This document shows, one piece after another, positions 1-40,279 of a stretch of 40,279 nt of DNA (its first letter is position 1; each line of letters opens with the position of its first letter). The stretch comes from a virus: positions 1-40,279 of the IMG/VR virus record IMGVR_UViG_3300021090_000059; one strand, written 5' to 3'. The notes beneath the pieces are model-generated. The model was given only the letters and a program-made list of their open reading frames with translations. It did not search any database and was not told the DNA's origin. The translations under genes were made by a program, and so were the position numbers.

Positions 1-1
1 G

Positions 2-1372
2 AATGTGGTCGACAAGTTGGAGCCCGGGCACGAACTCGTCAGAGAATGGATCAAGCCAAACAAGGACGGTCACGTCCGCTTCAAGATCGGTGACAACTGC
101 ACGAACCTCTGGCGACACATGACGCGCTACGCGTACGCGCCACGCGAAGGGAAGACCGCCGAACGCCATGGCCCCGGAGAGAAGGTTGCCGAAAAGTACA
201 AGGACGGATGCTTCGATCACGAAACTGAAATACTTACAGAACGCGGTTGGAAGTATTTCCGCGATCTCTCTCGGACAGAATGTGTGGCAACACTGAATCT
301 CCGGACACGACACGTGGAGTTCCAACTGCCTTCTGCCTGGCAAGCATATCCGTACACGGGTCGCATGATCCGATGTGACACTCCCACACTCGACCTCTGC
401 GTTACGCCGGATCATCGCATGCTCGTGTTTCCGCAATCATACAAACTGCGTTTCCGCCACGCAGAAGATCTGCTCCGTCAGGACACGATCCCCATTGCAT
501 CACGCGGGGTTTGTCACGACGGGCCAACACACGTCGAGTTGTGGCCCGGACACAGTGTATCCTCGGAGGATTGGGCGGAGTTCATAGGCTGGTATGTTGC
601 AGAGGGAAGCGCAACAGGAACACGAGGCGGCAAGATTCAAGTGCCGGGACGCGGCTATTCGGTCTTCCTCTCACAATCACAGGAGGCCAACCCGGAAAAA
701 TGCGATCGCATCGCAGCGCTCTTGAACCGCCTCGCCTTTCACTGGAACTACAAGGGCAACCGGGTATTTTCGATCTCCAACAAAGCCCTGTGGGAGATAC
801 TCTTTCCCCTGGGTCACAGTGAGGAAAAGTTCATCCCGCGCCACATTCTCTCCATGCCGCACCCCGCACTCACACGTTTGTGGGAGGCAATGTTGCTCGG
901 TGATGGGTCGCGTGGATGCTACACAACGACATCACAACGGCTCGCGGAGGACGCAACAGAACTGCTTGCGAGGATCGGCAAGGCATGTTCATTCTCTACC
1001 AGGATGCCGAAACACGGTGTGATCAATGGCAGAACGGTTCGCGCCAAACATCTTCAGTACATAATCGCCGAACGGCAGGATTCCGTTGCGTCCATCACGA
1101 ACGGCAAGAAGGAATATCTCTGTCATGAGCAAGAGTACAATGCAATGGTCTATTGCGTCACGGTGCCAAACTCAACGCTTCTCGTGAGGCGCAACCACAA
1201 GACAATGTTCTGTGGAAACTGCGACACGGTGCGCTATCTCATGATGTACCTGAAAGGACCGAAGGATGAACCTCCTCCCGCTGACAAACTTCCCGAGCAC
1301 TACGAAATGTACGGCGCAAACACTTCGGACGACGTTAGGGTCGTCAATAGTCTCGATCCATTCAGCGCGTGA
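2..1372 (+). CDS. Terminase large subunit, C-terminal part, interrupted by an intein (5' partial)
   Basis: The frame is open to the left edge, so the gene starts outside the window. The flanking extein is about 68 residues before and 50 after an intein. Joined, it reads as the end of a phage TerL nuclease domain: a stretch with NLWRHMTRYAYAP, then KYKDG joined to CDTVRYLMMY, which fits the D-x-x-D-A-x-R-Y type motif near the last metal-binding Asp of the RuvC-like nuclease. TerL powers DNA packaging through the portal and cuts the concatemer. The ATPase domain lies upstream of the window. The intein sits one residue before the probable catalytic Asp (D407 counting from the GTG at 5), so splicing should be needed for activity. 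The assignment rests on the C-terminal motif and on the downstream portal and capsid genes. Confidence 0.75.
   Translation, partial: NVVDKLEPGHELVREWIKPNKDGHVRFKIGDNCTNLWRHMTRYAYAPREGKTAERHGPGEKVAEKYKDGCFDHETEILTERGWKYFRDLSRTECVATLNLRTRHVEFQLPSAWQAYPYTGRMIRCDTPTLDLCVTPDHRMLVFPQSYKLRFRHAEDLLRQDTIPIASRGVCHDGPTHVELWPGHSVSSEDWAEFIGWYVAEGSATGTRGGKIQVPGRGYSVFLSQSQEANPEKCDRIAALLNRLAFHWNYKGNRVFSISNKALWEILFPLGHSEEKFIPRHILSMPHPALTRLWEAMLLGDGSRGCYTTTSQRLAEDATELLARIGKACSFSTRMPKHGVINGRTVRAKHLQYIIAERQDSVASITNGKKEYLCHEQEYNAMVYCVTVPNSTLLVRRNHKTMFCGNCDTVRYLMMYLKGPKDEPPPADKLPEHYEMYGANTSDDVRVVNSLDPFSA
209..1219 (+). other. Intein with LAGLIDADG homing endonuclease inside the terminase gene
   Basis: This is an in-frame 337-residue insertion. 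It starts at Cys69 (block A, CFDHETEILT) and has a block B TPDH at 134-137. Two LAGLIDADG-like helices follow (FIGWYVAEGS about 193-202; LLGDGSRG about 298-304), with acidic residues E200 and D300 kept. Block F is VYCVTVPNSTLLVRR (382-396), and the end is FCGN with Asn405, followed by the +1 residue Cys406. The penultimate residue is Gly rather than the usual His; I recall related phage inteins ending in a similar C-G-N. Both splicing nucleophiles and the terminal Asn are present, so it looks able to splice, and the endonuclease looks intact. Confidence 0.88.
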
Positions 1373-1640
1373 CCTTGAGGAAATCCAGAAGACTCTGCCG
1401 TCCCGCTTCCGAATCAGGATCTCCGCGGCGAATATGGCGCGCCTCAGTCTTCGACAAATAGTGGTGTTCAATACAGCCGCCGCCGCGTTCGTTGCGTGGG
1501 CGACGACGATGAATTACCGTCTCGCCGTATACCGTGACACGAACACGGGGGACGCAATACCGCTTGATGAAGAATACCCGGGCGCCGAGATCGTTGAGCC
1601 GACAACACAAGACGTGATCCTGGAAGGAAGACTCCAGTAA
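1266..1640 (+). CDS. Hypothetical protein, start uncertain
   Basis: The 124-codon frame overlaps the end of the terminase gene by 107 bases. The ATG at 1266 has a good Shine-Dalgarno AAAGGA seven bases upstream. There is no ATG, GTG or TTG start between it and 1434. Codons after 1372 mostly end in G or C, as in neighbouring genes, which supports coding there (RDLEEIQKTLPSRF and onward). Later possible starts are ATG 1434 and ATG 1510, both with weak ribosome sites. It ends TAATG, sharing a base with the next start. I do not recognise a family. Confidence 0.5.
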   Translation: MNLLPLTNFPSTTKCTAQTLRTTLGSSIVSIHSARDLEEIQKTLPSRFRIRISAANMARLSLRQIVVFNTAAAAFVAWATTMNYRLAVYRDTNTGDAIPLDEEYPGAEIVEPTTQDVILEGRLQ

Positions 1641-2074
1641 TGGCCACTGTGCATGTCATACCGCTGAACGACCTGAAAGAACACGTCCAGGAAAGCACGT
1701 GCGAGTGCGGGCCCCAGGCAAAGATCGTGGAAGGAGGCATGGTCATTACGCACATGGCGTTCGATGGACGGCATTTGGTTGAACAGGCAGAAGAGTTGCT
1801 TCACCAATCCACATCTACACATTCACATCTACACACAGGAGGTATCATGGCAGTCCGTGCAAAGTTTTTCGTTGTGAAGGTCAACAAGAACGAAGACGGC
1901 AGCGGCACCGTCTTCCTTTCGCCGGTCTCGGCGGGGAGCAAGGAGAACGACGAGTTCTACCAACTCACCCCGGGGGGAACGATCGAGTTGCAGACGGTCA
2001 ACCCCGAGGCGATCGCGCAGTTTGAGGACGGCAAGGAGGTCTTTGTCGACTTCACCGAGGCGCCGAAGGAGTAA
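1640..2074 (+). CDS. Two small phage proteins read as one frame (apparent stop-loss fusion)
   Basis: The 144-residue frame has two parts. Residues 1-55 (MATVHVIPLNDLKEH...) resemble a small conserved phage protein with CEC and a DGRHL segment. Residues 70-144 form a second small protein with its own start. The joining peptide, QSTSTHSHLHTGGI, is encoded by a 12-base direct repeat followed by the AGGAGG site of the second protein, so it is former intergenic DNA. The first start shares one base with the preceding stop (TAATG). Either the first gene has lost its stop codon or the fusion is used; internal initiation at 1847 should still yield the second protein alone. Confidence 0.6.
   Translation: MATVHVIPLNDLKEHVQESTCECGPQAKIVEGGMVITHMAFDGRHLVEQAEELLHQSTSTHSHLHTGGIMAVRAKFFVVKVNKNEDGSGTVFLSPVSAGSKENDEFYQLTPGGTIELQTVNPEAIAQFEDGKEVFVDFTEAPKE
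1810..1835 (+). repeat. 12-base direct repeat at the fusion joint
   Basis: CACATCTACACA occurs at 1810-1821 and again at 1824-1835, a 14-base period. It lies just before the AGGAGG site of the internal start at 1847. Such a duplication is a plausible cause or trace of the lost stop codon of the upstream small gene. Confidence 0.85.
1847..2074 (+). CDS. Small conserved phage protein (75 aa), internal start
   Basis: The ATG at 1847 has a near-perfect AGGAGG five bases upstream, so it is probably translated on its own although it is also the C-terminal half of the longer frame from 1640. The sequence has the pattern FLSPVSAGSKENDEFYQLTP, then IELQTVN and a C-terminal VFVDFTEA, familiar from small proteins in many phage genomes but without known function. 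It looks like a compact beta-rich domain. It ends one base into the next start. Confidence 0.75.
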   Translation: MAVRAKFFVVKVNKNEDGSGTVFLSPVSAGSKENDEFYQLTPGGTIELQTVNPEAIAQFEDGKEVFVDFTEAPKE

Positions 2075-2490
2075 TGATGGACGCGTACACCACAACCCGG
2101 GTGCAGGACGCGATTGCGAATCACGCGATCCCGCGCCCGGAGTTGCTGGACTTCTCGGGATCAGAACTCTACGAGATCCAGGGGACGGAGCGGATCATTC
2201 AGGACGACTACTCTCGTTCGTTCCTGAAAGAACTATTCAGCAGCGATTCCCGTCCGCGCTTTGTGATGGCGTCGCATCCTGCTGCACTGAAACTGATCCA
2301 AACGGCATTCGGGACGTTGAAGATAATCGAAGATCCCCACACCCCGCGCGATAAGGTGTACACGATGAGCGGCATACGTGGAGCACTCGCTCTCCGCCAG
2401 GAAATGGAGACGCCATTTCTCAAGTTGATCTCCGAACTTGAACCCATCGGAAGACCGGAAGTCCCGTATCTCATGGAGCACATCCAGTGA
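2074..2490 (+). CDS. Hypothetical protein (138 aa)
   Basis: It starts at the ATG overlapping the previous stop by one base; a second ATG follows at 2077. The product is soluble and mixed in charge, with no signal peptide or membrane segment. I recognise no domain. It sits in a tight run of small genes between terminase and the winged-helix genes. Confidence 0.65.
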   Translation: MMDAYTTTRVQDAIANHAIPRPELLDFSGSELYEIQGTERIIQDDYSRSFLKELFSSDSRPRFVMASHPAALKLIQTAFGTLKIIEDPHTPRDKVYTMSGIRGALALRQEMETPFLKLISELEPIGRPEVPYLMEHIQ

Positions 2491-2786
2491 CGGCGCTTGC
2501 ACATCTCGAGAAGGAAATAGAGAAGATTCGAGCGACAAGACCACAGAACAAGTTTGTCGCAATCCTGGCGGGTTATGACATCATCGATGACATCAATACA
2601 TTCGTGAAGAATTATCGTCCGATCGACGTGAAGGACGCCTATCGGTTTCTGGATTGTGGGTACACCAGTACGCCCGTGTTCGACAAGTCCAAACTGTTTC
2701 CCCACGGCTCACACCTTCTCGGCGTGATCGAAACCGACGATCCCGCCACTCCCTACACTCTCATCATGCGGAAGGAACACCAATGA
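2487..2786 (+). CDS. Hypothetical protein (99 aa)
   Basis: It starts at GTG 2487, overlapping the preceding TGA by four bases, so translation is probably coupled. An N-terminal charged helix (HLEKEIEKIRATRPQ) precedes a mixed region. No recognised family. The end overlaps the next ATG by four bases. Confidence 0.6.
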   Translation: MTALAHLEKEIEKIRATRPQNKFVAILAGYDIIDDINTFVKNYRPIDVKDAYRFLDCGYTSTPVFDKSKLFPHGSHLLGVIETDDPATPYTLIMRKEHQ

Positions 2787-3124
2787 TCCACTTCACAGAT
2801 CCACGAACACCCGGGTTCAAGAGCGAACACTGGACGGACATCCAGGACAATCCCGCTGGCGGCGTCAGCATGGGGGTGGGGTTCGTTATCAGCTGGCAGA
2901 ACGGACCACTGGGAACGGACAAGTTCCGTAAGGAACCCAACGGCGCATTTGTCGAGGATGTGATCTCCGCAGTTCTTGACCGGATCAGTTTCTATCAGGC
3001 GAGTCCTTTTCGGTGTGAGGAGAACGAGGAAGCCCTGACGCATTTGAAACTCGCACTTGAGGCCCTGCACCATCGGACCGCGAAGCGGGAAGAGAAGGGC
3101 GTCGAGGGAACGCACGAACTGTGA
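2783..3124 (+). CDS. Conserved small phage protein with C-terminal helical hairpin
   Basis: The ATG at 2783 overlaps the previous stop (ATGA); the frame stays open upstream, but this start has the coupling overlap. The product is 113 residues. The C-terminal half carries a pattern I recall from many phage small proteins: a NGAFVEDVI segment, a Cys-x-x-Asn pattern in CEENEEALTHLKLALEAL, then RT..RE..GVEGTHE. Two amphipathic helices are predicted there. The hairpin is reminiscent of the Acb2/Tad1-type fold that sponges cyclic nucleotides, but this is a loose resemblance seen by eye. Confidence 0.65.
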   Translation: MIHFTDPRTPGFKSEHWTDIQDNPAGGVSMGVGFVISWQNGPLGTDKFRKEPNGAFVEDVISAVLDRISFYQASPFRCEENEEALTHLKLALEALHHRTAKREEKGVEGTHEL

Positions 3125-3429
3125 GGGAAGATCCTGCTGACCGGTTCAACCTTCAGTTATGGGCGATGCGTCACGGCTGGCTCACGTTTGAGATCAGTTT
3201 CGTTTGCCTCCGGCACGAGATGAAAGCGAGAAGAGATCCCCAAACGATTGTGCAGCAATCCGGGATTCACCTGAACGCTTCGTACCACGTCTTTGTCGAC
3301 GAGATTCATGAGACGATCCGATTCTATCAGGACCCGCAAGCGTTACAAAGATTTCGCTTGACAGTGGACGATGGCGCGCGTATATTCCAACCCGGCAAGC
3401 GAACAGCAACAGAGATTGAACACACATGA
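3121..3429 (+). CDS. Hypothetical protein (102 aa)
   Basis: It starts at GTG 3121, overlapping the preceding TGA by four bases. The product is soluble and I recognise no motif. Its last 70 bases overlap a consensus-like promoter for the downstream genes, so the 3' end carries both coding and regulatory information. Confidence 0.55.
   Translation: MREDPADRFNLQLWAMRHGWLTFEISFVCLRHEMKARRDPQTIVQQSGIHLNASYHVFVDEIHETIRFYQDPQALQRFRLTVDDGARIFQPGKRTATEIEHT
3358..3386 (+). promoter_or_regulatory. Sigma70-type promoter upstream of the winged-helix genes
   Basis: TTGACA at 3358-3363, a 17-base spacer, and TATATT at 3381-3386. It lies inside the end of the 3121-3429 gene and would drive the two winged-helix genes from 3543. 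The first ten bases, TTGACAGTGG, are identical to those of the tRNA promoter at 7453. Confidence 0.7.
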
Positions 3430-3436
3430 TCCCCAT

Positions 3437-3601
3437 GTGAACTGCCTGAACGGGCGCACCTGTCTCGCTTGCCAAAGTGGACAATCGGTGTGCAGCTCGG
3501 GCGGGTGGTTCGCATGGGGATTTTCTATGAAGGACCATCACCGTGAGTATTCACGCCGCAAGTTGGGCACTCGATCAACCAGTCTTTCCGTCTGCATGTA
3601 A
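3437..3601 (+). CDS. Possible small Cys-rich protein
   Basis: A GTG at 3437 opens a 54-codon frame with four cysteines in a zinc-ribbon-like spacing (C, six residues, C-x-x-C, then C). Third positions in its first 35 codons are mostly G or C. No Shine-Dalgarno site is visible, and the 3' end overlaps the well-supported gene at 3543. An upstream ATG at 3371 lies inside the promoter spacer and so is less likely. Weak call. Confidence 0.35.
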   Translation: MNCLNGRTCLACQSGQSVCSSGGWFAWGFSMKDHHREYSRRKLGTRSTSLSVCM

Positions 3602-3839
3602 GTTCCTCCTGTTTTGTATTGCCGACAACGCCGACGAGAATAACCTTGCCGTCGTGGATCCCAATGCACTGGCGGTGAGGGCGGGACAGACACCGGAAGA
3701 AGTCAAGGTCAACATCGAAGAGTTGGAAAAACTCGGTCTCATTACGCCGTCAGAAATCCCGGAGGACATGCGAGATCTGTACCGCGCCGGCTATGTCGGC
3801 ATTCAGGTTCTTGCGCCGCATGAGGAGGCAACAGCATGA
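3543..3839 (+). CDS. Winged-helix DNA-binding protein (98 aa)
   Basis: It starts at GTG 3543, eight bases after AAGGA. The sequence (SIHAASWALDQ..., FLLFCIADNAD, then a turn and ELEKLGLI) matches the N-terminal winged helix-turn-helix of phage replication O-like proteins. It aligns by eye with the start of the next gene: a similar MSI.A..WA opening, a similar A-D-x-A-D-E turn, and a recognition-helix region followed by a wing. It lacks the C-terminal part of its neighbour. It may bind the same sites or regulate the replication gene. It overlaps the next gene by four bases. Confidence 0.65.
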   Translation: MSIHAASWALDQPVFPSACKFLLFCIADNADENNLAVVDPNALAVRAGQTPEEVKVNIEELEKLGLITPSEIPEDMRDLYRAGYVGIQVLAPHEEATA

Positions 3840-4660
3840 GCATCGATGCAATCCGTTGGGCTTACAAAACCCCACTGAAAAAAGCGAGCGAACGCCTTCT
3901 CCTTGTGTCGCTTGCTGACTACGCCGACGAAGACGGATTATGTTTTCCCTCCATCACCACGCTTGTGCGCAAAACACTGATGAATAAGAGAACGATAGTT
4001 GCAGGACTCATCGCGCTGAAAGAGGGGAGATTCATCAAGGATACGGGCGACAGAAAAGGCCGAACCAGGTCGGTGATTGTGTACAAAGTCAACAACGAAG
4101 CAGGTGCAAAAATGCACCCGCTTGACGAACGGAAGCAGGTGCAGAAACGTACCGGAAGCAGGTGCAGTTTTGTACCAGAAGCAGGTGCAGTTTTGTCCAC
4201 TATAACCATCAATGATCCATCACTGAATCACCAGAGTGAAGTAGTAGCAATCCCGCAATCTTTGGACACGCCCGATTTCAGACAAGCATTCACGGCATGG
4301 GTTACCTACCGGAAACTCCCTCCCGTAAGTCAGGATGCGTTACTGAGAATGTCGCTCAGGCCGGGTCCGGCAGTTGCAACAAGGGCAATCCAGCAGGCTA
4401 TCGCCGGCCAGTGGCAGAATGTTCGCTTCGAGGATTATTCGGGAGGGACGAAAGGACAGGACTTCCTTCGCAAAAGTTTTTCTCACATGAAAATGTGTCG
4501 CGTTCACCATCACGAGTTCGATACACGCATTCACGGATCACTGTGTCCCATTTGCTACCCGGATAAGGAAGTAACCAACAACGTACAGGTGAAATCGCTG
4601 GTCGCGGAACTCGCCGCGGGGATTGGAACGGTGGCAAAAGCGCCGGTAGATTCCACCTGA
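3836..4660 (+). CDS. Replication initiator-like winged-helix protein with C-terminal Cys/His cluster
   Basis: 274 residues. Residues 1-90 form a winged helix of the kind found in phage replication O-like proteins (MSIDAIRWAYKTPLKKASERLLL, then LADYADEDGLCFPSI). A linker at about 88-122 is encoded by repeated DNA (see 4097-4198). The C-terminal part ends in a probable zinc site: CRVHHHEF followed by LCPICYP. Location of iteron-like repeats inside an initiator gene mirrors the layout of lambda O and its origin, so initiation of phage replication is the best guess. No DnaC/DnaB-type ATPase gene is visible next to it; the phage may recruit the host helicase or use the helicase domain in the giant protein. 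Confidence 0.65.
   Translation: MSIDAIRWAYKTPLKKASERLLLVSLADYADEDGLCFPSITTLVRKTLMNKRTIVAGLIALKEGRFIKDTGDRKGRTRSVIVYKVNNEAGAKMHPLDERKQVQKRTGSRCSFVPEAGAVLSTITINDPSLNHQSEVVAIPQSLDTPDFRQAFTAWVTYRKLPPVSQDALLRMSLRPGPAVATRAIQQAIAGQWQNVRFEDYSGGTKGQDFLRKSFSHMKMCRVHHHEFDTRIHGSLCPICYPDKEVTNNVQVKSLVAELAAGIGTVAKAPVDST
4097..4198 (+). repeat. Iteron-like direct repeats, candidate replication origin or operator
   Basis: GAAGCAGGTGCA occurs at 4097, 4132, 4155 and 4178; the last three are 23 bases apart and the first is 35 bases upstream. Each copy is followed by an imperfect dyad, GGTGCA, four bases, then TGCACC, CGTACC, TGTACC or TGTCCA. The copies fall in all three reading frames of the host gene, giving different peptides (EAGAKMHP, KQVQKRT, SRCSFVP, EAGAVLS). 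Conservation is therefore at the DNA level, as for protein-binding iterons. Confidence 0.75.
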
Positions 4661-4726
4661 GTGATGCGGGCATTTGCGTTTGTCCCAGGAGGAAAGTATC
4701 TTCTCACAAAGAGGAACATCAACTCA

Positions 4727-6979
4727 ATGGCCGAACTTCAATCAATGGGCGATTTCAAGTCTGGTGTGCTGAACACCCAGAGCGGAGTTTCCCAATTTTC
4801 CAACCTCCCGTACAACCTTCAGGATAATAACGATCGGCAGACGCTGACGAGTCTGATCCAGAAATGGATCACGGACGCCGATAGCGTGCACCGCCAGTAT
4901 TGGCCGGAGTGGGATGAGGTTGACGATCGGCTGAACAGCGCCCGCATTCCGGTGGGATTCACGACGAAACACGCGGAACAACTCGCGGCCGTGAACAATC
5001 CCAAGTTGCAGTCCAGGAAGACCAGGACGATGCGGTCCTTTGTCACCGTGAATCGTACGCGGCCGAACCATGAGAGCACGATCGGAGAGTTCATCTCCAT
5101 CCGACGTAAGTTGATGTTGAACGCGACGAACCCCACGGACCGCAACCGCGCCCGGGTGATGCAGAAACGCATTGAATACATCGAACGCACAGAGATGTTG
5201 CCGGACGAGATTTATTTTCCGGCAATGGATGGGGCCTGGGCGAAGGGACTCCACTGGATCGGCGTCACGTACAATCCCTTCGCCCGCGGGATGCGCGGTC
5301 GGTTCGATGTCACGGAAATCAACGTGCGCGATATCCTCCTGGATCCCGGGACGCGCGGACACTTCATGCAGGAGAAGGAGTATCTGATCCATCGGTATAA
5401 GATGCCGATCGAAGAGGCCAGGGTTCACATGCGCCGCTATCCACTCTTCGATGCAACTTCCCTGGGCGCCGACAATGAGTACGACGAACCATACCAGCGG
5501 CGCGACAACATGCCACGCAGTGAGTATGCGACCTTCTACCATGTCGAGTTTTTCCGCAAAGAGCCGACGTACTATGCAGCCGATCCGAACACGGGTGGTA
5601 TTCAGCGTATCGGGCGCGGCCTCTACGATGTGCTTAACGCTGATCCGAGGATGGCCGGAGTTGTGTTCGAGGGTGAGCAGGAGGAAAATTACTACGTCGC
5701 CCTCTACAACTCTGATCAGGGTGTGTTCCACTTGCAAAAAAACGTCTTCGACGCATGGACGCGGATACCTCTCGTCAACATGGCCACAGACTCAAGGGTC
5801 TATCCACTCGGAGACGTGCAGGTCTACGCGTCGCTTGCCGATCTTCTTGACACCGTTGTGACGGTCTTCCTCCAAAACGCGAAGCGCACAAACAAACCGA
5901 TCGCCGATGTGGACGAAGAGATGTTCGAGGAATATCAGTCGTACATCGATGAGGTCCTTGAATCGGGTGGAGCTGCGCCGGGTATCAAAAACATTTTTAA
6001 CGTGCAACCGATCAATTCCCACCTGGTGATGCTCATTCCGTGGATCATGGGATGGATTCAAGACACCGTATCAAGACACTCGGCGTCACAGGGACAACTC
6101 CCGGCGAAACAGATTGCAAAGGAAACGGTGGAGTTGATGATCCAGCGGGACCGCGTCGCGCACGGACGGAAGGATGTGACACTCCGGTGGATGCTCACGC
6201 AGTTGGCGCGGATTCTCGCGCGTGGCATTACGATCTTCGACAAGGACCCGGACTTCTTTCAACTCACCGATACGGGCCCCGGCGAGATTGACTATGTGCC
6301 CGTCAACCAGGTGTGGACGGAAGCGGAGTACATCACGCAACTCGCGTTGATGGCCGGGTTGCACGTTCCCGAGCCTCCACAATTGGATCGCCTCCCGCAG
6401 CAGGTCCACAATCTGGCAACGACACAGTACGGTCAGGAATCGATTGCCTTTGAAGAGGCAATGTACAACATCCGTCGGCGTTTTGAGCAGGACAACGATG
6501 TGAAGTCGGTCCCCCAGGAAGGCTACATCATCGAGGGACGAGAATATACGGACGACGATGTTGTGTCCATGCTGGAAGAGTCGGGTCTGTCCTGGGAGGA
6601 ATTCAACGCAACGTACCAAGTCCAACGGGGCAACATCCAGGTATATCTCGTCAATCCGTTCGATGAGGATCTTGAGTACAACATCGAATACACCGTTGAC
6701 ACCGATTTCCAGAACGATCCCGAGTTCAAGACGAATCAGGCGCTCCTTCTCAACGCACGCGGCGCCATGGGCAAGTTGGACATGCTCAAGCAAATGAACG
6801 TGCCCGATGCGGACGGTATCCATCGACGAGCGCTTGAGGAGAACGAAGCGATCCAGATGGCAATGGCGATCGCAGAGCATCCCGAACTCAGGGACCAATT
6901 CCTTGCACTGATCCAGGGCACAGCCAGTGCAGCGGCAGGCAAGAATGGCAAGACGAAGAAACCCGCGACGGCGCAATGA
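4727..6979 (+). CDS. Portal protein, P22/podovirus type
   Basis: 750 residues from ATG 4727, which has GAGGAA about ten bases upstream; a GTG at 4661 would add 22 residues but has no better site. Size and sequence fit large podoviral portal proteins: an N-terminal helical region, then a core with DEIYFPAMDGAWAKGLHWIG, a VRDILLDPGTRG segment and YLIHRYKMPIEEAR, followed by long helices and a C-terminal helical barrel-like tail rich in Gln, Glu and Ala. The dodecameric portal forms the DNA entry vertex, binds terminase and nucleates procapsid assembly. The end overlaps the next gene by four bases. Confidence 0.85.
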   Translation: MAELQSMGDFKSGVLNTQSGVSQFSNLPYNLQDNNDRQTLTSLIQKWITDADSVHRQYWPEWDEVDDRLNSARIPVGFTTKHAEQLAAVNNPKLQSRKTRTMRSFVTVNRTRPNHESTIGEFISIRRKLMLNATNPTDRNRARVMQKRIEYIERTEMLPDEIYFPAMDGAWAKGLHWIGVTYNPFARGMRGRFDVTEINVRDILLDPGTRGHFMQEKEYLIHRYKMPIEEARVHMRRYPLFDATSLGADNEYDEPYQRRDNMPRSEYATFYHVEFFRKEPTYYAADPNTGGIQRIGRGLYDVLNADPRMAGVVFEGEQEENYYVALYNSDQGVFHLQKNVFDAWTRIPLVNMATDSRVYPLGDVQVYASLADLLDTVVTVFLQNAKRTNKPIADVDEEMFEEYQSYIDEVLESGGAAPGIKNIFNVQPINSHLVMLIPWIMGWIQDTVSRHSASQGQLPAKQIAKETVELMIQRDRVAHGRKDVTLRWMLTQLARILARGITIFDKDPDFFQLTDTGPGEIDYVPVNQVWTEAEYITQLALMAGLHVPEPPQLDRLPQQVHNLATTQYGQESIAFEEAMYNIRRRFEQDNDVKSVPQEGYIIEGREYTDDDVVSMLEESGLSWEEFNATYQVQRGNIQVYLVNPFDEDLEYNIEYTVDTDFQNDPEFKTNQALLLNARGAMGKLDMLKQMNVPDADGIHRRALEENEAIQMAMAIAEHPELRDQFLALIQGTASAAAGKNGKTKKPATAQ

Positions 6980-7230
6980 CCGAAGCGGATATACGTCGCC
7001 GTCTGTTCATTAACTTCTACGACCAGTGTTGCACGCACACGCGCACGTACAAGGTGCTCTTCCCCCGGGCACCGGAGGCGGGCATCCCGACAGAGATCGA
7101 GGAGTTGGTGAAGATCGATAGGGAGCAGGCCATGTATGTGCATCACGAAGCGCACGAAGTCGAACGGGCGGTGAAGAGAGTCATAGAAAAAGTTTTGTCG
7201 CTCACACAACCAGTAGAGGTGGAACCGTAG
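6976..7230 (+). CDS. Hypothetical protein (84 aa)
   Basis: It starts at an ATGA overlap with the portal gene. The small soluble product has a pair of cysteines near the start (DQCCTH) and a helical, charged second half (HEAHEVERAVKRVIEKVL). Position directly after the portal might suggest a role in head assembly, but no family is recognised. Confidence 0.6.
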   Translation: MTEADIRRRLFINFYDQCCTHTRTYKVLFPRAPEAGIPTEIEELVKIDREQAMYVHHEAHEVERAVKRVIEKVLSLTQPVEVEP

Positions 7231-7451
7231 TGAACACACTGATCCTTACCATCGGCCTGCCGAAGTCCGGGAAAACCACATGGGCGCGCGAGCAGGGTGC
7301 GCCGAACAAAGTCATTCATTTAAGTTCACCAAAGATTCACCATCCCATTCACCATTTTTTCACCATCCGTTCACCACGTCCACGATTCGAACGGATGGCA
7401 AAGCAACATGAGGGCTTGACGCCGGAGGAAACGGAACACGAGTTGCCCTAA
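7230..7451 (+). CDS. Truncated P-loop protein (73 aa)
   Basis: It starts at GTG 7230, sharing a base with the previous stop. Residues 8-16 are a Walker A motif (GLPKSGKTT) typical of polynucleotide- and zeta-toxin-like kinases. The rest of such a domain is missing: after about residue 30 the frame runs through a repeat array (7325-7376) that encodes SSPKIHHPIHHFF. At 73 residues it is far below the usual length of P-loop kinases, so it is either a decayed gene or a short peptide whose 3' half doubles as a DNA site. Confidence 0.45.
   Translation: MNTLILTIGLPKSGKTTWAREQGAPNKVIHLSSPKIHHPIHHFFTIRSPRPRFERMAKQHEGLTPEETEHELP
7325..7376 (+). repeat. Five TTCACCA repeats at 11-12 base spacing
   Basis: TTCACCA occurs at 7325, 7336, 7348, 7359 and 7370, so steps of 11, 12, 11 and 11 bases, about one helical turn. 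The array lies inside the short P-loop frame and about 77 bases upstream of the -35 box at 7453. Same-face phasing suggests binding of a protein multimer: an operator, activator site or second iteron set. Confidence 0.7.
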
Positions 7452-7452
7452 C

Positions 7453-7481
7453 TTGACAGTGGCAGAGAATCGGCGTATGTT
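7453..7481 (+). promoter_or_regulatory. Sigma70-type promoter for the tRNA
   Basis: TTGACA at 7453-7458, a 17-base spacer and TATGTT at 7476-7481, ending 10 bases before the tRNA. It shares TTGACAGTGG with the promoter at 3358. It would also transcribe the small genes that follow up to the terminator at 8503. Confidence 0.75.
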
Positions 7482-7491
7482 TGCATCAGAT

Positions 7492-7564
7492 CGCGGGATA
7501 GTTCAGTTGGCAGAACACCGGAGTCATAATCCGAAGGTCAGGGGTTCGATTCCCCTTCCCGCTA
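7492..7564 (+). tRNA. tRNA with anticodon CAU (Met or lysidine-type Ile)
   Basis: It folds as a full cloverleaf: acceptor 7492-7498 with 7557-7563, D stem GTTC/GAAC, anticodon stem CCGGA/TCCGA with loop GTCATAA (CAT at 7525-7527), five-base variable loop, T stem AGGGG/CCCCT with loop TTCGATT, and A73. CCA is not encoded. C1 faces T72, an end mismatch reminiscent of initiator tRNA, but D stem pair T11-A24 and the lack of three G-C pairs in the anticodon stem are elongator-like. Pair 27-43 is C-A. It could be elongator Met or Ile2 (CAU read as AUA after lysidine modification). Confidence 0.92.
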
Positions 7565-7585
7565 CTCACAACAAGGAGGTCCATC

Positions 7586-7831
7586 ATGGCAGGTCCGAGC
7601 GGTGTTGACATTGCAACCGGCAGGGCGCCGGGCAAAACAGGCGGCAACTCCCAGGAAACGGGATCGGCCATTCCCGTCAGGACACAGGACGCCGGGAAAC
7701 TCCACAAGAAGATCGACATGAATCCCGTGAACCCCGATGCTGGTCTGAACGATCAGTACCAGCCGTATGTGGACGGCAAGGCCAAGCCCAAAGTTCCATT
7801 CATGGGCGGCGGCGATCACTCGACACCGTAA
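7586..7831 (+). CDS. Hypothetical small protein (81 aa)
   Basis: The ATG at 7586 has a strong AAGGAGG site. The product is Gly/Pro/Asp-rich with low predicted order and no cysteine. It is the first gene after the tRNA. No family recognised; such disordered small proteins next to scaffold genes are often minor virion or assembly factors, but nothing here proves it. Confidence 0.65.
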   Translation: MAGPSGVDIATGRAPGKTGGNSQETGSAIPVRTQDAGKLHKKIDMNPVNPDAGLNDQYQPYVDGKAKPKVPFMGGGDHSTP

Positions 7832-7842
7832 AGGAGGGAGCA

Positions 7843-8037
7843 ATGCCAGGCAAGGAAATAAAAGCGGACACGACGCCCATCAATCCAACGCAGGGTGAGA
7901 TGACACCTATCAATCCCACGCCAGGGAAGAAGACGCAAGTTCGCATGACGGATGGCGTCCCGACGTATGACCGCCATGAGCGGATGCAGGAGGATGGGAC
8001 CGTGAAGCGTCATTCAGAACGACCGAAAAGGTACTGA
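7843..8037 (+). CDS. Hypothetical small protein with TPINPT repeat (64 aa)
   Basis: The ATG at 7843 follows an AAAGGAGGGAG site. The N-terminal half contains a twice-repeated TPINPTxG unit; the C-terminal half is basic (HERMQEDGTVKRHSERPKRY). It is predicted to be disordered. No recognised family. Confidence 0.6.
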   Translation: MPGKEIKADTTPINPTQGEMTPINPTPGKKTQVRMTDGVPTYDRHERMQEDGTVKRHSERPKRY

Positions 8038-8038
8038 C

Positions 8039-8287
8039 GTGGGAAAAGTCGAAAAGGTCATGGGGGAATACGGGGAAGGAAAGTTGCACTCGAGATCCAA
8101 GAAGGGGCCCATCGTCACATCGCGCGATCAGGCCATTGCGATTGGCCTCAGCGAAGCACGGAAAGCGGGAGAGAATGTTCCGGCGAAAGCGAAACGCAAG
8201 GTCCACCACTCGCCCACGATGACAGAAATCGACAATCACAAGACGCACACTGTCAATGGCCAAGTGATGGAGCATGCTTCTTGCTGA
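8039..8287 (+). CDS. DUF6496-like small basic protein (82 aa)
   Basis: It starts at GTG 8039, shortly after AAAAGG. The core KVMGEYGEGKLHSRSKKGPIVTSRDQ followed by AIAIGLSEARKAG matches my memory of the DUF6496 pattern (a short helix, G-K-L-x-S, then R-x-Q-A-I-A-I-A-L-S-E-A). That family is common in phages and bacteria and has no established function; the basic helices suggest nucleic-acid contact. Confidence 0.65.
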   Translation: MGKVEKVMGEYGEGKLHSRSKKGPIVTSRDQAIAIGLSEARKAGENVPAKAKRKVHHSPTMTEIDNHKTHTVNGQVMEHASC

Positions 8288-8472
8288 CCGATCACTGCCT
8301 GAACAAACTGATGAGCGATCTTCGCGAACGTCTCGCGTCGGATCCCGGGTTGTCGGATGATGTGAGTTTTGGTTGCACGTTTTTTTCCAAGCAGGGTGGC
8401 CTTGCAGGTGATGTGGAAATCCACAAACGCCTAAGCCCCCCGAAGAGCGTTTCAGAAACAAGGCCAGCGTAA
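8281..8472 (+). CDS. Possible small protein (63 aa)
   Basis: A TTG at 8281 overlaps the preceding stop and has GGAG eight bases upstream; an ATG at 8311 would give 53 residues but has no ribosome site. Third-position bias is only moderate. It ends shortly before the terminator at 8503. No family recognised. Confidence 0.4.
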   Translation: MLTDHCLNKLMSDLRERLASDPGLSDDVSFGCTFFSKQGGLAGDVEIHKRLSPPKSVSETRPA

Positions 8473-8502
8473 GAACTTCCCGGTAACGGGATCTATTCTC
8501 AC

Positions 8503-8550
8503 AAGCCTTGAATGTCACGGTACAGACCGCGACGTTCAAGGCTTTTTTTA
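8503..8550 (+). terminator. Intrinsic terminator upstream of the scaffold gene
   Basis: A long hairpin: AAGCCTTGAA (8503-8512) pairs with TTCAAGGCTT (8535-8544), with GTC/GAC and CGGT/ACCG continuing the stem toward an ACAG loop, followed by a T run. It should end transcripts from the tRNA promoter. Confidence 0.9.
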
Positions 8551-8598
8551 TTCACCGATCGGCAGGGCACACGCCTTGACCGGAAAGGAAAAGTCGTC

Positions 8599-9933
8599 AT
8601 GGCAGAATCAACAATGCTGGAAGAGTCGCAAACCGAAGTTGGCGCGAACAAGGGCGTCCCCGGAATGGTGAAACCCTCAGACATCATCGCGGCCGAACAG
8701 AGACGTCTTGCCGGCGGAGGGCAACCCTCCGCACCAGGTGCACCGCCAGTTCCCGCGGCACCAGGCGCACCGCCTCCCCCTCCTGCAACACCGCCAGGGC
8801 CGGGAGATCTCACGGTCAACCATGACGAGTTGCTTCAGAAGGTGGAGAAGGGCGAGGCGTTATCGGATGATGAGAAGGCCATCCTCGCCATCATGAAGAA
8901 GGAAGTGGAAACTGGGTCAGAACCGCCCGCACCTGGGGCAGCCCCCGGCACTCCGGAACCGAAGTACAAGATTGGCCAGCAGGAGTTCACGAAGAGCGAA
9001 CTTCTGACCAAGATCCGCACGGAGGAGACGGAACTTGGGGACCTGAAGATCACGCCGGCCACAGAGGAAAAGATTTTGCAGTGGTACGTGAAGTCCCAGA
9101 ACCGTACCGAGCAGCAACGCTCAACCCAGGCAGAGTCGGAACGTCTGGCGCACGAACGGAAAATCCAGAGCGAGAAGGAAATCCAACTCAACACGGAGCG
9201 GGCACGTCTCGAAGGGGAAATCTCAGCAATCACCAGAGAGCGGAAGAGTCTCGCGGACGAAAAGAAAGTGTTGACGGCGACACTCGCAACGCCGGTGAAA
9301 GCGGAGGAGATCGAGGACGCTCAGACCGGCAAGATCAACCACGAAAAGAACGCGCAGTTTCTCGAACAGCGCGCCGCGACGAAACGCCTTCAGGCGATCG
9401 CCGCGAAGGAACAAGAACTTACTTCATCCGAGGCCGAACTTTCATACAATCGATTCAAGACCACGGTCCATACGTTTGTTGCGGCGAACCCGCAGTATGG
9501 AACGAAGGAAGAGGTCTTCACTGTATGGGACAAGGTTTCGAGAGGCGAGGCCGTAGATCCCGAGGACGAGTTGAAGGTTCAGGAACTCGACCGGATCTTC
9601 GTGGAATCTTTGAACAGGAAGATTCCAGCGGAGAAGGTCTTCGCCTATTACCAAAAAGCAAACCAGCTTGCGATCAAACCTCCGGCACAGTCCGGCAACG
9701 GTCGCCCAGGCGCACTACCCCCTGAGCCGAAGCCAGCCAAGACAGCAGCAGAGATCATTCGTGCGCACAAGCAGCGCGCGGCTCTCGCCCCTCCCGGAGC
9801 ACCCGGGGGAGGCAACCAGCAGCGCGGCGGCGGCGTGGAACGAGCGGCAGAACACATCGTGAAGGCCGACGCGAAAGCGCTTGGACGTGAAGATGATCAG
9901 TTTCTGAGCACTGAACTTGGTTATTCTCACTGA
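8599..9933 (+). CDS. Scaffolding protein candidate
   Basis: The ATG at 8599 has an AGGAAA site; an upstream in-frame ATG at 8512 lies within the terminator and is unlikely. The 444-residue product has a Pro/Ala/Gly-rich segment (about 38-75), a long charged coiled-coil region (about 165-310, rich in Glu, Lys, Arg, Gln) and a second Pro-rich linker before a basic C-terminal helical tail. Order portal, this gene, major capsid is the usual place of the scaffold, and composition fits: helical, acidic, few aromatics. There is no sequence motif that proves it. Confidence 0.65.
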   Translation: MAESTMLEESQTEVGANKGVPGMVKPSDIIAAEQRRLAGGGQPSAPGAPPVPAAPGAPPPPPATPPGPGDLTVNHDELLQKVEKGEALSDDEKAILAIMKKEVETGSEPPAPGAAPGTPEPKYKIGQQEFTKSELLTKIRTEETELGDLKITPATEEKILQWYVKSQNRTEQQRSTQAESERLAHERKIQSEKEIQLNTERARLEGEISAITRERKSLADEKKVLTATLATPVKAEEIEDAQTGKINHEKNAQFLEQRAATKRLQAIAAKEQELTSSEAELSYNRFKTTVHTFVAANPQYGTKEEVFTVWDKVSRGEAVDPEDELKVQELDRIFVESLNRKIPAEKVFAYYQKANQLAIKPPAQSGNGRPGALPPEPKPAKTAAEIIRAHKQRAALAPPGAPGGGNQQRGGGVERAAEHIVKADAKALGREDDQFLSTELGYSH

Positions 9934-9956
9934 TCAATTAGGCGGAGGATACACCG

Positions 9957-11126
9957 ATGGACGTACCCATTGTATATTACGATCGACCGATTGACTCGAC
10001 CGCAGGGACGGTGATCAATGTCGACTTCAGTGCCGACTTGACCTTGCAACATGAGTCAGAAGTGCCGCTCATCACGCTTCTCTCGAAGTTGAAGACGGCG
10101 CGAACTCAGACCAACGAGTTCAAGTTCGCAGTTGGACGATTCGCACCGCGAACGTCCGCAGCAGCAGCAGCGGTTCTCGCCGGCGCAATCGGCGCGACAG
10201 CAGCTCTCACCGTTACCGCTGGGCATGGCGTCTATTTCGTTGCGGGAGACGTTATCGAAACGCCCGAGGACAACAACGACGCAACACACACCAACCAGTT
10301 GTACATCCAGTCGATTGCAGGCGACGTGCTGACGGTACGCGCCTACGATCCTGCGACGTTCGGCGTGGCGGCCATCGATCTTGCCGCTGTGGTGCGAAGG
10401 ATTTCCTCGGGCATGATCGAGGGATCCAGCGGTCGGGCATCCAGCCAGACCGTGCCCACCGTGTACAACCAGTTCTGCCAGTCCTTTGAGGATTACTTCG
10501 ATGTAACACGCGTCCAGGCGGAAAACCGGAACTACACGGGTCCGGAGCGCACGCGCCTGCGCGAGGAAGCGCGCAAGAAGCACGCCGTGGATATGGAATA
10601 CGCGGCGTTCTTCGCAAAGAAGGTCAAGGACACCACGACGCCCGGCAAGCCCCGTTACCAGATGGACGGGTTGTTGGCACAGATCGTCACCAACAAACTC
10701 GCGTATGGCGCCGCGCTTGCCGATACGGAGTTGTACGACTTCATGACCGATGTGCACAACCCGAGGTATTCGGGTGGGAACAAGCGCATGGTCCTGTCGA
10801 GTGGCGATTTGTTGGGCTCCGTCAACAAACTCGCGACCAGTGCCATTCGGATCACCACGCGGGACACCACATGGGGGCCGAACATCACGGAGGTCCAGTT
10901 CGCCGGCAAGATCTGGCAGTTCATTGAGACGCCAGCTCTGTCCGAAGCCCGTCCCGGTTGGGGCGCCGTCGTCCATCCGTCGTACATGCGGAAGCGCGAC
11001 CTCATCCCGACCATGTACGAGATGAACGTCCAGAATCCCATCGATAAGTTCTACAAGGATGGGTTCTACTCGGTGTGGGCCTTTGAAGGCCGACTCGAGG
11101 AGGTGTTCGGACTGATCACGCCGTAA
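9957..11126 (+). CDS. Major capsid protein (HK97 fold, SU10/DUF5309-like)
   Basis: 389 residues with a good GGAGGA site. The N-terminal arm leads to an inserted beta segment (about 70-150; TVTAGHGVYF ... DVLTVRAYDPATFG), then a helical spine segment with RTRLREEARKKHAVDMEYAAFF, typical of the SU10-like capsid group, where a His-x-x-x-(I/M)-E motif starts the long helix. The C-terminal half has SSGDLLGSVNKLA and VVHPSYMRKRDL, consistent with the A and P domains. It follows the scaffold candidate and is followed by a strong terminator, as expected for a highly expressed gene. Confidence 0.85.
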   Translation: MDVPIVYYDRPIDSTAGTVINVDFSADLTLQHESEVPLITLLSKLKTARTQTNEFKFAVGRFAPRTSAAAAAVLAGAIGATAALTVTAGHGVYFVAGDVIETPEDNNDATHTNQLYIQSIAGDVLTVRAYDPATFGVAAIDLAAVVRRISSGMIEGSSGRASSQTVPTVYNQFCQSFEDYFDVTRVQAENRNYTGPERTRLREEARKKHAVDMEYAAFFAKKVKDTTTPGKPRYQMDGLLAQIVTNKLAYGAALADTELYDFMTDVHNPRYSGGNKRMVLSSGDLLGSVNKLATSAIRITTRDTTWGPNITEVQFAGKIWQFIETPALSEARPGWGAVVHPSYMRKRDLIPTMYEMNVQNPIDKFYKDGFYSVWAFEGRLEEVFGLITP

Positions 11127-11143
11127 AGGTGGGATGTGAGATC

Positions 11144-11182
11144 GTGAGCGGGTGCGTTACCCGCTCACTCTTTCTTTTCTTC
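11144..11182 (+). terminator. Intrinsic terminator after the major capsid gene
   Basis: A perfect 10-base-pair stem, GTGAGCGGGT (11144-11153) with ACCCGCTCAC (11159-11168), loop GCGTT, followed by a T-rich tail. Confidence 0.92.
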
Positions 11183-11205
11183 TATTCATCTGAAAGGAAA
11201 ATCTT

Positions 11206-11517
11206 ATGGCAGCGTCTCTCTATGTAGTGCTGGCGTCGTATTATTCCAATGCCCGTTACCCGAAACTGGGGTTGCGTTTCCGCGGCGGTCGTTGCCAGAT
11301 CCTCCGGCAGGATCTGGAAAAACTCCAAAAGAAAGCGGGCAATTTGTGGGGCAGGGAGTTTGGCATCCTGGGTGAGTTCACAAATCTGCCCCGTAGCGGC
11401 GGTGTTGTCGTCGTGCGGACATCATCATCGTCTCCCGAAAACCCCCGGAACCTCGTACAGACGCCAGGTCCGGCAGACAAGGAACTGGAAGAGCCGGGCG
11501 GTCCGGTTCTCCCGTAA
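11206..11517 (+). CDS. Hypothetical structural-region protein (103 aa)
   Basis: The ATG at 11206 follows AAAGGAAAA. The basic N-terminal half (YPKLGLRFRGGRCQILRQDL) leads into a Pro/Ser-rich acidic tail. Place directly after the capsid gene fits a head decoration or completion protein, but no motif confirms this. Confidence 0.6.
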   Translation: MAASLYVVLASYYSNARYPKLGLRFRGGRCQILRQDLEKLQKKAGNLWGREFGILGEFTNLPRSGGVVVVRTSSSSPENPRNLVQTPGPADKELEEPGGPVLP

Positions 11518-11565
11518 TTCGATTCGGGCAGCAGATACCATTACAATCAAAAGGAGTCAGCAACC

Positions 11566-12078
11566 ATGAAAAATTTCAAGTGGGTGTTCGCCGCTCTCGT
11601 CGCGGTGGCGATGTTGGTCGGCGTGGTATTCAAGGATGTGTTCGCCACTGAACGCACAGTACCGTACAAACGCGTTGTTTCCGGCGGCAAGGCATTCCTG
11701 CAATTCAACACTACTTTTCGGGCAAGGACGACGGATACACTGTTCCTTGCTTTCAGGATTGACGCGACGCTTAACCCGTGCGACACGACACTGTTTTTGC
11801 TGAATGTCCGAAGCGCGAAGGCTCACGCCGACTCACAATTCAACATCGGCGTTCGGTACAGTTTCAGCACCAACGGTGTGACGTGGAGTTCGCCGGTGAC
11901 AATTGGGACGGATAGCACGACATGGGCAGCCACAGCGGGAACCTCCTTCTCACAAGCGACGGTTCGCTTTGGACAGGTCCTGTACGGTGGGTGGCAACCA
12001 TTCATGCGAGTCACAGTTGTCGGTCTCGGCACCAATAAGGTGGGCGGCAAGGTGGCCGTGGATATGGTCGAACAGTAG
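11566..12078 (+). CDS. Exported protein with signal peptide (170 aa)
   Basis: The ATG at 11566 follows AAGGAGT. Residues 1-27 are a classical Sec signal (MKNFKWVFAALVAVAMLVGV, likely cleaved after VFA). The mature part is Thr/Ser/Val-rich and beta-like, with no cysteine pairs. A secreted or membrane-anchored beta protein in the middle of the head-tail genes is unusual; it could be an outer-envelope protein made during infection or a virion surface protein whose N-terminal helix is not cleaved. No family recognised. Confidence 0.65.
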   Translation: MKNFKWVFAALVAVAMLVGVVFKDVFATERTVPYKRVVSGGKAFLQFNTTFRARTTDTLFLAFRIDATLNPCDTTLFLLNVRSAKAHADSQFNIGVRYSFSTNGVTWSSPVTIGTDSTTWAATAGTSFSQATVRFGQVLYGGWQPFMRVTVVGLGTNKVGGKVAVDMVEQ

Positions 12079-12100
12079 TCAGGTCCTCTCACAATGTTAT

Positions 12101-12175
12101 GCGGGCGGTTGGTCCGATCTCGCCTCTGTGCCCAACAGTCAGCTTGATCCCTCCTCATCTGGATCAGTCGCCCGC
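12101..12175 (+). promoter_or_regulatory. Structured RNA element in the 5' leader of the next gene
   Basis: In the 126-base gap before 12205, bases 12101-12115 can pair with 12161-12175 over 15 consecutive pairs (12 Watson-Crick, three G-U) around a 45-base loop, followed by GCTTTTAG. The loop holds CCTCC (12150-12154), which is complementary to the ribosome site GGAGG at 12191-12195. It may be a weak terminator or a switch on translation of the next gene. Confidence 0.5.
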
Positions 12176-12204
12176 GCTTTTAGTAACAACGGAGGACATG
12201 GCAC

Positions 12205-13095
12205 GTGACCACGGAAAAACTTGTCGGCTTGCTGGCCGCGTATAAGAGTTTCGGCGGGACAAAGGTACAGTTCTCTCCCGACGAAGTGATGTTCGCCGGG
12301 ACGCATGCGCAACTCTTCATCCTCTCCAATCTCAGGCTCCTTGAGCAGACGGTACAACTCGCACTTGCCGCAGCGCAGGAACGGTATTACTTCACTCCTG
12401 TTGTTATCACGGGGATCGCAATCAACCTGGCGGGCAATGTCGTTCTCACCTTTGCCGACCACGTCTTCCATACGGACGATGAAGTAGTGATCGATGCGTC
12501 AACAATGCGTCGCTACATCGTTGGAACCGTTACACCCACGACGATCGAACTGCTTGACTCTTCGGTCACGGGGACGATCCTGGTGATCGGGAATACTGTC
12601 TATCACGGCCTGTATGCAGCCGTACAGGTTCTGGACGACGGGATCCTGAAAGTATCGGCGGCAAGCGGTCCGCAGACGGGGACATTGGAGAAGGCGACAA
12701 AGGCTATGATCGAGCTGGAGCGGGAAGGATTCACGGACAAATCTCCCACGAGGGAAGTCATTCGTTTCTACCAGGAGTTCACCGATCCTCTCACGATCGG
12801 CGTTCAGGGGATTCCCCAGGAAGCCATCAAGACAAGAGTATCGTTCCAGCGTCGGCCCCTCCCGATGGAGAAGGTATCGCTCACGGTCAACCCCATGGTG
12901 CCGTACACCCACGACTACCTCTTAATCGTTGCAACACGCTACTTCATGTACGATTTCCACGAGGAAGAGAAAGTCAACGACGGTGCCGCGAACGAACTCA
13001 AGAAACTGAACGGGATGATGGAGGCTGTGCGAAATCAGCAGGGTAAGGCACGACTTGCGCGCAAGACCGGCGGCAGTTCATTCAAATTTGAGTAG
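12205..13095 (+). CDS. Structural protein with inserted beta domain (296 aa)
   Basis: It starts at GTG 12205, nine bases after GGAGG. Residues about 65-128 form a small beta domain (PVVITGIAINLAGNVVLTF, then a TTIELLDSS end) resembling the FCCH-like inserts seen in several neighbours. The flanks are helical, with a C-terminal basic tail. Its place between capsid and tail genes suggests a head-tail connector or adaptor subunit. Exact role unknown. Confidence 0.6.
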   Translation: MTTEKLVGLLAAYKSFGGTKVQFSPDEVMFAGTHAQLFILSNLRLLEQTVQLALAAAQERYYFTPVVITGIAINLAGNVVLTFADHVFHTDDEVVIDASTMRRYIVGTVTPTTIELLDSSVTGTILVIGNTVYHGLYAAVQVLDDGILKVSAASGPQTGTLEKATKAMIELEREGFTDKSPTREVIRFYQEFTDPLTIGVQGIPQEAIKTRVSFQRRPLPMEKVSLTVNPMVPYTHDYLLIVATRYFMYDFHEEEKVNDGAANELKKLNGMMEAVRNQQGKARLARKTGGSSFKFE

Positions 13096-13097
13096 GC

Positions 13098-13991
13098 ATG
13101 GAAACCGCACAGAACATACTATTGCAGATCGTCCAGATCATTGATCCGACCACGAAGGACGATCAGATTTTCCAGGATGATGAGTCGGGCGCGCTCATTG
13201 ATTCCACGACGAACGCAACACCGATCGTCGTCACGACGCAGACGGCGCACGGTTTGCGCACTGGTTACCGGGTTCACATCAAGAACCACCTCTCGAACAC
13301 GGCTGCGAACAATACCCAGGCAAACCCGAATTGGCGCGTCACCGTCCTTACGGCGACGACGTTTAGCCTTGACGGGAGTGTGGCGAATGGCATTGGCGTG
13401 AATACCGGCGTTGTCGTTGCTGCTTTGGTGGGTGCGGTGGATGGGGACAAATATCCACGCCAAAGGCATTTGCATGCGTTCAATCAGTCTCGGATCGCCC
13501 TGATCAACGCCATCACCCAGGAGTACAAGGTGAGTGACCGCGCGTACGCGATCTCGGGTGCCATCGTCACAAAGTCGGATCTTGCATTCGCTGGCGGTGT
13601 CGCGACACTTCCGGACGGGTATCTCGAGGCGATTTTGCTCACAGCACTGAGTGGATTGAAGATCAGCGTTCACCCGGTGAGTCTGATGGAAGTGACCAGG
13701 GAGAGAGACAGCGCGGTCAATCCCATCGTCTATGAGGATGGAACAAATTTCCGAAGTGTTCATTCAAACACCTTCATCGCGGACGCTGCTACGTACATCC
13801 TCCGGTATTACGGCATCACGGACTTCAGCCTGGACGACATCGTTATTGGCGTTGCGGAGGAGGTATTCAACCGGGAGTGGATCAATAACATCATCGAACT
13901 CGCCCAGATGGTCATTCGTCAGACAAGCAGCGTAGAGGTCAATGCGCTTGCCCGGGAGTTGGTCCGCGGGAAGCAACGGGGGACCGCATGA
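13098..13991 (+). CDS. Head-tail structural protein with FCCH-like domain (297 aa)
   Basis: Residues about 36-108 hold the clearest FCCH-like insert: a TP-I-V-V-TT start, AHGLRTGYRVHI, a variable loop with NWRVTVLTATTFSLDGS, the pattern known from phage structural proteins and from the ubiquitin E1 FCCH fold. The remaining halves are helical (YPRQRHLHAFNQSRIALINA; EVFNREWINNIIELAQ) and would form the core of an adaptor-like protein with the insert exposed. It overlaps the next gene by four bases. Confidence 0.6.
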   Translation: METAQNILLQIVQIIDPTTKDDQIFQDDESGALIDSTTNATPIVVTTQTAHGLRTGYRVHIKNHLSNTAANNTQANPNWRVTVLTATTFSLDGSVANGIGVNTGVVVAALVGAVDGDKYPRQRHLHAFNQSRIALINAITQEYKVSDRAYAISGAIVTKSDLAFAGGVATLPDGYLEAILLTALSGLKISVHPVSLMEVTRERDSAVNPIVYEDGTNFRSVHSNTFIADAATYILRYYGITDFSLDDIVIGVAEEVFNREWINNIIELAQMVIRQTSSVEVNALARELVRGKQRGTA

Positions 13992-14209
13992 GGCCGGAGA
14001 TGAGTCCCCTTTGGAAACACGTACCGAACGCCGCGGTTGACGAGAACGGCGTTATCACCGAATATCCCTACTGGCGCGTTGCGAAGTCAACAACGATAGC
14101 AGGGGCATCCATGTGCAGGACCTGTGGCGCCGAACGCGTATGGGACAACGTCAACGGGAACCGCATTTGCCGGACATGCGGAAGGGATGTGAACTATGGC
14201 ACTCAGTAA
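13988..14209 (+). CDS. Zinc-ribbon small protein (73 aa)
   Basis: ATGA overlap with the previous gene. The C-terminal half has two CxxC knuckles: CRTCG (about residues 43-47) and CRTCGRD (about 61-67), spaced as a zinc ribbon. No other domain. It might bind DNA or stabilise a connector; function unknown. Its last 14 bases overlap the next gene. Confidence 0.7.
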   Translation: MRPEMSPLWKHVPNAAVDENGVITEYPYWRVAKSTTIAGASMCRTCGAERVWDNVNGNRICRTCGRDVNYGTQ

Positions 14210-15098
14210 GATCTGGACGGCAGAAAAGGGATTCAACGAAATCCGCGGGCAACTGAAGGAAGTGGATGATGTTGTTTTCGCACAGCGGTTCGAGCGGATG
14301 AACCTGGCACAGTATGCTGTGGCGTCGCAGTTCTACCCCTTGATGCAAAGTGCGTACATGACACAGAAGATCGTTATGGACGACCAGACGGGAATTTTCG
14401 GCGCGGGGACCTGGACGGTAGCCACACGGAGATTGGAACTGCTCGTCTCGAGTGCTCCATTTGTCACGACCGACATCGGGAAGATTGTCGTCTTCTACAT
14501 CGGCACGGACTTCTTCCTGGGGATCATCGAAACCGTCGTCTCTGCCACGACGGTTGTCCTGCGCGGGAGTCCATTTCCGGCAAGCGACGATGCGGTGGAC
14601 AGCGCCATCATGGTTGCGAGTTCCACGACCAACGATTACATCGAGTTGAGCACCCTTGATCCGCCCATGATGCGGACGGGCGAACAACTCAATTTGGAAC
14701 TGTCCTCAACGGCGACGAAGACGACGGAGGGTGTGAGCATCGAGGACTTGCGGACCTTCCAGCCACAAGGCCCGAAGAACCTTACCCGCATTGTGTTCTG
14801 TTTGATTGGAGAGCGGGTCGAACTTGGAAAGGGTGGGGATCTACCAAGTTACCAGACCCTCACACTGCACTACCCCCGGGTTCCGATCGCCCTTGCAGCC
14901 GACGGTGACTATTGGGATATCCCCGATGGGCCGCCCATGAGCCTTGCACTGCTCTTTCTCAAGAAACTGATCGCGCCCAAGGTGGATATGCCGGCGTATC
15001 AGGCAGAGGCGGCCACAGCGGTGCAGAGTGTGCTCACGATGTACGGCGTCAAGGCAACCTTGCAGGAGATCAAGAAGAAAGTTGAAGCGTTCACCTAA
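14196..15098 (+). CDS. Structural protein (300 aa)
   Basis: The ATG at 14196 follows AAGGGA eight bases upstream. The N-terminal helical region (FNEIRGQLKEVDDVVFAQRFERMN) precedes a beta region at about 62-135 with a TWTV..VVLRGSPF pattern similar to the inserts in neighbours, then mixed beta and a C-terminal helix ending KATLQEIKKKVEAF. Probably a minor head-tail or tail protein. It shares one base with the next start. Confidence 0.6.
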   Translation: MALSKIWTAEKGFNEIRGQLKEVDDVVFAQRFERMNLAQYAVASQFYPLMQSAYMTQKIVMDDQTGIFGAGTWTVATRRLELLVSSAPFVTTDIGKIVVFYIGTDFFLGIIETVVSATTVVLRGSPFPASDDAVDSAIMVASSTTNDYIELSTLDPPMMRTGEQLNLELSSTATKTTEGVSIEDLRTFQPQGPKNLTRIVFCLIGERVELGKGGDLPSYQTLTLHYPRVPIALAADGDYWDIPDGPPMSLALLFLKKLIAPKVDMPAYQAEAATAVQSVLTMYGVKATLQEIKKKVEAFT

Positions 15099-15889
15099 TG
15101 GGACAGCGGTTCATCATCTCACCGCCCGAGCCGCCGCCGGTACCAACGCCGCCGCTCATCACGATCTGCGTGTGCATGGCCGGCAAACTCGGAGGAGGCT
15201 TTGCAACCATCGTGTGGGCGACCAACATCCCGTCGACGTCACAAGTGAAATGGGGAACGTCACCGGGCGTGTTCGACCGGGAGACGGTTGTGGATACGAC
15301 ACTCACGAAGTGTCACCAGGTGATCCTCTTGCAACTTCCCATTTCCTCCACGATCTACTTCAAGGTCGTGTCGACAACACCAACGGGAGGATTTGCAGAA
15401 CAAGAATGCGACTCATTCACCACAGGGCAGGATTTCGACATTCTCGTTTCACCGCTGTACGACTTTGCCGTGAGCAAAACACCGGTACATCACGTCGCAC
15501 TTTCAGAGCATCTTGTGGAACGCGAGACAGCGATTGATACTGAACCGGACGCAGACGCTGAGATGATCGTCACGCAAAGCGTGAACGCTCTGGCCGTGGA
15601 TCACTCCGAAGCAATGGAGTCATTGCCCGGCATGGCATTCGAGTTGTCCATCACGCTGAACGTCACGGGCGCCTCTCACCCCGCGTCACCGATCAGGATT
15701 ACGACCTCCGGCAATCACGGTTTCCTGACGGGCGATACGGTTGTGATTGCCAATGTTGGAGGGAACACGAATGCGAATGGGACCTGGACCATCACGGCGA
15801 TCGCAGCCACCACATTTGATCTGGACGGTTCCGCAAGCAACGCAGCCTACACCAGCGGCGGGACAGCAAAGAAAATAATCACGGGGTGA
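15098..15889 (+). CDS. Fn3-like plus FCCH-like tail protein (263 aa)
   Basis: An N-terminal Pro-rich tail leads to a region of Fn3-like strands (about 24-110: ATIVWATNIPSTSQVKWG, then STIYFKVVSTT). The C-terminal 80 residues are an FCCH-like unit with SPIRITTSGNHGFLTGDTVV and the NGTWTITAIAATTFDLDGS closing strand. Two surface-type beta modules suggest a virion surface or tail-associated protein that may contact the host. It starts on the TAATG overlap. Confidence 0.65.
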   Translation: MGQRFIISPPEPPPVPTPPLITICVCMAGKLGGGFATIVWATNIPSTSQVKWGTSPGVFDRETVVDTTLTKCHQVILLQLPISSTIYFKVVSTTPTGGFAEQECDSFTTGQDFDILVSPLYDFAVSKTPVHHVALSEHLVERETAIDTEPDADAEMIVTQSVNALAVDHSEAMESLPGMAFELSITLNVTGASHPASPIRITTSGNHGFLTGDTVVIANVGGNTNANGTWTITAIAATTFDLDGSASNAAYTSGGTAKKIITG

Positions 15890-15894
15890 TAGTC

Positions 15895-16296
15895 ATGATC
15901 GAACACATACTTGAGCGCATATTTGTTGCCTGGGAAGTTGATCCGTGGCTTCCGAAGTATCCGACGCTGTTTTCCCACCTTCCGCACATCGCAGGCGGCG
16001 AGGCAGTTGCGTCGTTCTTCTTTGTGATTGGCTTCCTCTTTGGGATGCCAATAGAGATTGCCCGACTGATAGGATCGGGATTGTGTACGGCTCTCTTCGC
16101 CTACGTCGAGTTCAGCACGGCGGCGAAGAAAAAGAATTGGTACGATTCCATGTTTGACCTTGCGCAGTATCAATCCCATTGGGGATTGACACTCATGATC
16201 GCCCAGGCACCGTGGGCCGCGCTCTACTATGTGGCATACGCAGTGGCTTACTTCATCATCCTCATCAACAAACCAAAACCGAAGAGTGTACAATGA
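15895..16296 (+). CDS. Membrane protein of unknown role (133 aa)
   Basis: ATG 15895 is preceded by GGGGTG; a GTG at 15886 would add three residues. There are two or more hydrophobic segments (about 33-70, FFFVIGFLFGMPIEIARLIG onward, and about 97-127) around a charged loop with YDSMFDLAQYQ. It is odd in a run of structural genes. It could be an early-acting membrane protein or a holin-like factor; no family recognised. Confidence 0.6.
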   Translation: MIEHILERIFVAWEVDPWLPKYPTLFSHLPHIAGGEAVASFFFVIGFLFGMPIEIARLIGSGLCTALFAYVEFSTAAKKKNWYDSMFDLAQYQSHWGLTLMIAQAPWAALYYVAYAVAYFIILINKPKPKSVQ

Positions 16297-17696
16297 AAAC
16301 GATCCATCGGGAAATCACGATCGGCAGGGGGGACATTGAACTTGAGTATGAACTGCTTCTGGATGGTCGACTCATCAAGCAGGGAAGAGCAGACAGTCTT
16401 GTTGATCCGTTCCTGAAGGTGCTCTTCCGTCAGATGAGCCGTCAGGAAGATGTCTTTGGAGCTGTCTCGGACAACGCGGCGGTTGTGGCAGTCACCGCGG
16501 CAACGGCAACGAATCCGGCGGTCATTACGCACGCCGGAAGCCTTGGCACGGCAGTGGGCCAACTGCACGCCTTCATCTTCGCAGGTGCGGCGGGCGGATC
16601 GTGGGCGGCACTGAACAACACGCCGTCAAACCCGTACTGGATCTGCGAGCGTATTTCATCCAACACATGGTCCGTGCTCGGGCTGAACGCCGTTGGATTC
16701 GGCGCATATACCCCAAGCAGCGCTACGATGGAAGACACGAGCCGTATTGCTTTGAGTCAGAACAACTTTGACCTTCGCGGTGGGGTCGGAATCGTTGGGC
16801 TTGGAAACTGCGTCGGTACGAATAACCAGGCGGTCAATATCTTCGACAGGAAGTTGATCGCGAGGATTACCCAGGGGACCGGCGCCGGGCAGTTACAGTA
16901 TGCAGCCAACATCATCAACGCACCCGGTGTGGATGCAGTGAGCGCGCAGATTACGGTCACGCGTGACTTTACGAACGGGTCCGCGGGAACCATCACGATC
17001 AAGGAGTTTGGACTTGCTTCCCTGTCCAACGGCACGCGTGGGTCAACTGCGAATACAACGGGACATCTGTTCGCACGCGACATCATTGCGGATCCCGGAC
17101 TTCCGTTGCTTGTCGGTCGTACACTCACGATGAATTACCGGATTAAGACGCAACTCACGGTTACGGGAGGGTTCTTGAGGCAGTTTGCCGATCTTCTGTA
17201 CCGGCAAGCAGCTCAGGTATCATTCGACGCAAAGACAATCTTCAACGCATCAAACGTACAAAACTTTAGCGCGAACGCCTTTCGAGCGGTGGATTTCGGT
17301 GGGGAGCGGAATGATTACCTCACGATCGATCCACTACGCGGCGAGGCCGGTGTTGTCGTAGGCACAGGCAACACACCCGTCTCCATGACGGATACTGGAA
17401 TGATCGCGCAGGCGGTTCACGGCTTTGCGACTGGGAAACTCGTTCACTATGGGAGCCTGGTGGATCAGTACGCACTTGCGGCAGCGGCGAGTCCGAGCAA
17501 TGCTTCCTTTGCAGTCTCAAGATTGTTCGAGAACAAGAGTGGCGCCACAATTACCGTTCGTGAGATCGGCATTCATGCCCTTGGCTTGAATGCGTATCAC
17601 TGCATCATGCGGGATGTGCTGGTAACCCCAGTTGCGCTTCTCAACAATGAAGTCTTAAAAGTGGTTTACACAGTCAAAATCCAAACAGGAGTCTAA
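16293..17696 (+). CDS. Tail structural protein (467 aa)
   Basis: ATG 16293 overlaps the preceding TGA (ATGA). The sequence is long and beta-rich with repeating strand patterns; residues about 66-145 resemble another insert of the FCCH-like type (AATATNPAVITHAGS ... NPYWICERISSNTWSVLG). Related segments REIGIHALG and IKEFGLASL appear in the two halves (FTNGSAGTITIKEFGLA and NKSGATITVREIGIHALG), so it contains an internal duplication. Likely a tail or appendage protein. Confidence 0.6.
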   Translation: MKTIHREITIGRGDIELEYELLLDGRLIKQGRADSLVDPFLKVLFRQMSRQEDVFGAVSDNAAVVAVTAATATNPAVITHAGSLGTAVGQLHAFIFAGAAGGSWAALNNTPSNPYWICERISSNTWSVLGLNAVGFGAYTPSSATMEDTSRIALSQNNFDLRGGVGIVGLGNCVGTNNQAVNIFDRKLIARITQGTGAGQLQYAANIINAPGVDAVSAQITVTRDFTNGSAGTITIKEFGLASLSNGTRGSTANTTGHLFARDIIADPGLPLLVGRTLTMNYRIKTQLTVTGGFLRQFADLLYRQAAQVSFDAKTIFNASNVQNFSANAFRAVDFGGERNDYLTIDPLRGEAGVVVGTGNTPVSMTDTGMIAQAVHGFATGKLVHYGSLVDQYALAAAASPSNASFAVSRLFENKSGATITVREIGIHALGLNAYHCIMRDVLVTPVALLNNEVLKVVYTVKIQTGV

Positions 17697-17697
17697 G

Positions 17698-18063
17698 ATG
17701 GGTGTCGTCCTAAAACGTCTCGTTTCGATTTCCCAGGTGACGCCGGGTAGTGTCGACTCTCCGGTTGTTCCACCGAACACGACCTGGCAGGTGTCTGTCA
17801 TGACGATAGCGATCCGCGTAGACGGCGTGGTTGACCTTGGATGGGCCGTGAATCATGTCCCCAACGGTGGAGGTGGTCCAGGCAACACACTGAGGGTGCA
17901 AATACGGGCAGGCGCGGGCATATACCAGTATAACGAAGATTTCGGTCACGGTGCCGTCATGCTTGCGGGCGACAAGATGAACCTCAGTTGGGGGATTAGC
18001 GGCGGCGCGGCGGGCAACGTCACGTTTGCTCTCAATGTGTACGGAGCGGAGATAACACCGTAA
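17698..18063 (+). CDS. Small structural protein (121 aa)
   Basis: It starts just after the previous stop, with GGAGT upstream. The product is beta-rich, Gly/Val-rich, with no membrane segment. It shares one base with the next start. Probably a minor tail protein; no family recognised. Confidence 0.6.
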   Translation: MGVVLKRLVSISQVTPGSVDSPVVPPNTTWQVSVMTIAIRVDGVVDLGWAVNHVPNGGGGPGNTLRVQIRAGAGIYQYNEDFGHGAVMLAGDKMNLSWGISGGAAGNVTFALNVYGAEITP

Positions 18064-20774
18064 TGCAGCAACCCGAGGGCCTGACATACACTCCGTTGAA
18101 GGAAGTCAAAGGGCTGGTCTTGAATGTGGACCGCTTTGACTTGACGGAGAACTTCGCCTTGCGCGCAATGAACGTGCGCATGAATCGCCCGGGCGTGATC
18201 TTCGAGAGGGACGACGGGACGCAGCACGGCTTCCCCGACTATCCGACGGGGGTCCGGATCATCAATATGTATCCCATCTTCATCGTCAAGGAGAATGCAG
18301 AGTACATTGTGATGGTCGGTCTGGATGCAAGCAACAATCTCCGACTGTACGTCCGTCCCGGCGACGGAACAGGGACATGGGAAGAGTTGAGCAGGGCTGT
18401 AAAGTTGATTCTGGACGGGACGCCGGCGGTTGCAACCTTGACGGCCAACATCCGCACGGCGAACCCCGACGAACCCAAGGACATCCTGAACAACGTCCTC
18501 ATTCTCGCGGCAAACGAGTTGCAGTATTGGATCGCCGTCAACATTGATCGTTCGATCAATGGCGTTGTGAGTGCAGTCTTCCTCACTGGTAGCGGGGCCT
18601 CAAGCATCACATCCGAAGTCTTCCTGGGGAGTGACGGCCTGGGATGGCAGGACGGGGATGATGTGTATGTGTACAAGATGCAGGGCGTGTTCGATGTGGA
18701 CGAACACACCCTGACACAGTTCTTCCAACAGGGGTTGCGTCCGCACATCCGGTGGTTGGAGATCACCGGGCAGAACAAAGTTAACATGCTCTTTGGCAGT
18801 AGCACGAAGCCAGCCGTCATGCGCACACCCGTGAAAATCCAGAAGGGCGTCAACACGATCGCCGGCGTGAGCGCTGCCGCGGCGTCGGAGATCTTTTGGT
18901 ATCCGACAAAGATTGGTGTCACGCCACGGTCAACACTCCTTTTCCGCGGAGCAAGTGGTTTCATCAACAACGAACAGTACATCCTGGAAGGCGCTTTTCT
19001 TCATTCGCTCGGATCCCTGATTCAGTATTACACGGTGACGACGCGTCCCGGGTGGTACGTCGATCGCATGCAGCTCATTCCGAATTTCAAGCGTCTGGGA
19101 GAAGCCGCAGCGCCGAAGTTCACAGGCGACAGCATTCAACCGTACACGACGGATATCGGCGAGGGGATTCGAGTCATTGCATCATTCGAGAAGGACACGG
19201 CGCCGGAGAAGTGGCATACGCGGTTCTACGTCACCGCACTCTACCGGGGAACGGAGACGGACGCGGTGTACCAAATGTCCGACGTGATTTATCAACTCCA
19301 CCTCAGCGCAACGAACGAAGGCTTTCCCCAGGGACGGTTCGACATCGGTATTGATCTTGCGCGGATCAACAAGTCCATTCATGGTTTCCGCGTGTATGAA
19401 GCAGCGAAAAAAGACGACGCCATTGGCAGCAACCTTGCAAATTGGTTTGAAGACGCGGATCAGTATGTGCGTGTCGCAGAGGTGCTTTTCTCGAGTCCGA
19501 CCTGGCGGCAATTCCTCGGGGAACAGTACACCTACCGGACGTTCATCATGGTCACTCGCAGTCAATACGACAATGCGACGGCAGGCGGACAACCGACATT
19601 GCTCGCGGACATGCGTCATGCGCCAGTAACGACGCGCAGTTACATGACGCCACGATTCGCCGTGAAAGTAGACCACTCGCAGGGCGCACTCGTATTCATG
19701 GATCAGGACGATCACACACTCCGGTCCTCCATCTACGGAGGCAATGGAGCACACCAGGACGACAACTTCCCTAATGTCTCTGTCAACATCGCGCAGACGA
19801 AGCAACGCATCCTGCTTTTCGGCAAGGGACCGATGGAAGGGTTGGGAGTGGTCACGGGTGTCATTGCGGTGATTCGTCCCACGGGACTTGAGTATTACGA
19901 TTTCACCAGCAAGCAGCAGGATCGGCAGGATGCGGACATGGAGGCCCCGGACACGCTCCACACCACGCCGTATGGTCTGTTTTGGCTCGGGCGTTCTGGC
20001 GCGTACATGATTGATCAGAACGGCGGTCCTATCCAGGACATCTCAATAGACATTCAGAACCTGCTTGATGGGACCTTGAAACTCGATCCTCCCAATGAGT
20101 CGGTTCCCTTCCTCAGCGACGCCAACAGGAAGTTGGCGCGAGCTGGCTACGATCCGGTCTACCAGCAGTCCTGGCTTGAACTGCTCTTGCGGAAGGCCGA
20201 CAACACCGGCGATGAGTACGTCCAGATGCGGTTCTCCTGGTTGCGGCAGAACTGGTCGCACAGGATTCTGAACATCGGGACGGCACCCGAGGAAGTCCGG
20301 GCATTCGCGCCGAGCATGTTGAAATACTTTTTGATCGCGTACGGTGGCGGCATCCTTCGATATCCGACGCGTTCCGGCGCGCTTCCCTTTGAGGATGATG
20401 TAGCGTTCAACGGGACGAGCGCGAACAAGGGATTTACCACGGACGTGCTTCTCAACTTCGGGACGTTGTACGAACTCTCGAAGACGAGCAACCTATGGGA
20501 ATTGATGTTCCAGTGGGCGGGAGAATCGGCAGATGGGCAGGGATACTATCTTGTCGAGTTTTTCAGTAACTTCAGACCATTGAGTTATGCTGATATGCGC
20601 GTCTTCCTGGATCAGATCAAGACACGCCGGGGTATTGATCAGCGGATGGGGGCACTCTCAAACATCCAGATGCGTATCCGCATACCCGACACTCAGCAGT
20701 TGAACACGCAACGGTGGGACATGCAGACAATTTCGATCGGTCACATTCCAAAACAACGGGAAGGAACGCTCTAA
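18063..20774 (+). CDS. Tail hub / stabilisation-like protein (903 aa)
   Basis: Large, beta-rich, no signal. The opening (GLVLNVDRFDLTENFALRAMNVRMNR) resembles the start of podoviral hub and gp10-like stabilisation proteins, in which an N-terminal strand is followed by repeated propeller-like blades. A later segment, FWLGRSGAYMIDQNGGP followed by QDISIDIQNLL, is typical of such proteins. In P22-like phages this protein plugs the portal channel after packaging. The order hub, then ejection proteins, supports the call. Confidence 0.55.
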   Translation: MQQPEGLTYTPLKEVKGLVLNVDRFDLTENFALRAMNVRMNRPGVIFERDDGTQHGFPDYPTGVRIINMYPIFIVKENAEYIVMVGLDASNNLRLYVRPGDGTGTWEELSRAVKLILDGTPAVATLTANIRTANPDEPKDILNNVLILAANELQYWIAVNIDRSINGVVSAVFLTGSGASSITSEVFLGSDGLGWQDGDDVYVYKMQGVFDVDEHTLTQFFQQGLRPHIRWLEITGQNKVNMLFGSSTKPAVMRTPVKIQKGVNTIAGVSAAAASEIFWYPTKIGVTPRSTLLFRGASGFINNEQYILEGAFLHSLGSLIQYYTVTTRPGWYVDRMQLIPNFKRLGEAAAPKFTGDSIQPYTTDIGEGIRVIASFEKDTAPEKWHTRFYVTALYRGTETDAVYQMSDVIYQLHLSATNEGFPQGRFDIGIDLARINKSIHGFRVYEAAKKDDAIGSNLANWFEDADQYVRVAEVLFSSPTWRQFLGEQYTYRTFIMVTRSQYDNATAGGQPTLLADMRHAPVTTRSYMTPRFAVKVDHSQGALVFMDQDDHTLRSSIYGGNGAHQDDNFPNVSVNIAQTKQRILLFGKGPMEGLGVVTGVIAVIRPTGLEYYDFTSKQQDRQDADMEAPDTLHTTPYGLFWLGRSGAYMIDQNGGPIQDISIDIQNLLDGTLKLDPPNESVPFLSDANRKLARAGYDPVYQQSWLELLLRKADNTGDEYVQMRFSWLRQNWSHRILNIGTAPEEVRAFAPSMLKYFLIAYGGGILRYPTRSGALPFEDDVAFNGTSANKGFTTDVLLNFGTLYELSKTSNLWELMFQWAGESADGQGYYLVEFFSNFRPLSYADMRVFLDQIKTRRGIDQRMGALSNIQMRIRIPDTQQLNTQRWDMQTISIGHIPKQREGTL

Positions 20775-21607
20775 TGCCGAATCTTCAAGGAGGCATTTCC
20801 GGTGCTGCTGGCGGCGCGGGAGTCGGTAGCCTTTTCGGCCCCGTGGGTGCGGGCGTCGGTGCAGGCGTCGGCTTTCTCGCCGGACTCTTCGGAAGCAAGA
20901 GTGCGGAGCAAGAGTCACAGGAACGGGCAGACCAGGTACGTCAGTATCTTGCGAGACTCAGACTGGAGAACCGCCAGGCCAAACTCAAGGTCCTGAAAGA
21001 AGGGACAGAGCGTCTTGGCAAGTTCGGTGGGACACAGATCGCACTCGCGCGAGGATCCGCAGCCGAGCGGTCCGCAGCTCTTGGCCGTTACGGTGATGCA
21101 GAGCCAGCAGTGTTGGCAGCGGAACAACAGGCGTCCACCCAGGCAAATAGACTGCTTGGGGACTTCCAGGCAACGACGGAACGTGAGTTTGAGAATAGGG
21201 ATCTCGCCCTCTCCATGCAGGGTCTTGGAATCGAACAGGACTTCGCCAATCGACCGATGCAACCGGGCGTGGGAGACTATCTTCTTGGAATCGGCAAGGA
21301 AGCGTTCACGTTCTCACAGAATCAGGAGATGATGAAAACGCAACGTGAGACAGCCCCGACATCAAGCACGGCAGTAATCAAGCCGGCAACGGCTTCCTTC
21401 TCGGTGAATGGGGGTCCGTCCATGTCAGCGCCGATTCAGTCGGGACAGACATCGGTCACACCATTAAGCAGACCGTTCGATCCCGGCGCGATGGAGAACA
21501 AGGCGTTCTATTCCGGGTTCGCACAGCCCGCGCGTCCCGGTCAAGTGGGACGCATGGCCAACCGCAGCGGTTTCGGTGGAGTGCGTGTGCCATCGTTTGC
21601 AAACTAA
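20774..21607 (+). CDS. Ejection-type internal virion protein (277 aa)
   Basis: ATG 20774 shares one base with the previous stop. The first 40 residues are glycine- and alanine-rich and hydrophobic (GAAGGAGVGSLFGPVGAGVG), like the membrane-active N-termini of P22 gp7 and T7 gp14. A charged coiled coil follows (about 45-80, QESQERADQVRQYLARLRLE), then a disordered Ser/Pro-rich tail. The role would be release into the host envelope ahead of the DNA. Confidence 0.65.
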   Translation: MPNLQGGISGAAGGAGVGSLFGPVGAGVGAGVGFLAGLFGSKSAEQESQERADQVRQYLARLRLENRQAKLKVLKEGTERLGKFGGTQIALARGSAAERSAALGRYGDAEPAVLAAEQQASTQANRLLGDFQATTEREFENRDLALSMQGLGIEQDFANRPMQPGVGDYLLGIGKEAFTFSQNQEMMKTQRETAPTSSTAVIKPATASFSVNGGPSMSAPIQSGQTSVTPLSRPFDPGAMENKAFYSGFAQPARPGQVGRMANRSGFGGVRVPSFAN

Positions 21608-21622
21608 CGTCGGAGAAGAATC

Positions 21623-22564
21623 ATGCCCTTCGGCCAAACAGACTACACCCAAGTTGATCGCGTCACGAGTGCGCTCAGTTACGCTAATGAGTTGCTTGCG
21701 AAGAAGGAACAGATGCAGTTCCAGCGAGAGCAGGACAAGGCGGAGCGTGAGCAGGTGGCTGGCGTGATGGAGAAATTCGCCGGTGAAGTCCAGGGAAAAA
21801 CTCCCAAAGAGTCAGTTCAGGCCAGTGCAGGCGCAGAAGCGGGGTTGGCACGATTCGGAGGCCCACGGTCACAGGAAGCGTCAAAGAACATCTTCAGCTA
21901 CTTGCAGGCGCGCACGGCAGCAGAGCCACCGCCGAAACAGTTCCCGCCGCAACGTCCCATTGAGATCAGTGTGCCGACGCCGGAAGGTGGTCCCACGGTC
22001 GTGAGCAAGGGAGGAGTCAACTACGAGAAACGCGAGTTGATCAACCCCGAAACGAAGGAGTCCTATGGCTTCCTCTTCCGAGACAAGGGCCAGCCGTCAG
22101 GTCTGTTTTCCGGTGGACGCGGCGGCCCAATCAAGGAACTCGGCGCCATGTTTGAACGGAGCCCAGAAGGTAAACTTCGTATCAAGCGGCAACCCGACGG
22201 GAAGCCAATCCCATTGCGCCGGGAAGATCTGATCAAGTTGCGTTCCCAGGTCGAGGACGATTCACGGCAGACAAGGGCGCAACGCAACTCCATGATGGAG
22301 GATCTTGCGGCAGCCGAAGGAGACGCGGACTTGTACGAAGGCTACGTCAGTTCCGAGTCGGACAACGAACAGTACCGGGCCTTGTACGATTCAGCCGTGA
22401 AGGAGAAGGAACGCATTCAGGGATTGATGCAGGAGTCCGACACGCGCTTGCAGGATCTGGACAATCTTCTCGAGGACGTGAACACCTACAATCCAGAGGT
22501 TGCCACGCCGTCGACGCAAACACGCGGCGCCGGTCCCAAAGCGTATAAACCGCCGGGGCAGTAA
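21623..22564 (+). CDS. Coiled-coil virion protein, ejection-type (313 aa)
   Basis: ATG 21623 follows GGAGAAG. Strongly charged N-terminal helices (AKKEQMQFQREQDKAEREQ) and a C-terminal coiled coil (about 215-290) flank a Pro-rich middle. It has no hydrophobic segment. It lies between the gp7-like protein and the giant protein and shares a base with the latter's start, so it is probably part of the same ejection set. Confidence 0.6.
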   Translation: MPFGQTDYTQVDRVTSALSYANELLAKKEQMQFQREQDKAEREQVAGVMEKFAGEVQGKTPKESVQASAGAEAGLARFGGPRSQEASKNIFSYLQARTAAEPPPKQFPPQRPIEISVPTPEGGPTVVSKGGVNYEKRELINPETKESYGFLFRDKGQPSGLFSGGRGGPIKELGAMFERSPEGKLRIKRQPDGKPIPLRREDLIKLRSQVEDDSRQTRAQRNSMMEDLAAAEGDADLYEGYVSSESDNEQYRALYDSAVKEKERIQGLMQESDTRLQDLDNLLEDVNTYNPEVATPSTQTRGAGPKAYKPPGQ

Positions 22565-25500
22565 TGCCCGATACTTTTGACCCCAGGGGTAGTGGGTATG
22601 ATTATGAAACCGCCAAGAAGTATGGCATCACGCCCGATGAGAGCGGGCACATGCCGAGCCGCGAACCAACTACCGGCCTGATACTCAAAGGCAAGCGACA
22701 TCCCACCTTCGACAAGACTCTCGCGGGTGAAGAAAAGGCTGGCTATCGAATCGTGGAAAAAAACGGCAGACTCTACTCGTTCCCCGCGCTAACATCTGAC
22801 GAAGTTGTTGACCGTGCACGCACGCAAGGTGCATTCATCAAGGATCTTGCGCGTCACCCCGCCTATCAAAACTGGACCCCGGAAGAGATCGTCCCGTCAT
22901 TCTCCGACTTCCTACGAACCGGCACACCGGAGGAGAAGCAACGATTTTTCTCCGACGTGGGAAAGCATCTCCCCGCCTGGCGAGGATGGAAACCGGACGA
23001 GATTGTTCAATCGCTGAAAACGGACATCTTCTTCACGCCGTCCCCACAACAGCAGCCTGAGCCAAACCTACCGATCAAGGCAGCACTCGAACAGAGTGGC
23101 GCGGTCAATCCTCTCGCTGATACGACCTTCCGGCAGTTTGATTCGATCGTCACAGCCGACGCCACGCGCGTGGGCGAGACGTTCGACGCGACGAAGTTCC
23201 AGGATTTCATGTCAGAGAAGAATCAGCAGAAAGCCCGGTACAAGACGTTGCGCGAAGAGATTGCGATGTTGTCCAGTGATGGCGATTTCCAATCCAAGAA
23301 GTCCGAAGCGGAAGAGATCCACAGTGAACTGTCAAAGGACACAAGTTGGAACTCCTTTGTTCAGGAATCGAACACGCTTGCACAGATCGGTCAGCAAGAA
23401 CAACTCACCAACGATCAGATCCGGGAATACAACGCCAGGGTTGGCCAACTCCAAGCCACCTTGCCGCAGTTTGCCGACAAGATCCAGAAGTCCGAACGTC
23501 TGCAAGCCCTGATGAACGATCCCAACTTCCTCACGAAGATCAAATATGAGGATGAAGTAATCAAGTCGGCCCGGGAAACAACGAAGGACATCCGGGACGC
23601 GGTGGATAACGCAGAACGTGCACGGGTACTGAAAGAGTATGTTGTCGGACCGTTGAAACGTAAGATCGACGACGAGTTGAGCAGGACGCGCCCACCGGAA
23701 GAGTATCCTTCGGGAATGCTGAATCCGGCCGGCGCAATGCTCGGACAGTTTGTCCCCATCTCCGACGAAGCGAAGACATACCGGGAACTCACCCAGGCAA
23801 AACGCATGGTCCAGCAAGTTGAGGACATGCCCATCTCTTCCGATACATGGACGCCCGCGCTTGATCGCTTGATGCAAGGACTCGGGACGGTGCTTGCGCC
23901 GGAGAAGGTTCCTTTCCTTGGCGATGCGTTGCGCATTGCGCAGTCCGAACGGTTGCGAGATCTGCGCGACAGGCAGATAAGCGGGAAGAAATTGAACGAG
24001 GCAGACCAGGCGTTACTTGACGCGTTCGACGCCACGGAGGAATTGAAACAGATCCCGGGTGTTCAGGATACGTTCTATCAACTTGGTCAGGGCCTTGGCG
24101 GGCTTATCCCCTATGGGGTGGAGTTTGCCATCACGGGCGGGGTGTACACGGCCGCGAAGACGATTGGACGCCGGCAGATCGGAAGGATTCTCGGTGCACA
24201 GGCGTACCATGATCTTCTCCGGACAGCAGCACGCGGGCAACTGATCAAGCGTCTCGGTGCGAACGTCGTTGCGGAAGCCGCGCCCGCAGTGTTTGCCGGG
24301 ACCGTACAGTCCCTGGCGAACCCTCTCCGTATCCTGGCAGGAGTGGAAGAGCGTATCGTACCGCTCATGGAACTCACCTTCTCTCCCGCCGGCGAAGTGA
24401 TCAACCGCGAGTTGGACAAGCAACCGGACTCTTTCGGCAAGGCGTTCGCCAAACAGGTTGGCAAGGACGCGGTAGAGTACGTCACCGAACGCATGGGTAT
24501 CGTGGTAGAGAAGCCGGTGGAACTGATGAAGCGTCTCGTTCTCGGTCGGTGGATGCAGAAGAAGGCGATGGATCTGACGAACGTCCAGAAGGCACTCAGC
24601 TACATCCGCACGAATGTCGGGTGGAATCAGATGGTGGGCGAGGTTTTCGAGGAAGTGGGTGGACAGCCTTTCCAATCGTGGATTGAGACGGGCGAGTTCA
24701 AACTGATGTCACCGCAGGAGATGTTGTTGACCGCAACCGTCGTAGGTGTTCCGTCGCTCATTGGCGGCGCTACCAGGATGCTGGACATTCCGAACCGTCT
24801 TCGTGCTGAACGGGCACAGGCAGAGCGTTCCACCCTTGCACAGGCCCTCCAGGAGGAGAAACCGGAAGAATACACGAACATTCCTCCGCCAATCGAACCC
24901 ACCGCACCGGGAACGGCCCCTGGGACGCCCACAGCAAGGTCAACGGAGGAAGAACCCAACATTCCACCCGCTCAAGGGGTTGAACGCCCCGCAGAGCGAG
25001 GTGCAGGGCCTACTGTACCAATCGAGGAGGTCATTCCCGGGGAACTCCCCCAGGAGCGACTTGACCAGTTGAAAGCCCGTGAAATTGAGGCAAAACGCAA
25101 GGCGGCCTTCCAGAGGGAGAAGGAGAAGAAAGCGGCGCCTCGCTCTACATTCACGCCCGTGGAAAACATCCCAGAAGTTCCGAGCGATCCTCAACAGGTC
25201 CGTGAAGAATTGCTTGCGGCAGGCGTTTCCGAACGTGAGATCGTCAACATGACGGAAGGACAGTTGTTCCGCAAGTGGCGCGACTACGCTGGACTGAAAA
25301 CATACACGGAGGTCCGGGACACAGTCGCAGCGCAGAATATCGGAGCGAAATTCACGATCGAACAGGCCAAGGCCCGCTTTGCCGAGTTGAAGGCGATACC
25401 GGCAGCAACAACACAGGATGCAATCGTGCAAAAGCAGTTTGTCCGTGAAGAGATCGAAGGCTTCCTGCAGACGCCGGAGAACAAGGCGATTCTGGACGCG

Positions 25501-28500
25501 GTCGGCATGGTGAAGGGAAAGTTCATTGCGTTTACGCGTGATGAGATTGGTCAGGCGCTTGACATCCTTGCAGGGAAGAGGAAGGTAACCCCCGCCCCAT
25601 CGACGAGTGTCGTTGGTGGTCAACCCATCAACCTCACACCGTCCGAGCCACAGAAGAAGGCTGGCAACTATCAGAAGGGTCACGCGACGATACAGGGTCT
25701 TGAGATCTCCATCGAGAATCCGATTGGCTCAACGCGTAGCGGGACGAACATCGAAGGCGAGAAGTGGGAGCAGGAAGTCAAGGCCGATTATGGATATATC
25801 CGTGGAACGGTCGGCAAGGACAAAGATCACATCGATGTTACGATTGGCGGGAATGCCGAGAGTCAGTTCGTGTTCGTCGTGAATCAGAAGAAACCGAACG
25901 GATCATTCGATGAGCACAAGGTCGTGCTTGGAACGACGAGTGAGGAAGAAGCCAAACAGGTGTACCTATCCAACTATCAGGCAGATTGGCTCGGAAAGCA
26001 AGGCGGTGAAATTGACGGCGTGGCAATGACGGTCGATCAGTTCAAAGACTGGCTGAAGACTGAGGACACGACGAAACCCGCAACCGTTAGGAAGCAACCC
26101 CGGATTAGTCCAGGTGGATTGCCGAAACCACCGGAACCGCCAAGGCCGAAACCGCTGACACCAACGGAGCAACGCATTCAGGGCGTGAGGCAGGAACTGG
26201 ACGATCTCGAAAAGCAAATGCGGGATCTTCTGGGCGGGCAACTCAACATGGGATTCGATCCACGGGTTGCCGCTGTTGCAACACAGATGGCCGTCAAATA
26301 TGTGGAACTCGGGATTTACACCTTCAAGAAATTCGCTGAGGAGATGATCCAGAAGTTCGGTCAGGGGATGAAGCCGTACCTGAAACAGGCATGGGGGGGG
26401 GCATTCTTCGCGTCAGAACCCGGGATTCAGGCGAAAATGGACAACACGGATGTCGTCAACAAATTCGATCTTGAGACGATCGGCAAGGAGGAAGCGAATC
26501 CGCTTCTTCCGATGGCAGAGAGTATTCGGGATAGCTTACTCACACAGGCCGTGCTCGGTGACAAGCGCAGTCTGGAAATACTGGCCCGGGGATTCGAGAT
26601 CACGGACAAGAACCAGGCAAAGGAAGCGGCAGAACTCGGGATCGCAATGGCCGCGCGGACGATCGCCCGCGGGAAGGGATCCGATTCTGCAAAGTTGGAC
26701 GCGTTGATTGATCTGTACAAGCGTCAACCATCACTCACTCACAGGACAAGTGAGTCGATCGCCATGCAACAGTACAGTACGCCGATCCCTCTCGGGTACA
26801 TCGGTGGTCTGTACGTGCGCGCAGACGAAGGCGCTCCCCTGTTTGAACCGTCGGCGGGGAATGGATTGCTCACGATTGCAGCAGACCCGAAGAAGGTTGT
26901 CGTGAACGAGATTGATCCGGTCCGTCTCGGGAACCTCCGATCGCAGGGATTCAAGGCAGTGTACGAAGAGGATGCGCGAGAACAACTTCCGCCCGCGTTG
27001 CGCGGGATGAACGTCATAACCAATCCCCCATTCGGCAACGCGAAGGACAGGATTATCTTCGACAGTTTTCCGTTGTCCAAGGATGATCACGTGATGAGCG
27101 CCCGTGCACTCGAGATCATCAACGACGATCAACGTGCGGTCCTCATTGTCGGCGGTAACCACGAATGGGATGTGGACGGGAATCTGAGGAACGACCGTCT
27201 TTTCTTCAACTGGCTGTACCATCACTATCACGTTGCGGACGTACTGAACATCTCCGGCGATCTGTACGCGAAGCAAGGAGCGAAGTATCCCATCCGCATG
27301 GTCCTGGTCAACGGACGGAAGGAAACGCCGGCGGGGTTTGCGCCGGAACAGAGTGCACAGACGGAGAAGGTGTACACAGATTTCCACGACATCTACCAGA
27401 GGATGAAGGCTCTGCGAGAAGAGGAGAACCCCGATGTACTACAACCTGAAACTGATACGGGACGCGGCGGACGTGGCCCTTCTGTGCCAGGAACACGACG
27501 ACCCGCTGACAGACCAACCATCGATACAATCACTGGTGTTCCAGAATCTGAAACGGCTGGTGGTGGAGGCCGAGGCCCAGGGACTTCAACCGGCACTATT
27601 AGCGGAGGAACTCCTGAAGGAGGCGTTCGACCCCCAGGCAAGCCCGCGCGAACTGGCATCCGAACTCCTGGAATCACCCCAAATACAGATGCGGCTTTCG
27701 GATTACCAATCACGCCTGCGCGAGAACTCACCCGGGGGGGCGTCGATGACGCTGCAAGAAGCAAACGCGCTTTACAGCGAGACGAGTCTTTGGCAGGTGC
27801 TCGAGTTGATACCTTAGACACGCCGTACATTCCGCAGTCCCTTACGCCGTCGCTCACGTCACTGACGCCGACCAACATGGCAAGCGACATCTTTGCCGTG
27901 CTGGACAAGTTCGAGGATGTGTACGGCAGCATTGACGAGTATGTCCGGCAGCAGCTAAAGTACAACACGATGGAAGAGTTGCACGAAGCATTTGCCGGAG
28001 AACAGATTGACGCGATCGCCCTTGCGATAGCGAACATTGAGATGGGACAGGCGTTGATCATCGGCGATCAGACTGGGATGGGGAAGGGACGATCCGCAGC
28101 TGGCGTTATCCGCTACGCGATTCAAAACGGGATCAAACCCGTTTTCTTCACACAGAACGGACGGCTTTACTCGGATCTGTACAGGGATCTGATAGATATT
28201 GGCTTTGGTCACATCAAGCCGTTCGTTCTCAATAGCGGCGTGAACATCGTGGACGATTCCGGGGGGATTCTTCATAAGGCAATCTCGACGCCGGAACACT
28301 CCCGGGTTGTGGCAACGAAGGATCTCACGGGCTACGATCTTGTGCTCACCAGCTATTCGCAGATCCAGAACGAGGAGTATTGGAAGAAGCGAGAATTCCT
28401 GTCCGAAGTGGCACAGGGGACGATCATGATTCTGGATGAATCCCACACGGCCAGCGGGATTGACTCCAACACCGGATTGTACATGACCAATCTGGTGCAG

Positions 28501-31500
28501 AACGCCAGGGGCGTTACGTTCCTCTCAGCGACCTTCGCCAAGCGACCGGACAACATACCGATCTACGCGGTGAAGACGGCAATGCGGGAAGCGAACGCCT
28601 CCATGATGGAATTGATTGAGGCGATCGTGCACGGGGGAGTGGCAATGCAGGAAGTGATTTCCGCGGAACTCACGGCCGCGGGACAGATGATGCGTCGGCA
28701 GCAGAGTTTCGACGGCATCACGATCGAGCGTGTTGTTCTGGACGACAAGAAGGAAGAGCACACGAGAATATCCGATATGGTCACGGACATCATCCGGGAC
28801 ATCATCGGCTTTCAGAGCGTCCATGTGGGCGCGGTGATTGAGATGTTGAAGAAGCGCGTCAAGGCAGAGGCCAAGCAAGTTGCAATGACGCAGGGAACCC
28901 GGGCGGCGGGTGTGGACAACGTACCGTTTGCCTCCAAGGTCCACAATGTCATTGAGCAACTGATGTTCGCCCTCAAAGTCGAAGAGGTTGCAAAGGAAAC
29001 GATTGCGGCAGCCAAACGCGGACAGAAGCCGGTGATTCTCTTCCGCAACACGATGGCGGCCTTCCTTGAAAATCTCGGCTATGAATTGGACGACGCAATC
29101 CCGGACACCGACTTTTCACGAGTGCTTGATAAGGCGCTTCTGGGAGTCATGCGCTACACCGTGCGGGCGCCGAACGGTCAGCAGACCCGGCACCAGTTGA
29201 AGCGTGAAGATCTCGGACGGGAAGGGGCCGAAGCCTTTGACACAATCAGAGAGAAGATCAAGGAAGCCAGTACAGGCATCACGATCTCTCCGATTGATAT
29301 TCTCGTTCAGCGATTGGAGGCAACGGGACTGCGCGTAGGCGAAGTAACCGGCCGGAAGAGACGGATTGACTTCTCAGGGACGGAGCCGAGACTTGCCAAC
29401 CGCAAGGAGCATGATTCACGCGCAACATTCAGGAAGTTCAATCACGGGGAGTTGGACGTTATCCTGATCAACGCCTCCGGTGGGACGGGCACAAGTGCAC
29501 ACTCCTCCGTGAAGTTCAAGGATCAGCGGCAACGTCTTGGGATCATCTTCCAGCCGAAACTCGACATCAACGAAGAGATTCAGGGTAGGGGACGTATCAA
29601 CCGTGTCGGCCAGGTTGTGTTGCCTCAGTATGAGTACATCTCGACCGCGATTCCGGCAGAACTGCGCATGATGATGATGCTCAAGAAGAAGATGAAGAGT
29701 CTGGATGCGAATACCACATCGAAACAGCGGTCCGCTCTCTCGATGGAAATGACAGACTTCATGAATAAGTACGGCGACCAGGTTGTCACAGAGTACGTGA
29801 AGGAGAATCTGGATTTCAATGATTCGATTGGCGATCCACTCAAGTTGCGTGATATGGACGAAGAGCAACTGGTGAAGTTCAAACGTGGGGAGGATGCAGC
29901 CCGCCGCGTCACGGGCCGCGTGGCAATTCTCCCGGTGTCGGAACAGGAACGGTTCTACCAGGAGATCACGCGCCGCTATGAGGATTACATTGACTATCTC
30001 AACTCCATTGACGAGAACGACCTTGAACTCAAGTCTCTCGACTTGAAGGCGAAGACGCTGACCAGCTTCATAGCGGCAGCAGGGAAGGGTGGTCAAACGT
30101 CCTTCGGTTCAGACACGACGCTCGAGACGATATCGGCACAGATCCTGCGCAAGCCGATGAAAAGAGCGGAAGTGTTGAAACTCGTCCAGCAGAGTGCAGG
30201 CGACAAATCGGGAGGCGAGATCCGGCAGCAACTGAGGAGTGACTTCGAGGAGTTTTGGAAAGGGCACACGGAACGGGAGTTGGCAAGGTACATGCCAAAG
30301 TCTTCCACTGAGAGCAACGACGATCGGGCCAAGAGACTTGATCGACGGCAGCGCGCAGTCCAGAAGTTGGAGAACCACCAAAGGCGGATGCAGGACCTGT
30401 TCGACGATTTCCAGGTGGGCCAGATTTACCGGATCCCGTTGATGCTGGACGATCCACAGTCTCCGCCGTCCCTGGCAGCCTTTATCGGATTCAAGATCGC
30501 GAAAGCAGCGAAGAACCCGTATGCGCCAAGCAACGTTGTTCTCCGGTTCGTCGTCAACGATCACAGGCGACAGATCTCCATCCCTGCCAGCGAAGCCGAC
30601 GCCCTCAACGCAATCAGGGTGGAAACATCAAGGAAGACGCCGATCCAGCGCAAGGACGAGTTCGAGAAGTGGGATACGAGCAGCTACGCCCGGGACAGGG
30701 AAACGCGAACCATCCTCACGGGGAACGTCTTACAGGGAATGACGCTGGATATTGCCTCCCACGGGAAATTGGTGTCGTACACAACCGATATGGGCGACGT
30801 GAAGCGTGGTATTCTTCTTCCGCACAATGTGCAGACGACGAAACTCGAGGAAGTCCGCTTGCCGATCAGCCAGGCCCTTGACTACATCATGGAACACCGG
30901 ATCGGTTATGAAATCGACACGAACAACGGGATCCAGTTCGAGAAGACACGTCAGAGCGAGTTCATTATGCGTGTTGCGAAGTCCAAGGCCGCCGGCGGCA
31001 TATACTATCTGGACAAGGACGTGCAGGGGCTTGTGAAGAACGGTCGCTTTGACAGCGTTGGTGATTCGATGGTTGGCTTCGTCCCGGAAGCCAACATGCG
31101 GAAGATGCTGAACCTTCTGGAAAACAAGTTTAACGATTCGATGATGATCCCCGAGGAGTTCGCACAGAAGGCACAGCAAAAGAAGCCGCCACAGGGTCCA
31201 AGGGCAGGCGATGAATTGGCCGGCAATCTCTATTCGATCGGTCCGGCGATCGTGCGCGCGTGGGACAGGATGATCAGGCCGTGGACGGAGCGTATCTTCA
31301 TCGGTATCATGCGTGTCGTGAACAAACTTCCAGAGTCCGTGAGGAAGTACCTCCGTGCCAGTTTTGCGCAGACGCCGGAGATCAGGGCAGCGTTTGAGAC
31401 GTTCCGGCAGATGGTGGGCGGTGGGAGAATCACGGTCAACAAAATGACGAGGATGATCCTCCACGGAGATGCCACCGAGGAAGAGTACAAGGCACTCGAC

Positions 31501-33861
31501 CGGATGCTGAGGGGACATCCGGACGATTTCAACACGTTGCCAGACGAGTTCCGTGCAGCGTGGAACCCGCTCTTTGATGAGTACCATGCGATCGCCCAGG
31601 AGTTGACTTCGGAGATGGGTGCGCTCGGTCTTCCCATCCGCGAAGAGTGGAAGGAAGGACCATCGCATTGGTATCCCAATATGTGGAAGCAATACTTCCC
31701 ACGGATGGTGCTCGGTCGTCTCTTCGGATTCGGCAGGCCCAACTTCCGCATTCGTGGAGCTGAGGCAGCACACACACTTCCGAGGATCACGGACAAGTGG
31801 GTGGTGCTCACTCCTGACGGGTCGATCGCCACGACACCGGGAACGAAACAACAGGCCATCTTTGACGAGGAAGACCAGGCAGACGCCTTTGTCGAAAAGA
31901 ACGGCGGCTACCGTGTGACGTATGTGGACAAGGACTCCGGGAAACTCGTTGAAGAGAAGTTCGACAGCTACGGTGAGCGGGAGAAACTTGTCCAGCAACT
32001 CTACCAGGACGCCACGGCAAGCAGAATTGAAAAGAAGAAACCGCAACGCTATACGATCATGGCGCCCATGACGCTGGAACAGATGATCGGTCACGGTTTG
32101 CTGGAAGATCCGATCATCAATGTCCGGCGTGGGATCCGGGAGGCAGTCGGGCTTGTGGCGAAGACGGGATTCTTCACGAAACTCGGTCAGGTTGCAGCCA
32201 GCGACGAAGCGGACGCGACACACAACGTCCAGTTGAAGGATTACAATTTCAAATTGCCGCCGAACATCGCCCACGCGAACGACGACATTGAACGGCTGAT
32301 GAATGGGTATATCCCGAAGTCACTCGCTGAAGATCTTGTGGCGTTGTACGGCCAGCGGGGATTGGTCCGACAGATGTATGACATGATCACACATGGCCTC
32401 AAAGCGGGATTCACGGTGTACAATCCCTTCCGCTATCTGAAACAGCCGATCGAAAACGAACTGTCTCTCTTCTTTGCCGATTCCGTACTGTGGCTGAACA
32501 AGGTGAGTCAAGCGCAGGTGTTCAAGGAATACATGGACACGGTGGTTGGCAGCACGCCCAACGAGAGGTACGATCTCTTTGTGAAACTCGGGGGAGACAA
32601 GGAAGACTTCTGGACGGCAGAACTCCGGCGGTACGGAAGGGATCTCTCACGCTTCCGGGATGTAGAGGGTGTGTCCTCGGTGTTGTCGCTTGCCGAACGC
32701 ATGGAGAAGTATCTTGAACAGAACAGGATGTACAACTTCCTGGCCGACAAAGCGGATCTTGCCCGGGCAATCTACCACCACGAGGATATCATCTACCGCT
32801 ACTATGCGTTCGTCGGATGGATGAAGCAAGGCATGACACCGCGGGAGGCCATGAGTCGGGTGCAAAACTCCTTCTTCTATGCCAAGGAGGCGCCGAAGTG
32901 GGTGACGAAGGTATCGCGTCACATCCCGTTTATCGTCCGTGTCAACTATGAGTTCGCACGGATCATGGCTGCTCGACTGCGGGACTATCCGGTGTCGACG
33001 GTGATGAAGATTGGCCTCATGCTGATCATGTACGATTGGCTCAGGGACATGCTCGCGGAGAAAGCGGGATGGGATTTGAAGGAGTTGGACAAGCGGGCGA
33101 ACAAGGAAGGCCCCAAATGGTGGGAACTTGTTTTGCCGATCACCGACGACAGGGGACGGAACATCATCGTCAACCTGACCTGGCTCATTCCCTTTGCTGA
33201 ACTCGGGTTCTTTGCCTGGGACGACAGCAAGGACGTGACGAAGAATGCACTGAGACTGACGCCGCTGGCGTTCAAGGGTGCACTGACAACGGCCTTCGGG
33301 AAGACGGCCTACGGGACGGACATCACGAAGCCGGGAGATCCCGACTGGCTCAAAAAATACGTCACGAATGGCGTTGTCCAGTACATGCCCTTCATGATGG
33401 GACAGTACCTTGTGAATCAGTACCGGAACGCCGTTGAACCGGACAAGGACCGCAAGGTTCCATGGTGGCAACGTGCCTTTGTTGCACCGGCGATCGGCGG
33501 GATCAGGCGCACGACACAGCGGGAGATCGTTGTACGGAGTCAGTTCCCCGCACTCGATAAGTTGAAGTATTTGCTGGACGAGAAGGCGAAACTCACAAGC
33601 AAGATTGATCTTGTCCTCAATATGGACGAAGTTCTCCGGCATAACAAGAAGGCGATGCAGGCCCTCAAGGACATTTCCAAGGATTACAACATGCCGATCA
33701 CGTCCAAGATGATCAAGTGGTACACGATTCGTCCGTCTGTGGCCTTGCGATCGGCACGACGCCGGCAGAAACGCCAGATGGAAGAGACGCCGCTTGAATC
33801 ACGCGCGGGCATCCGAATGATGGTACCCGGCGCGCCGGCAAGACGTGACACGGTGCAATAG
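22564..33861 (+). CDS. Giant polyvalent ejection protein: pyrophosphatase-like, methyltransferase-like and helicase domains (3765 aa)
   Basis: Domains seen in order: helical region with a Gly-rich hydrophobic part near 500-545; Pro-rich linker (773-863); inorganic-pyrophosphatase-like domain (about 1030-1166) with G-N-Y-x-K-G-H and D1086, D1088, D1091 in the D-x-D-x-x-D signature; helical DPRVAAVATQMAVKYVELG module (about 1225-1280); N6-adenine methyltransferase-like domain (about 1390-1580; EPSAGNG 1428-1434, NPPFG 1487-1491); Gly/Pro linker (1620-1760); Strawberry-notch-type SF2 helicase (about 1770-2400; Walker A Lys1841, DESH 1958-1961, QGRGRINRVGQ from 2340); then long helical modules to a C-terminus with hydrophobic stretches near 3478. 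This matches the polyvalent proteins of phages and conjugative elements (Iyer, Aravind and colleagues), thought to be delivered with DNA and to counter restriction, as with P1 DarB. A fusion of separate genes is suggested by the linkers. Confidence 0.8.
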   Translation: MPDTFDPRGSGYDYETAKKYGITPDESGHMPSREPTTGLILKGKRHPTFDKTLAGEEKAGYRIVEKNGRLYSFPALTSDEVVDRARTQGAFIKDLARHPAYQNWTPEEIVPSFSDFLRTGTPEEKQRFFSDVGKHLPAWRGWKPDEIVQSLKTDIFFTPSPQQQPEPNLPIKAALEQSGAVNPLADTTFRQFDSIVTADATRVGETFDATKFQDFMSEKNQQKARYKTLREEIAMLSSDGDFQSKKSEAEEIHSELSKDTSWNSFVQESNTLAQIGQQEQLTNDQIREYNARVGQLQATLPQFADKIQKSERLQALMNDPNFLTKIKYEDEVIKSARETTKDIRDAVDNAERARVLKEYVVGPLKRKIDDELSRTRPPEEYPSGMLNPAGAMLGQFVPISDEAKTYRELTQAKRMVQQVEDMPISSDTWTPALDRLMQGLGTVLAPEKVPFLGDALRIAQSERLRDLRDRQISGKKLNEADQALLDAFDATEELKQIPGVQDTFYQLGQGLGGLIPYGVEFAITGGVYTAAKTIGRRQIGRILGAQAYHDLLRTAARGQLIKRLGANVVAEAAPAVFAGTVQSLANPLRILAGVEERIVPLMELTFSPAGEVINRELDKQPDSFGKAFAKQVGKDAVEYVTERMGIVVEKPVELMKRLVLGRWMQKKAMDLTNVQKALSYIRTNVGWNQMVGEVFEEVGGQPFQSWIETGEFKLMSPQEMLLTATVVGVPSLIGGATRMLDIPNRLRAERAQAERSTLAQALQEEKPEEYTNIPPPIEPTAPGTAPGTPTARSTEEEPNIPPAQGVERPAERGAGPTVPIEEVIPGELPQERLDQLKAREIEAKRKAAFQREKEKKAAPRSTFTPVENIPEVPSDPQQVREELLAAGVSEREIVNMTEGQLFRKWRDYAGLKTYTEVRDTVAAQNIGAKFTIEQAKARFAELKAIPAATTQDAIVQKQFVREEIEGFLQTPENKAILDAVGMVKGKFIAFTRDEIGQALDILAGKRKVTPAPSTSVVGGQPINLTPSEPQKKAGNYQKGHATIQGLEISIENPIGSTRSGTNIEGEKWEQEVKADYGYIRGTVGKDKDHIDVTIGGNAESQFVFVVNQKKPNGSFDEHKVVLGTTSEEEAKQVYLSNYQADWLGKQGGEIDGVAMTVDQFKDWLKTEDTTKPATVRKQPRISPGGLPKPPEPPRPKPLTPTEQRIQGVRQELDDLEKQMRDLLGGQLNMGFDPRVAAVATQMAVKYVELGIYTFKKFAEEMIQKFGQGMKPYLKQAWGGAFFASEPGIQAKMDNTDVVNKFDLETIGKEEANPLLPMAESIRDSLLTQAVLGDKRSLEILARGFEITDKNQAKEAAELGIAMAARTIARGKGSDSAKLDALIDLYKRQPSLTHRTSESIAMQQYSTPIPLGYIGGLYVRADEGAPLFEPSAGNGLLTIAADPKKVVVNEIDPVRLGNLRSQGFKAVYEEDAREQLPPALRGMNVITNPPFGNAKDRIIFDSFPLSKDDHVMSARALEIINDDQRAVLIVGGNHEWDVDGNLRNDRLFFNWLYHHYHVADVLNISGDLYAKQGAKYPIRMVLVNGRKETPAGFAPEQSAQTEKVYTDFHDIYQRMKALREEENPDVLQPETDTGRGGRGPSVPGTRRPADRPTIDTITGVPESETAGGGGRGPGTSTGTISGGTPEGGVRPPGKPARTGIRTPGITPNTDAAFGLPITPARELTRGGVDDAARSKRALQRDESLAGARVDTLDTPYIPQSLTPSLTSLTPTNMASDIFAVLDKFEDVYGSIDEYVRQQLKYNTMEELHEAFAGEQIDAIALAIANIEMGQALIIGDQTGMGKGRSAAGVIRYAIQNGIKPVFFTQNGRLYSDLYRDLIDIGFGHIKPFVLNSGVNIVDDSGGILHKAISTPEHSRVVATKDLTGYDLVLTSYSQIQNEEYWKKREFLSEVAQGTIMILDESHTASGIDSNTGLYMTNLVQNARGVTFLSATFAKRPDNIPIYAVKTAMREANASMMELIEAIVHGGVAMQEVISAELTAAGQMMRRQQSFDGITIERVVLDDKKEEHTRISDMVTDIIRDIIGFQSVHVGAVIEMLKKRVKAEAKQVAMTQGTRAAGVDNVPFASKVHNVIEQLMFALKVEEVAKETIAAAKRGQKPVILFRNTMAAFLENLGYELDDAIPDTDFSRVLDKALLGVMRYTVRAPNGQQTRHQLKREDLGREGAEAFDTIREKIKEASTGITISPIDILVQRLEATGLRVGEVTGRKRRIDFSGTEPRLANRKEHDSRATFRKFNHGELDVILINASGGTGTSAHSSVKFKDQRQRLGIIFQPKLDINEEIQGRGRINRVGQVVLPQYEYISTAIPAELRMMMMLKKKMKSLDANTTSKQRSALSMEMTDFMNKYGDQVVTEYVKENLDFNDSIGDPLKLRDMDEEQLVKFKRGEDAARRVTGRVAILPVSEQERFYQEITRRYEDYIDYLNSIDENDLELKSLDLKAKTLTSFIAAAGKGGQTSFGSDTTLETISAQILRKPMKRAEVLKLVQQSAGDKSGGEIRQQLRSDFEEFWKGHTERELARYMPKSSTESNDDRAKRLDRRQRAVQKLENHQRRMQDLFDDFQVGQIYRIPLMLDDPQSPPSLAAFIGFKIAKAAKNPYAPSNVVLRFVVNDHRRQISIPASEADALNAIRVETSRKTPIQRKDEFEKWDTSSYARDRETRTILTGNVLQGMTLDIASHGKLVSYTTDMGDVKRGILLPHNVQTTKLEEVRLPISQALDYIMEHRIGYEIDTNNGIQFEKTRQSEFIMRVAKSKAAGGIYYLDKDVQGLVKNGRFDSVGDSMVGFVPEANMRKMLNLLENKFNDSMMIPEEFAQKAQQKKPPQGPRAGDELAGNLYSIGPAIVRAWDRMIRPWTERIFIGIMRVVNKLPESVRKYLRASFAQTPEIRAAFETFRQMVGGGRITVNKMTRMILHGDATEEEYKALDRMLRGHPDDFNTLPDEFRAAWNPLFDEYHAIAQELTSEMGALGLPIREEWKEGPSHWYPNMWKQYFPRMVLGRLFGFGRPNFRIRGAEAAHTLPRITDKWVVLTPDGSIATTPGTKQQAIFDEEDQADAFVEKNGGYRVTYVDKDSGKLVEEKFDSYGEREKLVQQLYQDATASRIEKKKPQRYTIMAPMTLEQMIGHGLLEDPIINVRRGIREAVGLVAKTGFFTKLGQVAASDEADATHNVQLKDYNFKLPPNIAHANDDIERLMNGYIPKSLAEDLVALYGQRGLVRQMYDMITHGLKAGFTVYNPFRYLKQPIENELSLFFADSVLWLNKVSQAQVFKEYMDTVVGSTPNERYDLFVKLGGDKEDFWTAELRRYGRDLSRFRDVEGVSSVLSLAERMEKYLEQNRMYNFLADKADLARAIYHHEDIIYRYYAFVGWMKQGMTPREAMSRVQNSFFYAKEAPKWVTKVSRHIPFIVRVNYEFARIMAARLRDYPVSTVMKIGLMLIMYDWLRDMLAEKAGWDLKELDKRANKEGPKWWELVLPITDDRGRNIIVNLTWLIPFAELGFFAWDDSKDVTKNALRLTPLAFKGALTTAFGKTAYGTDITKPGDPDWLKKYVTNGVVQYMPFMMGQYLVNQYRNAVEPDKDRKVPWWQRAFVAPAIGGIRRTTQREIVVRSQFPALDKLKYLLDEKAKLTSKIDLVLNMDEVLRHNKKAMQALKDISKDYNMPITSKMIKWYTIRPSVALRSARRRQKRQMEETPLESRAGIRMMVPGAPARRDTVQ
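27434..27817 (+). CDS. Embedded out-of-frame gene inside the giant gene linker (127 aa)
   Basis: The ATG at 27434 follows GAGGAG with seven bases between. The 127-residue product is rich in amphipathic helices (LVFQNLKRLVVEAEAQ; ELLKEAFDPQASPRELASEL) with no low complexity. By hand count 87 of 127 codons (about 68%) end in G or C, like flanking genes; the same bases in the giant frame give 46 of 127 (about 36%), while the giant frame just upstream shows 15 of 20. In the giant protein the region reads as a Gly/Pro/Thr/Arg linker, as expected when the constrained frame is the other one. No family recognised. Confidence 0.6.
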   Translation: MYYNLKLIRDAADVALLCQEHDDPLTDQPSIQSLVFQNLKRLVVEAEAQGLQPALLAEELLKEAFDPQASPRELASELLESPQIQMRLSDYQSRLRENSPGGASMTLQEANALYSETSLWQVLELIP

Positions 33862-34310
33862 TGGGCTACCAGCGCAAGATACGCTTTTCCAACGATGACA
33901 CGCTTCAGGCAATCAAGGAGAAAATCGGCAAGGAACTGATCCGCATTGAGCGGGCCTTCGCTGAGATCGAACAACCCGTGGCGACGGGGATTGGGACAAC
34001 TCAGAGTGGTGGGGGTGGAGGCGGTGCAACTCAGTTGATCCTTGGAACGGTGGATGGGGCTATCACCATTCCTGTGGGGACGATCCTTTTTGATTCGGAC
34101 GACGGGTTTGTCGTCACGCTCGTCAGCCCGTCGGTGGGGAGAATTGACTTGAATCTCCCCCCTCCGGAAGTTACATTGCCATTGCCAATCCCAACGCAGA
34201 TTGGCCAGGTGCTCTATGCTCGAACCGTATCTGCCTTTACTCCCGAAACACCGCTCACGGGATTGGGCGGGTGGATGGTCAACGACGACGGTCTTCTGCT
34301 CATCGTCTAA
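33861..34310 (+). CDS. Tail-region protein with Gly-rich linker (149 aa)
   Basis: It starts at GTG 33861, sharing a base with the previous stop. An N-terminal helical region (NDDTLQAIKEKIGKELIRIERAF) is joined by a poly-Gly stretch to a beta-rich C-terminal domain. Such a helix-linker-beta layout is common in fibre anchors. Role inferred from position only. Confidence 0.55.
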   Translation: MGYQRKIRFSNDDTLQAIKEKIGKELIRIERAFAEIEQPVATGIGTTQSGGGGGGATQLILGTVDGAITIPVGTILFDSDDGFVVTLVSPSVGRIDLNLPPPEVTLPLPIPTQIGQVLYARTVSAFTPETPLTGLGGWMVNDDGLLLIV

Positions 34311-34340
34311 ACTCATTTACATCAATCAAAAGGGCCAATC

Positions 34341-34550
34341 ATGAAAAATGTCGGAAACTGGTTGTGGGAACACCGGGGAGGTATCGCAGCATTCGTCGCG
34401 TGGCTTGTCACGCGGACGTGGTTCACAGAATGGGCGGGTGCTCCTGTCATTGATCTCATGGGCTACGGTGCTCTTTTGCTCGGCAGCGTGTCAGTCGCAG
34501 GGGGGGTGGTCATAACGGGATACAATGCGTACAAGAAAAGGAACGAATGA
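34341..34550 (+). CDS. Small membrane protein, holin-like (69 aa)
   Basis: The ATG at 34341 follows AAAAGGG. Two hydrophobic segments (about 15-32, and about 42-60) with a charged end (KKRNE) give the size and layout of a class II holin. Another candidate lysis set lies at 37326-38894, so function is not certain. ATGA overlap with the next gene. Confidence 0.55.
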   Translation: MKNVGNWLWEHRGGIAAFVAWLVTRTWFTEWAGAPVIDLMGYGALLLGSVSVAGGVVITGYNAYKKRNE

Positions 34551-35077
34551 TGTTCGTCTGGATGATGTTGATATTCCTGACGTGCGCGAGAGCCGCAGCG
34601 CAGTTTCAAGCGCAGCTGCCGACCAATCCCTTTCCGGTCCCGACTCTTAACAATCTGAAAGCGACATACAAGATTGCCTTTGCTCTCGGGCTCCGGGATA
34701 CCTCCATCACACTTCGCCTGGGTCAATATTTTCAATTCACCGAGAGGATTGACACCACGATCTACCGTCACATCGTTCGCTTCGATAGCGTTCGGTACAA
34801 TGGCGGCGGCAACACGCGAACAGTGTTGATGTCCCTCCGTGCGATCGACTATCCTCCTCCGGGAGATTCGACGCGGTCTGATTCTCTCGGGTACGAGATG
34901 CTGGTGGATGAACCGACGTACACGGGGTGGGGAGGAAAGGAAATCCGTACATCGTATAACGGGTTCACCGTGACGATCAGTCTGCAGAAGATTATCAACA
35001 TCGGGTTCCTCAGCATTGCGAAGTTACGCGTCACACAACATGGGACGATGGTGGACTCAATTGCCGTCGTGCCATAA
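34547..35077 (+). CDS. Exported protein with signal peptide (176 aa)
   Basis: It starts at ATG 34547, coupled by an ATGA overlap. Residues 1-19 are a short signal (MMFVWMMLIFLTCARAAAQ, likely cleaved after AAA or AAQ). The mature part is beta-rich with many Thr, Tyr and Asp residues. No family recognised. Encoded with the holin-like gene and another exported protein. Confidence 0.6.
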   Translation: MMFVWMMLIFLTCARAAAQFQAQLPTNPFPVPTLNNLKATYKIAFALGLRDTSITLRLGQYFQFTERIDTTIYRHIVRFDSVRYNGGGNTRTVLMSLRAIDYPPPGDSTRSDSLGYEMLVDEPTYTGWGGKEIRTSYNGFTVTISLQKIINIGFLSIAKLRVTQHGTMVDSIAVVP

Positions 35078-35102
35078 CTCACCAAACATCATGGAGGTTG
35101 CA

Positions 35103-35468
35103 ATGAATCTACATCGCAAAACTTTCGGGCTGATTCTGGCCCTGATCATTTGTGTTGCGGGAGCGTTCGCCGGGGAAGTGTACCGACTGTCCTGGACGCA
35201 ATCACCTTCGACGTTCTTAGAGACGCAGAAGGTGATGGCGACAATCAACGGGGGGCCCCCGCAGCAACTCGGGACGGATCTCCTGGCGAACGTCAGTCAA
35301 GTGGAATTCGAGTTCACCAGCAACGCAACGGCGAATTGGTGGATTGTCTCGATCGGTGACAACGCCTCCACAGCGGAATCCGTACACTGGACCTTCACAG
35401 CCGCCAACCAAGCGACGATCCTCCCTGCAACGGGAGGGCAGTCCGTCTTTGTGCGCCATGTGGATTAG
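35103..35468 (+). CDS. Exported small protein (121 aa)
   Basis: ATG 35103 follows GGAGG. N-terminal signal peptide MNLHRKTFGLILALIICVAG with likely cleavage after AFA. The mature part of about 98 residues is beta-like, with the C-terminal tail ILPATGGQSVFVRHVD. A very similar tail ends the next gene. No family recognised. Confidence 0.6.
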   Translation: MNLHRKTFGLILALIICVAGAFAGEVYRLSWTQSPSTFLETQKVMATINGGPPQQLGTDLLANVSQVEFEFTSNATANWWIVSIGDNASTAESVHWTFTAANQATILPATGGQSVFVRHVD

Positions 35469-35553
35469 AGGGACTTTGTGGATCGTTCTGTTCCTGGTCG
35501 CGTGGGAGTGTAATCCCGATCAGCGGCAAATCCTGCCGGCAACGGGAGGGCAG
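35418..35553 (+). repeat. 24-base direct repeat in the tails of two exported genes
   Basis: Bases 35418-35441 and 35530-35553 match at 22 of 24 positions, in frame with both genes and encoding ILPATGGQ. Offset 112 bases. Suggests a partial tandem duplication. Confidence 0.7.
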
Positions 35554-35577
35554 GCGACGTTCGTTCGTCATGAATGA
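35458..35577 (+). CDS. Very small exported or membrane peptide sharing the tail of its neighbour (39 aa)
   Basis: An ATG at 35458 lies inside the end of the previous gene (11-base overlap). The frame encodes a hydrophobic N-terminus (TLWIVLFLVAWEC) and the tail ILPATGGQATFVRH, nearly the same as that of the upstream gene. The DNA of the tail is also similar (see 35418-35553), so one is a partial duplicate of the other. It could be a lipid-linked or membrane peptide (Cys after AWE is not a canonical lipobox) or a decaying fragment. Confidence 0.4.
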   Translation: MWIRGTLWIVLFLVAWECNPDQRQILPATGGQATFVRHE

Positions 35578-35638
35578 TGTGGGATGCAGTGGGTAATTGT
35601 GGGAACATCCACCAAAACGCAACAAGGAGTAAAGACGC

Positions 35639-36052
35639 ATGGCACTCAGCACGCGATTCTCTGTGGCGGCGCGAAACAAAAAGATCGACGCCATAACACC
35701 CGATCTCAATAACGGCTACCTCCGGATTTACGATGGCGCGCGACCCGCCAGTCCAGATGTGGCAATTACCACTCAGAACCTTCTCGCTGAGTTGCGTTTC
35801 AATGCCACGGCCTATGGGATTGCTGTGAACGGCGTAGCTGCTGCGAATGCCTTTACCCAAGATGTCGCAGCGAACGCAACAGGCGTGGCCGTATGGTTCC
35901 GAGCATTGAAATCGGATGGTGCAACCGCTGTCATCGACGGCGAAGTCGGGATGGCGGGGGCTAATCTCAATCTGAACGTCATTAACATTCAAGCGGGCGC
36001 GCCGGTGCTGGTCACATCACTGCCCTATGCTGAACCCATGCAGGGAGTGTAG
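35639..36052 (+). CDS. Conserved phage tail-associated protein (137 aa)
   Basis: ATG 35639 follows AAGGAGT. The pattern YLRIYDGARPASPD, LLAELRFNATA, GVAVWFRALKSDGATAVIDG, and a C-terminal NVINIQAGAPVLVTSL is one I recall from small tail or fibre-adjacent proteins in many phages, usually of unknown exact role. It is beta-rich with no signal. Confidence 0.7.
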   Translation: MALSTRFSVAARNKKIDAITPDLNNGYLRIYDGARPASPDVAITTQNLLAELRFNATAYGIAVNGVAAANAFTQDVAANATGVAVWFRALKSDGATAVIDGEVGMAGANLNLNVINIQAGAPVLVTSLPYAEPMQGV

Positions 36053-36082
36053 TCACTACAAAAATCTAAAGGAGACATTCTT

Positions 36083-36631
36083 ATGAATCAGGTAATTGCA
36101 TCTTCCTACACAGACGGACCGGCGTTGACAGCGGCGGCGGCGGCATCTTGTTTGCCTACCTATGTACCCACCACACTTCCCGCCGGTTACTTTCAGATTG
36201 GACGGGTATGGCGTCTCAGGGCAATGGGTCGCATCTCATGCGCAGTCACGACACCCGGGACGGCGCGGTTTGATGTGCGGCTCGGCGGCATCGTCGTCTT
36301 TGATACACTGGCAATCCCACTGAATATCGTGGCCAAGACGGATGTGCAGTGGGCGCTCGACATATTGCTCACCTGTCGAGCAGTCGGGAGTGGAACACAG
36401 GCGAACCTGATAGGCTCCGGGATTTGGTTATCGGAGGCGAACATCAATGTACCCCTGCCTTCGGTCGGTCCCGGACCCGGCGGCGCTCTCGTGCCGTTCG
36501 ATACCGCGCCAGTGGTTGGCGCTGGGTTCAACTCACAGAGCGCATTGTCGTTCGATGTCTTCTTTACGCAGACAGTCGCCACCGGCTCAATGACGTTGCA
36601 TCAGTTCTTACTTGAACAGTTGACGCCCTAA
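36083..36631 (+). CDS. Tail-region structural protein (182 aa)
   Basis: ATG 36083 follows AAAGGAGA. It is Thr/Ala/Gly-rich and beta-like, with no membrane segment; the pattern RVWRLRAMGRISCAVTTPGT then VRLGGIVVF resembles beta-sandwich virion proteins. It shares one base with the next gene's start. Function inferred from place. Confidence 0.6.
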   Translation: MNQVIASSYTDGPALTAAAAASCLPTYVPTTLPAGYFQIGRVWRLRAMGRISCAVTTPGTARFDVRLGGIVVFDTLAIPLNIVAKTDVQWALDILLTCRAVGSGTQANLIGSGIWLSEANINVPLPSVGPGPGGALVPFDTAPVVGAGFNSQSALSFDVFFTQTVATGSMTLHQFLLEQLTP

Positions 36632-37317
36632 TGCCTATCATCCGGCAGAATCTTGTCGAGTTGGGCGATGTACTGATCCAGGGCGAGTGGTTACGCTCGC
36701 TCGCCTTGAAAACAGATACAACACCAATCTTGATTGCGCCCGGTGAAATAACCGGACTCAATCGGATTGTGGCGGGCGATCAAGGTTCAATCCTGACGAA
36801 ACCAGCAGACGAAACATTTATCGCTGCGAATGGGATGATCGTCACACCTGGCGGCGCTCTTATGCCTATTCAACGCGCACTGCGCGGCTTTGATGGGCAT
36901 TCTTCTTCGCTCCAGATATTTGTTGCTTCCGGCGGCGGCGTAGCAGGTCAGGGCGGCTCATTGACAGGCATCGGTCTGCAAGACACGGGAGGCAGAGAGG
37001 TACGCCATAGTCGACAGAGAACAATCGAAGGCATCCACATTCCGTACCACTGGCTCGTTGCCGACGCCATAGGGCGGAATACCGTTGTAGCCACGGTTGA
37101 CGACGTAGGAAAACTGGCGCGACAGATAGACGACGACACATTGTGGTTGCTTGTAAGTTACGATCCTCTTGTGTGGGTATCGGTGAGCGTCCCATTCGGG
37201 ATATTGCCCGCCATTTCGGACCCGCTTGCACAAAGTCAGGATAAAGACATCGAGGCGCGTGAGGTCATCGCAACGATCCTTAGTGCGCTGAGATTTCATC
37301 GTTTAATCAACACATAG
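36631..37317 (+). CDS. Tail fibre-region protein (228 aa)
   Basis: It starts on the TAATG overlap. A beta-rich, Gly-containing protein without signal; middle segments such as GGVAGQGGSLTGIGLQDTGG fit a virion appendage. The C-terminal part is helical. No family recognised. It directly precedes the lysis cassette. Confidence 0.55.
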   Translation: MPIIRQNLVELGDVLIQGEWLRSLALKTDTTPILIAPGEITGLNRIVAGDQGSILTKPADETFIAANGMIVTPGGALMPIQRALRGFDGHSSSLQIFVASGGGVAGQGGSLTGIGLQDTGGREVRHSRQRTIEGIHIPYHWLVADAIGRNTVVATVDDVGKLARQIDDDTLWLLVSYDPLVWVSVSVPFGILPAISDPLAQSQDKDIEAREVIATILSALRFHRLINT

Positions 37318-37325
37318 CCATCGCA

Positions 37326-37673
37326 ATGGGTGATGATGATTTCGTTTCTCGGAGGGAGTACGATGTGCAAATGAACGGACTCATCTCAGAGATAAAGAGG
37401 GAACGGACCATGCGCGAACATGCTCTTGAACGGGCCTTTGAGAAGATCAAGGATCTGGAAAAACAGTTCCGGGAGTTAGTCGTGGGAAATGGAAAACCAT
37501 CCATCCTTTCACGATTGGCAGGCATCGAGGACATAGAGTTACGACGTGCCAGGACCATGCGGTGGCTCATGGGTATTGTTGCCGGTACGCTGGCGAGTGT
37601 CATTGGCAAGATCCTCTATGACACTCTCTACTTTCTCCCTCAGTTGCTTGAAATCGTGCAGCATCCCAAATGA
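37326..37673 (+). CDS. XhlA-like coiled-coil membrane protein, candidate holin partner (115 aa)
   Basis: The ATG at 37326 follows the previous stop by eight bases. N-terminal charged coiled coil (about 17-52), then a C-terminal transmembrane segment (about 79-108, WLMGIVAGTLASVIGKILYD). This matches XhlA-like hemolysin/holin-associated proteins, which anchor at the cell membrane with the coil in the cytoplasm. It overlaps the next gene by four bases. Confidence 0.65.
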   Translation: MGDDDFVSRREYDVQMNGLISEIKRERTMREHALERAFEKIKDLEKQFRELVVGNGKPSILSRLAGIEDIELRRARTMRWLMGIVAGTLASVIGKILYDTLYFLPQLLEIVQHPK

Positions 37674-38155
37674 CGCCACAAGACCTTCTCCACAAACTCT
37701 ACGCACGGTGTTGCCGCATGCAGGAGGCAAACTACACAGCGGCGGCTCGGTACGGCAGGCTTGCCCTCATCACGGGATACCCGAGTGCCGTTCTTTCCGG
37801 TATCACAGCGACGGCGGTCTTCGCGTCGTTTTTCAGTGTGGACTCTGCGGTCGTGTGGGTTCAGTTGACGGGGATCGTCACATCACTTCTGACGGCGTTT
37901 GCCGTTTCTTCCGATCGTTACTTCGGTTTTGCTCAAAAGAACATAGAGTACAGAAAACAGGGAAGCAGCTACGCGCACTACAAGCGCGAGGTTGAGAACA
38001 TCCTGGCGTTCCCTCCGGGAGATCTCGAACCCGTAGTAAAGAGCCTGACGCAACAGTGGACGGACGAGACGAAGGACTATGTGGAAATTCCGGACAAAAT
38101 CTGGCTCAGGTTCAAAGACAAGGAATATCCCCTCATCAACGGTCACAGCCAGTAA
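37670..38155 (+). CDS. SLATT-like two-transmembrane protein (161 aa)
   Basis: It starts at an ATGA overlap. The N-terminal helix (YARCCRMQEANYTAAARYGR) is followed by TM1 (about 38-56, with PSAVLSGITATAVFASF), TM2 (about 61-82) and a soluble helix with YRKQGSSYAHYKREVENILAF. This order and the P-x-x-V-L-S, T-A-V-F-A-S and Y-K-R-E-(V/I)-E patterns are those I recall for SLATT domains, the 2TM pore-forming effectors linked to SMODS/CBASS-type defence. In this phage it lies with lysis genes, so a holin-like role is likely; the C-terminal 40 residues are extra. Family call is from memory. Confidence 0.68.
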   Translation: MTPQDLLHKLYARCCRMQEANYTAAARYGRLALITGYPSAVLSGITATAVFASFFSVDSAVVWVQLTGIVTSLLTAFAVSSDRYFGFAQKNIEYRKQGSSYAHYKREVENILAFPPGDLEPVVKSLTQQWTDETKDYVEIPDKIWLRFKDKEYPLINGHSQ

Positions 38156-38157
38156 AA

Positions 38158-38198
38158 CTGACGGTCGAGCGTCAGAGAAACTGACACTCGTGTGTCAG
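38158..38198 (+). promoter_or_regulatory. Two tandem inverted repeats upstream of the coiled-coil gene
   Basis: CTGACG (38158-38163) pairs with CGTCAG (38170-38175), and CTGACAC (38181-38187) with GTGTCAG (38192-38198, four-base loop). The units are 23 bases apart and the differing base pairs are changed on both arms, so the dyad is kept. They end just before the AAAAGGAGG of the gene at 38217. Operator or RNA-hairpin control of this gene is likely. Confidence 0.7.
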
Positions 38199-38216
38199 AG
38201 AAAAGGAGGCACACCC

Positions 38217-38894
38217 ATGACCAGCGAACGCAAGGTTGTTTTTTTGTACGTCGCTCTCGCCGTTACCATTCTTGCGATCATCGTCCTTCTGGTGAAGAAA
38301 AAGACGCCGGAGAGCGTCACGACGACGCGCCGTGTGTGGACCGAGGCAGACTCCGGGATGGTCGTTCAAAAGGATATTGAGATCACTCACTTGGAGGCAA
38401 TTCTCGAGGATGAGCAACGCACACGGCAAGCGGACTCAACTGAGAACAAGGCGGTCGTGGCATTCTATAAGAGACTGATCAAGCAAGTGGAAGCCACTCG
38501 ACTGGACACAAGCGGCAGCGATAGTACGACGTTCACCTTCCCGGTGGCGCGTGCAATGAAGGACACGACGATCGTGGATCGGTTCGTTTCAAGTAACGGG
38601 GACACCGCGGACGTTGTACAGACGTTCCGCTTTTCGGCAGCATACCACTTCCCACCCCCCATGCCCGGCTCATTCGATTTGAAACTCGGTCGATCGAATG
38701 TGAAGATTGAGTACCGTCGCATGATGATCGAAGAGGAGACGGAGAAGATTTACGTTGAGGACGATGTGCTGAAACTCGTCGGCGCGGCAGCAGCTGGCAC
38801 GGTTCTGGGCTACGGGCTGGCGAAGGACAATCAGATTCTTATCGGCGCCGGTGCCGGAGGGCTGGTAGTCGTTGCCATTACCATCATCTTCTGA
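38217..38894 (+). CDS. Two-transmembrane coiled-coil protein, spanin-like candidate (225 aa)
   Basis: ATG 38217 follows AAGGAGG. TM segment near residues 8-26 (FLYVALAVTILAIIVLLVKK), a charged coiled-coil stretch (about 50-95), a beta middle, and a C-terminal Gly-rich hydrophobic segment (about 193-225). A single inner-membrane anchor plus periplasmic coil fits a spanin-like protein; the second C-terminal hydrophobic stretch would be unusual but could make it a one-protein spanin. Position in the lysis cassette supports this; sequence alone does not. Confidence 0.5.
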   Translation: MTSERKVVFLYVALAVTILAIIVLLVKKKTPESVTTTRRVWTEADSGMVVQKDIEITHLEAILEDEQRTRQADSTENKAVVAFYKRLIKQVEATRLDTSGSDSTTFTFPVARAMKDTTIVDRFVSSNGDTADVVQTFRFSAAYHFPPPMPGSFDLKLGRSNVKIEYRRMMIEEETEKIYVEDDVLKLVGAAAAGTVLGYGLAKDNQILIGAGAGGLVVVAITIIF

Positions 38895-38901
38895 GGCAAC
38901 G

Positions 38902-39516
38902 ATGTTTCCCTATACGCTGAGAAAGATCTTGAAGGCAATGGAGATGAAGGGCTTCGATCCCGTCCAAAAGCCGTACATGCTTCATCTGGTGGGGATCAGG
39001 ATGCCGGGGAATGCGAATACCTTCAACGATTGGTTCACGATGTTCAGGAAGGAAATGCGGATGCAGGCTCAGATTCCAGCATGGGAGTTCCGGGCCTTCC
39101 ACTGCACGACAGATCCCGGATTGTACTGGCGATTGAACCCCATGAATGTGGAGGGGACCGCGATCCTCTGTCCGGGGATGCACGAGAAGTTGTGGACGAT
39201 CGGCCTCCACAAGGGCCAGTATCCTGCGCTGGTACAGTACGGCAAGGCCCGTGTGTGGCGTGACAACGACAAGGACGAAGTTCTTGACCCGGGCCCCACG
39301 GTGAGCGGCTACTACGGGATCAACTGCCACCGTGCAAAAGCGAAGGCAACGAGCACGATCGTTGACAAGTGGTCGGCTGCATGCCAGGTGATTGCCGACT
39401 CGAAAGACGACGATGTGAAGATGGAATGGGCGAACACACAGGTCGAACGGACAGGGATCGAAACCTTTGATTACATGCTCCTGGAGGACACGGATCTCAA
39501 CTTTCTGAACGTCTAA
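38902..39516 (+). CDS. Putative cell-wall enzyme, endolysin candidate (204 aa)
   Basis: ATG 38902 follows GAGG. The sequence matches a conserved phage/bacterial family I remember with an N-T-F-N-D-W segment, a TTDPG..W..NPMN.EGTAI core, and YYGINCHRAKAKATSTIVDKW followed by SAACQV. His143 and Cys161 with Ser158 between them have the spacing of the YkuD (L,D-transpeptidase-like) signature (H, about 14-17 residues, S-x-G-C), although the middle residues are Ala-Ala. No signal peptide, so release would need the upstream holin-like proteins. It is the best endolysin candidate here. Confidence 0.55.
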   Translation: MFPYTLRKILKAMEMKGFDPVQKPYMLHLVGIRMPGNANTFNDWFTMFRKEMRMQAQIPAWEFRAFHCTTDPGLYWRLNPMNVEGTAILCPGMHEKLWTIGLHKGQYPALVQYGKARVWRDNDKDEVLDPGPTVSGYYGINCHRAKAKATSTIVDKWSAACQVIADSKDDDVKMEWANTQVERTGIETFDYMLLEDTDLNFLNV

Positions 39517-39559
39517 ACGCTATACCCGCAAGAGATTACCACGCCCCGAAAGAAAGTTC

Positions 39560-39588
39560 TTGACAAACGTTCCCCCATCCTTTATATT
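39560..39588 (+). promoter_or_regulatory. Sigma70-type promoter for the terminal gene group
   Basis: TTGACA at 39560-39565, 17-base spacer, TATATT at 39583-39588; 39 bases before the next start. Third site of this type in the window; it lies in the only long gap after the lysis genes (39517-39627), which shows nothing else. Confidence 0.75.
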
Positions 39589-39627
39589 CAGGTGGGCACA
39601 GAAAACCCCCATTAGAAAAGGGACATC

Positions 39628-39852
39628 ATGTCACGAAAGAATCCTGGTCGTCCACCGCTCCCCAAAGCCGTTACGAAACGTCATTTCCTGAAGTTCCGTT
39701 TGGGAGACGAGACTTCCCGTGATATACAGTTCTTGCTGACTGAGAAGGAAGCCGAGGACGCGTCGGAACTGATTCGGGGACTGATCTTCCGTGCCCGCAA
39801 ACGAGTAGAAAGACGCATTGCCCGACAGAAGGCGAAAGCCCTGATGGGGTAA
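39628..39852 (+). CDS. Ribbon-helix-helix-like regulator candidate (74 aa)
   Basis: ATG 39628 follows AAAAGGG. The layout is an N-terminal basic arm (RKNPGRPPLPKAVTKRH), one strand (FLKFRLGD), a helix (ETSRDIQFLLTEKE) and a second helix (ASELIRGLIFRARKR), as in MetJ/Arc or MobC-type proteins. Such small proteins often regulate early phage promoters. It follows promoter 39560 directly, so autoregulation is possible. Confidence 0.55.
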   Translation: MSRKNPGRPPLPKAVTKRHFLKFRLGDETSRDIQFLLTEKEAEDASELIRGLIFRARKRVERRIARQKAKALMG

Positions 39853-39874
39853 GCGTCGGAAAGGGGCATACAGC

Positions 39875-40144
39875 ATGTCCGATCTGCTTACACACCGAAC
39901 GAAGTATCTTTTATACAAAGAGACTCGTCCTCCCGACAGGAAAACGAGCATCTTCAACATTTTTGCTGCCCGCGGTGGCTTCCTTGGGCGCATCATTTGG
40001 TATCCACAGTGGCGACAGTACGTCCTTCAATCAGCAGAGGGGATCATCTTCAATCCCGATTGTCTGGACGAGATCTCATCATTCATCCGTCAACGCATGG
40101 AGGAAAGGAAACGTGGATCAAGAACAAAACGACGTCGGCGGTGA
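39875..40144 (+). CDS. Small conserved phage protein (89 aa)
   Basis: ATG 39875 follows GGAAAGGGGC. The core, FLGRIIWYPQWRQYVL followed by a FNPDCLDEISSFI helix, is a pattern I recall from small phage and prophage proteins of unknown function. It has a very basic C-terminus. It is co-transcribed with its neighbour. Confidence 0.65.
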   Translation: MSDLLTHRTKYLLYKETRPPDRKTSIFNIFAARGGFLGRIIWYPQWRQYVLQSAEGIIFNPDCLDEISSFIRQRMEERKRGSRTKRRRR

Positions 40145-40274
40145 ATCGTCCGAGGGTCCTGACGAACTTTCTCCCAAGCGGCGGCGACTAAACACTCAAC
40201 ACTATCATCAACTTACTTTCACAAGGAGGGTACAGTGGCAAAAATCACGATCACCGAAGGACTCGCGGAAATGA
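40113..40274 (+). CDS. Possible small protein (53 aa)
   Basis: GTG 40113 has GGAGG and AAAGG upstream and overlaps the end of the previous gene. The acidic N-terminus is followed by a basic part. Its end overlaps the next start (40235). Coding bias is moderate, so the call is weak. Confidence 0.3.
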   Translation: MDQEQNDVGGESSEGPDELSPKRRRLNTQHYHQLTFTRRVQWQKSRSPKDSRK

Positions 40275-40279
40275 AGACG
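40235..40279 (+). CDS. Start of a conserved phage protein (3' partial)
   Basis: GTG 40235 follows AAGGAGGG at a good spacing and is in frame to the right edge: MAKITITEGLAEMKT. This N-terminus is one I recall from a family of small phage proteins of unknown function. The rest is outside the window. Confidence 0.6.
   Translation, partial: MAKITITEGLAEMKT

Follow-up and report, generated by a model that had tools for sequence, protein, structure and literature searches.

An overlapping reading frame conserved in the methyltransferase-helicase linker of giant DarB-like genes of phages and plasmids

Overlapping genes are already known, and among phages Rz1 is a gene nested within Rz, in another frame and with its own start. 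Small acidic helical proteins are also known from anti-restriction contexts, such as Ocr of phage T7. For prokaryotes and their viruses, long gene overlaps on one strand are considered to be uncommon and difficult to establish. In deltaretroviruses, Tax and Rex are encoded by two selected frames of the same strand, which include a new protein without known relatives (PMC3744397). As to the genes that surround the overlap described here, DarB of phage P1 is the archetype of the methylase-helicase dyads; it is a component of the virion head by which DNA is protected in cis from type I restriction (PMC5512222). In the DarB-like polyvalent dyads (Iyer et al. 2017, PMC5512222), which are multidomain phage proteins, an adenine-methyltransferase-like region is followed by a strawberry-notch SWI2/SNF2 helicase.

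The DNA analyzed here is a virus record of 40,279 bases, referred to in its full length as the window. Its giant polyvalent gene (Table 1) has the same organization: an adenine methyltransferase region with the NPPF motif is placed N-terminal to a superfamily 2 SWI2/SNF2 helicase, and the gene has similarity to phrog_10089, which is DarB-like; no LPD36 domain preceding the methyltransferase was present among the Pfam matches of the giant in a general Pfam search. What distinguishes it from the described dyads is the interdomain linker, which appears to be dual-coded; a search for such terms in the text of PMC5512222 gave no mention of an overlap, a linker or a frameshift. Similarly to Tax/Rex, two same-strand frames seem to be selected and one of them specifies a new protein without known relatives; unlike Tax/Rex, the nested family is long-lived and has members in phages and plasmids of several bacterial phyla, the stronger constraint is on the small frame, and this frame is set between two enzyme domains of a giant protein. 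The arrangement of a complete gene inside another, in a different frame and with its own start, is shared with Rz1/Rz, to which the locus is not related in either sequence or context, and no lipoprotein or lysis role is indicated. The nested protein is small, acidic and predicted to be helical, and occurs in an anti-restriction context, as does T7 Ocr; it differs from Ocr in having no fold match in the PDB, a lower charge density and a gene that is not free-standing. No earlier description of an overlap in the methyltransferase-helicase linker was found in the open-access literature, most subscription papers lying outside this search. Thus, the new element is a putative long-lived and widespread nested gene in the linker of an anti-restriction-type giant, with selection on both frames. 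The comparison of dozens of loci shows such selection in a protein family linked to anti-restriction, adds a widespread and almost entirely unannotated family with an apparently unmatched fold, and offers a tractable place for studying how a disordered linker and a folded protein can be specified by one DNA sequence.

Elsewhere in the window, the gene at 4661-6979 is similar to a P22-type portal and the one at 9957-11126 to an SU10-type major capsid protein, which suggests a podovirus-like phage; the giant gene sits among structural genes.

The earlier note on this DNA had described a complete 127-codon frame inside the giant gene, out of frame with it and provided with a GAGGAG ribosome site. 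Indeed, the ORF at 27434-27817, in frame +1, has its own start and stop, and the Shine-Dalgarno-like hexamer is present 7 nt ahead of the ATG (Table 1); in the window the nested frame is also open for nine codons ahead of this ATG. The counts of codons ending in G or C given in that note were reproduced for the small frame (87 of 127), for the giant frame over the same stretch (46 of 127) and for the giant codons immediately upstream (15 of 20), while the helicase motif (giant codons 1828-1847) gave 13 of 20 on recount, instead of 14.

Table 1. Features of the giant gene of the window, of its nested frame and of other nested +1 frames in related loci
Feature	Position	Strand	Remarks
Giant polyvalent gene	22564..33861	+	3765 aa / codons
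InPase (PF18823) domain of giant	25648..26058	+	Upstream of methyltransferase
N6-adenine methyltransferase-like region of giant	26689..27429	+	Codons 1376-1622; NPPF at about 1487-1490; phrog_14770 and likeness to N-6 DNA methylase proteins
Gly/Pro/Thr/Arg-rich linker of giant	27433..27819	+	Codons 1624-1752; apparently dual-coded with the nested gene
Strawberry-notch SWI2/SNF2 helicase domains of giant	28045..29997	+	AAA_34, Helicase_C_4
Nested gene (predicted)	27434..27817	+	Frame +1 of giant ORF; ATG to TAG; 127 aa; net charge -11; pI 4.3; predicted all-helical
GAGGAG, Shine-Dalgarno-like	27421..27426	+	7 nt before nested ATG; seen in sequence
TGA, in-frame stop upstream of nested frame	27404..27406	+	Nested frame open from 27407 only
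MDNxEAMYWLA family	L002:6146-6310
MDNxEAMYWLA family	L027:3667-3831
MDNxEAMYWLA family	L033:3394-3546
MDNxEAMYWLA family	L042:4381-4770
MDNxEAMYWLA family	L046:2239-2469
MDNxEAMYWLA family	L052:3181-3381
MDNxEAMYWLA family	L024:4903-5076
+1 ORF downstream of helicase in giant frame	L036:12961-13293		Strong AAGGAG-type site
+1 ORF downstream of helicase in giant frame	L069:12214-12429		Strong AAGGAG-type site
Pseudomonas plasmid +1 ORF	L178:4444-4947		167 aa
Pseudomonas plasmid +1 ORF	L181:4001-4504		167 aa
Pseudomonas plasmid +1 ORF	L182:4001-4504		167 aa
Pseudomonas plasmid +1 ORF	L183:4001-4504		167 aa

The change of codon phase, which had been placed at the ATG and stop of the small frame, was recovered by a change-point scan with a codon model that is blind to start and stop codons: the segment chosen was 27430-27806, with 54.6 nats, the next largest value among the main genes of the window being 16.1. 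The codon usage of the 127-codon frame is genome-typical; the giant-frame GC3 over the overlap is 0.362, a value of 0.668±0.041 being predicted on the basis of the amino acids encoded in this frame, and none of 20,000 draws was as low. When the amino acids of the giant are kept fixed and synonymous codons are drawn from the usage of the gene itself, the protein read in frame +1 is expected to have a charge of +19.5±4.3, as opposed to the -11 found in the window. Other stretches of the giant frames of relatives reach a +1 codon signal of up to 54 nats, so codon bias is insufficient, and was rejected, as sole proof of a nested gene. The second-best +1 signal in the giant gene of the window (13.3 nats) is located at 24960-25019, in another Pro/Thr/Gly-rich linker; this stretch is probably not a gene, since its +1 frame is very basic and has no ATG.

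A tblastn search with the 127-residue protein in phages and a first scan of IMG/VR gave no match, and the relatives were reached only through an alignment of the helicase, comprising 80 viral and 80 bacterial-genome loci. The same order of methyltransferase, linker and helicase is found in a Bacteroides phage and in cyanobacterial, alphaproteobacterial and other plasmids, the linker being usually disordered. Plasmid pAQ6 of Picosynechococcus sp. PCC 7002 shows such an arrangement, its +1 ORF being located on the minus strand at NC_010480.1 100507-101013, within SYNPCC7002_RS15125. A +1 ORF of about 100-170 codons occupies the same place in all 65 viral loci with a fused dyad and a long linker. 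The ORF is present in 0 of the 15 remaining viral loci, among which several contigs are truncated or show no recognizable methyltransferase. When the window sequence was left out of the training of a profile, the ORF of the window was still recovered by it, at E=1e-5 among 19,405 ORFs. Family members have an N-terminal W-x-P or YY and a C-terminal SLxxLLExL motif, and three sequence subfamilies, A, B and C, were recognized; C is tied to A by a C member matched at 2e-4 by the A profile, and the A-B sequence link is weak, so that common ancestry of subfamily B rests on position and frame. The mean charge is -9.7, as compared to the +11.1 expected of a by-product of the giant frame, and is more negative than expected in 66 of 66 members; charges range from -23 to +1, with a median of -9, and 65 of 70 members are negative, some being neutral. 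AlphaFold2 with the family alignment gave an all-helical model (pLDDT 87, pTM 0.82), and a mainly helical one for a member of another subfamily (pLDDT 86, pTM 0.79). Neither Pfam nor PHROGs contains a family matching the nested protein, and searches of the PDB, by sequence and by fold (threshold E<=0.001), and of BFVD gave no match. Thus, as judged from comparison, the nested ORF is a conserved family that keeps its place and frame in dozens of giants from phages and plasmids; these phages and plasmids are many and distantly related, and the ORF is hardly ever annotated in them. In the Bacteroidota chromosomal relatives (L090-L169) the nested gene is lost together with the long linker, of which about 30 residues are left, or other sequence is present instead, or the enzymes are coded by separate genes.

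Substitutions were compared in 35 close pairs, many of them with members in common. Within the overlap they occur mainly at position 1 of the giant codons, which is position 3 of the small ones, whereas in the flanking methyltransferase and helicase of the same pairs they occur at giant position 3; identity of the small frame exceeds that of the giant linker in 34 of the 35. Divergence at four-fold sites was compared in 16 pairs, one or two per cluster. At the giant-frame sites it is 0.13 in the overlap and 0.56 in the flanks (Wilcoxon p=1.5e-5), and at the small-frame sites it is 0.38, also against 0.56 (p=2e-4). These per-site tests rest on pairs that do not include the window, the relatives of which are too diverged (47-50% identity in the helicase). 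The slowing in both frames indicates strong constraint on the small frame and a measurable one on the giant frame. Moreover, the giant frame is open in every fused locus bearing the small ORF, and the probability of this with the small protein fixed averages 0.035; selection therefore acts on the giant frame too, which is kept open and serves as a disordered linker between the domains. The suggestion of the earlier note that the two frames are a real overprinted pair is thus supported, and substitution phase, four-fold sites and charge all identify the small frame as the more constrained.

On this evidence, the ORF at 27434-27817 is very probably a genuine nested protein-coding gene, both frames being translated and selected. 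Alternatively, Gly/Pro/Thr/Arg linkers could be naturally open and codon-like in frame +1, with no translation. Openness alone is indeed unsurprising, as the +1 frame stays open in 29% of the synonymous-codon draws for the window (P=0.29) and with an average probability of 0.22 across the family, and the strong +1 signals seen elsewhere in the giants of relatives agree with this explanation; however, a by-product of this kind is extremely improbable in view of a GC3 far under its null, a charge of opposite sign to the expectation, the shifted substitution phase, the slowed four-fold sites and the recovery of the window ORF by the profile. In one genome the same codon-phase pattern would also be expected from a compensating pair of indels or from assembly errors, the small frame being then the true linker of the giant, but the same arrangement is seen again in dozens of independent contigs, as well as in complete plasmids, and there the small frame has an ATG and a stop of its own while the giant frame is open, which reduces this chance to a negligible one. 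The small frame might instead be a C-terminal extension of the methyltransferase part, entered by a +1 ribosomal shift, as the nine open codons before the ATG in the window would allow. Against this, 40 of 66 relatives have an in-frame stop no more than 10 codons ahead of the nested ATG, and in these the small frame is not continuous with the upstream giant coding; an ATG is present in 66 of 66 family members, with the starts as chosen by the analyst, and a Shine-Dalgarno core in only 31 of 66, about half. The members without this core include probable Bacteroidota-infecting phages, and Bacteroidota hosts make little use of Shine-Dalgarno sites. The ATG, the upstream stops and the Shine-Dalgarno cores together favor independent initiation, and entry by frameshifting is very unlikely. 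Translation of a helicase-only product might also restart at the small stop; this was discarded as a general mechanism, because a giant-frame ATG is close to this stop in only 6 of 66 loci.

The origin of the pair is less clear-cut. According to the earlier note, a free-standing gene between separate methyltransferase and helicase genes was absorbed at their fusion: loss of a stop would have joined the flanks, and the linker would be a shifted reading of the intervening gene. The composition of the giant linker is that expected from the shifted reading of a normal gene, and the codon usage of the small frame is the more genome-typical, which is a published mark of the ancestral frame (PMC3744397); codon usage alone would favor the small frame as the older one. 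With a disordered partner, however, it may merely mark the more constrained frame, and absorption was not supported by the searches: a standalone homologue was found in 0 of the 15 viral loci that lack a fused dyad with a long linker and in 0 of the 80 bacterial-genome loci, PHROGs, Pfam, PDB and BFVD contained none, and subfamily scans of IMG/VR gave known loci only. In the helicase tree (FastTree, midpoint root, long branches), fused proteobacterial plasmid giants that have a linker and no nested ORF are placed near the base, and the separate dyads are nested within the small-gene lineages. This topology favors overprinting onto an existing linker, which is considered somewhat likelier than absorption of a free-standing gene, the latter being possible but doubtful. 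The small gene appears to be old within the main clade and to have been lost in the Bacteroidota chromosomal lineages, in which the linker is shrunken or the genes are split. As regards the protein itself, it could be an Ocr-type DNA mimic with anti-restriction activity, located inside an anti-restriction gene; the prevailing negative charge, the predicted helices and the resemblance of the host gene to DarB are in line with this proposal. It is nevertheless unlikely, since no PDB structure, and thus no Ocr fold, was matched at the threshold used, the charge per length is modest for a DNA mimic, and some family members are neutral.

A different role may be envisaged, in which the nested protein would be made from the mRNA of the giant, starting independently at its own ATG, and the small acidic helical bundle would cooperate with the methyltransferase-helicase module as a chaperone, an escort or a temporary inhibitor, for instance; the giant, by analogy, would be packaged and injected like P1 DarB. 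The fixed synteny in the giant, the absence of the small gene where the dyad is not fused and the acidity of the protein are the reasons for proposing, tentatively, that it is a partner of the giant methyltransferase-helicase; the basis of this proposal is given by synteny, charge and the DarB analogy only.

Four Pseudomonas plasmids contain a 167-codon +1 ORF at the same position, for which sequence comparison with the main family gave no demonstrable homology. Between two of these plasmids, the substitution phase is 26, 16, 58 in the small ORF versus 87, 36, 382 in the helicase, as expected from constraint on the small frame. Three of the four annotations report the ORF as a separate hypothetical gene and start the helicase after it, with the giant truncated; for P. 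koreensis p2 the annotation gives the continuous giant frame and omits the nested ORF. The Pseudomonas gene was considered as an ancestral standalone gene and rejected, because the giant frame runs continuously over it. In a Gloeobacter plasmid (L007:5462-5911), WP_230844304.1 is the annotated product of the nested ORF; the annotation begins the helicase anew at an ATGA overlap, even though the giant frame runs on without a break from the methyltransferase. Annotation can thus miscut such loci, calling the small gene and restarting the helicase after it.

The same codon scan, applied to the giants of relatives, revealed additional ORFs in other linkers, all in frame +1 and not one in frame +2. 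A second conserved +1 family, characterized by the sequence MDNxEAMYWLA..., is present in giants of Bacteroides-type phages, 2.4-5.4 kb upstream of the small ORF, and its substitutions favor its own third position in most pairs. It may be, with a likelihood just short of an even balance, that nested +1 genes, missed by gene finders, arise repeatedly in the disordered interdomain linkers of giant polyvalent genes of phages, a reading under which linkers of the same giants other than the methyltransferase-helicase one would hold more nested genes. The codon signals of the two ORFs located downstream of the helicase are 37.5 nats (L036) and 32.9 nats (L069). The remaining additional +1 ORFs are single cases, and some of those near the starts of the giants are probably ordinary upstream genes.
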